Source of the DNA: Pseudomonadota bacterium
GTDB lineage: Bacteria; Pseudomonadota; Alphaproteobacteria; Puniceispirillales; Puniceispirillaceae
Length of the DNA: 64,000 nucleotides
NCBI GenBank assembly: GCA_027620495.1
Contig: JAQCEA010000003.1
Location: forward strand, 1-64,000
Direction: 5' to 3'
In this document: positions 1 through 64,000 of the stretch, one piece after another
How the letters are laid out: the number at the start of each line of letters is the position of its first letter
How positions within the stretch are numbered: the first letter of the stretch is position 1
The notes under the pieces: model-generated
The model's input: the letters and a program-made list of their open reading frames with translations, nothing else
Told to the model about the DNA's origin: nothing
Databases searched by the model: none
Position numbers and translations under genes: made by a program

Positions 1-627
1 TGGCACGGGCGTGATTTGGCGGATACCGCTTTTGCGCATCATCGGATGTTGGAACCAACAGGCGACCTCGGTCGAGACATGTGATCCAAGCCGTTCTTCA
101 ATCAAATTCAATGCTACTTCAAAACCACCGGCAGCACCAGACGCGGTGATAAATGACTGTGCCACCTGAATGATCTGATCTGATGCCAGATAATCTGGAA
201 ATTCTTTTTCAAAGGTGGCGCGGTAACACCAATGAACCGACAGTGGTAACGCTGAAACCAGCTTGGTTCTGGCCAGTGGGAACACGCCGCCACTTACCGC
301 GCAAAACACACAGCCATGACGTGATAAATGACGCAACGCGCCAAGCGATTGTTTATTTTGAAAGCTGGCCTTTGGTGGGGCCAGAAATACCAGATAGTCA
401 GTCTTGGTTTGTGCCGAAATATGTGCCGCAACGTCAAAGGTGATGGCCGCACTTGCGGTTACGGGCGCGCCATTTTCGGATATGAGTTGCCAGCTAAACG
501 TATTGGAGCCCGACACCTCATTGGCAACACGCAAGGGTTCGATCATCGAGGTGAGGCACGCCATCGGAAACCCGTCAAAAATAAGAAAGCTGATAAGTGT
601 CGTTTTCACGTCTAGGTGGCCTGTCAT
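1..627 (-). CDS. glxA: GlxA-type transcriptional regulator (DJ-1/PfpI domain), partial
   Basis: The reading frame is open from ATG at 627 to the window edge (209 codons) and is cut off before its C-terminus. The translation starts MTGHLDVKTTLISFLIFDGF and has the layout of the class I amidotransferase-like sensor domain of GlxA/AraC-family activators. The nucleophile-elbow region reads CAVSGGVFPL, so the usual cysteine of catalytic DJ-1 proteins is replaced, as expected for a regulator. The AraC helix-turn-helix should lie beyond base 1. In rhizobia glxA sits next to glxBCD, and here it is divergent from that operon with one small regulator between. The start codon lies inside a 19-bp tandem duplication. 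Family confident; effector unknown. Confidence 0.85.
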   Translation of the reverse strand, partial: MTGHLDVKTTLISFLIFDGFPMACLTSMIEPLRVANEVSGSNTFSWQLISENGAPVTASAAITFDVAAHISAQTKTDYLVFLAPPKASFQNKQSLGALRHLSRHGCVFCAVSGGVFPLARTKLVSALPLSVHWCYRATFEKEFPDYLASDQIIQVAQSFITASGAAGGFEVALNLIEERLGSHVSTEVACWFQHPMMRKSGIRQITPVP

Positions 628-662
628 TTGCGAATAGAAATTTCATTTGCGAATAGAAATTT
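625..662. repeat. Perfect 19-bp tandem duplication at the glxA start codon
   Basis: CATTTGCGAATAGAAATTT occurs twice head to tail (625-643 and 644-662) with no mismatch. The first copy contains the glxA start codon on the minus strand, so the second copy forms the immediate 5' leader of glxA, where a ribosome-binding site is expected. It may be a recent slippage duplication or a doubled regulator site. Confidence 0.9.
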
Positions 663-724
663 GCCCAGCTACATTAGATAGATTAATTTATAGATCATGC
701 AACTATGAGGTTCAGGATAAGGCG

Positions 725-1372
725 ATGGCAACGTCTCAGCAATCAGCAAAAATAGAGCTTGGGCAAGACCCACACGCCACCATAGAGGGCAGTGAAAAGG
801 CGCTTGAAGTCGCGATTGGCCGAGAAGTACATGCGTTTCGCAAACAACAGAATATCACTGTGGCTGAATTGGCGGCGGTGACTAATTTATCGATTGGCAT
901 GTTGTCTAAAATTGAAAATGGCAATACCTCGCCATCGCTTTCGACATTGCAGACTATTTCAAATGCGTTATCAGTGCCGCTGACAGCATTTTTCCGGCAA
1001 TATGAAGAACAGCGGAGCGCGGTTCATACAAAAGCTGGGGCTGGGGTGCAGATCGAACGTGAAGGCACCCGTGCTGGCCACCAATATAATCTGCTCGGCC
1101 ATATCGGTGGTAATTCCAGCGGTGTCATTGTCGAACCTTATTTGATTACGCTTGATAGTGAATCAGACACATTTAAGACGTTTCAACATAGTGGCATTGA
1201 AACGATCTTTATGCTTGAGGGTGAGGTTGATTATCTTCACGGCAATAAGATTTATTCATTAAAGCCGGGCGATACATTGTTTTTTGATGCGGATGCACCG
1301 CATGGGCCGGAAAAACTGGTCAAGCTACCAGCGCGGTATCTATCGATTATCAGCTATAAACAAAAGCCGTAA
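725..1372 (+). CDS. XRE-family regulator with C-terminal cupin domain
   Basis: A 215-residue protein with an XRE helix-turn-helix at about residues 32-88 (containing MLSKIENGNTSPSLSTLQ) and a cupin sensor domain at about 130-205 (LEGEVDYLHG, then PGDTLFFDADAPHGP). This is the architecture of the small-ligand-sensing repressors often found beside polyamine and amino-acid catabolic genes. I chose ATG 725 because GGATAAGG precedes it; an in-frame TTG at 647 would start inside the tandem duplication. It lies between divergent glxA and the glxBCD-glnT operon and is a plausible regulator of that operon; this is inference from position. Confidence 0.85.
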   Translation: MATSQQSAKIELGQDPHATIEGSEKALEVAIGREVHAFRKQQNITVAELAAVTNLSIGMLSKIENGNTSPSLSTLQTISNALSVPLTAFFRQYEEQRSAVHTKAGAGVQIEREGTRAGHQYNLLGHIGGNSSGVIVEPYLITLDSESDTFKTFQHSGIETIFMLEGEVDYLHGNKIYSLKPGDTLFFDADAPHGPEKLVKLPARYLSIISYKQKP

Positions 1373-1594
1373 GTGCTTTATTGCTCTGGGTTAAGTTATT
1401 TTTCGGTAGAGCTGCGCTCGGCCGTATCCAGAACCTTCCAAAATCTTCAAAAATATCTAGCAATGGAGCTTCATTTTCTAACATGATAATTTTGCATTGA
1501 GTGAAAAAAAGTTTCCTGATAGTTGATAATTGCTATTTTTTGCATTAATGCTGAATCCTAAAAGTAAAAACAACCAGCTCAAACGGAGTTGCTA
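1373..1594 (+). promoter_or_regulatory. Leader/promoter region of the glxBCD-glnT operon
   Basis: A 222-bp AT-rich gap between the XRE-cupin gene and glxB. It contains the perfect palindrome GCATTAATGC at 1542-1551, a possible operator centre, and AACGGAG at 1582-1588 as ribosome-binding site for glxB. No strong hairpin followed by a T-run is visible after the regulator gene, so read-through is possible. I cannot place a confident -35/-10 pair. Confidence 0.4.
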
Positions 1595-2491
1595 ATGTGT
1601 GGAATTGTAGGGCTTTTCCTGAAAGATAAGTCGCTTGAGGCTGATTTAGGCCGCATGCTGTCTGAAATGCTTGTCACCATGACCGATCGGGGGCCGGATA
1701 GTGCCGGCATTGCGGTATATAACGCGCATCAGGCTGGCCAAGCGAAAATCACCGTACAAGCGGATAACCCGCAGGTGGATTTTGATGGGCTGGATAAAAA
1801 GCTGGGGGTGGCAATTGGCACCAGCGTCAAAATGGATATCCGGGACACACATGCGGTATTGACCATGCCGCAAGCCAGCCTTGATACAGCGATGGCAGAA
1901 CTGCGCCAATTAGACCCGGTGATCCGTATCATGGGTCGTGGTGAATCAATTGAAATTTATAAAGAAGTCGGCCTGCCAGAAACTGTTGTCAGCCGTTTTG
2001 ACATTGCAAAAATGTCTGGCACGCATGGTATTGGCCATACCCGCATGGCCACCGAATCAGCGGTGACAACCATGGGTGCGCATCCGTTTAACACCGATAG
2101 TGACCAATGTTTGGTGCATAATGGGTCATTGTCGAATCACAATTCACTGCGGCGGAAATTGCGCCGGGAAAATATCCGAATTGAGACGGAAAATGATACC
2201 GAGGTGGCCGCGGCCTATTTGACATGGAAGTTGCAAAATGGGTCTTCGCTTGGCGAGGCGTTGGAAAGCTCGCTGAACGATCTTGATGGATTTTTCACTT
2301 TTGTCGTTGGCACAAAAGATGGATTTGGTGTGGTCCGTGACCCCATCGCGTGTAAACCAGCGGTGATGGCGGAAACCGATTCATATGTGGCGTTTGGCAG
2401 CGAATATCGTGCGTTGGTGAATTTGCCAAATATTGAACAGGCCCGGGTTTGGGAGCCAGAACCAGCAACTGTTTATTTTTGGAATCATTGA
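1595..2491 (+). CDS. glxB: GlxB: class II glutamine amidotransferase subunit
   Basis: A 298-residue Ntn-hydrolase-type glutaminase, homologous to the N-terminal domain of glutamate synthase and of PurF. It begins MCGIVGLF, giving an N-terminal catalytic cysteine after methionine removal, so the start is ATG 1595 and not the TTG at 1589. GIGHTRMATES and HPFNTDSDQCLVHNGSLSNH are the glutamine-binding loops. In the family this subunit releases ammonia from glutamine for the GlxC/GlxD partners. First gene of the operon; its stop is one base before the glxC start. The related N-methylglutamate synthase subunit MgsA has the same fold, so the product of the complex (glutamate or N-methylglutamate) cannot be told from sequence. 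Confidence 0.9.
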   Translation: MCGIVGLFLKDKSLEADLGRMLSEMLVTMTDRGPDSAGIAVYNAHQAGQAKITVQADNPQVDFDGLDKKLGVAIGTSVKMDIRDTHAVLTMPQASLDTAMAELRQLDPVIRIMGRGESIEIYKEVGLPETVVSRFDIAKMSGTHGIGHTRMATESAVTTMGAHPFNTDSDQCLVHNGSLSNHNSLRRKLRRENIRIETENDTEVAAAYLTWKLQNGSSLGEALESSLNDLDGFFTFVVGTKDGFGVVRDPIACKPAVMAETDSYVAFGSEYRALVNLPNIEQARVWEPEPATVYFWNH

Positions 2492-2492
2492 T

Positions 2493-3170
2493 ATGGAAAA
2501 GTTAGATTTACAGGCACTTGGGCTGCGCGCACTTAACGAAAAACTGCAGAACCAGACAGACGAGACAAACCAGAAAGACTGGGAAATTATCAACCCACGT
2601 GGCAGTCACGCCATTGCTGTTGGTGTCGATGCGCCGATTAACGTCACGGTGCGCGGGTCAACCGGCTATTATTGTGGCGGCATGAATAAGCAGGCGCATA
2701 TTCATGTTGACGGGTCTGCTGGCCCGGGTGTGGCGGAGAATATGATGTCCGGCACGGTCACGATTGACGGTGATGCCAGCCAATATGCCGGGGCAACTGG
2801 GCATGGCGGCACCCTTGTCATTAAGGGGAATGCGGCATCACGTTGTGGTATTTCGATGAAGGGCATCGACATTGTTGTACATGGCAATATTGGTCATATG
2901 AGTGCCTTTATGGCGCAATCTGGCAATCTGGTTGTGTGTGGTGATGCTGGTGATGCGTTGGGTGATTCGATTTATGAAGCGAGGCTGTTCGTGCGCGGGG
3001 CGGTCAAATCGCTTGGTGCTGATTGTATCGAAAAGGAAATGCGTCCAGAACATCTCGATATTTTGCGCGACCTGCTTGAAAAAGCTGGGTGTGATGCAAA
3101 ACCGGAAGAATTCAAACGATACGGTTCGGCGCGGCAACTCTACAATTTCAAAATTGATAATGCATACTAG
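2493..3170 (+). CDS. glxC: GlxC: GXGXG beta-helix subunit of a split glutamate-synthase-like enzyme
   Basis: A 225-residue protein matching the C-terminal GXGXG domain of the glutamate synthase large chain. Repeating glycine turns are visible, for example VRGSTGYYCGG, IDGDASQYAGATGHGG, IKGNAASRCG and CGDAGDALGDSIYEA. In full-length GltB this domain is structural and shapes the ammonia tunnel; here it is a stand-alone subunit equivalent to GlxC/MgsB. ATG 2493 follows the glxB stop by one base, implying translational coupling, and the length fits the family. A longer in-frame start at 2433 would overlap glxB and is unlikely. Confidence 0.9.
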   Translation: MEKLDLQALGLRALNEKLQNQTDETNQKDWEIINPRGSHAIAVGVDAPINVTVRGSTGYYCGGMNKQAHIHVDGSAGPGVAENMMSGTVTIDGDASQYAGATGHGGTLVIKGNAASRCGISMKGIDIVVHGNIGHMSAFMAQSGNLVVCGDAGDALGDSIYEARLFVRGAVKSLGADCIEKEMRPEHLDILRDLLEKAGCDAKPEEFKRYGSARQLYNFKIDNAY

Positions 3171-3184
3171 CAGGGACAAAAATC

Positions 3185-4531
3185 ATGAGTGATAAGAAAC
3201 AAAATGCAATTCCACAGACTGTTCCTGTGCAGTCTTCGACGTTCTCGCAAACGGTAAATGCTGAAATCCGCCGGGCCGCGGCAACGGGCATTTATGATAT
3301 CCGTGGTGGTGGTGCCAAACGCAAGGTACCGCATTTCGATGATCTGTTGTTTTTGGGCGCGTCAATTTCACGCTATCCGCTGGAAGGTTATCGGGAAAAA
3401 TGTGAAACCAAGGTCACATTGGGCACCAGATTTGCCAAAAACCCGATTGAGATTGATATCCCAATCACCATTGCCGGTATGAGCTTTGGATCGTTATCTG
3501 GCGGCGCAAAAGAAGCGCTTGGACGCGGTGCTAGCATGGCCGGTACATCGACCACAACCGGTGATGGCGGAATGACTGTTGAAGAACGCGGGCATTCCAG
3601 CAAGCTGGTATACCAATATTTGCCATCGCGCTATGGCATGAATCCGGATGATCTGCGCAAGGCTGATGCTATTGAAGTTGTGGTTGGCCAAGGTGCAAAG
3701 CCAGGCGGCGGCGGTATGTTGCTGGGACAAAAAATTTCTGACCGGGTAGCGAAAATGCGTAACCTGCCAAAAGGCATTGACCAGCGGTCTGCTTGTCGTC
3801 ACCCCGACTGGACCGGTCCTGATGATCTGGAAATTAAAATTCTTGAATTACGTGAAATCACCGGATGGCGTGTGCCAATTTATGTCAAGGTGGGTGGGGC
3901 GCGGCCTTATTTTGATACCACATTGGCGGTGAAGGCTGGCGCTGATGTTGTTGTGCTAGACGGTATGCAGGGCGGTACAGCGGCAACGCAAGATGTGTTT
4001 ATCGAACATGTCGGACAGCCGATCTTGGCCTGTATCCGCGAGGCGGTGCGTGCGTTGCAAGACCTTGATATGCACCGTGAAGTCCAATTGATTGTGTCTG
4101 GCGGTGTGCGCAATGGTGCGGATGTGGCAAAATGTATGGCACTCGGTGCTGATGCGGTATCGATTGGAACCGCGGCATTGATCGCGCTTGGGGATAATGA
4201 CCCGCGTTGGGAAGCCGAGTATCAAAAGCTTGGTACCACAGCCGGAGCCTATGATGACTGGCACGAGGGCAAAGACCCGGCCGGGATCACAACACAAGAC
4301 CCTGAACTGATGAAACGGTTTGACCCGGTCGAAGGTGGGCGCCGCTTAAATAATTACCTGAAAGTGATGACGCTAGAGGCGCAGACTATCGCCCGTGCCT
4401 GCGGAAAAAGTCATGTGCATAACCTTGAACCAGAGGATTTATGTGCGCTAACTTTGGAAGCGGCAGCGATGGCAAAGGTGCCGCTGGCTGGCACTGATTG
4501 GTGGCCGGGAAAGCCGGGCACTTCTTACTAG
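3185..4531 (+). CDS. glxD: GlxD: FMN-binding glutamate-synthase-like subunit
   Basis: A 448-residue protein equivalent to the FMN/synthase domain of GltB. Visible hallmarks are PITIAGMSFGSLSGGAKEAL, GQGAKPGGGGMLLGQK, the barrel strand PIYVKVGGARP and the flavin-phosphate loop VSGGVRNGADVAKCMALGA. With GlxB and GlxC it would form a three-subunit enzyme that moves the glutamine amide nitrogen, or an amine, onto a 2-oxoacid. It starts 14 bp after glxC with a good ATG. The MgsC subunit of N-methylglutamate synthase is a close homologue; no N-methylglutamate dehydrogenase (mgdABCD) genes occur in this window. Confidence 0.9.
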   Translation: MSDKKQNAIPQTVPVQSSTFSQTVNAEIRRAAATGIYDIRGGGAKRKVPHFDDLLFLGASISRYPLEGYREKCETKVTLGTRFAKNPIEIDIPITIAGMSFGSLSGGAKEALGRGASMAGTSTTTGDGGMTVEERGHSSKLVYQYLPSRYGMNPDDLRKADAIEVVVGQGAKPGGGGMLLGQKISDRVAKMRNLPKGIDQRSACRHPDWTGPDDLEIKILELREITGWRVPIYVKVGGARPYFDTTLAVKAGADVVVLDGMQGGTAATQDVFIEHVGQPILACIREAVRALQDLDMHREVQLIVSGGVRNGADVAKCMALGADAVSIGTAALIALGDNDPRWEAEYQKLGTTAGAYDDWHEGKDPAGITTQDPELMKRFDPVEGGRRLNNYLKVMTLEAQTIARACGKSHVHNLEPEDLCALTLEAAAMAKVPLAGTDWWPGKPGTSY

Positions 4532-4595
4532 GCCGGCCGTTTAAGATAAAACATATGGGAACACACACATTACGCTGTAAACATGGGGACTCACA

Positions 4596-5930
4596 ATGAC
4601 AGTTGATCTCGCATCTTATGCCAAAGAAAAAGGCATTAAATATTTTATGATCTCATTTACCGATCTGTTCGGGGGACAACGTGCAAAATTGGTGCCGGCA
4701 CAGGCCATTGCCGATATGCAGGAAGACGGCGCTGGATTTGCTGGGTTTGCGGCATGGCTGGATTTAACGCCAGCCCATCCTGATATGCTTGCGGTGCCTG
4801 ATCCGGCATCGGTTATTCAGTTGCCGTGGCAACCAGATGTCGCATGGGTGGCGGCGAATTGTGTGATGGAAGGCAAAGGTGTTGATCAGGCACCGCGCAA
4901 TGTGTTGCAGCGTCTGATTGATGAAGCCGCCGCCGAAGGCATGCATGTCAAAACTGGTGTTGAAGCTGAATATTTTCTGCTGACGCCCGATGGCAATCAG
5001 ATTTCCGACCCCTTTGATACAGCTGAAAAGCCTTGTTATGACCAGCAAGCGGTGATGCGCCGGTACGATGTGGTCAAAGAAATCTGCGATTACATGCTCG
5101 ATCTTGGATGGGGCCCGTATCAAAATGATCATGAAGATGCCAATGGCCAGTTTGAAATGAACTGGGAATTTGACGATGCTATGGCCACGGCCGATAAACA
5201 TAGCTTCTTTAAATTCATGACAAAGTCGGTTGCCGAAAAGCATGGCTATCGGGCGACATTCATGCCAAAGCCAATTGCCGGGCTGACCGGTAATGGTTGT
5301 CACGTCCATATTTCGGTATGGGACAAGCCGGGCGCCGCCGCCAAAACCAATGTGTTTGCGACCACGCCTACATCTGAAAACCAAGCATCTGAACTTGGAT
5401 TGTCGGAAAACGGGCGGCACTTCCTCGGCGGCATTATGAAACATGCCAGCGCATTGGCGGCGATTACCAACCCGACAGTCAATAGCTATAAGAGGATCAA
5501 CGCCCCGCGCACCACGTCTGGGGCCACTTGGGCGCCAAATACGGTGACATGGACGGGCAATAACAGAACGCATATGGTACGGGTGCCCGGCCCGGGCCGG
5601 TTTGAATTGCGTTTGCCGGACGGGGCGGCGAATCCATATTTGTTGCAGGCTGTGATCATTGCTGCTGGCCTTGATGGGATCCGCAGCAAGGCAGAACCAG
5701 GCAAGCGGCACGATATCGACATGTATGCCCAAGGCCATTCCGTTAGAGGCGCACCAAAACTGCCGTTAAACCTGCTTGATGCGCTACGTGAATATGACAA
5801 GGACAAATCACTCAAAGCGGCGATGGGGGATGAATTTTCAGCTGCCTATCTAAAATTGAAACAACAGGAATGGAATTCATTCGTGTCGCATTTCACGCAA
5901 TGGGAAAAAGATAACACATTGGATATTTAA
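4596..5930 (+). CDS. glnT: Type III glutamine synthetase GlnT (or gamma-glutamylmethylamide synthetase GmaS)
   Basis: A 444-residue glutamine-synthetase fold enzyme. It reads as a close relative of rhizobial GlnT: SYAKEKGIKYFMISFTDLFG at the N-terminus, GVEAEYFLL (metal-binding Glu pair), NGQFEMNWEF, GNGCHVHISVWD and RFELRLPDGAANPYLLQA. It catalyses ATP-dependent amidation of glutamate. GlnT and GmaS (methylamine plus glutamate) belong to the same subfamily and both co-occur with glxBCD/mgsABC-like genes, so the amine substrate is undecided. GGGGAC precedes ATG 4596, 64 bp after glxD. Probably the last core gene of the operon. Confidence 0.88.
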   Translation: MTVDLASYAKEKGIKYFMISFTDLFGGQRAKLVPAQAIADMQEDGAGFAGFAAWLDLTPAHPDMLAVPDPASVIQLPWQPDVAWVAANCVMEGKGVDQAPRNVLQRLIDEAAAEGMHVKTGVEAEYFLLTPDGNQISDPFDTAEKPCYDQQAVMRRYDVVKEICDYMLDLGWGPYQNDHEDANGQFEMNWEFDDAMATADKHSFFKFMTKSVAEKHGYRATFMPKPIAGLTGNGCHVHISVWDKPGAAAKTNVFATTPTSENQASELGLSENGRHFLGGIMKHASALAAITNPTVNSYKRINAPRTTSGATWAPNTVTWTGNNRTHMVRVPGPGRFELRLPDGAANPYLLQAVIIAAGLDGIRSKAEPGKRHDIDMYAQGHSVRGAPKLPLNLLDALREYDKDKSLKAAMGDEFSAAYLKLKQQEWNSFVSHFTQWEKDNTLDI

Positions 5931-5970
5931 TCTGGTGGCCTTAGAAAGATGAGACAAAGGGGCCGTAGTG

Positions 5971-6462
5971 ATGAAATTGAAACCCAGCCTAACTCTGGAT
6001 GCTGCCAGTGCCATTATGGATCGCGCGCTGGCATATAGCCGGGCTGAAAACATGTTGCCGATGACTGTCGTTATTCTTGATGCTGGCGGTAAAATGATTG
6101 CCAGTAAAAGCGAAGACGGATCAGGCATCATGCGGTTTGATATTGCCCGCGGCAAGGCATGGGGGGCGCTTGGCATGGGCATATCCAGCCGTTTGATCCG
6201 TGACCGCTTGTCCGCCCGCCCCACTTTTGTCACGTCACTGGCGGCAGTTGCTGACGGCCGGTTTGTGCCAGTGCCGGGGGGTGTTTTAATTGAAGATGCC
6301 GACGGGTTCACCATTGGCGCGATTGGTATCAGTGGCGATACTTCGGAAAAGGATGAATATTGCGCCATTCGTGCGGTACAAGATGCTGGCTTACAAGCTG
6401 AACCGGCCAAAATAGACCCCAACTGGCAATCCTCTCGCCTGTCTGATCACGAAGATGAATAA
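5971..6462 (+). CDS. DUF336 (GlcG/HbpS-like) protein
   Basis: A 163-residue protein of the DUF336 family, whose members include the heme-binding HbpS and GlcG. The diagnostic strands are visible: VVILDAGGKMIASKSEDGS, GKAWGALGMG and the C-terminal GAIGISGDTSEKDEYCAIRAV. Biochemical role in this family is poorly defined. It lies 40 bp downstream of glnT with AAAGGGG before ATG 5971, so it is probably cotranscribed. It faces the convergent FAH gene; I see no convincing terminator between them. Confidence 0.8.
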   Translation: MKLKPSLTLDAASAIMDRALAYSRAENMLPMTVVILDAGGKMIASKSEDGSGIMRFDIARGKAWGALGMGISSRLIRDRLSARPTFVTSLAAVADGRFVPVPGGVLIEDADGFTIGAIGISGDTSEKDEYCAIRAVQDAGLQAEPAKIDPNWQSSRLSDHEDE

Positions 6463-6495
6463 AGCTGATGCTGCGGGCAGGCACGCCCTTGGTCG

Positions 6496-7353
6496 CTAGA
6501 TTGCTTTTACCGGGTTGCAGAGCAGCCCAATCTTTTCAATTTCAACTTCAACCACATCACCATCTTGCATCCATAATGGGGGTTTACGGCCATGCCCCAC
6601 GCCAGATGGGGTCCCCATCACCACTATATCACCAGCATCGAGCGTCATAGCTTCGGTGATATAGACAAGTGTTTCAACGACCTTGAAAATCATCATATCG
6701 GTGGTGCTTGATTGCACCGTCTGGCCATTTAGACGACATTCAATTTTTAATCCGTCGGCGGCTGGTGGTAGCTCATCAGGTGTGACCAGAACTGGACCAA
6801 AAGGGCCGGTCTGGTCAAAATTTTTACCCATCGTCCATTGAATTGTATGGCGCTGATATTCACGAACCGAACCATCATTAAAACAGCTATAGCCAGCAAT
6901 CACATCAAGGGCATTATCAGCTGTGAGATGTTTGCATTTCTGCCCAATAATGACGGCGAGTTCCGCCTCGTAATCCATCGTGTTTGACATACGGGGGGCA
7001 AGGATCGGTTTATGTGCCGCCACCAGCGATGTGGGGCTGCGCATAAAAATGGCTGGAAATGGCTGTTTTTCAAATGGCCCTTCGGCAATATGATCCATGT
7101 AATTCAGCCCAAGACATAGAATTTTGCCGGGCGTTGTAATTGGCACCTGCAGATCAAGCTCGTCCAGCTGATAATGAACCGTGCCATCTGCCGCAGCCAG
7201 AATGTCGGCAATATCTGCAAATTGACCCGCTTTGATGACCGCCCCAAGATCGGTCGGGGCGGCGGCATCAACAAGCGATAGATCAATCACCCCAGCATCA
7301 GTTAGCGCGCCGATGCGGGGCTGGTGATCTTTGACAAAGGCGAGCAAACGCAT
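6496..7353 (-). CDS. Fumarylacetoacetate hydrolase family protein (FAH 1)
   Basis: A 285-residue enzyme with the two-part FAH layout: a short N-terminal domain and a catalytic mixed beta-roll from about residue 75 (ILCLGLNYMDHIAE). The divalent-metal ligands are present as E129 and E131 in DYEAELAVIIG and D160 in CFNDGS; ETLVYITEAMTLDAGDIVVMGTPSGVG is the conserved C-terminal signature. Members hydrolyse C-C bonds of acylpyruvates or decarboxylate or hydrate similar oxoacids; the substrate is not predictable. It is the last gene of the minus-strand NitT/TauT transporter operon, 24 bp after FAH 2. Confidence 0.88.
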   Translation of the reverse strand: MRLLAFVKDHQPRIGALTDAGVIDLSLVDAAAPTDLGAVIKAGQFADIADILAAADGTVHYQLDELDLQVPITTPGKILCLGLNYMDHIAEGPFEKQPFPAIFMRSPTSLVAAHKPILAPRMSNTMDYEAELAVIIGQKCKHLTADNALDVIAGYSCFNDGSVREYQRHTIQWTMGKNFDQTGPFGPVLVTPDELPPAADGLKIECRLNGQTVQSSTTDMMIFKVVETLVYITEAMTLDAGDIVVMGTPSGVGHGRKPPLWMQDGDVVEVEIEKIGLLCNPVKAI

Positions 7354-7377
7354 GATCGTTCCTATCTCGGTAGCTGG

Positions 7378-8064
7378 TTACACCACTTTGACGATAAAGG
7401 GGGCAAGCCCATCTACCCGGCATTCCATTACATCGCCTTTTTTGATGGGGCCAACGCCAGCTGGCGTGCCTGACATAATCAGATCGCCAGCGGCAATATC
7501 ATAAAACCGAGATAGATAGGCGATTTGTTCTGGCACTTTCCAGATCATCTGATTGAGATCACCTTTTTGGCGTTCCTCGCCATTTACCGTCAGCGAGATC
7601 GCGCCCGAGTCAAGATGACCAGTTTGTGAGGCAGGTACCAATGGACCCATTGGGGCTGATCGTTCAAAGGCTTTACCAATTTCCCACGGGCGTCCCATTT
7701 TTTTCATTTCACCCTGTAAATCGCGGCGGGTCATATCAAGCCCGATACCATAGCCAAACACATGTTGCATCGCGTCAGCTTCGCTGATGTTGGCACCGCC
7801 ACTTTTCAACGCCACGATCATTTCCACTTCAAAATGCACGTCATTGGTCTGGGGCGGGTAGGGGAACTCGCCGCTGCTATCGACATTGTCGCCATTTTTC
7901 TGAAAAAAGAACGGGGGTTCTTTATCTGGGTCATGCCCCATCTCAATGGCATGGTCGGCATAATTGCGCCCGATGCAATAAATACGACGTACCGGGAAAC
8001 GGGCGTCGCTACCCTGCACAGGGAGGCTTGGTTGTGCCGGTTGAGGAATTACATAATTAGACAT
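7378..8064 (-). CDS. Fumarylpyruvate hydrolase-like FAH family protein (FAH 2)
   Basis: A 228-residue compact FAH enzyme that lacks the long N-terminal domain of FAH 1, the size of NagK-type fumarylpyruvate or maleylpyruvate hydrolases. Metal ligands E79 and E81 (HFEVEMIVAL) and D110 (GIGLDMTRRDLQ) are in place, as is GDLIMSGTPAGVGP. The motif DMTRRDLQGEMKKMGRPWEIGKAF is typical of this subgroup. AAGGA precedes the ATG. Its place directly behind the transporter genes suggests that the imported compound is converted to an acylpyruvate-like intermediate; no ring-cleavage dioxygenase is present here to confirm that. Confidence 0.85.
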   Translation of the reverse strand: MSNYVIPQPAQPSLPVQGSDARFPVRRIYCIGRNYADHAIEMGHDPDKEPPFFFQKNGDNVDSSGEFPYPPQTNDVHFEVEMIVALKSGGANISEADAMQHVFGYGIGLDMTRRDLQGEMKKMGRPWEIGKAFERSAPMGPLVPASQTGHLDSGAISLTVNGEERQKGDLNQMIWKVPEQIAYLSRFYDIAAGDLIMSGTPAGVGPIKKGDVMECRVDGLAPFIVKVV

Positions 8065-8106
8065 TTTTCTTTTCCTTTGACAAAAAACAACCCCATATCA
8101 AACAAG

Positions 8107-8865
8107 CTAGGAGGCTCGCCTTGCCGCATAATAGGCAACCCGGCGTTCCAGATAGGCAAGAAATTCAGCGATCAGAAAGGCCAGACTGAACAGCACCAGC
8201 AGGACGGCCCAAAAATGTTTCATTAGGAAATTCGCTGAATATAATTCAAACAAGGCGCCAAACCCGACAATTGAAATCAGCAATTGTCCTATGATCACCC
8301 CTTTGACGGCGCGGATAAACCCAATCCGAACCCCACCTAAAATTTCAGGCAAAGCCGCCCAAAAATATATCTTGAAAAATGCGTCAGTTGGCGAGGCACC
8401 AAACGAGTGTGCCATTTCAACAAGTGACCGGTTGATCTGCAATACACCGGCCCGCGCGTTGAGCACAATTATCCAGATGGCAAACAAAGCGGTGGTAATA
8501 ATGATAGCTTGCAGCCCAAACCCAAAAAGCACCATTAATACCGGCACCAAAGCGGTGAGGGGGGCGCTCAAAAACATGTTGACCCATGGCAAAAGCATTT
8601 CGTCAATCAACCTGTTTTTGCCCATTAAAATACCAACAGGGATGCCAATCACAATTGCTGAAAATGTACCAACGAAAAACGCATAGCCAGTGTCTGCCAG
8701 CGCTTTGATGAAAACTTTTGTAGAGGCAATTTCAAGCAGCGTTGCGAAAATCGCGCTGAGTGGCGGCAAAAAGAATGTCACTTCGAGATGACCAACAAGT
8801 TCCCACAAGGCGCCCCATAACAATAGCGACGACATGCCTGGCAATCGATAACCGAATAAATTCAT
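8107..8865 (-). CDS. NitT/TauT-type ABC transporter permease (second)
   Basis: A 252-residue inner-membrane permease of the SsuC/TauC family with about six hydrophobic segments. The cytoplasmic EAA loop that docks to the ATPase is seen as MAHSFGASPTDAFFKIYFWAALPEILGG. AGAGGA lies upstream of the ATG. It is transcribed after the ATPase gene, in the same operon as another permease (9699-10463) that differs in sequence, so the importer is likely a heterodimer of two permeases. Substrate unknown. Confidence 0.88.
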   Translation of the reverse strand: MNLFGYRLPGMSSLLLWGALWELVGHLEVTFFLPPLSAIFATLLEIASTKVFIKALADTGYAFFVGTFSAIVIGIPVGILMGKNRLIDEMLLPWVNMFLSAPLTALVPVLMVLFGFGLQAIIITTALFAIWIIVLNARAGVLQINRSLVEMAHSFGASPTDAFFKIYFWAALPEILGGVRIGFIRAVKGVIIGQLLISIVGFGALFELYSANFLMKHFWAVLLVLFSLAFLIAEFLAYLERRVAYYAARRAS

Positions 8866-8898
8866 TGGCGTCCTCTCATCATTGATCGTGCAACAGCT

Positions 8899-9675
8899 CT
8901 ATTCAACATAGCTACGCAGTGAAGCCCAGATGTTATCAACGATATCAAGATATTCCGGGTCACGCCGAATATGATCAGCGCTTTTGTGCCGGAACCCAGA
9001 CGGTTTGATGATTTCTGAAACGCGGCTTGGACGCGGTAACAAAATTGCGATCTGATCAGATACATAGACCGCTTCTTCGATGGAGTGCGTAACAAAAATA
9101 AATGTTTTATTTTCATTTTTAACCAACCCCAACAAATCCTCTTGGAATTTGCGGCGGGTTTGTTCATCAACCGCCGAAAATGGTTCATCCATCAGCAACA
9201 CTTGGGCATCAACCGAGAGTGCCCGGGCAAGCCCGACACGCTGGCGCATACCGCCGGATAATTCATGTGGGAAACTATTTTCAAATCCGGCAAGGCCAAC
9301 ATTGGCGATATATTTTTCTGCAATCGCTTCACGTTCAGATTTCGCAACGCCGCGCAGTTCCAGTCCAAACGCCACATTGCGCAGAACTGACGCCCAAGGG
9401 AGCAGGGCAAAATCTTGAAACACAAAGGCCCGATCAGGCCCAGGGCCAGTCACCGGGGTGCCATTGACGATGATTTCACCACTGGTGGCAGGCAGCAGCC
9501 CGGCAATAATTTTCAGCAATGTTGTTTTGCCGCATCCAGACGGGCCAAGAAGCGAGGTGAGCTGCCCGCGGGGAAAATCAAGCGACATGTTTTCAAGTGC
9601 CTGAACATCACCGTAGTTCTTATGCACATTCCTGACGGTTACAGCATGTTCTATGTTTGTTGTGGATTTGGTCAT
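8899..9675 (-). CDS. NitT/TauT-type ABC transporter ATP-binding protein
   Basis: A 258-residue ABC ATPase of the SsuB/TauB/NrtD group. Walker A GPSGCGKTT is at residues 44-52, the Q-loop in FVFQDFALLPW, the signature LSGGMRQR near 143 and Walker B VLLMDEPFSAVD near 163, followed by the switch histidine in FVTHSIEEAVYVSD. It energises the two neighbouring permeases. Flanked by permease genes with gaps of 33 and 23 bp, so clearly one operon. Confidence 0.93.
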   Translation of the reverse strand: MTKSTTNIEHAVTVRNVHKNYGDVQALENMSLDFPRGQLTSLLGPSGCGKTTLLKIIAGLLPATSGEIIVNGTPVTGPGPDRAFVFQDFALLPWASVLRNVAFGLELRGVAKSEREAIAEKYIANVGLAGFENSFPHELSGGMRQRVGLARALSVDAQVLLMDEPFSAVDEQTRRKFQEDLLGLVKNENKTFIFVTHSIEEAVYVSDQIAILLPRPSRVSEIIKPSGFRHKSADHIRRDPEYLDIVDNIWASLRSYVE

Positions 9676-9698
9676 TCGTTTGTTTCCATATCGATAGA

Positions 9699-10463
9699 TT
9701 ATTCGGACACATAGCCTTTGTTATTGCCGCCAAACAGAAAGATTTCGATTCGCTCAAGAACGTTCAAAAACAGAACGGCAAGCAGGATGATTGACATAAT
9801 CGCGGCATACATTGTGGGATAGTCGGCGATCGAGCGGCTAAAGGTGATGATATCGCCAACACCCGTCGGGGTGATTTTCAGTTCGGACAAAATCGCGCCG
9901 ATAAAGCCAGCTGAAATGCCAAGTCGTAACCCAGCAAAAATAACAGGTGATGCCGCCGGCAAAATGATTTTCAAGATAATGTCGCTGCGCGACCCGAGAA
10001 ATGCATGCCCCATTTCCTTTAGGGATGCGGGTGTATTGCGCACCGCGCCGCTGGTATTCAGCACAATCACCGGCATAGCCATAATGCAAACAACAAAAAC
10101 CTTTGATGTCAGCCCGATACCATAGGCCATCACCAAAAGCGGGATTAACGCGGCAAGCGGCGCGGTTTGCATCACAACAAAAATGGGTGAAATCAGCCAA
10201 TCAATTTTTTCACTCAGGCCAATCCATAGCCCAAGGCCAATGCCAAGAAAGGCCGAAATTGTGACTCCCACAACAAGGGGTTTGAGGGTTTCGGCATAGG
10301 CGGTAAATAACGTGCCTTCAACAATTAAAACCCAGAAAGCGGCCATTGATTCCAAAAATGTGGGAAAGGCAAAACTGACCGGGACGCGGCCCGCAATTTC
10401 CCACGCACCAAATACAATGGTGGCTGATAAAAGGGTCAGAAATAGAGATCTGTGTCGCATCAT
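9699..10463 (-). CDS. NitT/TauT-type ABC transporter permease (first)
   Basis: A 254-residue permease with a hydrophobic N-terminal anchor (SLFLTLLSATIVFGAWEIAG) and the EAA-loop sequence EMGHAFLGSRSDIILKIILPAASPVIF. It starts MM, so ATG 10463 or 10460 may be used. It lies between the substrate-binding protein gene, from which it is separated by a 136-bp spacer carrying a strong hairpin, and the ATPase gene. Together with the 8107-8865 permease it should form the membrane channel. Confidence 0.88.
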   Translation of the reverse strand: MMRHRSLFLTLLSATIVFGAWEIAGRVPVSFAFPTFLESMAAFWVLIVEGTLFTAYAETLKPLVVGVTISAFLGIGLGLWIGLSEKIDWLISPIFVVMQTAPLAALIPLLVMAYGIGLTSKVFVVCIMAMPVIVLNTSGAVRNTPASLKEMGHAFLGSRSDIILKIILPAASPVIFAGLRLGISAGFIGAILSELKITPTGVGDIITFSRSIADYPTMYAAIMSIILLAVLFLNVLERIEIFLFGGNNKGYVSE

Positions 10464-10545
10464 ATACCGTTACCAGTGAGCCGCGTGTTAGGTGATAAAA
10501 CGTAATCTGATCGCAAAATATTTAAATGCATAAATTTGAAAATTG

Positions 10546-10579
10546 GCCGACAACACGGGAATAAGCTTGTGTTGTCGGC
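10546..10579 (-). other. Perfect 11-bp stem-loop between binding-protein and permease genes
   Basis: GCCGACAACAC (10546-10556) pairs perfectly with GTGTTGTCGGC (10569-10579) around a 12-nt loop. On the transcribed minus strand it is followed by CCAATTTTCAAATTT rather than a clean T-run, so it is more likely an mRNA-stabilising or attenuating element that raises the binding-protein transcript above the permease transcripts than a full terminator. Confidence 0.75.
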
Positions 10580-10599
10580 ACAGGGAGTTTGGCAAGGTG

Positions 10600-11571
10600 T
10601 TATTGTGCTGCCTGCTTCAATGGCGCCATGTACCAGAAATCATCGATATTCAATGATGCCGGATCGCCGGTCAGCTGACCAGCTTTAGAATACCATTCCA
10701 TGTCGGCTTTGGCCGCTTTCATGCCGCCGCCGTTCGGGTCATATAGACCACCGGCAACCGCATCTGTGTAAAATTGGTCAAGCCCGTCCAATACTTCTTT
10801 TGGCAACTGACCAATTGGCCCGTTTGGATCAGTTTGCTTGCGCACAATTGTTGGGTCTTTGTGCATGTCCTGATACACGCTGACCAACGCTTTCACAAAG
10901 ATATTAACGTCTTCCTCGTTCGCTTTGATCCAATCAAGATTGCCAAAGATCGCTTCATCACTGGCATCGACTTCAAACATTGGCAACACGTTAAAATTAT
11001 CACCATGCAGCTTTACCAATTTATTTTTGTTCGACAGATCGACGATTGTGGCGTCAGTCTGGCCGGCAATCAATGCCGCGATACGGTTTGATGACCCCGG
11101 CACATAAGACCGATTGCCAAATTTCATGTTCAGCTTGTCTTCAATCACATTGGCGATTGATTCGGTGCCACCGCCACGTGAATGCAGCATAATTGGCTCA
11201 CCATTAAGGTCTTCAAGCTTGGAATATTTCTTTGATGTGACGGGGAAAAATTTTAGCTTTGACAATTGAAAGACGATACGGATTGGCGCCTTTGATTTCT
11301 GCATTACAGAATAAGGTGTGCCAAAGCCAATATCCATTTGGCCGCTCAAAATTGCCTGAATCGCCAGCTCTTCATCAGAAAAAGCTGTCCACTCATAATC
11401 AAGGCCCATTGCCTTGGCCCGGTCAAGCGCCACAAAGAAAGCCGCAAGTTCATCAGACGGCGTTTCAGCAAGTGCGATTCTGACTTTGCCAGCATGCGCT
11501 GTGGTGATCGCTGATGCCATCAATACAGCCGCTGAGACGAACGTCAAAAATCCCTTTAAAATTCGTGTCAT
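10600..11571 (-). CDS. NitT/TauT-type ABC transporter substrate-binding protein
   Basis: A 323-residue periplasmic protein. ATG 11571 is preceded by GGAGGACA and opens a classic signal peptide, MTRILKGFLTFVSAAVLMAS ending at AHA before GKVRIALAE. The mature part has the NMT1/SsuA-like two-lobed pattern, with GLDYEWTAF, AILSGQMDIGFGTPYSVM and the hinge-side LIAGQTDATIVDLSN. First gene of the importer operon. The cognate compound is unknown. A signal-less protein at 56380-57267 shares the GLDYEWT segment and general fold. Confidence 0.88.
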   Translation of the reverse strand: MTRILKGFLTFVSAAVLMASAITTAHAGKVRIALAETPSDELAAFFVALDRAKAMGLDYEWTAFSDEELAIQAILSGQMDIGFGTPYSVMQKSKAPIRIVFQLSKLKFFPVTSKKYSKLEDLNGEPIMLHSRGGGTESIANVIEDKLNMKFGNRSYVPGSSNRIAALIAGQTDATIVDLSNKNKLVKLHGDNFNVLPMFEVDASDEAIFGNLDWIKANEEDVNIFVKALVSVYQDMHKDPTIVRKQTDPNGPIGQLPKEVLDGLDQFYTDAVAGGLYDPNGGGMKAAKADMEWYSKAGQLTGDPASLNIDDFWYMAPLKQAAQ

Positions 11572-11699
11572 TGTGTCCTCCAATATCACCAAATTGGTGC
11601 ATAAATTATGTTAATTATGGCCGTGCGCTTGACGCGCATGATCCAGACTTGGATAGTGACCAAGACACAGCACGCCCGATCTAATGCCCCCATCCTTTT

Positions 11700-11754
11700 T
11701 TGATCAATATTTGACCAATATAAAATTGATCACATAGAGAGTTGCATTGGTCAA
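11700..11754. promoter_or_regulatory. Operator cluster between the NitT/TauT operon and the GntR gene
   Basis: Within the 302-bp divergent gap (11572-11873) lie TTGATCAA (11700-11707), TTGACCAAT (11711-11719), TTGATCA (11726-11732) and ATTGGTCAA (11746-11754). The second and fourth are perfect inverted copies of each other. The 17-mer ATCAATATTTGACCAAT (11703-11719) recurs in inverse orientation with one mismatch at 19817-19833, upstream of tctC. These resemble binding sites of the adjacent FadR-type GntR regulator. The rest of the gap shows no ORF or clear terminator. Confidence 0.6.
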
Positions 11755-11873
11755 GTCTAAAACTATAATCAATTGACAGCTCGTGCTGTCTTGCCGTGAT
11801 ATAGGGAAAAGACTCGCAGCGGTGATGTGGAAATGTCGGTGCCGCCAGCTAGAGGATGGAAAAAGGGATCACG

Positions 11874-12578
11874 ATGACGGTTGGTGATGGAGCGTTGACA
11901 CAATTGCGAGCGTGGCTTGCGCAACGTGATTTTTCAGAAAATGGACGTTTGCCGCCAGAACGTGAATTGATTGATATTTTGGGCGTGTCTCGTGGTGACC
12001 TGCGCAAAGCGTTGGCAGCGCTAGAGAGCAATGGGGAATTATGGCGGCATGTTGGCAAAGGCACGTTTATTGGCGCACGGCCTGTTGAAGAGCCAACGAG
12101 CATTGCGTTGGTTGCCGAAAAATCCAATCCGCTAGATGTCACCCGCGCGCGCATTTTGATCGAACCAGTATTATGCCGCGAGGCGGCCATTAATGCCACA
12201 GCTGTTCATATCGACGCCTTGGTGCGTTGTTTGGCAGCCCAACGTGAAGCCAAAACCTGGCGCCAATATGAAAACGCCGACAACCGGTTTCACCGGATTA
12301 TTGCCGAGGCATCTGGCAATGTTGTGCTGTTGGCACTTTTTGACCAGCTGAACGCGATCCGCCGAACTGTTGTGTGGGGGCGTTTGCGCGACGAAACAAC
12401 ATCACCACCGCCGGACCACCACAGTTTTACCCAGCATGATGACATTGCAACAGCCATCCGCGAGCGTGATCAAGATGCCGCCGCCAATACCATGTGGCTG
12501 CACCTAAAACAGGTTGGTGATCGTTTGGTCAGCCATAATGCCGGACAAAGCAACGTCCAAGAGAGGCAGACCGGTTAA
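11874..12578 (+). CDS. GntR-family (FadR/FCD subfamily) transcriptional regulator
   Basis: A 234-residue regulator with an N-terminal winged helix-turn-helix (GRLPPERELIDILGVSRGDL, then RKALAALESNGELWRHVGKG) and a C-terminal all-helical FCD ligand-binding domain. The FCD metal-binding positions are suggested by ADNRFHRIIAEASGN and the C-terminal histidines HDDIATAIRERD and MWLHLKQV. ATG 11874 is preferred to 11856 because AAAAAGGGA precedes it at the right distance. Members usually repress adjacent catabolic genes until a carboxylic acid binds. It is divergent from the NitT/TauT operon and convergent with FAH 3. Confidence 0.9.
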   Translation: MTVGDGALTQLRAWLAQRDFSENGRLPPERELIDILGVSRGDLRKALAALESNGELWRHVGKGTFIGARPVEEPTSIALVAEKSNPLDVTRARILIEPVLCREAAINATAVHIDALVRCLAAQREAKTWRQYENADNRFHRIIAEASGNVVLLALFDQLNAIRRTVVWGRLRDETTSPPPDHHSFTQHDDIATAIRERDQDAAANTMWLHLKQVGDRLVSHNAGQSNVQERQTG

Positions 12579-12590
12579 CAAGCGTGCTGT

Positions 12591-13457
12591 TTACTGCACT
12601 GGGTTGGTAAGCGTCCCAATGCTGTCAACAGCAACACTGACCAAATCACCGGCTTTTAGGAATTTTGGTGGCTTGAAGCCAAGGCCAACGCCAACTGGTG
12701 TGCCGGTGGCGATGATGTCGCCCGGCAACAAGGTCATGGTTGCGGTTAATGTTTCCATCAAAGTCGGAATGTCAAAAATCAGATCGGCGATCTTTGCCTG
12801 TTGACGCAATTCGCCATTCACCGTTGTTGAAATTGTCGAGGTAGTGATATCACCAATTTCATCAATTGTGACAATTGATGGCCCCATTGGCGCAAAGCTA
12901 TCAAGGCTCTTTCCCAAAAACCATTGGTTGTGGCGTTGTTGTAAATAACGCGCGGTGACGTCATTCAAAATGGTGTAGCCGAAAATATAGTCAAAGCAGT
13001 CAGCCTTGGTCACTTTATGTGCCTTTTTGCTGATCACAAAACACAATTCGCATTCATAATCGACCGAATCAGTCGGGTCCATGGCTGACAAAATAGAGGC
13101 GTTTGGGCCAATCACAGATGTTGTCGCCTTGGTAAAAATGACCGGTACTGACGGCACTTCTTCCTTTGTCGATGAGTCAAACCCAGAATCATTAAATTCT
13201 TTGGCATGCGCATAATAATTTTTGCCAACACAAAAAATATTGCGGCGCGGGTCTGGGATCGGGGCCAATAATTCGACATCAGACAGATCAAGACTGGCCT
13301 CGCCACCTTGCCAGCCACCAACGCCAGTTTCACCCTCAATAAGACGGCGCACGGCGTATGCTGCATCAGGGCCATCATCTTTGACAATGATGCGATCATT
13401 ATTGGTCAGAACACCAGCTTTGACAGTCCCATTATGGCGAAAGGTGATTAGTTTCAT
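12591..13457 (-). CDS. Fumarylacetoacetate hydrolase family protein (FAH 3)
   Basis: A 288-residue FAH enzyme whose start is best placed at ATG 13457 rather than the TTG nine bases upstream. Metal ligands E135 and E137 (DYECELCFVIS) and D166 (TILNDVTAR) are intact, and the QQRHNQWFLGKSLDSFAPMG segment and GDIIATGTPVGVG signature place it in the larger FAHD-like group with FAH 1. It is a separate transcription unit from FAH 1/2, convergent with the GntR gene and divergent from tauE. Three FAH paralogues in 7 kb suggest related steps of one pathway. Confidence 0.87.
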   Translation of the reverse strand: MKLITFRHNGTVKAGVLTNNDRIIVKDDGPDAAYAVRRLIEGETGVGGWQGGEASLDLSDVELLAPIPDPRRNIFCVGKNYYAHAKEFNDSGFDSSTKEEVPSVPVIFTKATTSVIGPNASILSAMDPTDSVDYECELCFVISKKAHKVTKADCFDYIFGYTILNDVTARYLQQRHNQWFLGKSLDSFAPMGPSIVTIDEIGDITTSTISTTVNGELRQQAKIADLIFDIPTLMETLTATMTLLPGDIIATGTPVGVGLGFKPPKFLKAGDLVSVAVDSIGTLTNPVQ

Positions 13458-13571
13458 GTCTAACAATCCATTTATTTAATTCGGAAAAAATACCGCCCAG
13501 ACTATTGATAGCTATGGTAATAAAGTCAAGAACGGTTCTAGGAACAAGCATTAATAATGGGGTAAGGGGCT

Positions 13572-14333
13572 GTGGATTTTGCAATGATTTTGCCACATGA
13601 TATGGCGTTGCCGATTGCCATATTTTTGGTGTTTATGAGTTTTGTAACATCTTTTATCACGGCCGCCTTTGGCATTGGTGGCGGCGCGATTATTCTGGCA
13701 GTTCTGGCGGTTAGCGTCCCAGCGGCCGCGCTGATTCCGATCCATGGGGTTGTGCAGTTAGGTTCGAATGCGGGGCGCGTGGGGCTGATGCTCAAGGATG
13801 TGGTATGGCGTCCGGTTTTACCCTTTATTGGCGGCAGCGTGATTGGTGCGGGCATTGGCGGCGCACTCGCCGTACAAATACCAACAGCCATCGTTCAAAT
13901 TGCCGTTGGTTTATTTATCGTATTTGTGGTGCTTGTGAAATTGCCACCAATCGCCATGCGCTATGTTTTTGCAGGCGGTTTGTTCTCAAGCTTTTTGACC
14001 ATGTTCTTTGGCGCCACTGGCAATTTTATCGCGGCCATGATCAAAAGCATGCAACTCGACCCGCTGCCACATGTGGCAACACATTCTGTGATGATGACCA
14101 TTCAGCATCTGATCAAAGTGATTGTGTTTGGCATTATTGGGTTTAATTTTGCCGCTTATCTGCCGATTATTGTGGGGATGCTGATCAGCGGGTTTATTGG
14201 CACATTTATCGGCAAGCAATTTCTGGTCAAATCCGGAAATACCTATTTCAAACCCATATTAAATGGGGTGTTGCTATGTGTTGCCGCGCATTTGATTTGG
14301 ACTGGTGCCAGTTTGATTCTGGCACCAGCCTAA
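13572..14333 (+). CDS. TauE/SafE (TSUP) family membrane transporter
   Basis: A 253-residue, strongly hydrophobic protein with about eight membrane segments and the TSUP fingerprint: FGIGGGAIILAVLAV in the first half and the repeat-related FFGATGNFIAAMIKS in the second. The family exports sulfite, sulfoacetate or other organic anions. The start is GTG 13572, preceded by TAAGGGG. It is divergent from FAH 3 and convergent with the alpha/beta hydrolase gene. Substrate unknown; the context suggests efflux or uptake of an anion linked to the FAH pathway. Confidence 0.85.
   Translation: MDFAMILPHDMALPIAIFLVFMSFVTSFITAAFGIGGGAIILAVLAVSVPAAALIPIHGVVQLGSNAGRVGLMLKDVVWRPVLPFIGGSVIGAGIGGALAVQIPTAIVQIAVGLFIVFVVLVKLPPIAMRYVFAGGLFSSFLTMFFGATGNFIAAMIKSMQLDPLPHVATHSVMMTIQHLIKVIVFGIIGFNFAAYLPIIVGMLISGFIGTFIGKQFLVKSGNTYFKPILNGVLLCVAAHLIWTGASLILAPA
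14302..14328. terminator. Perfect 10-bp inverted repeat at a convergent gene junction
   Basis: CTGGTGCCAG (14302-14311) and CTGGCACCAG (14319-14328) form a perfect stem with a 7-nt loop, overlapping the last codons of the TauE-like gene and lying 24 bp beyond the hydrolase stop on the other strand. Neither side has a strong T-run, so it may be a weak bidirectional terminator or a 3' stabilising hairpin. Confidence 0.5.
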
Positions 14334-14351
14334 AATGGCAAACATGGTTGG

Positions 14352-15272
14352 CTATTTATAAACCGGTGGCGTGCGGTCTAAAAATGCGGCCAGAATATCA
14401 TAGACCATCGCATAATTTTTTTGCTGGAAGCTGGCATGTGAAATGCCTTCCATGACGGTAAATTGCTTGTCGTTATGCGGCAGTTTTTCAAAAAATTTCA
14501 ATAGATCAGTCACACTTGCAATACCATCATATTGGCCGCGCAGGATAATTGTAGGCACGGTAATTTTTTCTGGGTCTACAAGAGGCAATCTGGAACACAT
14601 ATCGATATAGGTGCCGTTTGGCATTGAGTCATCAAGCGCACAAATTGCCTTGGCAAAGGCGTCAACAACTTTTGGTTCAACACAATCTGCGTGATCCCGG
14701 TTAAAAATAGACTGTACAAAAGCGTAATCAATCGGACGCCGGTTGCTGGCACGAAATTCAGCGAGCTTCTTGCTACGGTCAGCCAAGGTTGGGCTGCCTT
14801 CACCAGTCCAAACAAATGCGTCAAGTGCCAAGCGTGCAACACGCTCTGGGTGTCTTTCGGTAAAGGCAGCTGCCCGCAATGCGCCGGACGAAATGCCATA
14901 CATATGCATCGGGCCAGAGCCGCGATAATCCTGAATATAGGCGGTCGCGGCTGTCAGATCATCCGCCCCATTGGCAATGTCGCAAGTGATGTCACGATGT
15001 TTAGATGATCGGCCATAGCCTTCCATATCAACGCACCAAGTGTCATAGCCCAAAACGGCAAAATAATTCATTGCCGAACTGAATGGACGCCCGTCAACAT
15101 GAAGATCAAATGTCGGTTGTGATGCCATAGATGACCCATGGACGAAAAGAATGGTGCCTTTTTTCTGGCCTTGCGTATCGAGATATTTATTCCAAAGGAA
15201 CAGATCCACATCACCTTTTTTGGTCCAATGTTCCTTACCAATGACCGATGCTTCTAGATGTTCGTTTTCCAT
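14352..15272 (-). CDS. Alpha/beta-fold hydrolase
   Basis: A 306-residue hydrolase from ATG 15272, which follows AGAGGA. The oxyanion loop HGSS is at 45-48, the nucleophile S128 sits in YGISSGA (G-x-S-x-G), the acid is probably in RGQYDGIAS and the histidine in EGISHASF. No signal peptide, so cytoplasmic. It is the last gene of the minus-strand tctC-tctB-tctA-LVIVD operon, 12 bp after the LVIVD gene, so it probably cleaves an ester, lactone or thioester derived from the imported carboxylate. Exact chemistry cannot be told. Confidence 0.85.
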   Translation of the reverse strand: MENEHLEASVIGKEHWTKKGDVDLFLWNKYLDTQGQKKGTILFVHGSSMASQPTFDLHVDGRPFSSAMNYFAVLGYDTWCVDMEGYGRSSKHRDITCDIANGADDLTAATAYIQDYRGSGPMHMYGISSGALRAAAFTERHPERVARLALDAFVWTGEGSPTLADRSKKLAEFRASNRRPIDYAFVQSIFNRDHADCVEPKVVDAFAKAICALDDSMPNGTYIDMCSRLPLVDPEKITVPTIILRGQYDGIASVTDLLKFFEKLPHNDKQFTVMEGISHASFQQKNYAMVYDILAAFLDRTPPVYK

Positions 15273-15284
15273 CAACAAATCCTC

Positions 15285-16577
15285 TTATCGCTTCAGATTA
15301 TTATCGAATTTTAAAATATCGAGACCGATATTTCGGTCCAGAAGATACATAAAGCCATTCTCATCGACATCAACATCGTTACTTTGCGGGCTGGGAAAGC
15401 CGGGCGGCGGTGGCGGAATGTAATGGGCAATTTCGTTTGGCTGTGATGGGTCGGCAATATCAATTACCCGCAGCCCGCCAGAAAACCATGTGGCGTAGAC
15501 CAATGTATCATCAAGCTTTTCACGGAATTGATGCGCGCCAAAGCGGCCACCAGAACGTGACCATGGCGAATCCATTTCACTGACGTCAAACGCAGACACA
15601 GCATGAATATTATCAAGATCGGTGACGTCAAAAAGCCACATAAAGGCATGCAGGCGCCCGCGGCGATGCTGGTGTTCTTCATCCATAACGACCGCAATGC
15701 GGCGCCCATCAAAACGTTGCATACATGGCAGCGCGGTATGTGTTGGTTCTGGAAAGGGGGGATGATAATTATGCGCGCCAATCGTCTTGGGTTTGCTGAT
15801 ATCGCTGATGTCAATAACGCGAAACCCGGCATTCCATACCGAAGCCCATAATTCATCACCGACCCGAAGCGCATGATGCAGGCGATTTTTATAACCAGTC
15901 CAGCTTGGTGTTTCGCCGCCAGCAATATGTTGGCCCGGCATATGCCATCGTGATACTTCAACCGGATTGCGCGGGTCGGCAAGGTCATAGATCACCAAGA
16001 TATTGCCAATATAGCCGTCCATTTCCGTTGAAATATATGCGTAATTTTCATCCATATCAAAGCGGTGCACACCGAATCCATGTGTTTTGACATAGGACAG
16101 TAATTCTGGATTGGCCGGATTGCTGATATCCCACACCCGAAACCCACCATCATTGTAGCCATGTTTCAAAAACGCCCGCACATCATCGAGTTTGCCAACT
16201 GGTATATCCAGCGCCTTGGCAATTTCCTCGTCACTTGGCGACCGCTGAAGGGTTGTTTCAAGCGCCGCTACGACTGTCGGCAAAGCTTCGCCGCGGCGCA
16301 GAAGATGGCGTTGTGCCTGTTCAACATTGGTAATCATCAGATTGCCAGCCACACGCACTTTATGCGTATGGGATAAGGTATCTTCCAGCTTTATTTCTTT
16401 GATAATTTTAGGGCGGCTTGGTGTGCTGACGTCAATAATGGTTGTGCCATGCGGCGCATCCATATGGCCTACAAAGGCAATCCCATCTTGGACAACAACT
16501 TGGCCACCACCAGCGATATCCAGCCGGGCGACTAATTCAATATTGGCGGCAACCGCATTTATTGGATTTTGGCTCAT
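15285..16577 (-). CDS. LVIVD-repeat beta-propeller protein with a helical insertion
   Basis: A 430-residue protein built of LVIVD repeats, seen as TTIIDVSTPSRPKII, GFRVWDISNPANPELLSY, ILVIYDLADPRNPVEVS, GFRVIDISDISKPKTIG and GLRVIDIADPSQPNEIA. The family has no established reaction. No signal peptide is visible. Between the first repeats, at about residues 85-135, there is an alpha-helical insertion containing RSPSDEEIAKALDIPVGKL, which resembles a sigma-70 region 3 segment rather than propeller sequence. The ATG overlaps the tctA stop (ATGA), so the two are translationally coupled; this ties it to the transporter, possibly as a binding or lactonase-like partner. Confidence 0.8.
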   Translation of the reverse strand: MSQNPINAVAANIELVARLDIAGGGQVVVQDGIAFVGHMDAPHGTTIIDVSTPSRPKIIKEIKLEDTLSHTHKVRVAGNLMITNVEQAQRHLLRRGEALPTVVAALETTLQRSPSDEEIAKALDIPVGKLDDVRAFLKHGYNDGGFRVWDISNPANPELLSYVKTHGFGVHRFDMDENYAYISTEMDGYIGNILVIYDLADPRNPVEVSRWHMPGQHIAGGETPSWTGYKNRLHHALRVGDELWASVWNAGFRVIDISDISKPKTIGAHNYHPPFPEPTHTALPCMQRFDGRRIAVVMDEEHQHRRGRLHAFMWLFDVTDLDNIHAVSAFDVSEMDSPWSRSGGRFGAHQFREKLDDTLVYATWFSGGLRVIDIADPSQPNEIAHYIPPPPPGFPSPQSNDVDVDENGFMYLLDRNIGLDILKFDNNLKR

Positions 16578-18091
16578 GATCGCGATCCAGCTTTTTGCCG
16601 GTGTTTTTTCAAAAATGCTGGCAAGGCTAATGTCAAAATCAGCACCAGCCAGAGCGTGTTGCCCAAAGGCGAGGAAAACAATACCAGCGGGTCGCCATCA
16701 GACATTTTCAGGGCGCGCAACATATATTGTTCCAGCAATGGCCCCAAAATAACGCCAATCAGAATAGCCGCGACATGATAGCCAGTTTTGCGGGCGATAT
16801 AGCCAATGATGCCAAAGCCAAATGCCAGATACATATCAAACAAATATTCGCGTGGCACAAAGGATCCAACCAAGGTAAAGGCGATGATGATCGGCGACAT
16901 ATATGTGGTTGATACAAGTGTCACCCGCGACATATAGCGTGACATTGGCAAAATCGTCAGCGCCATAAGTAAATAGGTCACAAACATGGCCATAAACACG
17001 CCATAGCCTAGATCTGGCCGCTCCATGAATAAGCGCGGCCCGGTTGGCACACCTTGATATTGCATCACAACCATCATAATGGCGGCGGTGGCCCCGCCCG
17101 GAATGCCCAAAACCATAAGTGGGATTAATGTACCAGCGGTCACTCCATTATTCGCCGCTTCTGGTGCGATCAAACCTTCTACATGACCGGTGCCATAGGC
17201 TTCGGGTGTTTTGGAAAAAGTGCGCGATTGCTGATACGCAACAAATGATGCAATTGCCGCCCCGGCGCCGGGAATAACCCCGATTACTAGACCAATCAGA
17301 CTGGTCCATGTGACATGCCACCAGCGGCTGAGCGTAATGCGGACACCCTTTATTGTTTCAGACCAATTGGCATTTTGCACAGTTTGCACACGGTCCTTGG
17401 CCATAAATGAACCTGTCTCGATGACCATGAATGCCTCGGAAATGGCAAATAGCCCAACAAGCGCCGGGATCAAAGGTACGCCGTCATAAAGTTCTAAAAA
17501 CCCCATGGTACCACGCGGTGTTGCATAGACATGGTCAGCACCAATAGACCCAATCATCAGGCCAAAAAAACCGGCAATCAGACCTTTGATGGTGTCCTTG
17601 GCGGCAACAGATGCAATAAGCGAAATGCCAAACAGCATCACCACGACCATTTCAACACTATGCATATAAAAGCCAACACGGGCCAACCACGGCATTGTCA
17701 CAAGGGCAATGGCGGTGGTGAGCAGCCCGCCAATGATCGAGGATACGAAAGAAATTGACAAAGCGCGTTGACCAAGCCCTTGCTTTGCCATGGGATAGCC
17801 GTCAAGCGGGGTTGCCGCGGCACCAGCGGTACCTGGGATATTCACCAAAATGGCGGGAATGCCCGCGCCAAGCCTTGATGCACAATAAAGCGCAATCATA
17901 AAGACAAGACCAACTTCGACATTCATCAAAAATGTAAAAGGTAACAAAACAATAATGGTATTGGCGGCGCTGAACCCGGGAATAGCCCCGACGATTAAGC
18001 CAAGAAAAATACTGGGAATAACCACCCACCATAGACCCACCTGATGAAAAAACAGATCAATAAAGAAAGCCGTATTCACGTCCATCTTCAT
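16574..18091 (-). CDS. tctA: Tripartite tricarboxylate transporter large permease TctA
   Basis: A 505-residue membrane protein with about 12 hydrophobic segments and the TctA signature: GLIVGAIPGFSAANTIIVLLP near the N-terminus, ARLGAGIP-like ASRLGAGIPAILVNIPGTAG and, in the second half, GVIPGAGAAIASFVAY and LIPLMVLGIPGGATAAIMM. It carries the carboxylate across the inner membrane using an ion gradient. It overlaps tctB by ATGA at its start and the LVIVD gene by ATGA at its end. Confidence 0.93.
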   Translation of the reverse strand: MKMDVNTAFFIDLFFHQVGLWWVVIPSIFLGLIVGAIPGFSAANTIIVLLPFTFLMNVEVGLVFMIALYCASRLGAGIPAILVNIPGTAGAAATPLDGYPMAKQGLGQRALSISFVSSIIGGLLTTAIALVTMPWLARVGFYMHSVEMVVVMLFGISLIASVAAKDTIKGLIAGFFGLMIGSIGADHVYATPRGTMGFLELYDGVPLIPALVGLFAISEAFMVIETGSFMAKDRVQTVQNANWSETIKGVRITLSRWWHVTWTSLIGLVIGVIPGAGAAIASFVAYQQSRTFSKTPEAYGTGHVEGLIAPEAANNGVTAGTLIPLMVLGIPGGATAAIMMVVMQYQGVPTGPRLFMERPDLGYGVFMAMFVTYLLMALTILPMSRYMSRVTLVSTTYMSPIIIAFTLVGSFVPREYLFDMYLAFGFGIIGYIARKTGYHVAAILIGVILGPLLEQYMLRALKMSDGDPLVLFSSPLGNTLWLVLILTLALPAFLKKHRQKAGSRS

Positions 18092-18615
18092 ACACCCCCG
18101 ACAATAAGCTGTTCGATGATGCCCTTGGGCAGACGTGTTTCAAACATGGCGATGAACACCGCGTAGCCAATCAATGCCATGATCGTTGCGATAAAGGCTT
18201 TCATGAAAGGGCGCTTGCCACGGTCAAGGATCATCATTGAAACCCAAAAGAAAATAATGGTTGTCAGGGTAAAACCAAGAAAATCGACAAATACGAGATA
18301 AAGTAGCGACACTACAATAAATGCTGTTTGCGGTGTTTTGACCACCATTGGGATGGCGCTAAAATCAATATGAAATTGCGCGTTATGACGGCGCAATGCC
18401 AGCCCTTTTTGGACAAAAAATATAGCGGCAACAAACAGCAATACTGAACCCACCAAAAAGGCGTTGACCTGTGCCGTCCATGGTGAGTCTACAATTGTAG
18501 ATATATAGTAAAGCGTAAATAAAACGCTGATCGCCGGTATGATAAATTCGCCAGCTACATTTTTCTTTGGTGGCTCTTGCTGGCCTGCATCAATATTCGT
18601 CTTTAGATCTGACAT
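18088..18615 (-). CDS. tctB: Tripartite tricarboxylate transporter small permease TctB
   Basis: A 175-residue membrane protein with four predicted helices (IIPAISVLFTLYYISTIV, AFLVGSVLLFVAAIFFV, TAFIVVSLLYLVFVDFLGF and AFIATIMALIGYAVFIAMFE), typical of poorly conserved TctB subunits. ATG 18615 is chosen because the upstream ATG 18648 adds a stretch unlike the family; neither has a strong ribosome site. Lies between tctC, from which it is separated by a terminator-like hairpin, and tctA, which it overlaps by 4 bp. Confidence 0.85.
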   Translation of the reverse strand: MSDLKTNIDAGQQEPPKKNVAGEFIIPAISVLFTLYYISTIVDSPWTAQVNAFLVGSVLLFVAAIFFVQKGLALRRHNAQFHIDFSAIPMVVKTPQTAFIVVSLLYLVFVDFLGFTLTTIIFFWVSMMILDRGKRPFMKAFIATIMALIGYAVFIAMFETRLPKGIIEQLIVGGV

Positions 18616-18688
18616 TGTACCAATCCGAAACGCAGAAACATATTGCAAACAGCAATATCGTAAAAAGATGAAAACATAAAAGTTAAGA

Positions 18689-18715
18689 AAAAAGGCGCAT
18701 GAACTGCGCCTTTTT
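18689..18715 (-). terminator. Intrinsic terminator/attenuator after tctC
   Basis: AAAAAGGCGCA (18689-18699) and TGCGCCTTTTT (18705-18715) form a perfect 11-bp stem with a 5-nt loop and A/T tails on both sides. Read on the minus strand it directly follows the tctC stop and ends in a T-run, so most transcripts should stop here and only a fraction continue into tctBA. This would give the usual excess of binding protein over permease. Confidence 0.85.
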
Positions 18716-18728
18716 GAAGAGGTTTTTA

Positions 18729-19736
18729 TTATTTACCAGCAAGAAATGGTCTGTAGCGTTCACCAAGTTCTAGCATAGCCGATTTGAATGATTCGCATTC
18801 TTCAACGCCGCCATAGTTTGAATATGGCCAGAAACCCTTGGTTTTCAAAAACGCATCCTTGTAACCGGGATCACTGAAGGTTTGCTTGAAGGTTTTTTGC
18901 AACAGCTCAAAGCGATCAGGGTGGTTGTCAACCGCCGCTTTATGAATGCCAAAGGCTCTGGCTGAGAACATAGGCGGCAATTTTGTGCCAAAATATTGGT
19001 TCATTGTCGGCGCGTTATTCAGCTTGTCACCAGCTGCATTTTCGTCATTAAACACCAACAATGTCCGACAGGCATCACCAGCGGCAATCACCGAACCAGA
19101 TGTCAGAACGCAAAAATCCATTTCCAGCGTCACCGCGCCGGCAACTGTTTTCTTGCCACCTGACAATGGCACCAGATTAAATTGTGCGCCGGTGTGTTCG
19201 CCTAATGCCAAAATGCCAATTGATGCCGGGTGGGCTAGCCGGCTTGTGCCGACGTTCAATTTGCGCCTTTTGCCCTCAGCGATGATATCGTCAATTGACT
19301 GGAACTTGCTTTCGGCACCCACAAAAACCACACCTGGGTCGGTATCAACCCGGCCGAAATACAGATAGTCATTAATATTGAATGTCGGTTTTTGAACCGC
19401 CCAATTGAGCACTTCTGGCCCCATATTGCCAAAAATCAGGCTATAGGCATCTGGCTCATATTTCCCCATATAGACTTCATAGCCAACCCGGCCAGAAGCG
19501 CCTGGAAAAAAGCCTGGCTCAAAATTTGTGTTCATATAGTTTTTCCAGATTGAAGAGAACGCCCGGAACAAACGGTCAGCACCACCACCTTCAGCTGTTG
19601 GGATAATCACGTCGATATTACGATCTGGGTACGCCGCAAACGCTGGAGACGATAATCCGCCGCCAAGCATCAACCCACCGGCTGCCGCTGCCCCTGTTTT
19701 GAGAAAAGACCGTCTCTTTATTCCGATTTCTGTCAT
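18729..19736 (-). CDS. tctC: Tripartite tricarboxylate transporter substrate-binding protein TctC (TAT-exported)
   Basis: A 335-residue periplasmic Bug-type binding protein. The N-terminus MTEIGIKRRSFLKTGAAAAG carries a twin-arginine motif (KRRSFLK) and ends at SPAFA before AYPDRNIDVIIPTAEGGGAD, the typical start of mature TctC proteins where the first ligand loop lies. First gene of the tct operon. The ligand of Bug proteins varies from citrate to nicotinate and phthalate, and is not predictable here. Confidence 0.9.
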   Translation of the reverse strand: MTEIGIKRRSFLKTGAAAAGGLMLGGGLSSPAFAAYPDRNIDVIIPTAEGGGADRLFRAFSSIWKNYMNTNFEPGFFPGASGRVGYEVYMGKYEPDAYSLIFGNMGPEVLNWAVQKPTFNINDYLYFGRVDTDPGVVFVGAESKFQSIDDIIAEGKRRKLNVGTSRLAHPASIGILALGEHTGAQFNLVPLSGGKKTVAGAVTLEMDFCVLTSGSVIAAGDACRTLLVFNDENAAGDKLNNAPTMNQYFGTKLPPMFSARAFGIHKAAVDNHPDRFELLQKTFKQTFSDPGYKDAFLKTKGFWPYSNYGGVEECESFKSAMLELGERYRPFLAGK

Positions 19737-19804
19737 AGATACCTCCCATTTATAGTCTTGTCGCGCCTTTGACTTTTGTGTCTAGGTACGGACAATACGC
19801 ATTC

Positions 19805-19846
19805 GACCAATTTATGATTGATCAAATATTGATTAGTGTCAATCAT
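19805..19846. promoter_or_regulatory. Operator-like repeats in the tctC/DapA-family divergent gap
   Basis: In the 274-bp gap 19737-20010 there are GACCAAT (19805-19811), ATTGATCAAATATTGAT (19817-19833) and a perfect inverted repeat ATGATTGA (19814-19821)/TCAATCAT (19839-19846). The 17-mer is the reverse complement, with one mismatch, of the site upstream of the NitT/TauT operon at 11703-11719. This suggests that one regulator, most simply the GntR protein at 11874-12578, controls both. The remainder of the gap shows no gene. Confidence 0.6.
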
Positions 19847-20010
19847 TGCACAATGCCCGATCATTTCAGACGGGCAGTTTGGCGGTTTGGCTGGGTACGA
19901 TGTGCAATCAAAACTAACTAGACGCGGCGGTATCTTTGGGCCACCATTGGGCTGGGCGGCATTATGTCTTGCGGCGCCCCGAAATAACCCGGCCTGAAAA
20001 GGATTGAAGC

Positions 20011-20928
20011 ATGACGGCCATATTTCAGTTCAATGGCATCTATACGCCAATTATCACGCCCTATCACGATGATGGCACGGTGCATTGGGACGCGCTTGCA
20101 GATGTTGTGGATTATCTGTTGGCGGCTGGCGTTCATGGTATTATTTCGGGCGGGTCAACTGGCGAAAATTATACCCAAACAGTGGCTGAACGGATCGCTT
20201 TAGCAGAATTTGTGCAGGCCAGAATCAAAGGACGCTGCCCTTTTGTTGTTGGCACTGGGGCCATGCTGACTGATGAATCACTGGCATTGGCGGTGGCGGC
20301 GCGTGACATGCGCGCGGATGCGATTTTGCTGGCCAGCCCGCCATATGCGGTGCCGACTGACCGCGAAAACGCGCTCAATGCTCTGGCGATCGACAAGGCC
20401 GCGAATTTGCCAATTATGCTTTATAATTACCCGCACCGGACTGGCACAATGATGGGGCCAGAATTTTTGGACCGGGTCGGCCGATCACGCAATTTTTGTG
20501 GCATTAAGGAAAGTTCGGGTGACATTAACCGGGTGCATCTTCTAGCGCGGGATTATTCGCATATCCAGCTTGGTTGCGGTATGGATGACCAAGCGCTGGA
20601 ATTTTTTGCATGGGGCGCGCCATTTTGGGTCTGTGGGGGATCAAATTTTCTGCCGGCTGAACATATCGCGCTTTATGACGCTTGTGTTGGACGCGGCGAT
20701 TTTGCCAGCGGGCGGCGGATCATGGCGGCCATGTTGCCATTAATGCGGGTGCTGGAACAAGGCGGCAAATTTATCCAGACCATCAAATATGGCGTGACAT
20801 TAAATGGCATCGAAGCTGGGGCGATGCGCCGCCCGCTTATCGGGCTGAACAAAGATGAAAAACGCAGTCTTGAACAGGTGGTGCGTGTTCTCAAAACCAC
20901 AATTGCGACAATCACCGCGGAGGCATAG
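20011..20928 (+). CDS. DapA-family (dihydrodipicolinate synthase-like) lyase/dehydratase
   Basis: A 305-residue TIM-barrel class I aldolase. The Schiff-base lysine is K166 (CGIKESSGD) and the partner tyrosine is Y138 (LYNYPHRTG); the entry loop reads ISGGSTGENYT, with GENY in place of the GTTGE of true DapA. Family members include dehydratases for keto-deoxy-sugar acids, the pyrroline-4-hydroxy-2-carboxylate deaminase of hydroxyproline catabolism and pyruvate aldolases. It heads a plus-strand operon with an aldehyde dehydrogenase (3 bp later) and a PuuB-like oxidase, so it most likely acts in catabolism, not lysine synthesis. Confidence 0.87.
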   Translation: MTAIFQFNGIYTPIITPYHDDGTVHWDALADVVDYLLAAGVHGIISGGSTGENYTQTVAERIALAEFVQARIKGRCPFVVGTGAMLTDESLALAVAARDMRADAILLASPPYAVPTDRENALNALAIDKAANLPIMLYNYPHRTGTMMGPEFLDRVGRSRNFCGIKESSGDINRVHLLARDYSHIQLGCGMDDQALEFFAWGAPFWVCGGSNFLPAEHIALYDACVGRGDFASGRRIMAAMLPLMRVLEQGGKFIQTIKYGVTLNGIEAGAMRRPLIGLNKDEKRSLEQVVRVLKTTIATITAEA

Positions 20929-20931
20929 AGG

Positions 20932-22428
20932 ATGGATCTACTGACCAAAGATGAATATCAGGCCATTGCCGCCACGTTGGAATTTCCCACCGAAGCTTTT
21001 ATTGATGGGGGCTTTCGTCCGGCAAAATCTGGCCAGACATTTGTCTCAATAAACCCGGCAACGGGCAAGCAGTTGGCGGCGATTGCATCATGCGGCGCGG
21101 ATGACGTTGATCTAGCGGTAGAAAAAGCGCGTGAGGCTTTTGACGATGGCCGGTGGTCGCGTTTGCACCCAACCGCGCGCAAAGATGTGTTGATCCAATT
21201 TACCAAATTGTTATCGCGCCAGTGCCATGAACTCGCGGTTTTGGAAAGCCTTGATAGCGGCAAAACCATTTATGATTGTGTCACTGTTGATATAGCTGAA
21301 ACCATCCATTGTCTGAAATGGCATGCCGAGGCGATTGACAAAATTTATGATCAGGTCAGCCCGGCATCAGATGATCATATTGCCATGCTGGTGCGCGAGC
21401 CTATTGGCGTTGTGGGACTTGTTCTGCCATGGAATTTTCCGCTTTTAATGCTGGCGTGGAAAATCGGCCCGGCGCTGGCGGCTGGCTGTTCGGTGATTGT
21501 CAAACCGGCCATGGAAACGTCATTGACGGCGCTTCGTGTTGCTGAATTGGCAAGCGAGGCTGGATTGCCGCGCGGCGTCTTGAATGTGTTGCCGGGTGAT
21601 GGCCCGGCAGTTGGCGAACCGATCGGCAGACATATGGATATTGACCTTGTGTCCTTTACCGGATCGACCGCAACGGGTAAACGGTTTTTGACCTATGCCG
21701 CCGAATCCAATGCCAAGGAAATTGTGTTGGAAATGGGCGGCAAAAATCCAGCCATTGTAATGGATGATGCAGAAAATCTTGACCGGGTCGCACAGCATAT
21801 TGTCCAAGGTGCCTTTTGGAATATGGGACAAAACTGTTCGGCAACGTCACGGCTACTTGTACACAAAGATATCAAAGCCGATTTATTGACGCGCATTTGC
21901 CATCATGCCCAGAAATGGAATATTGGTGATCCGCTTGATCCAGACACCAGGCTTGGAGCGCTGGTAAGCCGCGCGCATTTTGACAAGGTGTGCGGCTATC
22001 TCGATCAGGCCGACAGTATCATAATGGGCGGTACGGCAAAAGATGGATTTATTGATGCCACAGTGGTTGAACTGCCCGATCATGACCATCTATTGGCACG
22101 TGATGAAATTTTTGGCCCGGTGTTAAGTGTGATTGAAGTGTCTAGCCTTGATCAGGCCATTGCCATGGCGAATGACACGCATTACGGATTATGCGCGGCG
22201 TTATTTACCGCCAATGTCAAACGCGCATTGCGCGGGGCCCGCCAGTTACGGGCTGGTACGGTCACTGTCAATGCGTATGGCGAGGGGGATATCACCACCC
22301 CATTTGGCGGGATGAAACAATCCGGTTTTGGCGGACGGGACAATGGTATTCATGCACATGATCAATATACCCAGCTGAAAACCATTTGGGTTGATCTTGC
22401 CGATGACGCACACGAGGCGGTGGTGTGA
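20932..22428 (+). CDS. NAD(P)-dependent aldehyde dehydrogenase, PuuC-like
   Basis: A 498-residue ALDH with canonical residues: catalytic C302 in MGQNCSATSRL, general base E267 in LEMGGKNPAIV, the cofactor loop FTGSTATGKR and PWNFPLL. Sequence features such as HAEAIDKIYDQV, AMLVREPIGVVGLVLPWNF and the C-terminal QLKTIWVDL closely resemble PuuC, the gamma-glutamyl-gamma-aminobutyraldehyde dehydrogenase of putrescine breakdown. An alternative is 2-oxoglutarate semialdehyde dehydrogenase, given the DapA-type neighbour. It overlaps the following oxidase gene by GTGA. Confidence 0.9.
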   Translation: MDLLTKDEYQAIAATLEFPTEAFIDGGFRPAKSGQTFVSINPATGKQLAAIASCGADDVDLAVEKAREAFDDGRWSRLHPTARKDVLIQFTKLLSRQCHELAVLESLDSGKTIYDCVTVDIAETIHCLKWHAEAIDKIYDQVSPASDDHIAMLVREPIGVVGLVLPWNFPLLMLAWKIGPALAAGCSVIVKPAMETSLTALRVAELASEAGLPRGVLNVLPGDGPAVGEPIGRHMDIDLVSFTGSTATGKRFLTYAAESNAKEIVLEMGGKNPAIVMDDAENLDRVAQHIVQGAFWNMGQNCSATSRLLVHKDIKADLLTRICHHAQKWNIGDPLDPDTRLGALVSRAHFDKVCGYLDQADSIIMGGTAKDGFIDATVVELPDHDHLLARDEIFGPVLSVIEVSSLDQAIAMANDTHYGLCAALFTANVKRALRGARQLRAGTVTVNAYGEGDITTPFGGMKQSGFGGRDNGIHAHDQYTQLKTIWVDLADDAHEAVV

Positions 22429-23774
22429 CACGCCGCATTGCCACGCATATCCCCCAGCACCGCGGCCCAGCCGCGTGGAATGTCATTTTAGGGCCGCAGC
22501 CTGATGCAGAGGTTGCTGATCAAAATCAAACTGCAGATTTTGTGATTATCGGGGCTGGCTTTGCCGGTCTGGCGGCCGCCCGCCGCCTTACGCAACTGGC
22601 CCCAGATTCGCGGATTATTGTCGTTGATGCCGGACGTATTGCCGAAGGGGCGGCTGGCCGTAATTCTGGGTTTATGATTGATCTGCCACATGAATTAACC
22701 AGTGCCGATTATGCCGGGGCCGGTGACGATAAGGTGATTATCAACCTAAACAGACGCGCCCAGGCATTTGCCGCTGATGCTGTTGACGAGTATGAAATTG
22801 ACCCCAATTTTTTTGACCGGTCTGGTAAAGTAAATGGTGCCGCCAGCCAGCACGCCCATCTTCACAATCAGACCTATGAGTCGCATTTGGCCAGCCTTGG
22901 CGAAACCTCGGACATGCTTGATGCCCAGCAGATGGCAGAACTGACCGGCAGCCAGCATTATCTGTCTGGACTCTATACACCGGGAACCGTGACATTGCAG
23001 CCGGCTGGATTCATCCGCGGTATGGCGGCCGGGCTTCGGCGGCGCGGTGTTACTATTTTTGAACAAACGCCGGTTACAGAAATTCGAAAGGCCGCAAAAG
23101 CCGCCGCGGGCTGGACCATTGAAACGCCAAATGCTGCATTCACCGCTGGCAAGGTCATTATGACAGTAAATGGCCATCTGGAAAGTTTCGGGTTTGAAAA
23201 ACGCCGGTTGATGCAACTTTTTCTGTTTGCGGTGATGACCAAGGAACTATCGGCTGACGAATTGCGAATCATTGGTGGGCAACCGCGCTGGGGCATAACA
23301 CCGTCAGACCCGATGGGAACAACGATGCGGCGCATTGATACAGGGCAAGGTGGCAATCGAATTATTGTGCGCACCTGTGCCAATTTACGCCCCGGCATGG
23401 CCGCTAGCGCCGCTGATATCGCCCGTGCGGAAAAGGTCATGCGGCGTAAATTTGACCAGCGATTTCCACAGGCGGCAGGGTTGCCGATGCAATATAGCTG
23501 GGCCGGGCATCTGTGTTTAAGCTTGAATAGTGTGGCGGTCATGCGCGAATTGGAAACCGATCTTTTTTCAGGGTGCGTGCAAAATGGTTTGGGAACGGCC
23601 CGCGGGACCTTGACTGGTATTGGCGCGGCGGAACTGGCCTGCGGCGTATCCAGCCCGATCACCAGCTATTTTGCCAGCGAGGCCGAGCCAAAGAAACTGC
23701 CGCCACAAACATTTCAGCAAATAGGCGCAAACAGTATTTTGCGGTTTCGTGAATGGCGTGCCAAAGATGATTGA
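22425..23774 (+). CDS. FAD-dependent amine oxidoreductase, PuuB/DAO-like
   Basis: A 449-residue flavoprotein of the D-amino-acid oxidase superfamily. The dinucleotide-binding motif is FVIIGAGFAGLAAARRL at about residues 38-54, then GRIAEGAAGRNSGFMIDLP, the usual second flavin contact. The C-terminal YSWAGHLCLSLNSVAVM and QNGLGTARGTLTGIGAAEL mirror gamma-glutamylputrescine oxidases. The start is GTG 22425, overlapping the ALDH stop. It would oxidise an amine or a D-imino acid, giving the aldehyde or imine for its neighbours. Confidence 0.87.
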   Translation: MTRRIATHIPQHRGPAAWNVILGPQPDAEVADQNQTADFVIIGAGFAGLAAARRLTQLAPDSRIIVVDAGRIAEGAAGRNSGFMIDLPHELTSADYAGAGDDKVIINLNRRAQAFAADAVDEYEIDPNFFDRSGKVNGAASQHAHLHNQTYESHLASLGETSDMLDAQQMAELTGSQHYLSGLYTPGTVTLQPAGFIRGMAAGLRRRGVTIFEQTPVTEIRKAAKAAAGWTIETPNAAFTAGKVIMTVNGHLESFGFEKRRLMQLFLFAVMTKELSADELRIIGGQPRWGITPSDPMGTTMRRIDTGQGGNRIIVRTCANLRPGMAASAADIARAEKVMRRKFDQRFPQAAGLPMQYSWAGHLCLSLNSVAVMRELETDLFSGCVQNGLGTARGTLTGIGAAELACGVSSPITSYFASEAEPKKLPPQTFQQIGANSILRFREWRAKDD

Positions 23775-23790
23775 TCAACTTTTCTAGCGG

Positions 23791-25347
23791 TTAAAAATGC
23801 TGGTTAAGCTCATTTGCTTGTGGGATTTCGCGTTCGCGCCGGGCGATATAATCTTGCAACGCTTCATCAACAGCCACGTCAAGTTTCGGTTCTTCATAAT
23901 CGGACAAAAGCTGCCGTGCATACGCCAAGGCCCGCCCGGTAATTTCAACCGCGCCTTCGGCTGTCCATTGTTCGATAGAATTATTGTCGAATAATTCAGG
24001 CATGAAAAAGGCTGACTGGAAATGTGCTAGCGTATGTGGATGGCCCAGATAATGACCGCCTGGGCCAACATCACCAACCGCGGCGAGGGCGGCGTCAAAA
24101 TCATCCCATTTAGGCCCTTCGGCCATGCGATAGGCCATCGCACATTGTTCGGCATCAACAATAAATTTAGCAACAGAGCAATGCATGCCAGCCTCGTTCC
24201 AGCCAGCCGAATGCCACATATAATGCGCCCCAGAATGGATCACCGCGGCAAGCGTGCTAGCGCTTTCATACCCGGCTTGCGCGTCAAATGTTTTGGCACC
24301 GCCAAGCGTGTTCGAGGTGCGCCATGGCACATCATAATGACGCGCCATCTGGCCAATCATAAAATTCATCAGGGCAATTTCTGGTGTGCCAGCCATCGGT
24401 GCACCCGATTTCATTGATACGGTTGACAGATAATGACCATAGATCGCTGGTGCGCCTTTGCGGATCACCTGCGTATAGGCCAAGGCTGATAAAGCTTCGG
24501 CATTTAGCTGTGCAACAGTGGCTGGAATATTTGCGGGTGTGTTGGCACCGCCAAGGACAAAGGGCGAACATAACACCGGCTGGTTCCGCCGGCAAAATGC
24601 GCGCATCGCCCCCAGCATGGTCTCGTCCCATACAAGCGGCGAATTGCCATTGCAATTACCGGTTGTGACAGCATGCGTTTCGATAAATTCATCACCAAAC
24701 AGGATGCCGCACATGGCCATCACATCTTCGGCATTTTTTGGGCTGGTGGTCATGCCCATAAACATTTTGTCGGAATATTTCATTGACGAATAGGTGATCC
24801 GCAAATGCCGGTGGCTGATGGGGTGGTCATAGGGTTCAACAATGTGATGTGCAGAACTATGAAGGGCTGGCAGCATATGGCTCAGCTTGTGAAACATGGC
24901 CAGATCATCAAGTGTTGGATTGCGCCGTTCATCATTCAGATCACGCAAATAGGGCGCGCCCGTCATTGGCACGAAAACCGAATGACGCCCACCCAACTTT
25001 AGGTTTTTTTTGGGGTCACGGGCATAATAGGTAAATTCTGCCGGAATGGTGGAAATCAATTCATCGATAAGGCCGCGATCAAGATAAACGCGATCATCAA
25101 CGACTTTGGCACCAGCGTTTTGCCAGTCGGCAAGCGCGATCGGGTCACGAAACACCACACCAATATTTTCCAGAATATCTTTTGACGCGGCATCAATCCG
25201 TTCGACTTGGGCACCATCCATCACTTCACAAAAAGGTAATTTGCCGACAAGACCGGGCAACATGTCAAATTTCGGTGCGGTGCGTAGCGCCCGCCGCGCA
25301 TTGCGTCCGCCAGATCTGGATGCTGGCTTGTGGTCTGTTGCGCCCAT
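23791..25347 (-). CDS. MttB-family (trimethylamine methyltransferase-like) protein without pyrrolysine
   Basis: A 518-residue protein of the MttB superfamily; typical segments are VFVPMTGAPYLRDLNDERR, TSPKNAEDVMAMCGILFG, VTTGNCNGNSPLVWDETML and VGDVGPGGHYLGHPHTLAHF. The frame has no in-frame amber codon, so it belongs to the non-pyrrolysine group whose characterised members demethylate glycine betaine or other quaternary amines and pass the methyl to a corrinoid protein. No corrinoid protein or activase is encoded nearby. ATG 25347 follows GGGGGT; a TTG 36 bp upstream is possible but less likely. Divergent from the amidinotransferase gene. Confidence 0.9.
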   Translation of the reverse strand: MGATDHKPASRSGGRNARRALRTAPKFDMLPGLVGKLPFCEVMDGAQVERIDAASKDILENIGVVFRDPIALADWQNAGAKVVDDRVYLDRGLIDELISTIPAEFTYYARDPKKNLKLGGRHSVFVPMTGAPYLRDLNDERRNPTLDDLAMFHKLSHMLPALHSSAHHIVEPYDHPISHRHLRITYSSMKYSDKMFMGMTTSPKNAEDVMAMCGILFGDEFIETHAVTTGNCNGNSPLVWDETMLGAMRAFCRRNQPVLCSPFVLGGANTPANIPATVAQLNAEALSALAYTQVIRKGAPAIYGHYLSTVSMKSGAPMAGTPEIALMNFMIGQMARHYDVPWRTSNTLGGAKTFDAQAGYESASTLAAVIHSGAHYMWHSAGWNEAGMHCSVAKFIVDAEQCAMAYRMAEGPKWDDFDAALAAVGDVGPGGHYLGHPHTLAHFQSAFFMPELFDNNSIEQWTAEGAVEITGRALAYARQLLSDYEEPKLDVAVDEALQDYIARREREIPQANELNQHF

Positions 25348-25607
25348 CGAACACCCCCACGGCAAACGCCCCACTTGAAACAAGCGATGCTTCGTTTCCT
25401 CTCTCGTTACTAAGCCTCTTTGTTATGGTGATTTCAAGAAAAATGATGATCTTTGGCGGTGGGAATAAAAAGCCAAAAGATGCGGGTAATTATGGCCAGC
25501 TAGGTGTGGTGATGAAAGACGTTGGGACAATGACAATTTTAGTGTATCACTCTTGCTGATTTGGTAGCAGGCACCGACGAACGGGCGGTTTTTTTGGAGT
25601 AGAGATT

Positions 25608-26717
25608 ATGCCAACAATTGTGAATAGCTGGAACGAATGGGACCCCCTGAAACATGTGATTGTCGGTCGCGCCGATGATTGCCATATCCCACCAGAGGAA
25701 CCAGCACTTGACGCCAAAGTCCCAGAAGATAGTGATATGCGTGGCCAATGGGGACGCCGCCCGCAAGAAACCATTGATCGGGCCAATGAATTATTGGACA
25801 ATTTTGCCGCCATGCTTGAATCGCGTGGTGTTACCGTTGACCGGCCAACACCGATAGATTTTTCACTGCCGGCCTCTACCCCCGATTTTCATGCCGAAAG
25901 CCAGTTTGGCTGTATGCCGCCCCGCGATGTGTTGCTGACCGTTGGCAATGAAATTGTCGAAGCCACTATGTCCTATCGTTGTCGGTGGTTTGAATATTTA
26001 TGTTACCGGCCATTATTGCAGAAATATTGGGAAGATGACCCGCAATTCCGCCATGAGGCAGCGCCAAAACCACGGCTGACAGATGCGGATTATCATGCCG
26101 ATTATTTTTCAGAAAAAATTGGTGTTGAAAAACGCTTGAAATGGACAGCGGAAAAATTCTTTGTGACGACCGAAGAAGAACCATTATTTGATGCCGCTGA
26201 TGTGTTGCGGTTTGGCAAGGATTTGGTGGTGCAGCATGGATTTACCACTAATCTGAAAGGTATCGAATGGATCCGGCGGCATTTTCCTGATCACCGTGTC
26301 CATGCGGTGAATTTTCCGGGTGATCCCTATCCAATTCACATTGATGCCACCTTCACACCGCTTCGCCCCGGATTGATTTTGAACAACCCGCAACGGCGAC
26401 TTCCAGATGAACAAAGAAAAATGTTCCATGATAATGGATGGGAAATTGTTGATGCGGCCCAGCCAGCGCATAATTCACCACCAGCGCTTTGCTATTCATC
26501 TGTATGGTTGAGCATGAATGTGCTGGTGCTTGATCCGAAAACAGTGTGCGTTGAAAAGTCTGAAGTTTATCAGGCAGAACAGATGGACAAGCTTGGGATG
26601 AATGTGATCGAGGTCGATTTGCGCGATGCTTATGCGTTCGGTGGCGGCCTGCATTGCTGTACAGCGGATGTCTATCGTGAAGGTGTGTGTGAAGATTATT
26701 TCCCGAATTTAGGATAA
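25608..26717 (+). CDS. Amidinotransferase, L-arginine:glycine type (AGAT-like)
   Basis: A 369-residue enzyme of the guanidino-group transferase fold. It matches animal glycine amidinotransferase in all active-site blocks: FDAADVLRFGKD (Asp, residues 195/198), PIHIDATF (H244) and GGGLHCCTADV with nucleophile C350. TNLKGIEWIRRHFPDHRVH is also typical of AGAT. The expected reaction moves the amidino group of arginine to glycine, making guanidinoacetate and ornithine, or runs in reverse. No guanidinoacetate methyltransferase is nearby. It is followed by a strong terminator, so it is monocistronic, and it diverges from the MttB gene. Confidence 0.88.
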   Translation: MPTIVNSWNEWDPLKHVIVGRADDCHIPPEEPALDAKVPEDSDMRGQWGRRPQETIDRANELLDNFAAMLESRGVTVDRPTPIDFSLPASTPDFHAESQFGCMPPRDVLLTVGNEIVEATMSYRCRWFEYLCYRPLLQKYWEDDPQFRHEAAPKPRLTDADYHADYFSEKIGVEKRLKWTAEKFFVTTEEEPLFDAADVLRFGKDLVVQHGFTTNLKGIEWIRRHFPDHRVHAVNFPGDPYPIHIDATFTPLRPGLILNNPQRRLPDEQRKMFHDNGWEIVDAAQPAHNSPPALCYSSVWLSMNVLVLDPKTVCVEKSEVYQAEQMDKLGMNVIEVDLRDAYAFGGGLHCCTADVYREGVCEDYFPNLG

Positions 26718-26752
26718 ACTGGTTCACGCACCGGATTTGTAAAACACCAGAT

Positions 26753-26800
26753 GGCCCCACCCGGCCGGTTCTAGGATTGCCGGGTGCGTGGCCGTTTTTT
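26753..26800 (+). terminator. Intrinsic terminator after the amidinotransferase gene
   Basis: The left arm GGCCCCACCCGGC (26753-26765) pairs with GCCGGGTGCGTGGCC (26779-26793) through a stem with one small internal bulge, followed by GTTTTTT (26794-26800). It lies 36 bp after the stop codon and is a convincing rho-independent terminator. Confidence 0.85.
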
Positions 26801-26911
26801 ATGGCTGAAAATCAAACATTGACACCCGGGTGCATGCTGCGCTACCCCGCGGCACCAGATGACGTAAATTTCAATTTTGATAATGATCGATGAAAAAAAG
26901 GAAGTGCGCGG

Positions 26912-28060
26912 ATGACACAACAACAATCAAGTGATTTTGGATTTGGAACGCAAATTCGCAAAAGCCCATTTTTTGATGCCACTGTGCGTTGGGGGGCCAG
27001 CGGATTTTCCGTCTATAATCACATGTATATTCCACGCGATTTTGGCGATCCGGAGCAGAATTTCTGGAATCTGATCCAGAGCGCAATTCTATGTGATGTC
27101 GCGGTTGAACGTCAGGTGGAAATCACCGGGCCTGACGCGGCAAAATTTGTCCAGTTTCTGACGCCGCGCGATTTGTCATCAATGGCTGTTGGGCAATGTA
27201 AATATGTCATTCTGACCAATCAACATGGGGGCATTTTGAATGATCCGGTGTTGTTGCGGCTGGGTACCAATCATTTCTGGTTATCGCTTGCCGATAGTGA
27301 TGTGTTGTTTTGGGCACAAGGCGTTGCGGTACATGCTGGTTATGATGTCACCATCAGTGAACCTGATGTGTCACCATTGCAATTACAGGGGCCGCAATCT
27401 GGCAAAATTATGCAAAGCCTGTTTGGGCCAGAGATCGCTGATTTGAAATATTACTGGTGCCGCCCATTACAGCTTGATGGCATTGATTTGATTGTATCGC
27501 GGACCGGGTGGTCAAGCGAAATTGGTTACGAGTTATTTCTGCGCGATTCCAAAGATGGTGATCGCCTATATGAAACCATTATCAAGGCGGGCCAGCCATT
27601 TGATTTGCGCCCCGGCCATACATCGACAATCCGTCGTATCGAAGGGGGGATGCTGTCCTATCATGCTGATATGGATATCACCACCAATCCGTTTGAACTG
27701 GGCCTTGACCGGTTTGTCAATTTGGATATGGAGGCTGATTTCGTTGGCAAGGATGCGCTTCGCCAGATCAAATCAGCTGGTGTAAAACGCCAACAGATTG
27801 GTGTGGTGATTGATGGGGTTCCACTCACCCAGCCAAATACGCGGTTTTGGGATATGTCGATTGACGGCATGGTAAAAGGCAAAGTTACATCAGCTGTTTA
27901 TTCGCCGCGTCTTGAAAAGAATATTGCCCTTGCCATGGTTGCGTCAGACCATGCTGGGTTAGGCGCCAAATTTCTGGTGCATGCCCGCGATGGTGATCGC
28001 ATGGCTGTTGCGGTTGAAAAGCCGTTTTACGATCCAAATAAATCGATTGCCAAGGGCTGA
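26912..28060 (+). CDS. GcvT/DmdA-like tetrahydrofolate-dependent aminomethyl- or demethylase
   Basis: A 382-residue protein of the glycine-cleavage T-protein superfamily. Segments such as SVYNHMYIPRDFGD, CDVAVERQVEITGPDAAKFV, LTPRDLSSMAVGQCKYV, GGILNDPVLLRLG, WLSLADSDVLFWAQG and EPDVSPLQLQGPQSG follow the pattern I associate with DMSP demethylase DmdA more than with GcvT. Members pass a methyl or methylene group to tetrahydrofolate, matching the C1 theme (MttB, MetF). True DmdA function cannot be assigned without phylogeny; dimethylglycine or sarcosine demethylation are alternatives. AAGGAAG precedes ATG 26912. Confidence 0.8.
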   Translation: MTQQQSSDFGFGTQIRKSPFFDATVRWGASGFSVYNHMYIPRDFGDPEQNFWNLIQSAILCDVAVERQVEITGPDAAKFVQFLTPRDLSSMAVGQCKYVILTNQHGGILNDPVLLRLGTNHFWLSLADSDVLFWAQGVAVHAGYDVTISEPDVSPLQLQGPQSGKIMQSLFGPEIADLKYYWCRPLQLDGIDLIVSRTGWSSEIGYELFLRDSKDGDRLYETIIKAGQPFDLRPGHTSTIRRIEGGMLSYHADMDITTNPFELGLDRFVNLDMEADFVGKDALRQIKSAGVKRQQIGVVIDGVPLTQPNTRFWDMSIDGMVKGKVTSAVYSPRLEKNIALAMVASDHAGLGAKFLVHARDGDRMAVAVEKPFYDPNKSIAKG

Positions 28061-28119
28061 GTCTCTATCCGGCGATGCGGCGGGTGTAATCGGGGCATGG
28101 TGATGCCGGGAGATATCAT

Positions 28120-28905
28120 ATGAGCGATACAGTTTTGGTTGAATCGCATGGTGATTGGTTGCAAATCACCTTGAACCGGCCTGACAAGCTGAACTGTTTG
28201 AACACGCAGATGCATCTGGCCTTGCGGGCCGCCTTGCAGCAGGCACATGACCAAGCGGCACGTGCGGTGCTGATTACCGGGGCCGGGCGGGGGTTTTGTG
28301 CGGGTCAGGATCTTGGTGATAGGCGCCCGGGTACGGCTGACTGGCCGCCTGATTTGCAACAAACTTTGAATGACTATTTCAATCCGAATATCAAGCTGAT
28401 CACCAGCCTGCCCGCGCCAGTGATTTGTGCCGTCAATGGTGTTGCGGCAGGTGCTGGGGCCAGCATTGCCTTGGCCTGTGACATGGTGCTAGCCGCCGAT
28501 TCGGCCAGTTTCATTCAATCTTTTAGTAAAATTGGGCTGGTGCCTGATGCTGGCAGCAGTTGGATTTTGCCGCGGCGTATCGGTATGGCACGGGCCATGG
28601 GGTTGGCACTGACCGCCACACCGCTGTCGGCAGCAGATGCCGAGGCATGTGGATTAATTTGGAAACGCTATGATGATGATGCGCTTTTGCCAGCTGCGCA
28701 GGCCATGGCCGACCAGCTCGCCATCGGACCAACAGCGGCCTTTGCCGCGACCAAGATGTTGATGCGGCAAGCCGCAACCACAGATTTTGAGACGCACCTT
28801 GACCGTGAGGCCAGCGCCCAAAAATCATGTGCCATCTCGCCCGATTATACCGAGGGTGTACAAGCCTTTTTAGATAAGCGCGCGCCCCGATTTACCGGTG
28901 AATAA
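28120..28905 (+). CDS. Enoyl-CoA hydratase/isomerase, PaaG-like
   Basis: A 261-residue crotonase-fold enzyme. The CoA and oxyanion loops read GAGRGFCAGQDLGDR and GVAAGAGASIALACDMVLAA, and SKIGLVPDAGSSWILPRRIG carries the acidic residue in place of the hydratase Glu, all as in PaaG, the ring-epoxyacyl-CoA isomerase of phenylacetate degradation. No other paa genes are present. It starts 60 bp after the DmdA/GcvT-like gene and may be cotranscribed, which would also fit a methylthioacryloyl-CoA hydratase-like role, though the sequence resembles PaaG more. Confidence 0.82.
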   Translation: MSDTVLVESHGDWLQITLNRPDKLNCLNTQMHLALRAALQQAHDQAARAVLITGAGRGFCAGQDLGDRRPGTADWPPDLQQTLNDYFNPNIKLITSLPAPVICAVNGVAAGAGASIALACDMVLAADSASFIQSFSKIGLVPDAGSSWILPRRIGMARAMGLALTATPLSAADAEACGLIWKRYDDDALLPAAQAMADQLAIGPTAAFAATKMLMRQAATTDFETHLDREASAQKSCAISPDYTEGVQAFLDKRAPRFTGE

Positions 28906-28906
28906 T

Positions 28907-30838
28907 CTAAATCGCCGCGGTGTCTTCATCATTCAGGGCTTGCAGTCTTAATTCGGCATCAGATACCGCCTGTTGGCGCGCCCACATGGTGGCATAAAGA
29001 CCATTTTGTGCCAGCAAATAGGCGTGAGTGCCGCGCTCTTTGATTTCGCCGCCATCAAGAACAATAATTTCATCGGCATCAGTGACCGTCGATAACCTAT
29101 GTGCAATGACCACTGTGGTGCGGTCCTTGGCAATTTTATCAAGGGCTGATTTGATGCCTTGTTCGGTGCGCGTATCAAGCGCGGACGTGGCCTCGTCAAG
29201 GATCAAAATAGGCGGGGCTTTTAAAATTGTCCGGGCAATCGCCACACGTTGTTTTTCGCCGCCCGATAATTTCAAACCACGTTCGCCAACTTCGGTATCA
29301 TACCCATCTGGTAGTTGGGCAATGAATTTGTCGATCTGGGCATATTCGGCCGCATGTTCCACCGCCGCTGATGACGCCGTTAAATCACCATAGTGAATAT
29401 TATATCCAATGGTGTCATTAAACAGCACCGTGTCTTGCGGCACCACGCCCATCGCCGCGCGCAAACTATTTTGCGTGACATCGCGGATATCCTGCCCATC
29501 AATGCTGATGCTGCCACTTTTGACGTCATAAAAACGAAGAAGCAATCTGGATATGGTCGATTTGCCCGCACCGGACGGGCCAACAATGGCCACTGTCTGA
29601 CCAGCTGGCACGTCAAAACTGATGCCCTGTAGAATTGAACGGTTGGCGTGATAATGAAACCGCACATTATTGAACCTGATATGCCCGCCGCGCACCGCCA
29701 AATCAGGGGCATTGTCTTTATCGCTGACCTCTGGCGGGATCGCCAACAGCTGAAACATCGATTCAATGTCGGTAAGTGCCTGACGAATTTCGCGATAGAC
29801 AGCCCCGATAAAGCCAAGGGGCTGGGCTAGCTGCATCAAAAACACATGAACCATGACAAAATCGCCAATCGTTTGGGTGCCGTTTTGCACAGCCTGTGCC
29901 GATAAAATCATACATGCCAGCATGCCGACCGAAAAAATCAGTGCCTGTCCAAAATTCAGCCATCCAAGTGATGTCCATGTTTTGGTTGCCGCCGCTTCAT
30001 ACCGTGCCATTGATCTATCAAAACGCTGTGCCTCGGCAGATTCATTGCCAAAATATTTCACCGTTTCAAAATTTAGCAAAGCGTCAACCGCCTTGCTGTT
30101 TGCGGCGGTATCTGACCGGTTCATATCGCGTCTGATCTTGGTGCGCCAATCGCTGGTTTTGATGGTAAACAGGCTGTAGGCCAATACCGTGACGGCAATC
30201 ACCCCGACATAGGCCCAGCCGAAATAATATGCAAAAATGCCAAGATAAAGCACAAATTCAATGATCACCGGCATGGTGCTCAAGACGGTATATCGAACAA
30301 TGCTTTCAATGCCTTTGGTGCCGCGTTCGATCAACCGCGAAAGGCCGCCGGTGCGCCGTTCTAGATGAAAGCGAAGCGATAGCTGATGCATATGGGTAAA
30401 TGTTTGAAGTGCCAATTTACGCACCGCATGCTGGCCAACGCGGGCAAACAAAGCATCGCGCAATTGGGTAAAGCCGCTTACCATAATCCGCCCGACAATA
30501 AAGGCGACAATCAGCATCAGCGGTGGCAAGGCAAATAATGGCAAGCCAGTGTTTTCGCCAGCCAACGCATCGGTGGCGTATTTAAAGAAAAATGGGGTTG
30601 CCGCGGTGATAAGTTTTGCAACAATCAAAAACAAAGCGGCAATAAACACACGTCTTTGCAGATCGCGGCGGTCTTGCGGCCAAATATAGGGCCATAAATA
30701 GGCCAAGGTGCGGATGACAGATTGTTGCCCGGTCTCATCAGCTTGTGATTGCGACGCCCAGCCATCGGGTTTCGGTCCGGCGGTAGGAATCGCCGAATTT
30801 TTGGCCGTGTTTTTATATGGATTTGCTTGCGAAGGCAC
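28907..30838 (-). CDS. Atm1/HMT1-like ABC exporter (fused permease and ATPase)
   Basis: A 643-residue half-transporter. Six membrane helices occupy about residues 65-350 (for example VFIAALFLIVAKLITAATPF), followed by an ATPase with Walker A GPSGAGKST near 421, signature LSGGEKQRVAIART and Walker B PILILDEATSALD. LRFHLERRTGGLSRLIERGTKGI is the loop typical of Atm1/HMT1 exporters, which move glutathione or thiol conjugates. The start is GTG 30838 with a weak ribosome site, and the first 45 residues are polar. Nearly contiguous tail to tail with the PaaG-like gene. Confidence 0.9.
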   Translation of the reverse strand: MPSQANPYKNTAKNSAIPTAGPKPDGWASQSQADETGQQSVIRTLAYLWPYIWPQDRRDLQRRVFIAALFLIVAKLITAATPFFFKYATDALAGENTGLPLFALPPLMLIVAFIVGRIMVSGFTQLRDALFARVGQHAVRKLALQTFTHMHQLSLRFHLERRTGGLSRLIERGTKGIESIVRYTVLSTMPVIIEFVLYLGIFAYYFGWAYVGVIAVTVLAYSLFTIKTSDWRTKIRRDMNRSDTAANSKAVDALLNFETVKYFGNESAEAQRFDRSMARYEAAATKTWTSLGWLNFGQALIFSVGMLACMILSAQAVQNGTQTIGDFVMVHVFLMQLAQPLGFIGAVYREIRQALTDIESMFQLLAIPPEVSDKDNAPDLAVRGGHIRFNNVRFHYHANRSILQGISFDVPAGQTVAIVGPSGAGKSTISRLLLRFYDVKSGSISIDGQDIRDVTQNSLRAAMGVVPQDTVLFNDTIGYNIHYGDLTASSAAVEHAAEYAQIDKFIAQLPDGYDTEVGERGLKLSGGEKQRVAIARTILKAPPILILDEATSALDTRTEQGIKSALDKIAKDRTTVVIAHRLSTVTDADEIIVLDGGEIKERGTHAYLLAQNGLYATMWARQQAVSDAELRLQALNDEDTAAI

Positions 30839-31048
30839 GATCTAGACCCAATATGTGTGATATAATACCCGTGTCATATCATAAAGCACCACCATCTCAT
30901 AATGCATCTCATAATCATGCTGTCTAGGGTCTGGATGAGGGCGGTGTTTTGGTGTGGCTATATCAGTCTTGCCGGGGGCGCTATGGCTTTGCCGCGGCGG
31001 TAAAGCCGGGTAAACTATCGCAGATATTGGCAATCAAAAGAGGTGATC

Positions 31049-31897
31049 ATGCCGCGCATCCCTAGCAGGTTTGGACAAAGACCCCGCCGCATCTGCCGTA
31101 TGATCGGGATTTTTGCCACATTGCAAATCTTTGCCAGCGTGGCGGTGGGGGCAAATCGGAATATTGATTTGCTGTATGATATCAGCTGGGGGGCGTTGCA
31201 TCTGGCCGAGGCCACATCACAATGGCAGATGCAGGGTGATAAAGCTGTTATTCTTGGTGCGGTGAAAAGTGATGGGATCGCGGCGCTGGTATCTGGGTTT
31301 CAAAGCGCGTCTAGCGCGGAAATAGAATTTCAGGCCAATCAATGGCATCCGGTTTATCTGTCGCTATCCAGAGTCACAAAATCAAAGCAAATTGCCAGTT
31401 CAGTGCATTGGTCGGCGGGCGGTGCGATCTTGTCTGATATACAGCAACCGCCGCTTGATTTGGAAGAAGTGTTTCCTATTCCGGGCAGGCTGAAACAAAA
31501 TGTGATCGATCCCTATAGCGCGGTCATGCGCCAGCTTGATCATATCGCCGCCACCGGCACATGCGCTGGTTCTTATGCGATTTATGATGGGCTGCGTCGG
31601 TTTGAAATGCAGTTTGATACCGTTGGTGACATCGAGCTGGTGGCGGATCGCCACTATGGATTTGATGGTACGGCGTTGCATTGCCAGATTCTTGTTCTGC
31701 CAAAAGGCGGCCACCGCATCGAGTCAAGCTGGCATAAAAAGCCGCCCAAAGACCGCCAGTTCAGCGTGTTTTTCGGCCGGTTTCCAGATGGTTTGGTACT
31801 GCCGGTGCGAGTCGAAATAGAGGCACCAATCGGCACTGGTGTCGCCCGGCTTGACATGATCAGGTCTAACATCCCGGGCGCGGCACCCGCCCCCTGA
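31049..31897 (+). CDS. DUF3108 domain-containing exported protein
   Basis: A 282-residue protein of unknown function. ATG 31049 follows AAAGAGG; an in-frame GTG 6 bp upstream is less likely. The N-terminus has a basic stretch and a hydrophobic segment (MIGIFATLQIFASVAVGA) that should act as signal peptide. The mature part shows DUF3108 features: DLLYDISWGALHLAEATSQW, SGFQSASSAEIEF, then a C-terminal beta-rich domain ending in PVRVEIEAPIGTGVARL. Family members are periplasmic or lipocalin-like with no known activity. It stands alone between divergent Atm1 and convergent M24 genes. Confidence 0.75.
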   Translation: MPRIPSRFGQRPRRICRMIGIFATLQIFASVAVGANRNIDLLYDISWGALHLAEATSQWQMQGDKAVILGAVKSDGIAALVSGFQSASSAEIEFQANQWHPVYLSLSRVTKSKQIASSVHWSAGGAILSDIQQPPLDLEEVFPIPGRLKQNVIDPYSAVMRQLDHIAATGTCAGSYAIYDGLRRFEMQFDTVGDIELVADRHYGFDGTALHCQILVLPKGGHRIESSWHKKPPKDRQFSVFFGRFPDGLVLPVRVEIEAPIGTGVARLDMIRSNIPGAAPAP

Positions 31898-31953
31898 TCT
31901 AAAACCCGTCCCTTACCTTCATATGGGAAACTTCAGTCCTATTGGCTTGGGGG

Positions 31954-33123
31954 TCAGCGTTCGGTAACCATGATTTCGCGGCGATAGTCGGTAAGATAGT
32001 CACAGCCTGTTTCGGTCACAACAATCGAATCGCCGATCCGCCCGGCCAGCTCTCCATCAATCGAGATGCCGCCATCAACAGCAAAGGTCATGCCGGGCTG
32101 TAAAATGGTTTTATCGCCAGCTTTTAATTCTGGGGCTTCGAGATAGGCAACGCCAATCGAACGGCCGGTCCGATAGCCGGTTTCATAGCCGCGTTGCTGG
32201 TATATTTCATTTGCGGCGGCGGCAATATCTTCGGCGGCAACACCTGGCCTGATTGCGGCAATGGCGGCTTGCTGGGCATCAATGGCGGCCTGTTGAACGG
32301 CAGTGGCGGCAGGGGAAATATCGCCAATATGGAACATACGGTCAAACCCCAGCTTATATTGTTTGAACTGGGCCATATTACAAAAACAGAAATAGACCGG
32401 GTCGCCGCGGTCATAGGTTTTCACGCTGGCCCGGCGATGCACCATCGAACTGTCACGACCACTTTGCAAAATTTGCAGATTATGGATCATTGGCGATACA
32501 AATCGTTCCCAGCCATTGGCGGTTAAAAACCCGGCAGCCGCACGGGTGCCAGCGTCAATCACCGCCAATGCAGATTCATATTCATGCGCGCCAGCCTGCA
32601 GTGATTGATGCGCCGCCGCCATCATTGACCCGGCAATCTGGCCAGCCTGTCGCATCACCTCAATCTCTAGCGGTGATTTGATCATGCGCATTGCGCCCAA
32701 AATGGGGGAAATATCTAGCAGGGCGGCATTACGAAATGTCTCGTCAAAATAATTTCTGACCAATGCAGGCACATGTGGTTTTTCGATCCATATGGCGGCT
32801 GGATCATCGCCAAGATGTTGACGAATTTCTGTACCAAGAAGCCGGTGCCAACTGCGCTGGCCGGAATCTTCCCAACTGATAATGTTGTCAACCCATGTCA
32901 TGGCGCTGACCATTTCAGTTTCCATTAATGGGGTGATCACTACTGGCGGTGCATCTGCTGGTACCACCAGCATTGTCGGGCGGCCAAATTCAATACCAAG
33001 ATAGCCCCAGAACCCCGCAAGATACGCAATTGAGCTTTCATCAGTAAAAATGGCCAGTGGGATAGAGTTTTCGCGCATACGGCTTTGCAAACTATGCGTT
33101 CTCTGGCGGGCTTCATCCAGCAT
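31954..33123 (-). CDS. M24 (creatinase/aminopeptidase P fold) protein lacking the metal ligands
   Basis: A 389-residue pita-bread fold protein. By alignment by eye all five usual metal ligands are changed: the first Asp position reads PVYFCFCN, the Asp in the SDITRTF block reads LGFDRMF, the His of TGHGIG is Arg in TGRSIG, and the two C-terminal Glu positions read AVDGGIS and RIGDSIVV. Creatinase is the known metal-free member, so a C-N hydrolase of a small guanidino or amide compound is possible. ATG 33123 is chosen because AAGGAG lies 7 bases upstream; an ATG 48 bp earlier lacks this. It follows the polyamine-type importer genes on the same strand. Confidence 0.8.
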   Translation of the reverse strand: MLDEARQRTHSLQSRMRENSIPLAIFTDESSIAYLAGFWGYLGIEFGRPTMLVVPADAPPVVITPLMETEMVSAMTWVDNIISWEDSGQRSWHRLLGTEIRQHLGDDPAAIWIEKPHVPALVRNYFDETFRNAALLDISPILGAMRMIKSPLEIEVMRQAGQIAGSMMAAAHQSLQAGAHEYESALAVIDAGTRAAAGFLTANGWERFVSPMIHNLQILQSGRDSSMVHRRASVKTYDRGDPVYFCFCNMAQFKQYKLGFDRMFHIGDISPAATAVQQAAIDAQQAAIAAIRPGVAAEDIAAAANEIYQQRGYETGYRTGRSIGVAYLEAPELKAGDKTILQPGMTFAVDGGISIDGELAGRIGDSIVVTETGCDYLTDYRREIMVTER

Positions 33124-33270
33124 AAGCGGTCTCCTTATTCCATCGCTATCTTCAGCATAATCAGGACGCATGCGCCAGTGGTTTGTTCAAATCAAGAGAT
33201 GCTGTGGGATTGTTTGCGGCGGGCAGCTATCGCCGATCAGATCAGCGGCACAGCTTTGCTTTTATCGGCA

Positions 33271-34500
33271 TTACTTTTCAGTTTTTGAGTCAAACCCACC
33301 AAAATTTTTGAACAGGTTCGGGTCACCAAAAATGTTATTAAATCCCTGACTTCCTGTGGCTGGGCCAGATGGCGCTGTGGTCGCGCCCCCATCACCGGCA
33401 TTTTGCTGAAGTAATTTAAGCTGATCAGCAAAGTTTGATTTTTTTGCCTCATCCGCGGCCAGTATACATTCTGTTCCATACAGATTGTTTTTTACCAAAT
33501 AATTGCCGCCAGCGATCACACCAAACGCTAACAGCAGAATTAAAAACATTGATTTTGGCAACTTGATTCCAGTTTTCTGGTTTTTCATCAAACGGTCGCT
33601 TGGCATGGCCTGGTGAAGCTGCATTTGCTTGATCTTTGCAAGGCGCCTTTCCTCACGTCTTTTCAGCACCTCATAAGAGATGGCAGCGGTCAAGGTAATG
33701 GCGATAATGACCAACGCCAACGCACTGATCGCGGGGCTTATGCCCAACCGGACTTTTGAGGCAATAACGGTTGTTAAGGTCTGATCGGATAGGATGCTGA
33801 AGACCGTGGTGTTATAATTTTCAAAAGAATATAAAAATGCGATCACGGCCGAAGAGGCGATCGCCGGCATCAGGTAGGGCATCAATATTTTGAAAAATAC
33901 CTGCGTTTGGCTGGCACCTAAATCTAATGCCGCTTCTTCTTGTGTTTTGTCAAACCGTTGAAGGCGGGCGACAAAAATCAAGAAACAGTAGGTTGAGATA
34001 AAACATGTCTGCGCCAAGATCGTCAGGAACACACCATTGCGGCCAATGTCAGCCATGACGCCTCCGCCAGTCATGCTTGCAATGCGATCCCAAAGAACGA
34101 CAGTCGAAATGCCGATAACCACACCCGGAAACAACACCGGCATGATGGCCATCGAATAGAACAAAGTTCTGATTTTGCTATTCACCTGCGTTAGAACAAT
34201 TGCCGCCGCCATGCCAATTGGGACTGATAGAATGACAACCCCAAGGGCAATACGCAGGCTGGTTAAAATGCCTTCATGCAGCTTGGTGTCTGCTAACAAT
34301 CCAGCTAATCGTTGCCCGTCATAGGTGACCTTGCCTTCGGTAAACCAACGCCAGCTGAAACACTCCCACGGCGTGACAGCTGGAAACTCTGCCGAATTAA
34401 ACGCGGTTATGCTCATGATGATGAGTGGGCCGAATAAATAGGCAAAAAATATGAAAATATAAATGCCAAGCAATGCTTTGAGTAGGTGTTGAGACTTCAT
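33271..34500 (-). CDS. PotC-like ABC permease with an extra C-terminal helix and tail
   Basis: A 409-residue permease. Residues 1 to about 285 form a normal PotC-type subunit with six helices and the EAA loop EEAALDLGASQTQVFFKILM. After it comes a basic linker (LKRREERRLAKIKQ), an additional membrane helix at about 318-336 (MFLILLLAFGVIAGG) and a 70-residue tail rich in Gly, Ala, Asn and Phe. Polyamine permeases usually end near 260-290 residues, so the extension is unusual. The start overlaps the stop of the preceding permease gene (ATGA). Confidence 0.85.
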   Translation of the reverse strand: MKSQHLLKALLGIYIFIFFAYLFGPLIIMSITAFNSAEFPAVTPWECFSWRWFTEGKVTYDGQRLAGLLADTKLHEGILTSLRIALGVVILSVPIGMAAAIVLTQVNSKIRTLFYSMAIMPVLFPGVVIGISTVVLWDRIASMTGGGVMADIGRNGVFLTILAQTCFISTYCFLIFVARLQRFDKTQEEAALDLGASQTQVFFKILMPYLMPAIASSAVIAFLYSFENYNTTVFSILSDQTLTTVIASKVRLGISPAISALALVIIAITLTAAISYEVLKRREERRLAKIKQMQLHQAMPSDRLMKNQKTGIKLPKSMFLILLLAFGVIAGGNYLVKNNLYGTECILAADEAKKSNFADQLKLLQQNAGDGGATTAPSGPATGSQGFNNIFGDPNLFKNFGGFDSKTEK

Positions 34501-35408
34501 TTGACGATCTCACCAACTTTTACCCGGAACAATTTCATCATCAAAAGTACAAACACCACCGACACAAGTAACAGTAAAACTGAATAGGCAGCGCCCCGCG
34601 ACCAATTATCATTCATGTTAAACCATTGATAAATCAATTGCGTGAACCAAAAGGTGTTTGGACTGCTAAGCACCACTGGCGTGGCTAACGCGCCTGCAGT
34701 TAACATGAAAACCATGGTGCTGCCGGATGCAATGCCAGCTTTGGCGTGAGGGATCACAACACGCCAATGGGTCCGCACTGTAGAGGAACCGAGGTCTTTG
34801 GCAGCTTCGAGTTGATTGGTGTCCAATGATTCGAGTGAATTGTAGAGTGGAAACATCATCAAAAGCAGATAGGCGTAGGTCAAGCCCGTAAATAGCGCTA
34901 CATCCTGCCCAATAAAGTTGATGGCATTGTCCATTAGTCCAGCATTTATCAGCGCATTATTAATAACACCTTCGCCAGCAAACAGAATGCGCAGGGCAAA
35001 TGCGCGCAATAATTCATTGATCCAAAATGGGACAATAAGCGATACAATCAACAATCTTGCGGTTTTATGCTCGGCGACTTTGGCAATATAAAATGCGATT
35101 GGATAACAAAAGCACAAGCTAAGGATAGTGATGACGACAGCGGTCGCTAATGTTTTGAAAAAGACATTAAGGTCAACAAAATTGTAGGAATCTTTACTGG
35201 TCTCTGATCCAAATAAAAAATGTTTGTAATGCGTTAAGGTATATACATCTTCTTCACCGCCACGAAGTAGCGGCGGTAAATTTGGTCGAAATGACAGATC
35301 TAACATATAGAGCTGCGGGATGATGATCAGAAAGATGACCCAGAATGAAATCGCGATCAAAAAATAGGTCGAAATTATGGGGCCATTTTTTGAGAAAAAA
35401 TTATTCAT
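34497..35408 (-). CDS. PotB-like ABC transporter permease
   Basis: A 303-residue permease with six helices and the EAA loop LEAAKDLGSSTVRTHWRVVIPHAKAG. ATG 35408 is supported by AGGAG a few bases upstream, 11 nt after the ATPase stop; the upstream TTG at 35423 would overlap that gene. Forms the channel with the PotC-like subunit, for spermidine/putrescine-type or other amine substrates. Confidence 0.9.
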   Translation of the reverse strand: MNNFFSKNGPIISTYFLIAISFWVIFLIIIPQLYMLDLSFRPNLPPLLRGGEEDVYTLTHYKHFLFGSETSKDSYNFVDLNVFFKTLATAVVITILSLCFCYPIAFYIAKVAEHKTARLLIVSLIVPFWINELLRAFALRILFAGEGVINNALINAGLMDNAINFIGQDVALFTGLTYAYLLLMMFPLYNSLESLDTNQLEAAKDLGSSTVRTHWRVVIPHAKAGIASGSTMVFMLTAGALATPVVLSSPNTFWFTQLIYQWFNMNDNWSRGAAYSVLLLLVSVVFVLLMMKLFRVKVGEIVK

Positions 35409-35419
35409 CACAGCTCCTA

Positions 35420-36532
35420 TCAATCCACTGCGAGATTGCCTTCAGGCAGAACCACGGCTTTTTGAGCTGAAAATGTTAACTCCATGGTCTGGCCCGCAGT
35501 GAGATGATTTGTGCCTTCGGAATTTGGCACACTCAGGCGCACTTTCATTCCAGATTCTGTGGTTAAGAAGAGATTTTGCAGATGGCCCTCAAACTCAATT
35601 GAGTCCAACCGGGCAGAAAAGCTGTTTTGGATCTTTGCTTTGCTGTTTTTGATAGAAATCGATTCTGGACGCACAAATAAAATAATTTTTTGCCCGACGG
35701 TCAGCTTTTTTGACTCTTTGTGATCATTGCCGCTGATATCTGCCATAAATTTGTTGCCATCACACACCACTTCGACTTGGCGATCATTGTGCGCGGTGAC
35801 CTCACCATAAAACGGATTATTCTCGCCCACAAAACTGGCAACAAACGGCGTTTTTGGCTGTTCATAGACAGCCTGACAGGTGTCAACCTGTTCAATCCTG
35901 CCTTCGTTCATAACGGCGATACGGTCAGACATTGTCAATGCTTCGCCCTGATCATGCGTGATATAGATAAAGGTGATGCCAACACGTTTTTGGATGGCCC
36001 GAAGTTCGGATCGCATTTTTTGACGCAGTTTCAGATCAAGCGCAGAGAGCGGTTCATCAAGAAGCAAGACTTCAGGCTCGATAGCTAGGGCACGGGCGAT
36101 GGCGACCCGTTGGCGCTGTCCACCTGATAGCTCGTGGACTTTTTTATCGCCTTGACCCTCGAGCGCGACAAGCCCAAGCAATTCCTCGGCGCGCGCACGC
36201 CGATCAGCTTTTGAATGCCCCCGAACCTCAAGCGAAAATGAGATGTTATCGGCAACTGACATCAATGGAAATAGCGCTAGGTTTTGAAAAATTAACGAAG
36301 TTGGACGTTTATTCGGGCCGATGCCAGCCATGTTTTTGCCACCAATAAGCACCGTGCCTTGTGATGGTTCCAAAAAACCTGAAATGGTTCGAAGGATGGT
36401 GGTTTTGCCGCAACCAGATGGGCCAAGGAAGCTAAAAAACTCCCCCTTTTTAATCATCACGCTAACGTCTTTGGCTGCATAAAAATCGCCGAAATTAATC
36501 GATATATTTTGCAGTTCTACATCAGCACTCAT
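35420..36532 (-). CDS. PotA-like ABC transporter ATP-binding protein
   Basis: A 370-residue ATPase. Walker A GPSGCGKTT is at 37-45, Q-loop LIFQNLALFPLMS, signature LSGGQRQRVAIARAL near 137, Walker B VLLLDEPLSALD, and a C-terminal TOBE regulatory domain (VRPESISI and the following strands). The architecture is that of the PotA/FbpC group of importers. AGAGG precedes the ATG; a terminator-like hairpin lies between it and the binding-protein gene. Confidence 0.92.
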   Translation of the reverse strand: MSADVELQNISINFGDFYAAKDVSVMIKKGEFFSFLGPSGCGKTTILRTISGFLEPSQGTVLIGGKNMAGIGPNKRPTSLIFQNLALFPLMSVADNISFSLEVRGHSKADRRARAEELLGLVALEGQGDKKVHELSGGQRQRVAIARALAIEPEVLLLDEPLSALDLKLRQKMRSELRAIQKRVGITFIYITHDQGEALTMSDRIAVMNEGRIEQVDTCQAVYEQPKTPFVASFVGENNPFYGEVTAHNDRQVEVVCDGNKFMADISGNDHKESKKLTVGQKIILFVRPESISIKNSKAKIQNSFSARLDSIEFEGHLQNLFLTTESGMKVRLSVPNSEGTNHLTAGQTMELTFSAQKAVVLPEGNLAVD

Positions 36533-36573
36533 CAGTAAACCTCTGGTTAAAAAATTTTTAAAAAAAAAGGTCT

Positions 36574-36614
36574 AAAAAATCGCGCGAAAGCACCGCGGAA
36601 AATCTCGCGGCGCT
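36574..36614 (-). terminator. Terminator-like hairpin after the PotD-like gene
   Basis: On the minus strand AGCGCCGCG (36614-36606) pairs with CGCGGTGCT (36597-36589) with one G-T pair and an 8-nt loop; eight bases later come six T (36579-36574) and then a longer T stretch (36568-36561). The spacing is looser than in a classical terminator, so partial attenuation between the binding protein and the ATPase/permease genes is likely. Confidence 0.55.
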
Positions 36615-36638
36615 CTCAGCATATGATATTGAACCAGT

Positions 36639-37808
36639 TTAAGCGGTTTCAAACTTATTGGCATACTCTGCACGGGCATCCGCATACCATGGTGGCTCAG
36701 GCGGCCATGGGTTCAGCTTGGATGCTGTGTCGCCTGGATATACGGCCTGCGATATCGCCTTGGTTGCGTCTGAATAATGTTCTGACGCGCCAATCACAGC
36801 AGAATTATAGCCAATTTCATTAATGGTCTGGCCACCGACTTCAGGTGTGAAGCTATAGTTAATCAATTCATACGCTTCATCGATATTTTCAGCTTTGGCT
36901 GACATTGTAATGCCATCCACCCAAGCTAATGCACCTTCCTTGGTGGTTTGATAAGCAACTGGTTCACCAGCTTTCATCATCGACACAATCGGGCCATCCC
37001 ATGTTTGACCAACCACAACACCATCAGATGTAAAGCCTTGCTTTTGTGGATCGCCACCGGACCAGAATTTCACCAGATTACCTTTCTTAGAGATACAGTA
37101 TTCGGTGATGATCTCCCAATTTTTCCGCATGGTTGCTTCATCTTTGTAAGATGCCCAGAAATCCATCTTACCTTGATGATGCATCCAGATACCGCAACCC
37201 GTCATCATGGAATATGTTCTGCCCATCATGAAGGCGCCGCTGATGGCTGGATCAGGCTCCCAGATATCGCCAAAGCTTGGCAATCCGTTTGGAGTCCATT
37301 TATCTGTGCGCCAAGAAATCGATTCAGTACCCCAAAGTTGTGGCACCCAATGTGATCCCTTTCCGCCAAAGTTCCAGTCACGCTCACCAACAGCAACCAT
37401 GCCCGGGTTGACATTGCCGATATTAGGGATGCGCTTCATATCAAATGGTTGCAAAACCCCAAGGTTTTCCCACTGGAGTGCACGCATGTTGGTGGGGCTG
37501 GCAAGATCATAGCCGGCACCGCCGCCCGCTTTCATCTTGGAGATGATTTCACCATTGTCGCCAATTTTTGTGTGGTTGATGGTAATACCCGTTTTGGCCT
37601 TAAAATCTGCGACCACTGAGTCCGGCAAATATTCACCCCACATAAGGACATTGACTTGCCCACTCGTCGCGGCAAATGCATTTTTGACATACAGTGGTGC
37701 GATTGGTGTGAGAGCAGCTAGCGCGGCCCCACTTTTGAGCAACATACGACGGTTGAACTGTTTTGCAGCTCGCGCAGTCAAATGTTTGAGCTTAGGATTT
37801 TTACTCAT
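36639..37808 (-). CDS. PotD-like ABC transporter substrate-binding protein
   Basis: A 389-residue periplasmic protein; ATG 37808 follows a strong GGAGGAAA. The N-terminus has NRRMLLKSGAALAALTPIAP, a twin-arginine-like export signal, ending before AATSGQVNVLMWGEYLPDSV, the standard mature start of PotD/PotF proteins. The C-terminal domain ends with INEIGYNSAVIGASEHY and PPEPPWYADARAEYANKFET. It should bind a polyamine or a related cationic compound. First gene of the pot-like operon. Confidence 0.9.
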   Translation of the reverse strand: MSKNPKLKHLTARAAKQFNRRMLLKSGAALAALTPIAPLYVKNAFAATSGQVNVLMWGEYLPDSVVADFKAKTGITINHTKIGDNGEIISKMKAGGGAGYDLASPTNMRALQWENLGVLQPFDMKRIPNIGNVNPGMVAVGERDWNFGGKGSHWVPQLWGTESISWRTDKWTPNGLPSFGDIWEPDPAISGAFMMGRTYSMMTGCGIWMHHQGKMDFWASYKDEATMRKNWEIITEYCISKKGNLVKFWSGGDPQKQGFTSDGVVVGQTWDGPIVSMMKAGEPVAYQTTKEGALAWVDGITMSAKAENIDEAYELINYSFTPEVGGQTINEIGYNSAVIGASEHYSDATKAISQAVYPGDTASKLNPWPPEPPWYADARAEYANKFETA

Positions 37809-37862
37809 AACTTTCCTCCTTGCATTGTCTAATTATCTTGAAGCGATATTGAACAAAAGCAA

Positions 37863-37874
37863 CCAAAATTTTGG
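37863..37874. promoter_or_regulatory. Perfect 12-bp palindrome upstream of the PotD-like gene
   Basis: CCAAAATTTTGG is a perfect palindrome 55 bp upstream of the potD-like start, in a 223-bp AT-rich gap shared with the photolyase gene. It is placed where an operator or promoter element would act. The rest of the gap shows no further clear signal. Confidence 0.4.
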
Positions 37875-38031
37875 ATTTATTATTTTACCATCTTTTTTCC
37901 AGCCGCTACGTCTGTGTCTAAAAATTGACCCGTTAGATTGTCTCTAAAAACGTTAAAAAAGGTGGGTGGGAATCTATCACCAAGCCTGTCTGTGACCTTG
38001 ATCTTGGCAGTTGGATGGCTATCTATGACAA

Positions 38032-39585
38032 ATGGCGCAAAAGCTGTCTATAGTTTGGTTTAAACGTGATTTACGGATTCATGATCATGCGCCGCTTGCC
38101 GCCGCCTGTGCGGCTGGCCTGCCGATACTGCCGCTCTATGTCATTGAGCCTGATTATTGGCAGCAGCCATTTGCATCACGCCGCCATTGGCATTTCATCC
38201 ATGATAGTCTGGTCGAACTTCGCGCAGATTGTGCCGGACTTGGCCAGCCACTGGTGGTACGCACCGGAACCATCACAAATGTTTTTGACTCCATCCGCCA
38301 TGATTACATGATTGACGCCATTTATGCGCATGAAGAAACCAGCAATTTATGGGGGTATCAGCGCGATGAAGATGTGCGCCAGTGGTGCCGCGCCCATGCC
38401 ATTGGGTGTCATGAATATCCGACAAATGGCATTGTGCGCCGATTGCGTGATCGGGATGGCTGGGCGCAGATCCGCAATCAGCGCATGGCCGCCCCGCTGA
38501 TACCAAAGCCGGATCGGTTGCATCCGGTGGCGATAGAGGCTGGCCAGATTCTGGCAAAGGATGATTCGTTATTTGGCGGCGATGTGCCGGGGGTGACGCA
38601 ACCGGGCGGGCGGCGGGCCGCGATTAAAACATTGCACAGTTTTCTTACCGAACGTGGCAGTCAGTATTTGTTCCGATTGTCGGCGCCGGGGCCATCTGAA
38701 ATTTATTGTTCACGCCTGTCAGCGCATTTGACATGGGGTACATTATCAGCACGTGAAGTTGTCAAATCGGTGCAGAGCCGCCGGGTCCAACTATTGGCCG
38801 CAGATGGTAAAACATGGAAACGAAATCTATTGGCGTTCACCTCGCGGTTATCATGGCGCTGCCACTTTATTCAGAAAATCGAAGACCGGCCGCACATCGA
38901 AACTGACGCCATGCACCCAGCCTTTCGCGTCATGCCAGCGGCAGACCAAGAAGACGCGCTATTTGCGGCATGGGCCGCCGGTCGCACCGGCTATCCATTT
39001 ATTGATGCCTGTATGCGCAATCTCATTCATGAAGGGTGGATTACATTTCGTATGCGGGCCATGCTGGTCAGCTTTGCCAGCTATCATTTAGGCATTGATT
39101 GGCGCCAAACTGGACATGTTCTGGCACGGTTATTTACCGATTATGAACCCGGCATTCATTACAGCCAGATCCAAATGCAGTCTGGCATCACTGGCATTAA
39201 TGCCGTGCGCATTTACAACCCGATCAAGCAATCAATGGATCATGACCCTGATGGTGTATTTATACGGCGTTGGGTGCCTGAATTGCAAAATCTGACGGCT
39301 ATGTGGATTCATCAACCAGTCAAAATGGATATTCATATGCAACAGCGTTTTGGCTGTGTGATTGGTCAACACTATCCCCCACCAATCGTAGATCATAAGG
39401 CCGCGGTACAGGCGGCACGCGCACGCATATCGGTGGCGCGCAAAACCGCCGGGTTTCGTGATGAGGCTAAAAAAATATATGACAAGCTTGGCAGCCGCAG
39501 ACAGAAAGGAACGCGTAAAGCGGCGCATAAAAAAAGTGCCAATGCTCGACAGTTGAGTTTTTTTGACGCTACAAACAAGTCATAA
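38032..39585 (+). CDS. DNA photolyase/cryptochrome family protein
   Basis: A 517-residue protein with an N-terminal photolyase alpha/beta domain ([18 protein letters not shown]) that may hold an antenna cofactor, and a C-terminal FAD domain ([47 protein letters not shown]). In the FAD pocket the segment [17 protein letters not shown] stands where classical CPD photolyases have a WQWVAG-type sequence, so it belongs to a divergent branch. The C-terminus is lysine-rich ([12 protein letters not shown]), consistent with DNA contact. Likely light-driven repair of UV lesions; a blue-light sensor role is possible. Confidence 0.87.
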
Positions 39586-39688
39586 GCTTGAGGCACCTTT
39601 AACAGCGGGTTTTGGTCAATTCGTTTGGTGCAAGATAACCAATGAATGCCCCAGTATTTAGGAAACATGCTTACTAAAGGCCGTTCAA

Positions 39689-40564
39689 ATGAAGACCGAT
39701 CATGGAGAAAGAACATTGACTTTGCTAGGCACCAAGGGTGGGCCCGCATTGCGGACTCCAGGGGTGTCATTTTTGCCAACTTCAAATTTACTGTGTTTAG
39801 GGCAACGTAAAATTATAATTGACTGTGGTATTGGCGTCACGCAGGCGCTCGTTCGTGCGGGATATAGCGCATCAGCAATCACTGATATTTTCATTACGCA
39901 CTTGCACTCTGATCATGTGCTGGAACTTGGTGGCCTGATACACACCGCTTGGACATCGGGTTTGGAAAATCAGCTGGTGGTTCGTGGCCCGTTGGGTACA
40001 GCACGGGTCTGGTCGCATTTTCTTAAAATGATGGAAGTTGATATTGCGGTACGCGTTTTGGACGAAGGCAGACCACACTTGCGTGATTTGGTCTCGGTTT
40101 ATGAATATGATCAGGGTGTTGTCGAGGACAACTCCGACTTTACCGTTTCTGCATTACGCACCATTCATCCACCTATGCAGGATTGTTTTGCGCTGAATTT
40201 TATATCTCAAGGGCAGAAAATATGTTTTTCGGGGGATACTGCCTATATGCCAAGTCTCGCTGGTTTTGCTGAAAATGCTAGAATTCTTGTGCATGAAGCC
40301 ATGCTCCAGTCGGGAGTTGACCATGTAACTTCCAAGACAAGAAATACTGACGAACGGCTCTACAGACATTTAATTGCCTCACATAGTTTTGCGCATGAGG
40401 CTGGTCGCATTGCGCATGATGCTAGGGTCGAACTTTTAGTGCTGAGTCATCTTATACCGGCGGAAAGAAGTATTGCTAAAGATGATAATTGGATAGCTGA
40501 AGTTCGCCAACATTTTAGTGGGAATGTCATCGTTGGTGAAGATGGTACAAGAATAACTTTGTAA
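39689..40564 (+). CDS. Metallo-beta-lactamase fold hydrolase
   Basis: A 291-residue protein. The zinc motif THLHSDH is at residues 70-76, followed by the Asp in FSGDTAYMPSLAGFAEN and LVHEAMLQ, with a final His in LVLSHLIP, a pattern close to the RNase Z/arylsulfatase AtsA-like group. No signal peptide, so cytoplasmic. Its base composition seems more AT-rich and its codon use less like the neighbours, so recent transfer is possible. It precedes the GS-ALDH-ADH operon by 272 bp; a functional link is not shown. Confidence 0.82.
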   Translation: MKTDHGERTLTLLGTKGGPALRTPGVSFLPTSNLLCLGQRKIIIDCGIGVTQALVRAGYSASAITDIFITHLHSDHVLELGGLIHTAWTSGLENQLVVRGPLGTARVWSHFLKMMEVDIAVRVLDEGRPHLRDLVSVYEYDQGVVEDNSDFTVSALRTIHPPMQDCFALNFISQGQKICFSGDTAYMPSLAGFAENARILVHEAMLQSGVDHVTSKTRNTDERLYRHLIASHSFAHEAGRIAHDARVELLVLSHLIPAERSIAKDDNWIAEVRQHFSGNVIVGEDGTRITL

Positions 40565-40836
40565 TTCTGTTTATAAATAATCGTGCAGTGTTTGCATTGA
40601 TGGTTTGGCAAATTTCTGGAATATTAAAATACGGCTTCAGCACAAACGGGTGTTCTGCGATGAAATAGCAGCAAAACAAGAGTATAGTCAAAGTTTTTCC
40701 AAATGTTCGAACTGTACTCTGCTGGTGCTTATAAAAACGACCGCTCTTAACGCTGCAGTTAGCCAAATCAAATTTTGTGGCATGGAGTTTCGGCCCCTTG
40801 CTGATACCGCAAAGTTTTTAGGGGAGTAAAGAGTCC
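40565..40836 (+). promoter_or_regulatory. Upstream region of the GS-ALDH-ADH operon
   Basis: A 272-bp AT-rich gap. It holds GGGGAG about 15 bases before the GS start and AAAGAG closer in. I see no convincing hairpin, tRNA or conserved riboswitch. The operon promoter must lie here, unless it reads through from the metallo-beta-lactamase gene. Confidence 0.35.
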
Positions 40837-42204
40837 ATGCCAGAAATTCTGTCGATGAAATCACTGCGCACTGCTGTAAAAAATGGCAGCATTGATACGG
40901 TTATTACCGCCTTTCCCGATATGCAGGGGCGGCTGATGGGCAAACGGTTCCATGCGCAGTTTTTTGTTGATAATGCGTGGGAAGAAACGCATTGCTGCAA
41001 TTACCTGCTTGCCACCGATTTGGAAATGACAACCGTTGAAGGCTATCAATCAACAAGTTGGTCAGCTGGCTATGGCGATTATGTGATGCGGCCTGACCTC
41101 GACACATTATGTGTTTTGCCATGGCTTGACGCCACCGCCTTGGTATTGTGCGATCTGCTGGACCATCATACGCATGAATTAGTGCCGCACGCCCCGCGCA
41201 CCATTTTGAAACAACAGCTCAAGCGGGCGGCGGATCACGGGCTGGTCATGATGGCCGCAACCGAGCTGGAATTTTTCGTGTTTCGCGAGACCTTTGAGGC
41301 CATTCGCGATGCTGATTATCGCACGATGACAACAATCAGCCCCTATAATGAAGATTACCATATTTTTCAGACGACAAAGGAAGAAAGCCTGATGCGGCAA
41401 ATTCGCAATGGGCTTTCTGGCGCTGGTATCACTGTTGAAAACACCAAGGGTGAAGCCGATGCCGGCCAGGCTGAAATCAACGTGCATTATGCCGATGCGT
41501 TACGCATGGGGGATGTGCATGTCATGGTCAAAAACGCGGTCAAGGAAATTGCCTTTTTAAATGACCGGGCGATCACATTTCTAGCAAAATGGCATCATGA
41601 TTATGCGGGTTCATCAAGCCATATACACCAATCGCTCCGCGGCGCGCATGGCAAGGCGGTGTTTTTTGATCCGGCACAACCGCATGGCATGTCAAAAATG
41701 ATGCAAAGCTATCTTGCCGGGCTTTTGACCTATGCTGATGATACCACCTATTTTTTGGCACCCTATGTCAATTCATACAAGCGGTTCAAAGCTGGGACAT
41801 TCGCGCCAACCAAGGCGATCTGGTCAATTGATAACCGCACAGCTGGTTACCGTGTTGTTGCCGAGAACAGCCAGAATATTCGTGTTGAATGCCGGGTTGG
41901 CGGGTCTGATCTCAACCCCTATTTGGCGCTGGCAAGTCAATTGGCTGCGGGGCTGAAAGGCATTGAGGAAAATTTGACACTTGAAGCTGAGTTTACTGGT
42001 GATGCCTATCAGGCAGATGCCGCACGTTCAATCCCGGCCAGCTTGCGCGATGCGACCATCGCCCTTGATCAGTCGAAAATGCTGCGGGCGGCAATGGGGG
42101 ATGCGGTGATTGATCATTATGTGCGAGCAGCCCGCTGGGAACAGGAAGATTTTGACAGCAAGGTCACCGATTATGAGGTGCGCCGCGGATTCGAGAGAGC
42201 CTAA
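40837..42204 (+). CDS. Glutamine synthetase-like gamma-glutamyl-amine ligase (PuuA-like)
   Basis: A 455-residue GS-fold enzyme distinct from the GlnT-like one. ATP/metal blocks are intact: ATELEFFVF, ADAGQAEINVHYADA, HDYAGSSSHIHQSL, NSYKRFKAGTFAPTKAIWS and RVECRVGGSDLNPYLALA. The N-terminal region (TAFPDMQGRLMGKR) is like PuuA and other gamma-glutamyl-polyamine or -alkanolamine synthetases. The expected reaction is ATP + glutamate + amine to gamma-glutamylamide. It is followed 2 bp later by an ALDH gene and then an iron-ADH gene, so the amine probably bears a hydroxyl group that is oxidised next. Confidence 0.87.
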   Translation: MPEILSMKSLRTAVKNGSIDTVITAFPDMQGRLMGKRFHAQFFVDNAWEETHCCNYLLATDLEMTTVEGYQSTSWSAGYGDYVMRPDLDTLCVLPWLDATALVLCDLLDHHTHELVPHAPRTILKQQLKRAADHGLVMMAATELEFFVFRETFEAIRDADYRTMTTISPYNEDYHIFQTTKEESLMRQIRNGLSGAGITVENTKGEADAGQAEINVHYADALRMGDVHVMVKNAVKEIAFLNDRAITFLAKWHHDYAGSSSHIHQSLRGAHGKAVFFDPAQPHGMSKMMQSYLAGLLTYADDTTYFLAPYVNSYKRFKAGTFAPTKAIWSIDNRTAGYRVVAENSQNIRVECRVGGSDLNPYLALASQLAAGLKGIEENLTLEAEFTGDAYQADAARSIPASLRDATIALDQSKMLRAAMGDAVIDHYVRAARWEQEDFDSKVTDYEVRRGFERA

Positions 42205-42206
42205 TC

Positions 42207-43589
42207 ATGTCAGTAGAGTTAAAATGTATTTCGCCAGTTGATGGCACGGTTTACGCTGTGCGTGAGGCATTGTCGCTTGCGGTCGCCAGACAAGCTGTTG
42301 CCAAGGCGCATGCGGCACAGGCTGAATGGGCGGCGCGCCCACTTGCCGAACGCATAGATTTGGTGCAAGCGGCGGTGGCTATTATCGGCCAGCAGAATGA
42401 TGATATTGTGCCGGAATTGGCGTGGCAAATGGGACGGCCGATCCGCTATGGCGGGGAATTTGGCGGCTTTCAAGAACGTACCAACTATATGGCAGATATT
42501 GCACCGCGCAGTCTGGCGCCAATCGCGATTGAAGATAGCGACAAATTTCAGCGCTATATAAAGCGGGTGCCGCATGGTGCGGTGCTGGTGGTCGCACCGT
42601 GGAATTATCCCTATATGACAGCGATTAACGCGGTGGCCCCGGCGCTGATCGCTGGTAATGTGGTGTTGTTGAAACATGCCACGCAAACCATTCTGGTTGG
42701 CGAACGGCTGGCACAGGCATTTCACAAGGCGGGCGTGCCAGATGCCGTGTTCCAGAATTTATATCTGGATCATGCCACAACCGCACAATTGATTGCCGAT
42801 AAATCATTTGGCTTTGTGAATTTCACCGGGTCAGTCGATGGCGGCCGCGCCATTGAACAGGCAGCGGCAGGCAGTTTTACCGGGCTTGGGCTTGAACTTG
42901 GTGGCAAAGACCCGGGCTATGTTATGCATGACGCTGATGTTGATGCGGCCGCTGAAACGCTGATTGATGGGGCGATGTTTAATTCTGGTCAGTGCTGTTG
43001 CGGTATAGAACGAATTTATGTAGCTGACGCCCTGTTTGATCAATTCGTTGAAAAAGCGGTGAGCATTGTGAATGGTTATCGGCTGGGCAACCCACTTGAC
43101 CATGACACCACATTGGGGCCAATGGCGCATGAACGCTTTGCCGCATTGGTGCGTGGTCAAACTGATGATGCGGTGTCGCGTGGGGCGCGGGCGTTGATTG
43201 ATCCGGCGGCATTCCCGGCGAATAAAGGGGCGTATTTGATGCCGCAGATTCTGATTGATGTCGATCACACGATGCCGGTGATGCGCGAAGAAAGCTTTGG
43301 CCCGGTGGTTGGCATTATGAAAGTCAAAGATGATGCAGAGGCCATCAGGCTGATGAATGACAGCCACTATGGGCTGACCGCGGCGCTATGGACGCGTGAT
43401 CTCGACCGGGCTACGCATGTCGCCGATCAATTGGAAACAGGCACGGTATTTATGAATAGATGTGATTATCTTGACCCGGCATTATGCTGGACTGGCTGTA
43501 AAGATACCGGGCGTGGTGGCAGCTTGTCGGAAATTGGGTTTCACAATTTAACCCGGCCGAAATCTTATCATATGAAAAAGGGTTTATAA
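42207..43589 (+). CDS. NAD(P)-dependent aldehyde dehydrogenase
   Basis: A 460-residue ALDH of the short succinate-semialdehyde-dehydrogenase-like group. The active-site motif is FNSGQCCCGIERIYV, with three cysteines at residues 263-265 (the second at the catalytic position), and the base Glu is in LGLELGGKDPGYV. APWNYPYM and FTGSVDGGRA are the cofactor loops. It is flanked by GS-like and iron-ADH genes with 2-bp gaps, so translation is coupled. It most likely oxidises the aldehyde made by the neighbouring ADH to a gamma-glutamyl amino acid. Confidence 0.9.
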   Translation: MSVELKCISPVDGTVYAVREALSLAVARQAVAKAHAAQAEWAARPLAERIDLVQAAVAIIGQQNDDIVPELAWQMGRPIRYGGEFGGFQERTNYMADIAPRSLAPIAIEDSDKFQRYIKRVPHGAVLVVAPWNYPYMTAINAVAPALIAGNVVLLKHATQTILVGERLAQAFHKAGVPDAVFQNLYLDHATTAQLIADKSFGFVNFTGSVDGGRAIEQAAAGSFTGLGLELGGKDPGYVMHDADVDAAAETLIDGAMFNSGQCCCGIERIYVADALFDQFVEKAVSIVNGYRLGNPLDHDTTLGPMAHERFAALVRGQTDDAVSRGARALIDPAAFPANKGAYLMPQILIDVDHTMPVMREESFGPVVGIMKVKDDAEAIRLMNDSHYGLTAALWTRDLDRATHVADQLETGTVFMNRCDYLDPALCWTGCKDTGRGGSLSEIGFHNLTRPKSYHMKKGL

Positions 43590-43591
43590 CG

Positions 43592-44746
43592 ATGACATTA
43601 ACAACGAATTGGTCTTATCCAACGACCATCTGGTTTGGCGCTGGCCGGATTGCCGAACTTGCCAAAGCCTGCCAGCACGCGCGGATTAAAAAGCCGTTGC
43701 TGGTCACAGATAAAGGTCTGGCTAATTTACCTATTACCCAAAATGCGCTCGCCAGCCTGACGGCAGCCGGGCTTGATGTGGGGCTGTTTGCCGAGGTTGA
43801 TCCCAACCCCACCGAAACCAATATGCATGCCGGGCTAGAGGCCTTTAAAGCGGGTGGCCATGACGGGGTGATCGCCTTTGGCGGGGGGTCAGGTCTTGAC
43901 CTTGGCAAGGTGATTGCCTTTATGGTGGGGCAAACCCGCCCGGTTTGGGATTTTGAAGATATTGGCGATTGGTGGACGCGTGCCAACGCCGATGTGATTG
44001 CCCCGATTATTGCGGTGCCGACCACAGCTGGCACCGGATCAGAAGTGGGGCGGGCGTCGGTGATTACCAATTCACAAACCGCCGAAAAGAAAATTATTTT
44101 CCATCCAAAAATTTTGCCAAGCGTGGTGATTTGCGACCCTGAGCTGACCGTTGGCATGCCGAATTTCATCACCGCCGGGACCGGTATGGATGCCTTTGCC
44201 CATTGCCTAGAGGCGTTTTCATCACCGCATTACCACCCGATGAGCCAAGGCATTGCCCTAGAAGGTATGCGGCTGGTCAAAGAAAATCTGACAGCCGTTT
44301 ATGATGATCCCGCCAATATTACCGGGCGCGCCCATATGATGAGCGCGGCAATGATGGGCGCGACAGCCTTTCAAAAAGGCCTTGGTGCAATCCACGCATT
44401 GTCGCATCCGATTGGGGCGATTTATCATACCCATCATGGCACTACAAATGCTGTTGTGATGCAGGCGGTGATGCGGTTTAACCGAAGCGAAATCGAAGAC
44501 CGGTTTGTGGCCGCGGCGCGCTATCTTGGTATTGAGGGCGGGTTTGATGGCTTTTATGATTTTGTTGGCGGGCTTGTTGACCATTTAAACATTCCAAAAA
44601 GCCTGACTGAGCTGGGACTTCGAGACCTTGGCGATGCTGATCTTGAGCGGATCGTTGCGGCGGCACTTACCGACCCAAGTGCGGGGGGCAACCCGCGGGC
44701 AATGACCAGCGAAAACACACGCGCGCTTCTTGAAAGCTGTTTTTAG
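43592..44746 (+). CDS. Iron-containing (group III) alcohol dehydrogenase
   Basis: A 384-residue group III ADH. The NAD(P)-binding GGGSGLDLGK and PTTAGTGSEVGRASVI are present, and the iron ligands lie in GMDAFAHCLEAF, IHALSHPIGAIYHTHHGT. Such enzymes act on short alcohols, diols and amino alcohols. Third gene of the GS-ALDH-ADH operon, which ends here with a hairpin. Confidence 0.9.
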   Translation: MTLTTNWSYPTTIWFGAGRIAELAKACQHARIKKPLLVTDKGLANLPITQNALASLTAAGLDVGLFAEVDPNPTETNMHAGLEAFKAGGHDGVIAFGGGSGLDLGKVIAFMVGQTRPVWDFEDIGDWWTRANADVIAPIIAVPTTAGTGSEVGRASVITNSQTAEKKIIFHPKILPSVVICDPELTVGMPNFITAGTGMDAFAHCLEAFSSPHYHPMSQGIALEGMRLVKENLTAVYDDPANITGRAHMMSAAMMGATAFQKGLGAIHALSHPIGAIYHTHHGTTNAVVMQAVMRFNRSEIEDRFVAAARYLGIEGGFDGFYDFVGGLVDHLNIPKSLTELGLRDLGDADLERIVAAALTDPSAGGNPRAMTSENTRALLESCF

Positions 44747-44774
44747 TCTGGCTGAGAAACCCTCTTAAGCCAGA
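44747..44774. terminator. Hairpin between convergent ADH and HupE-like genes
   Basis: TCTGGCT (44747-44753) and AGCCAGA (44768-44774) form a perfect 7-bp stem with a 14-nt loop exactly in the 39-bp convergent gap. On the minus strand it is followed by CTAAAA and on the plus strand by TTGGG, so T-runs are weak. Candidate bidirectional terminator. Confidence 0.45.
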
Positions 44775-44785
44775 TTGGGCGTAAT

Positions 44786-45958
44786 TCAGGTCAGCCAGAT
44801 TCCGATAACTCGTTCGGCCGCTATGCCGATGCCGATGACACCAATGACTAGGGAGAAGGGAATGGTTATGAGGCGCCGGTAGCGGTCAGGCGATAATGGC
44901 AACAACAGACTGAGCGATAAGGCGGCGGCAATCACCGTGATTTGGCCAAGTTCGACACCGATGTTAAAGCTGATCAGGCTGATCAGGAAATCACTGCTTG
45001 GCAGGCCAATATCAGCAAGTACCGAGGCAAATCCAAGACCGTGCAATAAGCCAAAAGTAAAGATAATCAGCAACCGCGACAAACGCAGTTTTCTTTGCCA
45101 TAGATTTTCCAGCGCTACATAAGCAATCGATGCGGCAATCATCGGTTCAACAATTGTTGCTGGCACCGATACCAAACCGCGTGATGCCAGCGCCAGCGTC
45201 AGGCTATGCGCGATTGTGAAAATAGTGATTTGCGCAAGTAACGGGCACCAGCGTGGGGCATACAAAAATAGGCCAAGAACAAATAAAATATGGTCCAATC
45301 CGCGTGGAATGATGTGGATAAATCCAATCTTAATGTAATTGCTGATCACAGATGCTATCGGCACCGTTGCCACACCGACAGAATTGATCGCCGGGCTAAG
45401 ACTCCCACCGCTTAAAAGACCGGTATAAAGACTGTCTGGGTCTATTGATGGCCCCGCAGATGCAGCGGCCATTTGGCGCAAAATAAGATTGCCAAGCCGT
45501 GCATCCCATCCAAAGCGCACTTCTGTTTCATTTGCTGGCATTGGCGCTCTGATCACAGCGGTGCTGATGCGCGGCAGGCTGAAATGAACATCTTCTTCGC
45601 TGATAAAATCGACCAGTTCAAATTGAAGTCTGTCGCCGCCCGCTTGACCGTTGAGTCTATCCGCAAAGGCATGCCACCTTTGTGTGAATCGATCGCGCAG
45701 TTCGGCTGGTTGCAATTGCCGCATGCGGTCATAGGTGGCCGCCGTAGGCGCGTCATCGCTATCTTCAATTTGGCTGGCATCAATATCGGCTAAAAACAGT
45801 TCAGCGTTGAATCTGATGGTAATACTAACGTCAGTTGGTGACAGTTTAATATCGGCAATGGCTGGCCGCATTTCATGGCCATGGACAGACATAAGACTGC
45901 ATAGCAATAACAAAATAGCTGGGAAAAATTGGCGATAAATTGCTTTACAAAAAGGCAT
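44786..45958 (-). CDS. HupE/UreJ_2-family membrane protein with periplasmic N-domain
   Basis: A 390-residue protein from ATG 45958; the upstream ATG at 46024 would overlap the divergent gene. A signal peptide (FFPAILLLLCSLMSVHG) precedes HEMRPAIADIKL, so the mature chain may start with histidine. A periplasmic beta domain of about 160 residues is followed by six or seven helices with IIPRGLDHILFVLGLFLYAP, TIAHSLTLALA, GLLHGLGFA and FNIGVELGQ, the HupE/UreJ signature of nickel/cobalt-type permeases. Divergent from the DUF4198 gene; the two likely cooperate in metal uptake. Confidence 0.85.
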   Translation of the reverse strand: MPFCKAIYRQFFPAILLLLCSLMSVHGHEMRPAIADIKLSPTDVSITIRFNAELFLADIDASQIEDSDDAPTAATYDRMRQLQPAELRDRFTQRWHAFADRLNGQAGGDRLQFELVDFISEEDVHFSLPRISTAVIRAPMPANETEVRFGWDARLGNLILRQMAAASAGPSIDPDSLYTGLLSGGSLSPAINSVGVATVPIASVISNYIKIGFIHIIPRGLDHILFVLGLFLYAPRWCPLLAQITIFTIAHSLTLALASRGLVSVPATIVEPMIAASIAYVALENLWQRKLRLSRLLIIFTFGLLHGLGFASVLADIGLPSSDFLISLISFNIGVELGQITVIAAALSLSLLLPLSPDRYRRLITIPFSLVIGVIGIGIAAERVIGIWLT

Positions 45959-46013
45959 GAATGGTCTGGACTCTGAACAATAGAAAGCCCGTGTTACCTG
46001 AGGATTTTCAAAA

Positions 46014-46826
46014 ATGCAAATCATCGCTTACCTTGCGGTTGCTATGCTGGCAGGGCTGGTGTCTTTGGCATCACATGCGCATGAATTTTGGATTTTGCCC
46101 TCAGACTTTCAGCCGCAAGCTGGTGACACGGTCACAGTTGATCTTGTCATTGGTAATGATTTTGAGGGGTTTTCTTCGCCTTATACGCCAGATGAGATTG
46201 CCGCATTTGCGTTGATTGATGCCGCTGGCAACATGCCAATGAAAGGCCGGTTTGGTGATATGCCAGCTGGCAAGTTTGTCGCACAACCTGGGCTATCATT
46301 GCTGTTCCATCAAACCACCCCATCCTATGTAACCTACAGAAAGCCTGAAAAATTCATCAACTTTATAACGTCAAAGGGATTTGCAGAACTCGCGGCGCTT
46401 TATCAAAATGCCGAGGATGAAAATTTTAAACTTGTTGAACAATATAGGCGGTTTGCCAAAAGCCTGATCATGGTCGGGCCAGCATCAGGGCAGGATCAAA
46501 TTTTAGGGCTGGAAATGGAATTGGTGGCGCTAACAAACCCGTATCAACAGCCAGCCCCTAATGAATTTGTTGTGGCTGTGTATGAGGCAGGGGCACCGCG
46601 CCCGGGGGCTCAGGTAACGGTTTTTATTCGCCACGCAACGGGTAATGTTGAAAAGAAAATAATTGTGGCAGATGGCCGCGGGCAAGTACGCCTAGAACTG
46701 TTGCCGGGCCGACAATATCTTTTTGACAGTGTCAAATTGTACCGTCTTAACAACCCAGAGATGGCAAAAGGTGCCGAATGGGAGTCGCTATGGGCATCGC
46801 TTACATTTGCAGTGCCGACAGACTAA
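46014..46826 (+). CDS. DUF4198 (NikM-like) periplasmic protein
   Basis: A 270-residue exported protein. The signal peptide MQIIAYLAVAMLAGLVSLAS ends at HA before HEFWILPSDFQPQAGD, so the mature N-terminus is probably His, as in NikM-like additional components of nickel and cobalt transporters and other DUF4198 proteins. Two beta-sandwich parts are suggested; the C-terminal FIRHATGNVEKKIIVADGRG is an Ig-like segment. GAGG precedes the ATG. It is divergent from the HupE-like gene with only 55 bp between starts, so they share control. Confidence 0.82.
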   Translation: MQIIAYLAVAMLAGLVSLASHAHEFWILPSDFQPQAGDTVTVDLVIGNDFEGFSSPYTPDEIAAFALIDAAGNMPMKGRFGDMPAGKFVAQPGLSLLFHQTTPSYVTYRKPEKFINFITSKGFAELAALYQNAEDENFKLVEQYRRFAKSLIMVGPASGQDQILGLEMELVALTNPYQQPAPNEFVVAVYEAGAPRPGAQVTVFIRHATGNVEKKIIVADGRGQVRLELLPGRQYLFDSVKLYRLNNPEMAKGAEWESLWASLTFAVPTD

Positions 46827-46921
46827 AATATGCAGTATTTTGTTACCACTATTTGGCGGTGTGATCAGATAGCCATTTATTCGGTTGTTAGGTTTTTTAG
46901 ATTGATTTTTGTGGGGCATTC

Positions 46922-48262
46922 ATGCGGGCCGGAATTATAACAACACCCTATTGGTGGGAGGCGGCCCCACCAGCCGAAGCGGCGCCAGCTGAATGGCAAA
47001 GCCGTGCCGATGTTGTCATTATCGGTGGTGGCTTTACCGGATTTGGCGCGGCCATTCCGTTGGCGCGGGCTGGCCTCAGCGTGGTGATTGTTGAAAAAGA
47101 TAAGATTGGCGCTGGGGCATCGACCCGTAATGGGGGCATCACCAGTGGAAATTTGCGCCACTCTTATGACCATTTGGCAAAAAAATTTGGCCCAGAAAAA
47201 GCCGCTAAATTTTATCAAGAAGCCCACACTGCGCGGCAGGATCTGATTAATTTTATCAGTGATGAACATATTGATTGTGATCTTCAGCTTTGCGGTCGGT
47301 TCGTTGGGGCAACAAAGCCGCACGCGCTGGCAAATATGCAACGTGAGGCCGAAAATCTGTCAAAAGCCTCCGGCGTTGCGCCAATTTTGTATGATAAAGC
47401 TGGCGTTGCTGCGCATATTGACAGTGATAAATATTGCGGCGGTGTCTGGCGCGACGATATTGGTGGGATACATCCGGCTAAATTGCTTGCTGAAATGCAC
47501 CGGATTGCAGCTTCGGCGGGCGTTCTGGTATTTACTGGTGTGGCGGTGTCTTCGCTGCGGCGTATCGATGCTGGGGCAGATGCGTCATTTACTGTGGATA
47601 CCACAAAAGGTCCAATTACCGCCGGGCATGTGATTACCGCGACAAATGCCTATAGCGATTCAGGTGTGCCGTGGTTGCGCCGCCGGTTGGTGCCGGTGAT
47701 CTCTGAAATGATTGCCACCGAAGAACTCGGAGAAAATCGGGTGCGAAGCCTGATGCCAAGCAAAAGCATGTATAGTGAAAGCCTGCAGCTTGGCCATTAT
47801 TTTCGGCCATCGCCTGATGGCAAACGGATTTTGCTTGGCGGCCGCCGGATGGATGCTGACCCGGCCAAAGCCGCTGAACGGTTGCGGGCTGGGCTGGTGA
47901 CTATTCTGCCAGATTTGGCAGATTGCGCCATCACCCATCACTGGTTTGGGTTTGTCGCCTTTCCGTTTGACCAACTGCCAAAGCTGACCGTGCATGATGG
48001 GGTTATTTACCCGGCTGGCTATTGCGGGTCTGGTACCGTGTGGGCGCGTTGGTTGGGGCAAAAAGCGGCACAGATGGTGCTTGCTGATTTGGCCGGTTCA
48101 GCGGCGCCCAGGCCAAAGCCTGCCCGTTCAGTTTCATCTGATTCGGTGTTTGCCGATTTGCCGTTCCGTAGCATGCCATTCTATTCTGGAGAGCCATGGT
48201 TTTTAACGATTGCGATGCGTTTTTATGCGCTGAAAGACAAAATGGCTGACCTGAAAACATAG
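46922..48262 (+). CDS. FAD-dependent oxidoreductase, gamma-glutamylputrescine oxidase-like (PuuB-like)
   Basis: A 446-residue DAO-superfamily flavoprotein. FAD motif VVIIGGGFTGFGAA is at residues 31-44, and KIGAGASTRNGGITSGNLRHSYD is the substrate-side flavin loop. The C-terminal HHWFGFVAFPFDQLPKL, YPAGYCGSGTVWARWLG and PFRSMPFYSGEPWFLTIAM, then RFYALKDKM match the layout of E. coli PuuB to its very end. It would oxidise a gamma-glutamylated or N-alkylated amine. It is not an adjacent duplicate of the oxidase at 22425-23774, which differs in many places. Followed 125 bp later by the DUF1989 gene. Confidence 0.87.
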   Translation: MRAGIITTPYWWEAAPPAEAAPAEWQSRADVVIIGGGFTGFGAAIPLARAGLSVVIVEKDKIGAGASTRNGGITSGNLRHSYDHLAKKFGPEKAAKFYQEAHTARQDLINFISDEHIDCDLQLCGRFVGATKPHALANMQREAENLSKASGVAPILYDKAGVAAHIDSDKYCGGVWRDDIGGIHPAKLLAEMHRIAASAGVLVFTGVAVSSLRRIDAGADASFTVDTTKGPITAGHVITATNAYSDSGVPWLRRRLVPVISEMIATEELGENRVRSLMPSKSMYSESLQLGHYFRPSPDGKRILLGGRRMDADPAKAAERLRAGLVTILPDLADCAITHHWFGFVAFPFDQLPKLTVHDGVIYPAGYCGSGTVWARWLGQKAAQMVLADLAGSAAPRPKPARSVSSDSVFADLPFRSMPFYSGEPWFLTIAMRFYALKDKMADLKT

Positions 48263-48301
48263 CATCTTTGGCATGATAGAGCGGCCATTAATGATGCCAA
48301 T

Positions 48302-48316
48302 GGGGGGTATTCCCCC
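48302..48316 (+). other. G5/C5 stem-loop upstream of the DUF1989 gene
   Basis: GGGGG (48303-48307) and CCCCC (48312-48316) flank a TATT loop, an unusually GC-pure tetraloop hairpin in an otherwise mixed gap. TTGGCAT (about 48268) and ATGCCAA (about 48293) just before it form a second, looser stem. The pair could terminate the oxidase transcript or regulate the next gene; there is no T-run. Confidence 0.5.
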
Positions 48317-48387
48317 TATCGAAATTCTGCACAAAACCCGGCATAGTGATAAAAAAACCGCCGGCACATATGATGGGAGTTGCGATT

Positions 48388-49251
48388 ATGAAATATATCA
48401 ATAAGGCGCATATGCCAGATGATGCCGATGCGCGGCGCGGCGTACCGCCGGTCATCTGTTACCCCACTGACAGTTTGCCAGCTACCGGCGCTAGCATTTT
48501 GGACGCCGCGCGGCAATCGCTTAAAAAAACTGGCGAGGTGCTTGTGCCGCCGCGTGAGGCACGCTGTTTCGAAGTGCCAGCAGGCCATTTCTTTCGAATT
48601 GTGAGTGTTGAGGGTTCGCAGGTCGGAGATTTGAATTTATGGCAGGCAGACAATCTTGACGAGCGGTTTTATTCAGGCAAAACCCGCGCCTTGCATGGCA
48701 CGCATCTGTCGACCGGAGACCGGCTATGGTCAACTTTCCCGTTTATGCGGCCATTGGCAAGGATCACCTATGACACACTTGACTGGTATGGTTGGGACGA
48801 AGATGGCGGTTCTGTGCATGACGTAATTGGCACAAGATGTGACCCCTATACCGCCAAGCTACTGGCTGATGTTGACTATCACCATTGCTGTCATTCTAAT
48901 TTGATCCGGGCGCTGGCGGCGCATCGCCATCTGGATTTTGCCGATGCAGAACTGTTGGTTCATGATGTTTTGAACGTGTTTATGTGTACCGGCTTTACCC
49001 GCGATACGCATCAATATTTCATGAAGGCCAGCCCGGTACGGCCCGGTGATTTTCTGGAATTTTTTGCCGAAACGGATCTTTTAGGCGGGCTTTCAGCCTG
49101 TCCAGGCGGGGATTGTTCTGCAGAACATTCATCGGATGCGGCACGGTGTTACCCGTTGTTGGTCGAACTGTTTAAATCAAATGATCCGGCACTTGCCGAT
49201 TATCGACCATTGCCAGCAAGCGGCTATGGACGACAGCATCGCGACCCATAA
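48388..49251 (+). CDS. DUF1989 (urea-carboxylase-associated) family protein
   Basis: A 287-residue protein from ATG 48388, preceded by GGGAG. DUF1989 hallmarks are VPPREARCFEVPAGHFFRIV, GSQVGDLNLWQADNLDERF, KTRALHGTHLSTGDRLWS and the metal-site-like DYHHCCHSNLIRAL and SACPGGDCS. In guanidine-utilising bacteria two DUF1989 subunits (CgdAB) form carboxyguanidine deiminase; here there is one, longer, gene and no urea or guanidine carboxylase beside it. The presence of an amidinotransferase and a creatinase-fold protein in the window makes a guanidino substrate attractive but unproved. Confidence 0.8.
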   Translation: MKYINKAHMPDDADARRGVPPVICYPTDSLPATGASILDAARQSLKKTGEVLVPPREARCFEVPAGHFFRIVSVEGSQVGDLNLWQADNLDERFYSGKTRALHGTHLSTGDRLWSTFPFMRPLARITYDTLDWYGWDEDGGSVHDVIGTRCDPYTAKLLADVDYHHCCHSNLIRALAAHRHLDFADAELLVHDVLNVFMCTGFTRDTHQYFMKASPVRPGDFLEFFAETDLLGGLSACPGGDCSAEHSSDAARCYPLLVELFKSNDPALADYRPLPASGYGRQHRDP

Positions 49252-49272
49252 AAATAGCGGGCAAGGTTTTGA

Positions 49273-51045
49273 TTACAACCAGTCGGTATCCATCGCCAGA
49301 ACCGCATTATCGCCGGTCATGATCACATCTGCCAAGGCGTGTACTTGCGGCAAATGATGCGTCATAAAGACCCCCGCGGTGACCAGCTTGGCCTGCACAA
49401 ATGATGGGTCGGCAGATGCGTCATATTTTTGCAACGCCGCTTTATAGCTGGCGCGTGTCATCATCCAACCGCCGCACAGACGCCCCAAAAGCATAAGATA
49501 ATTTACCCCATTAACCGCTGGGCGGCGGGGTTCATTGGCGGCGGCCAGAATATGCGCGGTGGCCTTGCGTGCGGCCTCTACAGCGCGGGTCATGTGACCT
49601 GCATTTGCCGCAACGATGTCATCATCATGGGCCGCAAGCTGTTGCATTTCGGCGTTGATCTCGTCAAACAGTTCGCCCACCGCCGCGCCGCCATCGCGCA
49701 GGGTTTTGCGAAACACCAGATCATTCGCTTGAATGGCTGTTGTGCCTTCATAAATTGGCAGGATGCGTGCATCGCGAAAATGTTGCGCCGCGCCGGTTTC
49801 CTCGATAAATCCCATGCCGCCATGAACCTGCACCGCTTGCGAGGTGACATCAAGCGCACGCTCGGTCATCCAGCCTTTGATAATTGGAATAAGCAAATTG
49901 GCACGGGTAGACCGCGGGTCATCTGCATCACAGCCATGTGCCAAATCCATGCTGGCGGCACCCAGCATCATCAAGGCACGCATGGCCTCTATTTCTGCTT
50001 TCATTGTGGTGAGGCTGCGAAGCACATCTGGGTGATGCACAATGGGCGCGCCAGAGTCCTGTTCCAACGGGGTGCCTTGCACCCGGTCAAACGCATAGGC
50101 ACGGGCCTGTTGATAAGCGCGGTCAGAAATGGCCAGCCCCTGCAAGCCAACGGCAAGCCGGGCATGATTCATCATGCCAAACATGATATCCAGCCCCTGA
50201 TTTTCAGCACCAACAAGATAACCAACAGCCCCGCCATTTTCGCCATATTGCATCACCGCTGTTGGTGACGCTTTGATGCCAAGCTTCTTTTCTATCGACA
50301 AACATCGCACATCATTGGCGGCCCCCAGACTGCCATCTTCATGCGGAATAAATTTGGGGACGATAAACACCGAGATGCCTTTGATGCCGGCCGGGGCGCC
50401 TTCGGTGCGGGCCAGCACCAGATGCACAATATTTTCGGCCATATCATGCTCGCCATAAGTGATATAAATTTTTTGACCGGTGATCAGGTAATGATCGCCA
50501 TTTTTGACAGCCTTGGTTTTGATGCTGGCCAAATCGGTGCCAGCTTGCGGCTCGGTCAGGTTCATCGTGCCGGTCCAGCGGCCCTCTACCATGGGGGGGA
50601 TAAACAGCTTTTGATGTTCGGGCGATGCCGATTTTTGCAGGACATAAATCTGTCCCTGAGTCAAAAGATGGCAGAGCGCAAATGCCATATTTGCAGCCTG
50701 CCAGAATTCATTCACCGCCGTGGTCACAACCATTGGCAGATTTTGCCCGCCGAATTCTTCACGTGCTTCCATAGAGGTCCAGCCACCTTCAGCCATGGCG
50801 GCAAAGGCATCGGCAAATCCGGTTGGTGTGGTAACGCTGGAATCTTCATGGCGTTTAGCCCCGGCCTGATCACCACTGTGATTAAGCGGTGCGATCACAT
50901 CGGCGGCCAGCTTGCCAGCCTCGCTCAACACTGCCTCAACAAGGTCAATGCTGATGTCATCATGGCCAGTGCTTGCCATCAATTGGTCAAGGCCAATCAC
51001 ATGATCAATCACAAATTTATAATCGTCAATTGGGGCTTCATACAT
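49273..51045 (-). CDS. Acyl-CoA dehydrogenase (large, FadE-like)
   Basis: A 590-residue flavoprotein. The FAD and acyl-CoA signatures are TMNLTEPQAGTDLASIKTKA and GYLVGAENQGLDIMFGMMNH, and the catalytic-base block is ILPIYEGTTAIQANDLVFRK. It has the extra C-terminal domain of the roughly 590-600-residue group, which usually oxidises longer or branched acyl-CoAs. First step of beta-oxidation. The minus-strand order is ECH/HAD fusion, then thiolase, then this gene, with gaps of 40 and 64 bp, so they form one operon. Confidence 0.92.
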   Translation of the reverse strand: MYEAPIDDYKFVIDHVIGLDQLMASTGHDDISIDLVEAVLSEAGKLAADVIAPLNHSGDQAGAKRHEDSSVTTPTGFADAFAAMAEGGWTSMEAREEFGGQNLPMVVTTAVNEFWQAANMAFALCHLLTQGQIYVLQKSASPEHQKLFIPPMVEGRWTGTMNLTEPQAGTDLASIKTKAVKNGDHYLITGQKIYITYGEHDMAENIVHLVLARTEGAPAGIKGISVFIVPKFIPHEDGSLGAANDVRCLSIEKKLGIKASPTAVMQYGENGGAVGYLVGAENQGLDIMFGMMNHARLAVGLQGLAISDRAYQQARAYAFDRVQGTPLEQDSGAPIVHHPDVLRSLTTMKAEIEAMRALMMLGAASMDLAHGCDADDPRSTRANLLIPIIKGWMTERALDVTSQAVQVHGGMGFIEETGAAQHFRDARILPIYEGTTAIQANDLVFRKTLRDGGAAVGELFDEINAEMQQLAAHDDDIVAANAGHMTRAVEAARKATAHILAAANEPRRPAVNGVNYLMLLGRLCGGWMMTRASYKAALQKYDASADPSFVQAKLVTAGVFMTHHLPQVHALADVIMTGDNAVLAMDTDWL

Positions 51046-51109
51046 AACTGGCGTCTCTTTATATGATGAATGGAAAAATTGATCTACTGACTAGGTGATC
51101 GGCTGACCA

Positions 51110-52291
51110 TTATGGGTTTGCATCAATGATGATACTGATTCCCTGACCACCGCCAATACACATTGTTGCCATGCCATAGCGGTCACTGCGGCGGCGTAAT
51201 TCATAGACCAGCTTGGTCATGATAATGGCACCGGTACCGCCAACCGGATGGCCAAGCGCAATCGCCCCACCATTTGGATTGACGATCGATGCATCAAGCC
51301 CCAGCTGTTTTGATACCGCACAGGCTTGTGCCGCAAAGGCTTCATTGCTTTCAACAACAGCCAAATCATTGACGGTCAGCCCAGCCCGTTCAAGCGCCAT
51401 TTGGCTTGCTGGTACCGGCCCCATCCCCATGATTCGGGCAGGCACCCCGCCAAAACCATAAGATACAATTCGTGCCAATGGTGTGGCATTATGTGAGGCC
51501 ATTTTATCGGCGTTGGCCAGAATGAGTGACGCCGTGCCATCATTGATGCCAGATGAATTGCCAGCGGTGACAAGGCCATCTTTGGCAAAAGCCGGACGTA
51601 AATTTGCGAGTGATTCAACCGTGGTCTCGCCGCGGATAAATTCGTCACTATCAAAATTGATATCTTTGCGACCTTGCTTGACGGTCAGCGGCACGATTTG
51701 ATCTTTAAAATATCCAGCAGATTGTGCGGCGCTGGCACGGGCTTGTGATTCGGCGGCAAATTCATCCATGCTGGCACGGCTGATCTCAAAATCTTGGGCA
51801 ATATTTTCTGCGGTAATCCCCATATGACCAAGGCCAAAAGGGTCATGCAATGCCCCCACCATCATATCGATCACGCCGCTATCGCCCATGCGCGCACCCC
51901 AGCGCTGGGCTGGCAGGATATAGGGACCGCGGCTCATCACCTCAACCCCGCCTGCCAATACCGCTTTGGCATCGCCAAGCTGGATCAGTTGAACAGCACT
52001 AACAATGGCCTGCAAGCCGCTTCCGCATAGGCGGTTGACCTGAAACGCTGGCGCGGAATCGGCAAGGCCTGCGCCAATTGAAATACAGCGCGGTGAATAC
52101 ATATCGCGCGGTTCAGTGTGGATCACATGGCCATATACCGCATGATCAATCGCCGATGCCGGCAGGCCAGATTGGTCTATCGCGGCCTTTGCCACTGGGA
52201 TGGCAAGATCAATAGGCGCTGTGTCTTTCAGACTGCCACCATAACTGCCAATGGCCGAGCGTTTTGCTGCAATAATGAAAATATCACTCAT
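51110..52291 (-). CDS. Acetyl-CoA C-acyltransferase (thiolase)
   Basis: A 393-residue thiolase. The acyl-accepting cysteine is C89 in NRLCGSGLQAI, the histidine near 348 in LGHPVGGTGA and the second cysteine C378 in CIGGGQG. ESNEAFAAQACAV is also diagnostic. It cleaves 3-ketoacyl-CoA to acetyl-CoA, or condenses acetyl-CoA. Middle gene of the beta-oxidation operon. Confidence 0.93.
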   Translation of the reverse strand: MSDIFIIAAKRSAIGSYGGSLKDTAPIDLAIPVAKAAIDQSGLPASAIDHAVYGHVIHTEPRDMYSPRCISIGAGLADSAPAFQVNRLCGSGLQAIVSAVQLIQLGDAKAVLAGGVEVMSRGPYILPAQRWGARMGDSGVIDMMVGALHDPFGLGHMGITAENIAQDFEISRASMDEFAAESQARASAAQSAGYFKDQIVPLTVKQGRKDINFDSDEFIRGETTVESLANLRPAFAKDGLVTAGNSSGINDGTASLILANADKMASHNATPLARIVSYGFGGVPARIMGMGPVPASQMALERAGLTVNDLAVVESNEAFAAQACAVSKQLGLDASIVNPNGGAIALGHPVGGTGAIIMTKLVYELRRRSDRYGMATMCIGGGQGISIIIDANP

Positions 52292-52331
52292 GCTCTTTTC
52301 TCTTTTCTATCTGGCAAATTATTGGCCAGTG

Positions 52332-54251
52332 TTATTGGCGTGACCAATGCAACGGGCCGCCGCGAAACCCGGGAAAGCCAGTGCCAAAAATCATACCGGC
52401 ATCGGCGCTATCTGCCGAATCAACAACCCCCTCATCAACCGCTTGCTGACATTGTTCAATCATCGGGGCCAGCATTGCGGCGGCAATATTGGCCATGCGC
52501 GCGGCGTCAACCGCGGCGCGCGGGCGGTCTGGCTTGTTGCCATCCCATTGATAAAACCCAGCCCCGGTTTTGCGGCCCAAATTTTGCGAGTCACATTTTT
52601 CCCGCAACAAGGCTTCGGCAGCCGGGGCAATGCCCAGCACCATGCCCACATCAAGACAGACGTCCAGCCCGACCTGATCGCATAATTCAATCGGCCCCAT
52701 TGGCATGCCAAAGTCAACCAGCGATTCATCAATTTGATCGGCATCTTCGCCCGCGGCGACAGCTTCGACCGCTTTGAACATATAGGGAAGCAGCGCCCGA
52801 TTGACCAAAAAGCCTGGCGCAGACTGGCACCGAATTGGCATTTTGCCAATTTGCCCGGCAAATTGCATGCCGCGGGTGACAAGGTCTTGATTTGAATGTT
52901 GGGACCAGATCACCTCAACCAACGGCAATACCGGTACCGGATTGAAAAAATGCAGACCAATAAGGCGGCTTGGGTCTTGCAAGGCGGCGGCAATCTCTTC
53001 TAGCGGAATGGCTGATGTGTTGGTGGCCAGAATGGCATCTGGCTTTATCACCTGTTCCAGTGCGGCAAACACCGCTTGCTTCACGGGTAGTTTTTCCGCG
53101 ACAGCTTCGATCACTAGATCGGCTTTGGCCGCACCATGCCCATCTGGATCAGCCGTCAAACGGTTCGTGGCGGCGGCGATTTTTTTGTCGGATTTAAGCC
53201 GCCGTGCAAATAGGGGGGCGGCGCGGTCAATCGCCGCGCCGATGGCGGCTTGGTTCATATCGGTTACTGTGACGTTCAATCCAGACATGGCGGCAACCGC
53301 GGCAATATCACCGCCCATGACGCCAGCGCCAACCACATGCAGATTTTTAATGGCGCTGTCGCCGCGTGCGGTTTTGCGGACTGTATCGGTAAGATGATAT
53401 AAACGCCGTAAATTTTTTGAGGCTGAACCAACCATCAGATCGGGGAAAATATCCATTTCACCGGCACTCATCGCGGCGGCGCTATGGCCGTGGCGTGCCA
53501 CATGGTCGATGATGGCAAACGGTGCTGGGGTATGATCGGCGCGCAACCGGTTTAAAAATTTTGCGCGTGCCTCGTCAAGCGCGCCCTGATCAGCCGCGGT
53601 TTCACGTTGCTGGGGGGGCGGTTTTTGTTGGTTTTGCGCGGTCAGCCACGCCGCCATTGTTGGATGCAAATCAGCCGCATCATCAACGGTCTGATCAATC
53701 AACCCAGCGGCCAATGCAGCGCTGGCAGACAGCGGCTTGCCCGACATCATCATTTCTGTCGCCACCGCGGTGCCAACCCGCCCATAGGCCCGACCACTGC
53801 CACCATAACCGGGCAAAATTCCCAGATTTACCTCAGGAAAGCCCAATTTGGTTTTGGTGCTGGCGGTGGTCAGCAGGCGGTCAAATGTCAGCGCAATTTC
53901 CAGTCCGCCGCCAACGGCAATTCCATCAATGCCAACAATTGTTGGCACACCAAGTGATTCAATATGATTGAACAGCCCATGCACCATCTGCATATGCTGC
54001 AACACATCATCAGCGGTTTTAAGCAATTCAAATTCGGCAATATCGGCACCATAGACAAACCCGCCCGGCTTGCCAGATAACATGCCAAGACCAGCGATGG
54101 TGGGTTGTCCATCAAGCCATTCAAGGATCTGTCCAAGTTCTGCCATCACCGCATGTGTCAGAACATTTACCGATTTGCCAGCGACATCAAGCGTCAGCCA
54201 GCACAAATTCTTGGCGTCAACGGACACCGACCAATGTTGTAAACCTTGCAT
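52332..54251 (-). CDS. Enoyl-CoA hydratase/3-hydroxyacyl-CoA dehydrogenase fusion, C-terminally short
   Basis: A 639-residue FadB/FadJ-like bifunctional protein. The crotonase part covers about 1-200 (GKPGGFVYGADIAEF, GIAVGGGLEIALTFD), and the dehydrogenase part begins near 300 with LHVVGAGVMGGDIAAVAAMS and includes LIGLHFFNPVPVLPLVEV. The last motif GMIFGTGFPGFRGGPLHW occurs in all FadB/J proteins, but here the chain stops five residues later, whereas the homologues I know run on for some 60-80 residues. The stop is in frame with no sign of a nearby frameshift. First gene of the operon; the ribosome site is weak. Confidence 0.88.
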   Translation of the reverse strand: MQGLQHWSVSVDAKNLCWLTLDVAGKSVNVLTHAVMAELGQILEWLDGQPTIAGLGMLSGKPGGFVYGADIAEFELLKTADDVLQHMQMVHGLFNHIESLGVPTIVGIDGIAVGGGLEIALTFDRLLTTASTKTKLGFPEVNLGILPGYGGSGRAYGRVGTAVATEMMMSGKPLSASAALAAGLIDQTVDDAADLHPTMAAWLTAQNQQKPPPQQRETAADQGALDEARAKFLNRLRADHTPAPFAIIDHVARHGHSAAAMSAGEMDIFPDLMVGSASKNLRRLYHLTDTVRKTARGDSAIKNLHVVGAGVMGGDIAAVAAMSGLNVTVTDMNQAAIGAAIDRAAPLFARRLKSDKKIAAATNRLTADPDGHGAAKADLVIEAVAEKLPVKQAVFAALEQVIKPDAILATNTSAIPLEEIAAALQDPSRLIGLHFFNPVPVLPLVEVIWSQHSNQDLVTRGMQFAGQIGKMPIRCQSAPGFLVNRALLPYMFKAVEAVAAGEDADQIDESLVDFGMPMGPIELCDQVGLDVCLDVGMVLGIAPAAEALLREKCDSQNLGRKTGAGFYQWDGNKPDRPRAAVDAARMANIAAAMLAPMIEQCQQAVDEGVVDSADSADAGMIFGTGFPGFRGGPLHWSRQ

Positions 54252-54351
54252 GTTGCACCAACCCTGTTTTCATGTGGCCGAGCACCGATGGCCAGCCGCG
54301 GTCAAAACCGGGTTATACCTCGCACAAATCGTGGCCATTTTCAATGGCAGA

Positions 54352-54416
54352 GGGTGCGGGCAGAGGGCGCGGGCAAAGGGCGCGGGCAGATGGTATGGGC
54401 AAATGGTGCGGTTAGG
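54352..54416. repeat. Five tandem copies of a 13-bp G-rich unit (minisatellite)
   Basis: The units are GGGTGCGGGCAGA, GGGCGCGGGCAAA, GGGCGCGGGCAGA, TGGTATGGGCAAA and TGGTGCGGTTAGG, back to back without gaps. The first three differ by one or two bases; the last two are more diverged. They lie in the 190-bp noncoding gap between metF and the ECH/HAD gene, upstream of the latter. It could affect that gene's expression or form G-rich structure; the rest of the gap is featureless. Confidence 0.85.
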
Positions 54417-54441
54417 CGGCGATCACAGACCTGCCTGGCGG

Positions 54442-55311
54442 TTAGGCAACAAGCTCTAGCTGGTTATCAGGCTCTATGCCAAGTGCCAAACAAACATCAC
54501 GGGTCAGATGCGGTTTGTTCAGCGTGTAAAAATGAAACGCATCGACACCTTCGGCGATAAGATCAGCGCATAAATCAGTCGCCACAACGACTGATAAAAT
54601 ATCTTCGACCTTATTTCGTTTGGCCATGGCAAATTCAGCGTCAAGGCTGGCCGGGATGGATGCCCCGCACCGCGCGGCAAATTTTTTGGTGTTGTCCCAA
54701 TTTTCAATTGGCAAAATACCGGGGATGATCGGTGTGGTGATACCAGCTTTGACACAGCGGTCACGAAACCGCAAAAATATGTCAGAATCAAAAAAGAACT
54801 GGGTGATTGCAGCACTGGCACCCGCATCTATTTTCCGCTTGAGCCAATCAACATCAGCATCTTTATAGCGTGCTTCTGGATGCGGTTCGGGGTAGGCACC
54901 AACATAAATTTTATCAACGCCTGCCTTGGCCAGCGCTGTGACCAATTCGATCGCATTTGAAAATCCCTGCGCATGCGGCACAAAGCCAGCCCCATTTGGT
55001 GCATCGCCGCGCAATGCAACAATTTGGGTAACACCAGCTTTGATATAGGCGTTGGCAATCGCCAAGGTTTCGTCTTTGCTGGCATCAACACAAGTCAGAT
55101 GCGCGGCCACATCAAGTTGGTATTTATGCCGGATGGTTTCGGTCATTTCCTGGGTCAATTTGCGGGTGCTGCCCCCGGCACCATAGGTGACCGAGACAAA
55201 ATCTGGGTTTAGCGGTGTCAGGATTCGAAGCGACTCCCATAAATTAAAACTCGCCTGCAATGTCTTTGGCGGAAAAAATTCAAATGAAACTTTCGGTATG
55301 TGTAGATTCAT
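54442..55311 (-). CDS. metF: Methylenetetrahydrofolate reductase MetF
   Basis: A 289-residue TIM-barrel flavoprotein that reduces 5,10-methylene-THF to 5-methyl-THF. Family hallmarks are VSFEFFPPKT, FVSVTYGAGGSTR, AHLTCVDASKDE, ALRGDAPNG, DWLKRKIDAGASAAITQFFFD and IIPGILPIENW. The last segment, GVDAFHFYTLNKPHLT, completes the barrel. AAGGGA precedes the ATG. It is divergent from the MetR-like gene with a perfect MetR box between. It supplies methyl groups for methionine and links the MttB and DmdA/GcvT-like enzymes of the window to C1-folate metabolism. Confidence 0.95.
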   Translation of the reverse strand: MNLHIPKVSFEFFPPKTLQASFNLWESLRILTPLNPDFVSVTYGAGGSTRKLTQEMTETIRHKYQLDVAAHLTCVDASKDETLAIANAYIKAGVTQIVALRGDAPNGAGFVPHAQGFSNAIELVTALAKAGVDKIYVGAYPEPHPEARYKDADVDWLKRKIDAGASAAITQFFFDSDIFLRFRDRCVKAGITTPIIPGILPIENWDNTKKFAARCGASIPASLDAEFAMAKRNKVEDILSVVVATDLCADLIAEGVDAFHFYTLNKPHLTRDVCLALGIEPDNQLELVA

Positions 55312-55362
55312 GATCTGTCCCTTCCATGGCGTCTTGAAATAGGTATGACAGATATTGATTTT

Positions 55363-55375
55363 TGAAACAAATTCA
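55363..55375. promoter_or_regulatory. MetR-type operator between metF and metR
   Basis: TGAAACAAATTCA matches the known MetR consensus TGAA-N5-TTCA exactly, and lies in the 112-bp AT-rich divergent gap, 52 bp from the metF start and 49 bp from the regulator start. LysR-type regulators act from such positions on both themselves and the divergent target. Confidence 0.8.
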
Positions 55376-55423
55376 TTATTATCATATTAAACATGAAAAA
55401 AATTAATATATCAGGCCAAAGAT

Positions 55424-56341
55424 ATGAATATTGAATTACGTCATTTACGCACCATTGTGGCGATCCATGCGGCCGGGTCACTGGCACAGGCGGCAGATCA
55501 TCTACATATGACGCAATCGGCGCTGTCGCATCAGATAAAGGCGATACGCGCCCAGCTTGGCGTTGATATTTTTGTCAAAAATACCAAACCCTTGCGGTTG
55601 TCGGCAGAAGGGTTGCGCTTGTTGCGGGCGGCAGAACGTATTTTGCCAGAAGTCGATGCGTTGAAAGCTGAATTTGACAATTTGCAACGCGGAACCGCTG
55701 GGCGGTTGCATATTGCGATTGAGTGCCATGCCTGTTTTGAATGGCTCTTTCCGGTGTTGAATTTATTTCGGGAAGATTTTCCGGATGTTGATATTGATAT
55801 CCGCCCCGGGTTGGCTTTTAAAGCGCTGCCAGCATTGGCGGATGAAGACGTCGATGTGGTGATATCTTCTGACCCTGATCAGCTGCCGCATATTTCGTTT
55901 GTTGAATTATTTCCCTATGCGCCAACATTTGTTGCCTCGCGGCATAACCCGCTGGCCAAGAAAGCCTTTATCGAGGCCGCAGATTTTGCCAATCAGACAC
56001 TGATCACCTATCCGGTTGACCGGGCACGTCTGGATATTTTCAGCCAGTTGCTGATCCCGGCGCGCATTGAACCGAAATTGGTCAGACAGGCTGAATTGAC
56101 CGCGGTTATTCTGATGCTTGTTGCCGCCAATAAAGGTGTTTCGGTATTGCCAGATTGGGTGATCCAGTCAGCTGAATTAAGCCCTGATTTAGTCACCCGG
56201 CCAATCACCGAACAAGGTCTAACCCGGCAGCTATATGCGGCGGTGCGCACATCGCAAAGCCGCACGCCCTTTATCGCCCGGTTTATTGAACTAAGCCGAC
56301 AAGGGCAGCTTTATGCCAAGCCCCAGCCGCTGGCCAGATAA
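55424..56341 (+). CDS. metR: LysR-family regulator, MetR-like
   Basis: A 305-residue LysR protein. The helix-turn-helix is at about residues 4-62 (LRHLRTIVAIHAAGSLAQAA, HMTQSALSHQIKAI) and the effector domain follows, with LHIAIECHACFEWLFPVLNL, a segment typical of MetR where homocysteine is sensed. The gene is divergent from metF with a TGAA-N5-TTCA box between, which makes MetR the natural assignment. Confidence 0.88.
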   Translation: MNIELRHLRTIVAIHAAGSLAQAADHLHMTQSALSHQIKAIRAQLGVDIFVKNTKPLRLSAEGLRLLRAAERILPEVDALKAEFDNLQRGTAGRLHIAIECHACFEWLFPVLNLFREDFPDVDIDIRPGLAFKALPALADEDVDVVISSDPDQLPHISFVELFPYAPTFVASRHNPLAKKAFIEAADFANQTLITYPVDRARLDIFSQLLIPARIEPKLVRQAELTAVILMLVAANKGVSVLPDWVIQSAELSPDLVTRPITEQGLTRQLYAAVRTSQSRTPFIARFIELSRQGQLYAKPQPLAR

Positions 56342-56379
56342 TAGCCGATCAGAACAATGACCCGAAAAACACGCGATCG

Positions 56380-57267
56380 TTAGACGGCAGGTGGCAGTGC
56401 GCATACCTGATCATAGCGGTAGCGCTCTTTCAGTTTTCCGTCATATTCGAAAATATCAAGCATCGCATTATACCCATCTTGGGTGATATCAATATGGCGC
56501 GTCCAGCATCCCATCGCTTGATAGGTGCCGATACAATCAGCCAAAACCGCTTCATCAATATTTGGAAATAGTGGTTTTTGGGCGCTGGCAATTTCGGCGG
56601 CACTGGTATCATTCATATAGTTGCGGGTCTTGATATAGGCACGGGTAAAGGCTTTGGCTTCATCAGTGGCAAGCCATTCAGAGGTCGCGGCAAGGCTGGA
56701 AAATCCGCAGGCGCCAATGGCCGGGCCAAGCTGTGCCACAACATGTCCAACACCGTCTGCCTCAAGCTGTTGCGGGGCCGGGCCTTGTTGATGGATATAT
56801 TGGCCGGTGCCTGCGCGAAAGGCGGCGTCCATTTCGCCGCCACTACCAGCGTCGATAATGTTGATTTTGTTGATATCAATCCCTGATTTATAACAGGCAT
56901 ATTTGAACATGGTCATTGGCTGGCCGCCATGGTGGACAAGGACTTCAGCGCCTTCAAGCTTGTCCCATGTGAAATCTGGGTCGGCATCACGGCCGGTAAT
57001 GAAAAACCCGTCCATTTCATTGATCTGGGCAAAATGCACGCATTTTGGCGTTTCACCTTTATTTAAGGTGTTGAACCCCTGACTGAGGGTCGATTGCACA
57101 ACATCAGCACTGCCATCATCAAGCGCGGTGATTGCGGTGACGCCCGGCTTGGCCACCGTCCATTCATAATCCAGCCCTTCTTCTTTCAAAAACCCGCCTG
57201 TCATGGTCGAAATCAAAGGCGAATAAAAGGCTGAAAACAGGGTGAATTGGATATTGATCTTGCTCAT
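56380..57267 (-). CDS. NMT1/THI5-like protein without signal peptide
   Basis: A 295-residue protein with the fold of NitT/TauT or pyrimidine-precursor binding proteins: GFLKEEGLDYEWTVAKPGVTAI, ADVVQSTLSQGF and a late GAGTGQYIHQQGPAPQQLE. ATG 57267 gives MSKINIQFTLFSAFYSPLIS, not a signal peptide, and the upstream start adds none. No permease or ATPase gene is adjacent. It may be a cytoplasmic ligand-binding or THI5-like enzyme-type protein, or may have lost its leader. It shares GLDYEWT with the binding protein at 10600-11571. Confidence 0.75.
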   Translation of the reverse strand: MSKINIQFTLFSAFYSPLISTMTGGFLKEEGLDYEWTVAKPGVTAITALDDGSADVVQSTLSQGFNTLNKGETPKCVHFAQINEMDGFFITGRDADPDFTWDKLEGAEVLVHHGGQPMTMFKYACYKSGIDINKINIIDAGSGGEMDAAFRAGTGQYIHQQGPAPQQLEADGVGHVVAQLGPAIGACGFSSLAATSEWLATDEAKAFTRAYIKTRNYMNDTSAAEIASAQKPLFPNIDEAVLADCIGTYQAMGCWTRHIDITQDGYNAMLDIFEYDGKLKERYRYDQVCALPPAV

Positions 57268-57324
57268 AAAGTGATGCTCCGGTCTGTAAAAATGTCTAAT
57301 TTTGTCCACTAAGAAAATTGCGCA

Positions 57325-57342
57325 GATACCAGCGCCGGTATC
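57325..57342. promoter_or_regulatory. Near-perfect palindrome in the divergent gap
   Basis: GATACCAGCGCCGGTATC is an 18-bp near-palindrome (six perfect bases on each side, GCGC at the centre, two mismatched positions) between the NMT1-like gene and the ketopantoate-reductase-like gene. It lies 58 bp upstream of the former and is a plausible operator. Confidence 0.45.
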
Positions 57343-57516
57343 CTAGACACAACTTTAGCTGAGTTCTAGGCTGAAAACTAATGGTTGATTATTTGGGGCC
57401 AAAATATTTTCAAAAATACAGACTTTACTGTTGGCTGGCATAGGGGTACTGCCTAGAGTTGGACGGTTATGATTTTTTAACTGACCGCCAATGCATAAGG
57501 ATTTGGAGCCAAAAAG

Positions 57517-58467
57517 ATGATTCGCGAGCAACAACAAAACAAACCGCGAATAGCTGTAATCGGTGCCGGTGCGATGGGGTCGGTTTATGCGGGCAATTTT
57601 GCTGAAGCGGGTTTCGACGTTCAAGTTGTTGATGTGTGGGCTGAACATATTAATGCAATTTCCAAAGTTGGGTTGCGGTTGGAAGGCGCAAGTGGAAATC
57701 GTGTAATAACCAATATCAGGGCTGTGCTTGATATAAAAGATATTGAACCTTGTGACCTTTATGTGATCGCCACAAAGGCGGATGGTGTTGGTGCCGCTGC
57801 TGCTGCGATTGCAGATGTTATGACAGCAGATTCTTTGGTGCTGACCATTCAAAATGGGCTTGGTGCAGGCGAGCGCATCGCACAACACATGACAACTGAT
57901 AATGTTTTGCTGGGTGTCGCAGAAGGTTTTGGTGCTTCGATTAAAGGGCCCGGTCATGTGCATCATAATGCCATGCGGCTTGTCAGAATAGGCGAGCTGA
58001 ATGGTGGTCAAACCAAACGATTAAAGTGGGTCGAATCTTTATGGCAAAGCGCTGGATTCAAAGCGCAGGCTTTTGAAGATATTCATCAATTGGTGTGGGA
58101 AAAATTTATCTGTAATGTAATGTGTAGCGCCCCTTGTACAGCATTTGAATGCAATATCGGCGAATTGTTCGCTGACCAAGACCGCCGCAAGGTGGCCCTT
58201 GGCTGTTTGGTAGAAGCTTACCAAGTAGGCGTTGCCAAGGGCATCCGCTTTTCATTCGACGATGTCGTGGCATACGGCACTAAATTCGCTGAGCTAATGC
58301 CCGGCGCCAATCCATCCATGCGTTTGGATCATTTTGCTGGCAAAAAATCAGAAATTGATGCGATTAACGGGATGGTGCCGGTACTTGGAAAAGAGCTTGG
58401 CATTGCGACACCCTATAACGATACCGTTGTCGCGCTGGTGCGGGCAAAAGAGGCCTCGTTTCAATAG
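57517..58467 (+). CDS. 2-dehydropantoate 2-reductase (PanE/ApbA) family protein
   Basis: A 316-residue NADP-dependent reductase. The dinucleotide motif AVIGAGAMGSVYAG is at residues 14-27; the substrate-binding lysine lies in QLVWEKFICNVM and the C-terminal helical domain ends PYNDTVVALVRAKEASF. Members reduce ketopantoate to pantoate or other 2-oxoacids. No pan gene is nearby, and the base composition appears slightly lower in GC than its neighbours, so a catabolic role is possible. Convergent with the TPP enzyme gene by 6 bp. Confidence 0.85.
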   Translation: MIREQQQNKPRIAVIGAGAMGSVYAGNFAEAGFDVQVVDVWAEHINAISKVGLRLEGASGNRVITNIRAVLDIKDIEPCDLYVIATKADGVGAAAAAIADVMTADSLVLTIQNGLGAGERIAQHMTTDNVLLGVAEGFGASIKGPGHVHHNAMRLVRIGELNGGQTKRLKWVESLWQSAGFKAQAFEDIHQLVWEKFICNVMCSAPCTAFECNIGELFADQDRRKVALGCLVEAYQVGVAKGIRFSFDDVVAYGTKFAELMPGANPSMRLDHFAGKKSEIDAINGMVPVLGKELGIATPYNDTVVALVRAKEASFQ

Positions 58468-58473
58468 CTTTGT

Positions 58474-60069
58474 TCAGAGCTTTAATGGAACAAATTTTGG
58501 CGCGGCATAGCTATCAATCAAAATATTTAGGCAGGCTGGTCCATCTTGTACCATTGCCGTTGCGAGTGCCGCGTCAAGGTCATCACCCGCCCCTATCGTC
58601 GCGGCATGCACACCAAGCCCAGCCGCCGCATCAGCATAATTTGCTGTTGCATCCAATTCACAGCCATACATCCGGTCAGCACCAAAGCTATCAATCTGAA
58701 TCTGCACTTCGGCATTCCAGCGATAATCATTGCCAATCAGCGCCACGATTGAACAGCCATTGCGCACCGCGGTGTTAAATTCAGCGAGATAGAATCCGGC
58801 AGCGCCATCACCCATGGTCAAAAATATGGTGGCGTCCGGACAGGCGACACTGGCACCTATCGCATAACATATACCGCCACCAATGGCCCCGGATGGGCCA
58901 TTAATCATGCGGGTCTTTGCCGAACACCCGGCTTGAATCCACTGACAAAATTCACCACCATCAGCAATTAAAATAGGCTGGCTGGCATTCCTCATCGCGG
59001 TTTGCAAGCTGGCCGCCACGGCGGCTGGATGCCGCCCATCTGAGGTGACGGCCCATGGTTTGCGGCTGGTAATCATTTCATCAATTTGTGCGGCCCATAC
59101 CGGATCCATCGCTGGGGCAATGCTTGCTAGATCGTGCATGGCCGCGGGGATGCTGCCGACCCGCATGATGTTGATTGAAATGCTATCGTGAACCGGGGCC
59201 GGTTGATCATCGGTCAAAATGGCAATGATGGGTGTGGTGCTAGCGATCCGCCCGGGGGTGAGCAAGCCGGTGGCATAATCGCCGCGCTTTCCCATCAAAA
59301 TGATCAGATCGCTGGCCGCCAGAATAGCGGGAAAATTGCCACAAAATGTATCGGCAAGCCCGCGGGCAGATTCAAGGCATATCAGCGGCATGCCAAGCTG
59401 TTTTGACAACGCATCGCAGGCGGCTGGTTGCCGGCTTTGGTTGGATTGCGGGCCGGTGATCACAATTGGCTGACGCGCGGTGGACAATGCTGTGACAAGC
59501 CTGTCTAGCTGGGCCGGGGACAGGCCGCTTGGCGTGGGGCGGGGCAGGGCTGGCAAGGGGGCGTCTGCATGGGGGGCAGATAGCATGTCAAAAGGCAATG
59601 CCAGATGCACCGGGCCGGGGGTGCCGCCAAGTGCTGTTGCCAGTGCCGTGGCCAATGCCGGCAACATGTCATGGGGGCGGGTAGGTCGTACCGAAAATTT
59701 GGTGATCGGGCTGGTCACGCTGATTTGATCAAGTTCCTGAAATGCGCCCCGACCATCTAGACGGCTGGCCGCATCGCCGCTGATCAGCAATAGGGGGGTT
59801 TCTGACTGGGCGGCTGAATAAAGTGCCGACACCGCATTCAGCAATCCCGGTCCGGCAGTGACAAGAGCGACACCAATTTTGCCGGTCATTTGTGCATAGG
59901 CTTCTGCCATATAGACAGCGGCGCCTTCATGCCGTGTATGGATGATGCGGATATTGGCATCGATACAGGCGTCATAAAGTGGCATGATCTGATTGCCCGA
60001 CAGGCTGAAGATCACCTCGACCCCCTGATTGGCCAAAGACTGGATGAGCGCTGTGCTGGGAGACGTCAT
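58474..60069 (-). CDS. Thiamine-pyrophosphate enzyme, acetolactate synthase-like
   Basis: A 531-residue TPP enzyme of the acetolactate synthase/pyruvate oxidase group with three domains. The cofactor-activating glutamate is E48 (HTRHEGAAVYMAEA) and the TPP/magnesium motif is GDGAAGFYLAEFNTAVRNG, then NDYRWN. Domain organisation is complete but it is shorter than IlvB (about 560-590) and lacks a small regulatory subunit gene. Other possible functions are benzoylformate- or sulfopyruvate-type decarboxylation. Divergent from the aminotransferase operon by 224 bp. Confidence 0.85.
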   Translation of the reverse strand: MTSPSTALIQSLANQGVEVIFSLSGNQIMPLYDACIDANIRIIHTRHEGAAVYMAEAYAQMTGKIGVALVTAGPGLLNAVSALYSAAQSETPLLLISGDAASRLDGRGAFQELDQISVTSPITKFSVRPTRPHDMLPALATALATALGGTPGPVHLALPFDMLSAPHADAPLPALPRPTPSGLSPAQLDRLVTALSTARQPIVITGPQSNQSRQPAACDALSKQLGMPLICLESARGLADTFCGNFPAILAASDLIILMGKRGDYATGLLTPGRIASTTPIIAILTDDQPAPVHDSISINIMRVGSIPAAMHDLASIAPAMDPVWAAQIDEMITSRKPWAVTSDGRHPAAVAASLQTAMRNASQPILIADGGEFCQWIQAGCSAKTRMINGPSGAIGGGICYAIGASVACPDATIFLTMGDGAAGFYLAEFNTAVRNGCSIVALIGNDYRWNAEVQIQIDSFGADRMYGCELDATANYADAAAGLGVHAATIGAGDDLDAALATAMVQDGPACLNILIDSYAAPKFVPLKL

Positions 60070-60293
60070 GACTGGTTCTCATAAATAGGGTCACAAATAA
60101 TAAGGCATGATGCCGACCGGTGCCTATCATGTAACGGATAATGTCTAGCTGGCAATGCTGTAATGCTGCATTGACTTTGTTTTTGAGTGTCGTAACGATT
60201 GCGGATGCAATATATGGATCGCGGTGGCACATTGCGGTCATTCAATAGATGGTGATTTGTCTTGGCCGCTCTGGTCAGTTCGTGAGGGTTTTT

Positions 60294-61619
60294 ATGTCGC
60301 ATGTTTTTCCCCGTCATAGCCGTATAGCGGCGCCAATTGCTGTTTCTGGCGAGGGCTGTTATTTGATCGATTCTGACGGCAAACGGTATTTTGACGGCTC
60401 TGGCGGGGCGGCTGTGTCTTGTCTTGGCCATAATGATGCCGAAGTCAAAGCCGCTATTATTGACCAGCTTGATCAGCTTGCTTTTGCCCATACTGGTTTT
60501 TTTTCCAGCGTGCCAGCCGAAGCTTTGGCAGATGCGCTTGCCGCGGTGGCGCCCGGCGCACTGAACCGGGTGTATTTTGTGTCGGGCGGTTCCGAAGCTG
60601 TCGAAGCCGCGTTAAAACTGGCACGCCAATATTTTGTCGAACGCGGTATGCCGGAAAAACAATATTTGATCGGACGCCGACAAAGCTATCATGGCAATAC
60701 GCTTGGGGCGCTGGCGGCTGGTGGCAATGAATGGCGGCGGGCCCAATTTGCCCCGCTGTTATTTGATAGCCATCATATCGCACCTTGTTTTGCCTATCGC
60801 GACAAGGCTGATGACGAAACCGAGTTTGCCTATGGCCAGCGTGCCGCCAATGCGCTTGAAGATGAAATTTTGCGGCTTGGCCCGGGCAATGTGATGGCCT
60901 TTATCGCCGAAACTGTGGTGGGGGCCACGCTTGGTGCGGTGCCAGCCGTGGCTGGCTATTTTAAGCGCATCCGCGAAATTTGTGACCGTTATGACGTGTT
61001 GCTTATTCTGGATGAAGTGATGTGCGGCATGGGGCGGACCGGTACATTATTTGCCTTTGAAGCCGAAGACATCCAGCCTGATATTGTCACCATCGCCAAA
61101 GGTCTTGGTGCCGGGTATCAGCCTATTGGCGCGTTTTTATGCAGTGATCACATCTATCAGACGATTGCTGATGGGTCGGGGTTTTTCCAACATGGGCATA
61201 CCTATCTTGGGCATCCAACAGCCTGTGCGGCGGCCTATGCCGTGTTACAGAAAATGACCTCACAAAATTTGCCAGCACGGGTGCAAATGATGGGCGGCAA
61301 ATTGCAAAAAGCATTGCATGATGCGTTTGGCCAGCACCCACATATCGGCGATATCCGTGGACGTGGTTTGTTTCTTGGTTTGGAATTTGTGCATGACCGC
61401 GATCAAAAAACCCCGTTTGACCCACAGCTGGGCATACATCGCAAAATTAAGGCCGCCGCGTTTTTGGCGGGGTTGATCTGTTATCCGATGGGCGGGACGA
61501 TTGATGGGAAATCAGGTGATCATCTGTTGCTGGCACCGCCCTTTATTCTTGATGATCATCATATCGATGAAATCATCAGCAAACTATCCACCGCGTTTGC
61601 CGCCACCTTGCCAGCTTGA
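60294..61619 (+). CDS. Class III (omega) aminotransferase
   Basis: A 441-residue PLP enzyme. ATG 60294 is preferred because GAGGG precedes it. The PLP lysine is K269 in TIAKGLGAGYQPIG, the cofactor Asp is in LILDEVMCGMGRTG and SGGSEAVEAALKLARQY is the phosphate cup. Class III enzymes act on omega-amines, beta-alanine, taurine or 4-aminobutyrate. First gene of an operon with MmgE/PrpD, a MaoC-like hydratase and a CitE-like lyase, so it may feed an amino acid's carbon skeleton into that route. Confidence 0.9.
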   Translation: MSHVFPRHSRIAAPIAVSGEGCYLIDSDGKRYFDGSGGAAVSCLGHNDAEVKAAIIDQLDQLAFAHTGFFSSVPAEALADALAAVAPGALNRVYFVSGGSEAVEAALKLARQYFVERGMPEKQYLIGRRQSYHGNTLGALAAGGNEWRRAQFAPLLFDSHHIAPCFAYRDKADDETEFAYGQRAANALEDEILRLGPGNVMAFIAETVVGATLGAVPAVAGYFKRIREICDRYDVLLILDEVMCGMGRTGTLFAFEAEDIQPDIVTIAKGLGAGYQPIGAFLCSDHIYQTIADGSGFFQHGHTYLGHPTACAAAYAVLQKMTSQNLPARVQMMGGKLQKALHDAFGQHPHIGDIRGRGLFLGLEFVHDRDQKTPFDPQLGIHRKIKAAAFLAGLICYPMGGTIDGKSGDHLLLAPPFILDDHHIDEIISKLSTAFAATLPA

Positions 61620-61649
61620 TTATGATCACCAAGAAAAGAGGATTGCATC

Positions 61650-62981
61650 ATGAATTTTGACAAGCTGTTGCCGCAAATTCTTGATCTGGCGGCACTTGAA
61701 AAGACCGCGCTTGACGCTGTTGCTCTGGCCACGGCAAAGCTATCATTCTATGATTGGCTGGTGGTGAGTTGTGCCGGAAGCACCGAACCGCTCGCCCATA
61801 TTATGCGCGATTTCATTGCCAGCGAGGGCGGTGCCGCCACCGCGACAGTCACCGGGGCGGCGCAGAAATATCCAGCACGGGCGGCGGCACTTGTAAATGG
61901 TGCGATTTCGCACGCACTTGATTATGACGATACGCATTTTGCCTATGTCGGCCATCCATCTGTCGCGATTTTCCCGGCCGCGCTGGCAGCTGCCGAAGAG
62001 GTTGGTGCCTCGGCTGGTGATGTATGTCAGGCGTTTTTGCTGGGGGCTGAAGCCAGTTGCCGTATTGGTATGGTGTTGGGGCGGCGGCATTATGACGCTG
62101 GCTTTCACCAAACTGCAACTTCTGGTTGTTTTGGTGCCACTGTTGCCGTGGCCCGTTTATATGGGCTGGACAGGTCAGCTCTATCAGCCGCATTGGGGCT
62201 TGCCAGCACCCGCGCATCTGGCCTGAAATCGCAATTTGGGACCATGGGAAAGCCCTATAATGCTGGCATCGCGGCGGCCAATGCGATAGAGGCTTGCGGG
62301 CTGGCGCGGCGCGGCTTTACCTCGGCGCTAGATGGGCTGGGTGGGCCGCAAGGGTTTGTGCCTGCCCATCATCCACAACATGATTCATCTGAGGCGATAT
62401 TGCCAGAGGGATCAAAGACATCATTTATGTTTGCGGATGTGCGTCATAAATTACATGCTTGCTGTCATGGCACGCATGCGATGATCGAAGGCTTGCGCAA
62501 CCTTGTGGCGGCGCATGATATAACCGCCCAAAATCTGGCCGCGCTCAGCATCAGGGTTAATCCACGCTGGTTGAAAGTATGCGATATAAAAGCCCCTCGC
62601 ACCGGGCTTGAAGTGAAATTCAGCTATGTGTTTCTGGCGGCGATGGTGTTGCATCATATCGATACCGCGGCCTATCAAAGCTATGATGATTCGATGTGCG
62701 GCGATGCCGGGCTTATTGCCACCGCCAGCAAAATAAAGGTGATTGGCGATGAAGCCATCAGTGATGGTGCGGTAAGTTTATCTGCCAATACCCAAGCTGG
62801 GTCGCATCACACAACCGATTTTGATTTGATGGCCCCCATTGACCTTGCGGTTCTTGGGCCGCGTCTTGTGGCAAAGGCGGCGGTTCTTATCGGGGCGGCG
62901 CGGGCAGAAAAAATCTGGGAAAGCATGAATGATCTTGATAGCATGCCAGCCGCGCATCTGGCGCACTATCTGCAGGCCTAA
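61650..62981 (+). CDS. MmgE/PrpD family protein
   Basis: A 443-residue member of the family that contains 2-methylcitrate dehydratase, iminodisuccinate epimerase-type enzymes and cis-aconitate decarboxylase. Typical segments are GAISHALDYDDTHFAYVGHPS, FHQTATSGCFGATVAVARLYG, GLKSQFGTMGKPYNAGIAA and VRHKLHACCHGTHAMIEGL. It starts 30 bp after the aminotransferase with AAGAGG upstream. Together with the next two genes it suggests itaconate, mesaconate or citramalate chemistry; the exact reaction is not readable from sequence. Confidence 0.85.
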   Translation: MNFDKLLPQILDLAALEKTALDAVALATAKLSFYDWLVVSCAGSTEPLAHIMRDFIASEGGAATATVTGAAQKYPARAAALVNGAISHALDYDDTHFAYVGHPSVAIFPAALAAAEEVGASAGDVCQAFLLGAEASCRIGMVLGRRHYDAGFHQTATSGCFGATVAVARLYGLDRSALSAALGLASTRASGLKSQFGTMGKPYNAGIAAANAIEACGLARRGFTSALDGLGGPQGFVPAHHPQHDSSEAILPEGSKTSFMFADVRHKLHACCHGTHAMIEGLRNLVAAHDITAQNLAALSIRVNPRWLKVCDIKAPRTGLEVKFSYVFLAAMVLHHIDTAAYQSYDDSMCGDAGLIATASKIKVIGDEAISDGAVSLSANTQAGSHHTTDFDLMAPIDLAVLGPRLVAKAAVLIGAARAEKIWESMNDLDSMPAAHLAHYLQA

Positions 62982-63026
62982 CAGACCATAAAATTTGACA
63001 AGATCGTGATGAAAAAGGAACAGGTA

Positions 63027-63845
63027 ATGGATTTTTCCAGTTGGATTGGCAATAGCGTAACCAGACATGACACCATAACCGCGCGCATGGTTGATCATTT
63101 CAAAGACAGTTTGGCACCGCATTGTTTTGCTGGCCAGCCAGTGCCGCCGGGGCTGTTTTGGTGTTTGGCACCTGATGTGGTGGCGGCCGATCAGCTGGGC
63201 GGTGATGGGCATCCAAAGCTGGGCGGATTTTTGCCGGAAATTCCCTATGAAAGGCGGATGTGGGCTGGCGGATGGCTGGAATTTCATGGCCAGTTTGCGA
63301 TTGGTGATGAGGTGCAAAAGACCAGCCGGATTGACGATATTACCTTTAAATCTGGGCGTAGTGGCAATCTTTGCTTTGTTGCGGTTATGCATGAATTTTC
63401 GGTGGCGGGCCGCCTGATTTTGCGTGAACGTCACGATGTTGTTTACCGCGAGGTTGTGACACCGGCATCACCGCAACCGGCACCAGCCGAACCGCCAGCC
63501 CCAGCGCATCGGTGGCATGTTGATGCCAATCCGGTGATGTTGTTTCGCTATTCAGCGCTGACGTTTAATGGCCATAGAATCCATTATGACTTGCCGTATT
63601 CGACAAATGTTGAAGGGCATGGCGGTCTGTTGGTTCATGGCCCCTTGCAGGCGACATTGATGCTTAATCTGGCCTGCCAGATTAATGGAAAACAACCGCA
63701 AAAAATGGCCTATCGCGGGGTTAGCCCGCTGGTGTGTGGTGACCCGATTATGGTCGATGCCAACCCGGCAGATGCTGGTGGGCTAGCCTGTTGTGTGCGG
63801 GCGGCAAATGGCACCGTAACGATGACAGCCGAGGTCACGCTCTAG
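63027..63845 (+). CDS. FAS1-like/MaoC-type dehydratase (mesaconyl-CoA or itaconyl-CoA hydratase-like)
   Basis: A 272-residue protein from ATG 63027, preceded by AGGAACAGG. It has two hot-dog halves joined by a Pro/Ala linker (TPASPQPAPAEPPAPA): the N-terminal half with PPGLFWCLAP and LPEIPYERRMWAGGWLEF, and the C-terminal half with FRYSALTFNGHRIHYDLPYS plus EGHGGLLVHGPLQATLM. This is the layout of mesaconyl-C4-CoA hydratase and itaconyl-CoA hydratase. Located between PrpD-like and CitE-like genes, with a hydratase role feeding a citramalyl- or malyl-CoA lyase. Confidence 0.85.
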   Translation: MDFSSWIGNSVTRHDTITARMVDHFKDSLAPHCFAGQPVPPGLFWCLAPDVVAADQLGGDGHPKLGGFLPEIPYERRMWAGGWLEFHGQFAIGDEVQKTSRIDDITFKSGRSGNLCFVAVMHEFSVAGRLILRERHDVVYREVVTPASPQPAPAEPPAPAHRWHVDANPVMLFRYSALTFNGHRIHYDLPYSTNVEGHGGLLVHGPLQATLMLNLACQINGKQPQKMAYRGVSPLVCGDPIMVDANPADAGGLACCVRAANGTVTMTAEVTL

Positions 63846-63873
63846 GGCGATCTGTTGGCCAAAGGATAGTTGA

Positions 63874-64000
63874 TATGACGGCTTTAAACCCACCTAAATT
63901 GCCATTATTCGTACCCGGCCACCGGGCTGATATTGCCCCAAAAGCCGCGGCGAGTGGCGCTGATATGGTGATTATTGATCTTGAAGATGCGGTGGCTGAA
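63874..64000 (+). CDS. HpcH/HpaI aldolase / citrate lyase beta (CitE-like), 5' part
   Basis: The first 42 codons of a gene cut by the window end: after MTALNPPKL comes PLFVPGHRADIAPKAAASGA then DMVIIDLEDAVAE, which match the start of CitE-like lyases, where the first strand loop binds CoA and the DLED motif is near the magnesium site. It follows the hydratase gene by 28 bp in the same operon and may be a citramalyl-CoA or beta-methylmalyl-CoA lyase. Confidence 0.8.

Follow-up and report, generated by a model that had tools for sequence, protein, structure and literature searches.

The gamma-glutamylation of ethanolamine has been addressed in published work (PMC10132767, PMC6529630, PMC9397018, PMC5812351), which furnishes the closest described counterparts of the locus considered here. 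In Phaeobacter sp. MED193, the operon MED193_10021-10056 comprises RpiR, GGAH, EtoVWX, ETAGA, GAADDH and GETADH, with tags 10046, 10051 and 10056 assigned, within the one operon, as ethanolamine gamma-glutamylase, gamma-glutamyl aldehyde dehydrogenase and gamma-glutamylethanolamide dehydrogenase. Growth on phosphorylethanolamine raises the levels of the operon proteins, and the Kd of EtoX for ethanolamine is 7.9 uM; in the excerpted part of that study, the ethanolamine assay concerned EtoX only and not the three enzymes. Csal_0678 of Chromohalobacter salexigens, the EtoX homologue that Westermann et al. employed, is an ethanolamine-binding protein encoded one locus tag from Csal_0679 (Vetting et al. 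2015, as represented by citing papers); one citing paper presents the C. salexigens genes as demonstrated to function, and another presents the route as an in silico prediction. The GlnA4 cluster of Streptomyces coelicolor (SCO1611-SCO1615) assigns the alcohol step to a short-chain dehydrogenase gene. We found no paper from 2018 on that joins ethanolamine and SAR116.

The DNA analysed here, a 64-kb stretch referred to as the window, derives from a SAR116 bacterium whose genome consists of 48 contigs and is rated 100% complete. Three genes on its forward strand encode a glutamine synthetase (GS)-like gamma-glutamyl ligase, a probable gamma-glutamylethanolamide synthetase (40837..42204; 455 aa; Pfam PF00120), an aldehyde dehydrogenase (ALDH), probably acting on gamma-glutamyl-aminoacetaldehyde (42207..43589; 460 aa; PF00171), and an iron-containing, group III alcohol dehydrogenase (ADH), probably acting on gamma-glutamylethanolamide (43592..44746; 384 aa; PF00465 and PF25137). 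Pfam scores are 310.8 bits for Gln-synt_C, 386.4 for Aldedh, and 168.1 and 137 for Fe-ADH and ADH_Fe_C, respectively. The ALDH and ADH genes lie directly downstream of the ligase gene on the same strand, with ORF coordinates leaving 2 bp between ligase and ALDH and 2 bp between ALDH and ADH; ORF calls, Pfam matches and alignments thus bear out the compact arrangement and catalytic motifs described in a sequence-only reading of this DNA. Residues to which we presumptively assign functional roles are highly conserved: E143/E145, E206/E213, H262, R339 and E351/R353 of the ligase in 99-100 of 100 aligned rows, the ALDH Glu of LELGG, Cys of GQxC and Asn of PWNYP in all 66, and ADH residues D200, H204 and H272 in all 77. 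Among the histidines of the ADH motif YHTHHG, H281 is kept in 76 of 77 rows and H282 in all 77, H279 in only four. An Rfam scan of the window at gathering scores detected no regulatory RNA.

The window shares with MED193 the order of ligase, ALDH and ADH, and the reactions proposed are alike, but it is without the RpiR regulator, gamma-glutamylglycine amidohydrolase and EtoVWX TRAP transporter, a comparison made through the published gene descriptions. The sequence-only reading had supposed that no operon of exactly this make-up was described; that supposition was mistaken, because the same gene order had already been published. A gamma-glutamylethanolamide synthetase accompanied by two dehydrogenases is likewise found in the GlnA4 cluster, which also has a hydrolase and in which a short-chain dehydrogenase stands where the window has an iron ADH. 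Since GlnA4 adjoins a short-chain dehydrogenase, the iron ADH by itself does not fix the substrate.

A search for related loci, as had been proposed earlier, confirmed at least 594, the best 80 of which were compared. Among these, the three genes occur on one strand and in the same order in 52, a recurrence which argues that their arrangement is not due to chance. The three enzymes are joined by RpiR, a hydrolase belonging to the N-formylglutamate amidohydrolase family, and a transporter that is either a TRAP system or an amino-acid permease in 38 of the best 80, and RpiR is present in 44, as judged with regulator, hydrolase, TRAP and permease profiles that were themselves derived from clusters inside the same 80 loci; antisense ORFs perturbed this clustering, which served solely to seed the profiles. 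Because 35 of the 80 loci are 20 kb or less in length, absences in them say little; enzymes, hydrolase and transporter are found together in 35 of the 45 that exceed 20 kb. Two entries (L007 and L129), which agree in length and position, are apparently the same contig and were counted once. In Paracoccus denitrificans PD1222, genes for RpiR, an N-formylglutamate amidohydrolase, three TRAP components, GS, ALDH and iron ADH form a single run.

The affinities of the ligase itself are informative. Its top sequence match among structures is 5dm3, which is Csal_0679 of C. salexigens (621.7 bits), and 5dm3 is also the closest solved structure by fold comparison (Z 50.2, 59% identity over 373 aligned residues), using a predicted model of low confidence in stretches 56-79 and 172-182; the comparison with the C. 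salexigens locus covers the ligase alone. In a quick tree, the protein clusters with that of a same-family genome bearing the full operon (L116; SH-aLRT 91). This tree comprised 100 of 120 rows, 20 having been removed as short copies of loci otherwise represented, and with these went two genuine family ligases (G047 and G055). Both matches to 5dm3, together with this grouping, place the protein among Csal_0679-type ligases, and, beyond the genus of the window, the genome of this family whose ligase comes closest carries the full operon set. Scores fell well below the NCBIfam cut-offs for gamma-glutamylputrescine synthetase (NF045547, 180.4 versus 650 bits), type I GS (TIGR00653, 214 versus 429) and type III GS (TIGR03105, 218 versus 470); the subfamily label "PuuA-like" applied earlier was accordingly inapt, in that the ligase is not PuuA proper. 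Phe occupies the canonical flap Glu position in every one of the 100 rows, and the aligned ligase has nothing to match the Asp-Gly-Ser-Ser stretch present in the GlnA of the same genome. We take both positions to serve ammonia in GlnA, so that their alteration fits an amine other than ammonia.

We regard the three genes as probably encoding the core enzymes of the ethanolamine gamma-glutamylation operon already known from other bacteria, here carried by a SAR116 alphaproteobacterium. We infer the substrate from these relatives, and with it each reaction, uptake and the final hydrolysis. The ligase would use ATP to link the gamma-carboxyl of glutamate with the amino group of ethanolamine, after which the iron ADH would convert the free hydroxyl of gamma-glutamylethanolamide to an aldehyde, and the ALDH would oxidize this to gamma-glutamylglycine, from which a hydrolase encoded elsewhere in the cell may release glutamate and glycine. 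The scheme of ligation followed by oxidation of alcohol to aldehyde to acid, suggested in the sequence-only reading, is probably right: a matching scheme has been published for genes arranged in this order, and the closest ligase structure is encoded one locus tag from an ethanolamine-binding protein. What does not hold is a self-sufficient route, as the operon would end at gamma-glutamylglycine and no ortholog of the usual hydrolase or transporter was found in the genome.

The sole departure from the usual pattern is that searches recovered neither the customary importer nor the enzyme of the last cleavage. Profiles of the operon-type hydrolase, TRAP and RpiR matched nothing in the window. 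The only PF05013 N-formylglutamate amidohydrolase in the genome scored 23 bits on the operon-hydrolase profile, versus at least 339 for members, and is nearer HutG (89.7 of 278.75 bits); it was discarded as a candidate for the operon hydrolase. Four DctP proteins are encoded, the best scoring 35 bits versus at least 570 for full-length operon TRAP binding proteins. PF13520, the family of the permease that substitutes for the EtoX TRAP in rhizobia, had no match in the genome (11 of 14 control genomes were positive), nor did the rhizobial permease sequence itself, in a search run without a positive control. Across 61 genomes of the family, queried with single sequences at strict cut-offs, only one matched the operon-type hydrolase (E 1e-40) and two an EtoX-type protein (E 1e-60). 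Cleavage of gamma-glutamylglycine could be performed by a GGT-family protein (482.6 bits) or by one of four Peptidase_C26 matches (best 54 bits) in the same genome.

A four-gene, polyamine-type (Pot-like) ABC transporter on the reverse strand (33271..37808) ends 3 kb upstream of the operon and is conserved in the sister contig L007. It is an unproven candidate for a replacement ethanolamine importer, and probably not part of the operon. In the same family-wide search its binding protein, encoded at 36639-37808, was matched at E 1e-100 in three of the 61 genomes, exactly those with a ligase of the window type. These three genomes are close relatives. Sixteen of 385 sampled genomes of the class match the binding protein, one being that of the window; none of the other 15 loci, three in stretches shortened by contig ends, has the ligase, ALDH or ADH in the stretch examined. 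One of the 80 ligase loci, from Litoreibacter (L082), lacks TRAP and permease genes and has a four-gene transporter upstream that is 43-58% identical; it lies alongside two FAD-protein genes on the opposite strand, and no special closeness links its binding protein to that of the window.

Tentatively, and with more doubt than confidence, one may envision that much of the SAR116 family has uncoupled the ethanolamine core from its importer and glycine-releasing hydrolase, with recruitment of a new importer and hydrolase, use of gamma-glutamylglycine as a product in its own right, or a shift to another amino alcohol. The last of these, in which loss of importer and hydrolase was followed by the same chemistry on, for example, 3-aminopropanol, isopropanolamine or N-methylated ethanolamine, seems unlikely for the window itself. 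It would accord with the failure to find the operon-type transporter and hydrolase orthologs in the genome, and with other SAR116 loci in which the core is coupled to genes for a GMC oxidoreductase and a member of the enolase superfamily (L124, L126, L128) or the ligase to a methyltransferase (L123, L125, L127); because partner genes differ in this way, substrates may differ within the family. The window ligase, however, groups with the full-operon protein of L116, its sampled motif residues are unchanged, and no GMC oxidoreductase, enolase or methyltransferase is present among the genes scanned within about 5 kb.

A polyamine route is considerably less plausible still. In the Puu pathway for putrescine, the GS homologue PuuA gamma-glutamylates the amine and an amine oxidase step follows; an analogous assembly here would combine a PuuA-type gamma-glutamylpolyamine synthetase with the Pot-like transporter and a DAO-family FAD oxidoreductase (46922-48262), which flank the operon and are both present in L007. 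Amine gamma-glutamylation is common to the two systems, but the ligase falls far under the gamma-glutamylputrescine synthetase cut-off, and the Puu route is not known to include an iron ADH step. The FAD gene starts 2.2 kb downstream, with a DUF4198 gene and an opposite-strand gene of HupE/UreJ type in between, and is an irregular partner of the ligase: among the loci compared, its close relatives are solely those of L007/L129, followed by L122 (35%), L126 (34%) and L045 (31%). Its product does not clearly qualify as PuuB; the highest-scoring NCBIfam model gave 146 of 633 bits. With two genes intervening and no regular association with the ligase, this oxidoreductase is rejected for now as a pathway member. 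An ordinary glutamine synthetase beside unrelated oxidoreductases, although compatible with the GS fold and metal motifs of the ligase, can be dismissed as highly improbable given that the genome encodes a separate GlnA (L001) with a far better score (455.5 bits), the alteration of presumed ammonia-site positions and the conserved linkage with ALDH and ADH.

The preferred reading, an ethanolamine gamma-glutamylation core, bears on how this substrate is followed in the sea. In marine waters, the ethanolamine of membrane lipids is a source of nitrogen and carbon, and its oceanic use has been mapped by means of EtoX. If the enzymes are retained by SAR116 bacteria that lack EtoX, surveys based on EtoX only would overlook these bacteria, in which the importer and the hydrolase of gamma-glutamylglycine would then represent specific, testable gaps.

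An operon of three intact open reading frames lies on the forward strand of the window, each with its domain match and each separated from the next by 2 bp: a Gln-synt_C ligase (40837-42204), an aldehyde dehydrogenase (ALDH; 42207-43589) and a two-domain iron alcohol dehydrogenase (ADH; 43592-44746). Given these properties and an arrangement well conserved elsewhere, the cluster proposed in the sequence-only reading is real. Its host genome (2.4 Mb in 48 contigs, the window being on C45) is rated 100% complete, and the nearest named relative among the matches listed is an uncultured SAR116-cluster alphaproteobacterium (L007), with a ligase 92% identical. Downstream, a DAO-family FAD oxidoreductase gene followed by a DUF1989 gene (46922-49251) forms a pair kept in L007; at 3185-5930 a glutamate-synthase-domain gene adjoins another GS-like gene, a separate cluster of GS homologues.

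The ligase falls short of the curated cut-off in each of its four NCBIfam matches, which include glutamate-ammonia ligases and gamma-glutamylputrescine synthetase. Its best solved relative by sequence is 5dm3 (621.7 bits), entitled glutamine synthetase from Chromohalobacter salexigens, Csal_0679, TARGET EFI-550015, followed by 11zs (549.3) and others below 150. The predicted ligase model (mean pLDDT 79.5, pTM 0.85) likewise aligns best with 5dm3 (Z 50.2, rmsd 1.5 over 373 residues, 59% identity). Aligned with GlnA of the same genome, the ligase retains the Glu, His and Arg motif residues, whereas the Asp-Gly-Ser-Ser stretch is absent and Phe, invariant in 100 related ligases, occupies the flap Glu position; we take these positions to act in binding metal and ammonia and in deprotonation.

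The sequence-only reading considered an operon of this make-up undescribed, a claim that falls with the published record. Westermann et al. 2023 (PMC10132767) describe a single operon in Phaeobacter MED193 comprising an RpiR regulator, a gamma-glutamylglycine amidohydrolase, the TRAP transporter EtoVWX, ethanolamine gamma-glutamylase, gamma-glutamyl aldehyde dehydrogenase and gamma-glutamylethanolamide dehydrogenase, the three enzymes bearing successive locus tags in the window's order; phosphorylethanolamine raises the levels of the operon proteins. The same authors use Csal_0678, one locus tag from Csal_0679, as an EtoX homologue. For evidence that the genes function in C. salexigens and Agrobacterium tumefaciens they refer to Vetting et al. 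2015, whereas a Streptomyces paper describes the C. salexigens route as predicted in silico (PMC6529630). Streptomyces GlnA4 has been characterised as a gamma-glutamylethanolamide synthetase, and the route downstream of it is a prediction (PMC6529630, PMC9397018). The window operon is of this known kind, assigned to it by its three-enzyme core only. We infer each reaction from these relatives: the ligase would form gamma-glutamylethanolamide, the ADH its aldehyde and the ALDH gamma-glutamylglycine, with ethanolamine quite probably the main substrate. The chemistry first guessed (ligation, then alcohol to aldehyde to acid) is probably right, and the same route is published for relatives.

Among the best 80 of 594 confirmed loci, 52 hold all three enzymes, always on one strand and in the order ligase, ALDH, ADH; a few have a gap of up to about 1 kb behind the ligase, and in L023 an RpiR gene lies there. 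Within this sample ADH occurs in 66 loci, ALDH in 56, the operon hydrolase (N-formylglutamate amidohydrolase family, PF05013) in 47, a TRAP binding protein or permease in 53, an RpiR gene in 44 and the complete set in 38. Of its 45 loci exceeding 20 kb, 42 have ALDH and ADH, and 35 hydrolase and transporter as well. Eleven of the 80 with ligase and ADH lacking ALDH, and six with ligase alone, count against a strict three-gene rule. Ten gammaproteobacterial contigs (L008-L012, L014, L015, L017, L018, L021) carry ADH directly after the ligase; an ALDH of this family is absent from the stretch examined, which in four stops at most 0.5 kb past ADH. Five annotated plasmid loci, examined out of 34 records with a match, all show the order hydrolase, ligase, ALDH, ADH; two have TRAP genes, one an amino acid permease and two neither, one of the latter with an EamA-family transporter gene after ADH. 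On Aminobacter aminovorans plasmid pAA03 (L134), typed conjugative, an RpiR-hydrolase-ligase-ALDH-ADH cluster is flanked by flavin-dependent oxidoreductase genes and bhc (glyoxylate) genes.

Hydrolase, transporter and regulator, features of the complete operon, were not found here: profile search revealed no RpiR, operon-type hydrolase or TRAP/permease gene within the 64-kb window. Genome-wide, the sole PF05013 protein scores 23 bits against the operon-hydrolase profile (operon members, 339-437). Against the operon TRAP profile (full-length members, 570-733) the four DctP binding proteins reach 20-35 bits, and no operon-type permease matched.

Among 61 Puniceispirillaceae genomes, many incomplete, the ligase occurs in 18 (E 1e-100), the operon hydrolase in one (E 1e-40) and an EtoX-type protein in two (E 1e-60), once as two pieces; in the 28 with completeness of 90% or more and contamination of 5% or less, the counts are six, one and two. 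Fifteen family loci comprise eight with all three enzymes, two whose contig ends within ALDH, one with ligase and ADH, and four with ligase lacking close ALDH or ADH. Three genomes of the window's genus (L124:6743-13406, L126:6840-13504, L128:1-6145) have, by Pfam matches, a GMC oxidoreductase gene and then an enolase-superfamily (MR/MLE) gene before the core, a variant operon, perhaps for another substrate; in L126 these proteins are nearest choline dehydrogenase and sugar-acid dehydratases, both below cut-off. A different SAR116 genus supplies three genomes (L123:3910-6130, L125:9196-11395, L127:9742-11935) in which the ligase has no ALDH or ADH nearby and a SAM methyltransferase gene lies no more than about 65 bp behind it. 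This methyltransferase, 86-100% identical among the three, shows weak similarity to sarcosine/dimethylglycine N-methyltransferase (67 of 550 bits).

Outside the window's genus, the ligase closest to the window's (78%) is that of G015 (L116), the family genome carrying the complete set, and the two group in the tree (SH-aLRT 91). Ligases of a more distant type (58-59%) occur in other members of the window's genus. Such a pattern is consistent with the transporter and hydrolase having been lost or separated in the window's lineage; exchange between lineages is a possible alternative. The remaining interest of the operon lies in the importer and hydrolase missing in SAR116; the nearby Pot-like ABC transporter (33271-37808, reverse strand) for import and a GGT-family protein of the genome for final hydrolysis are no more than tentative candidates.
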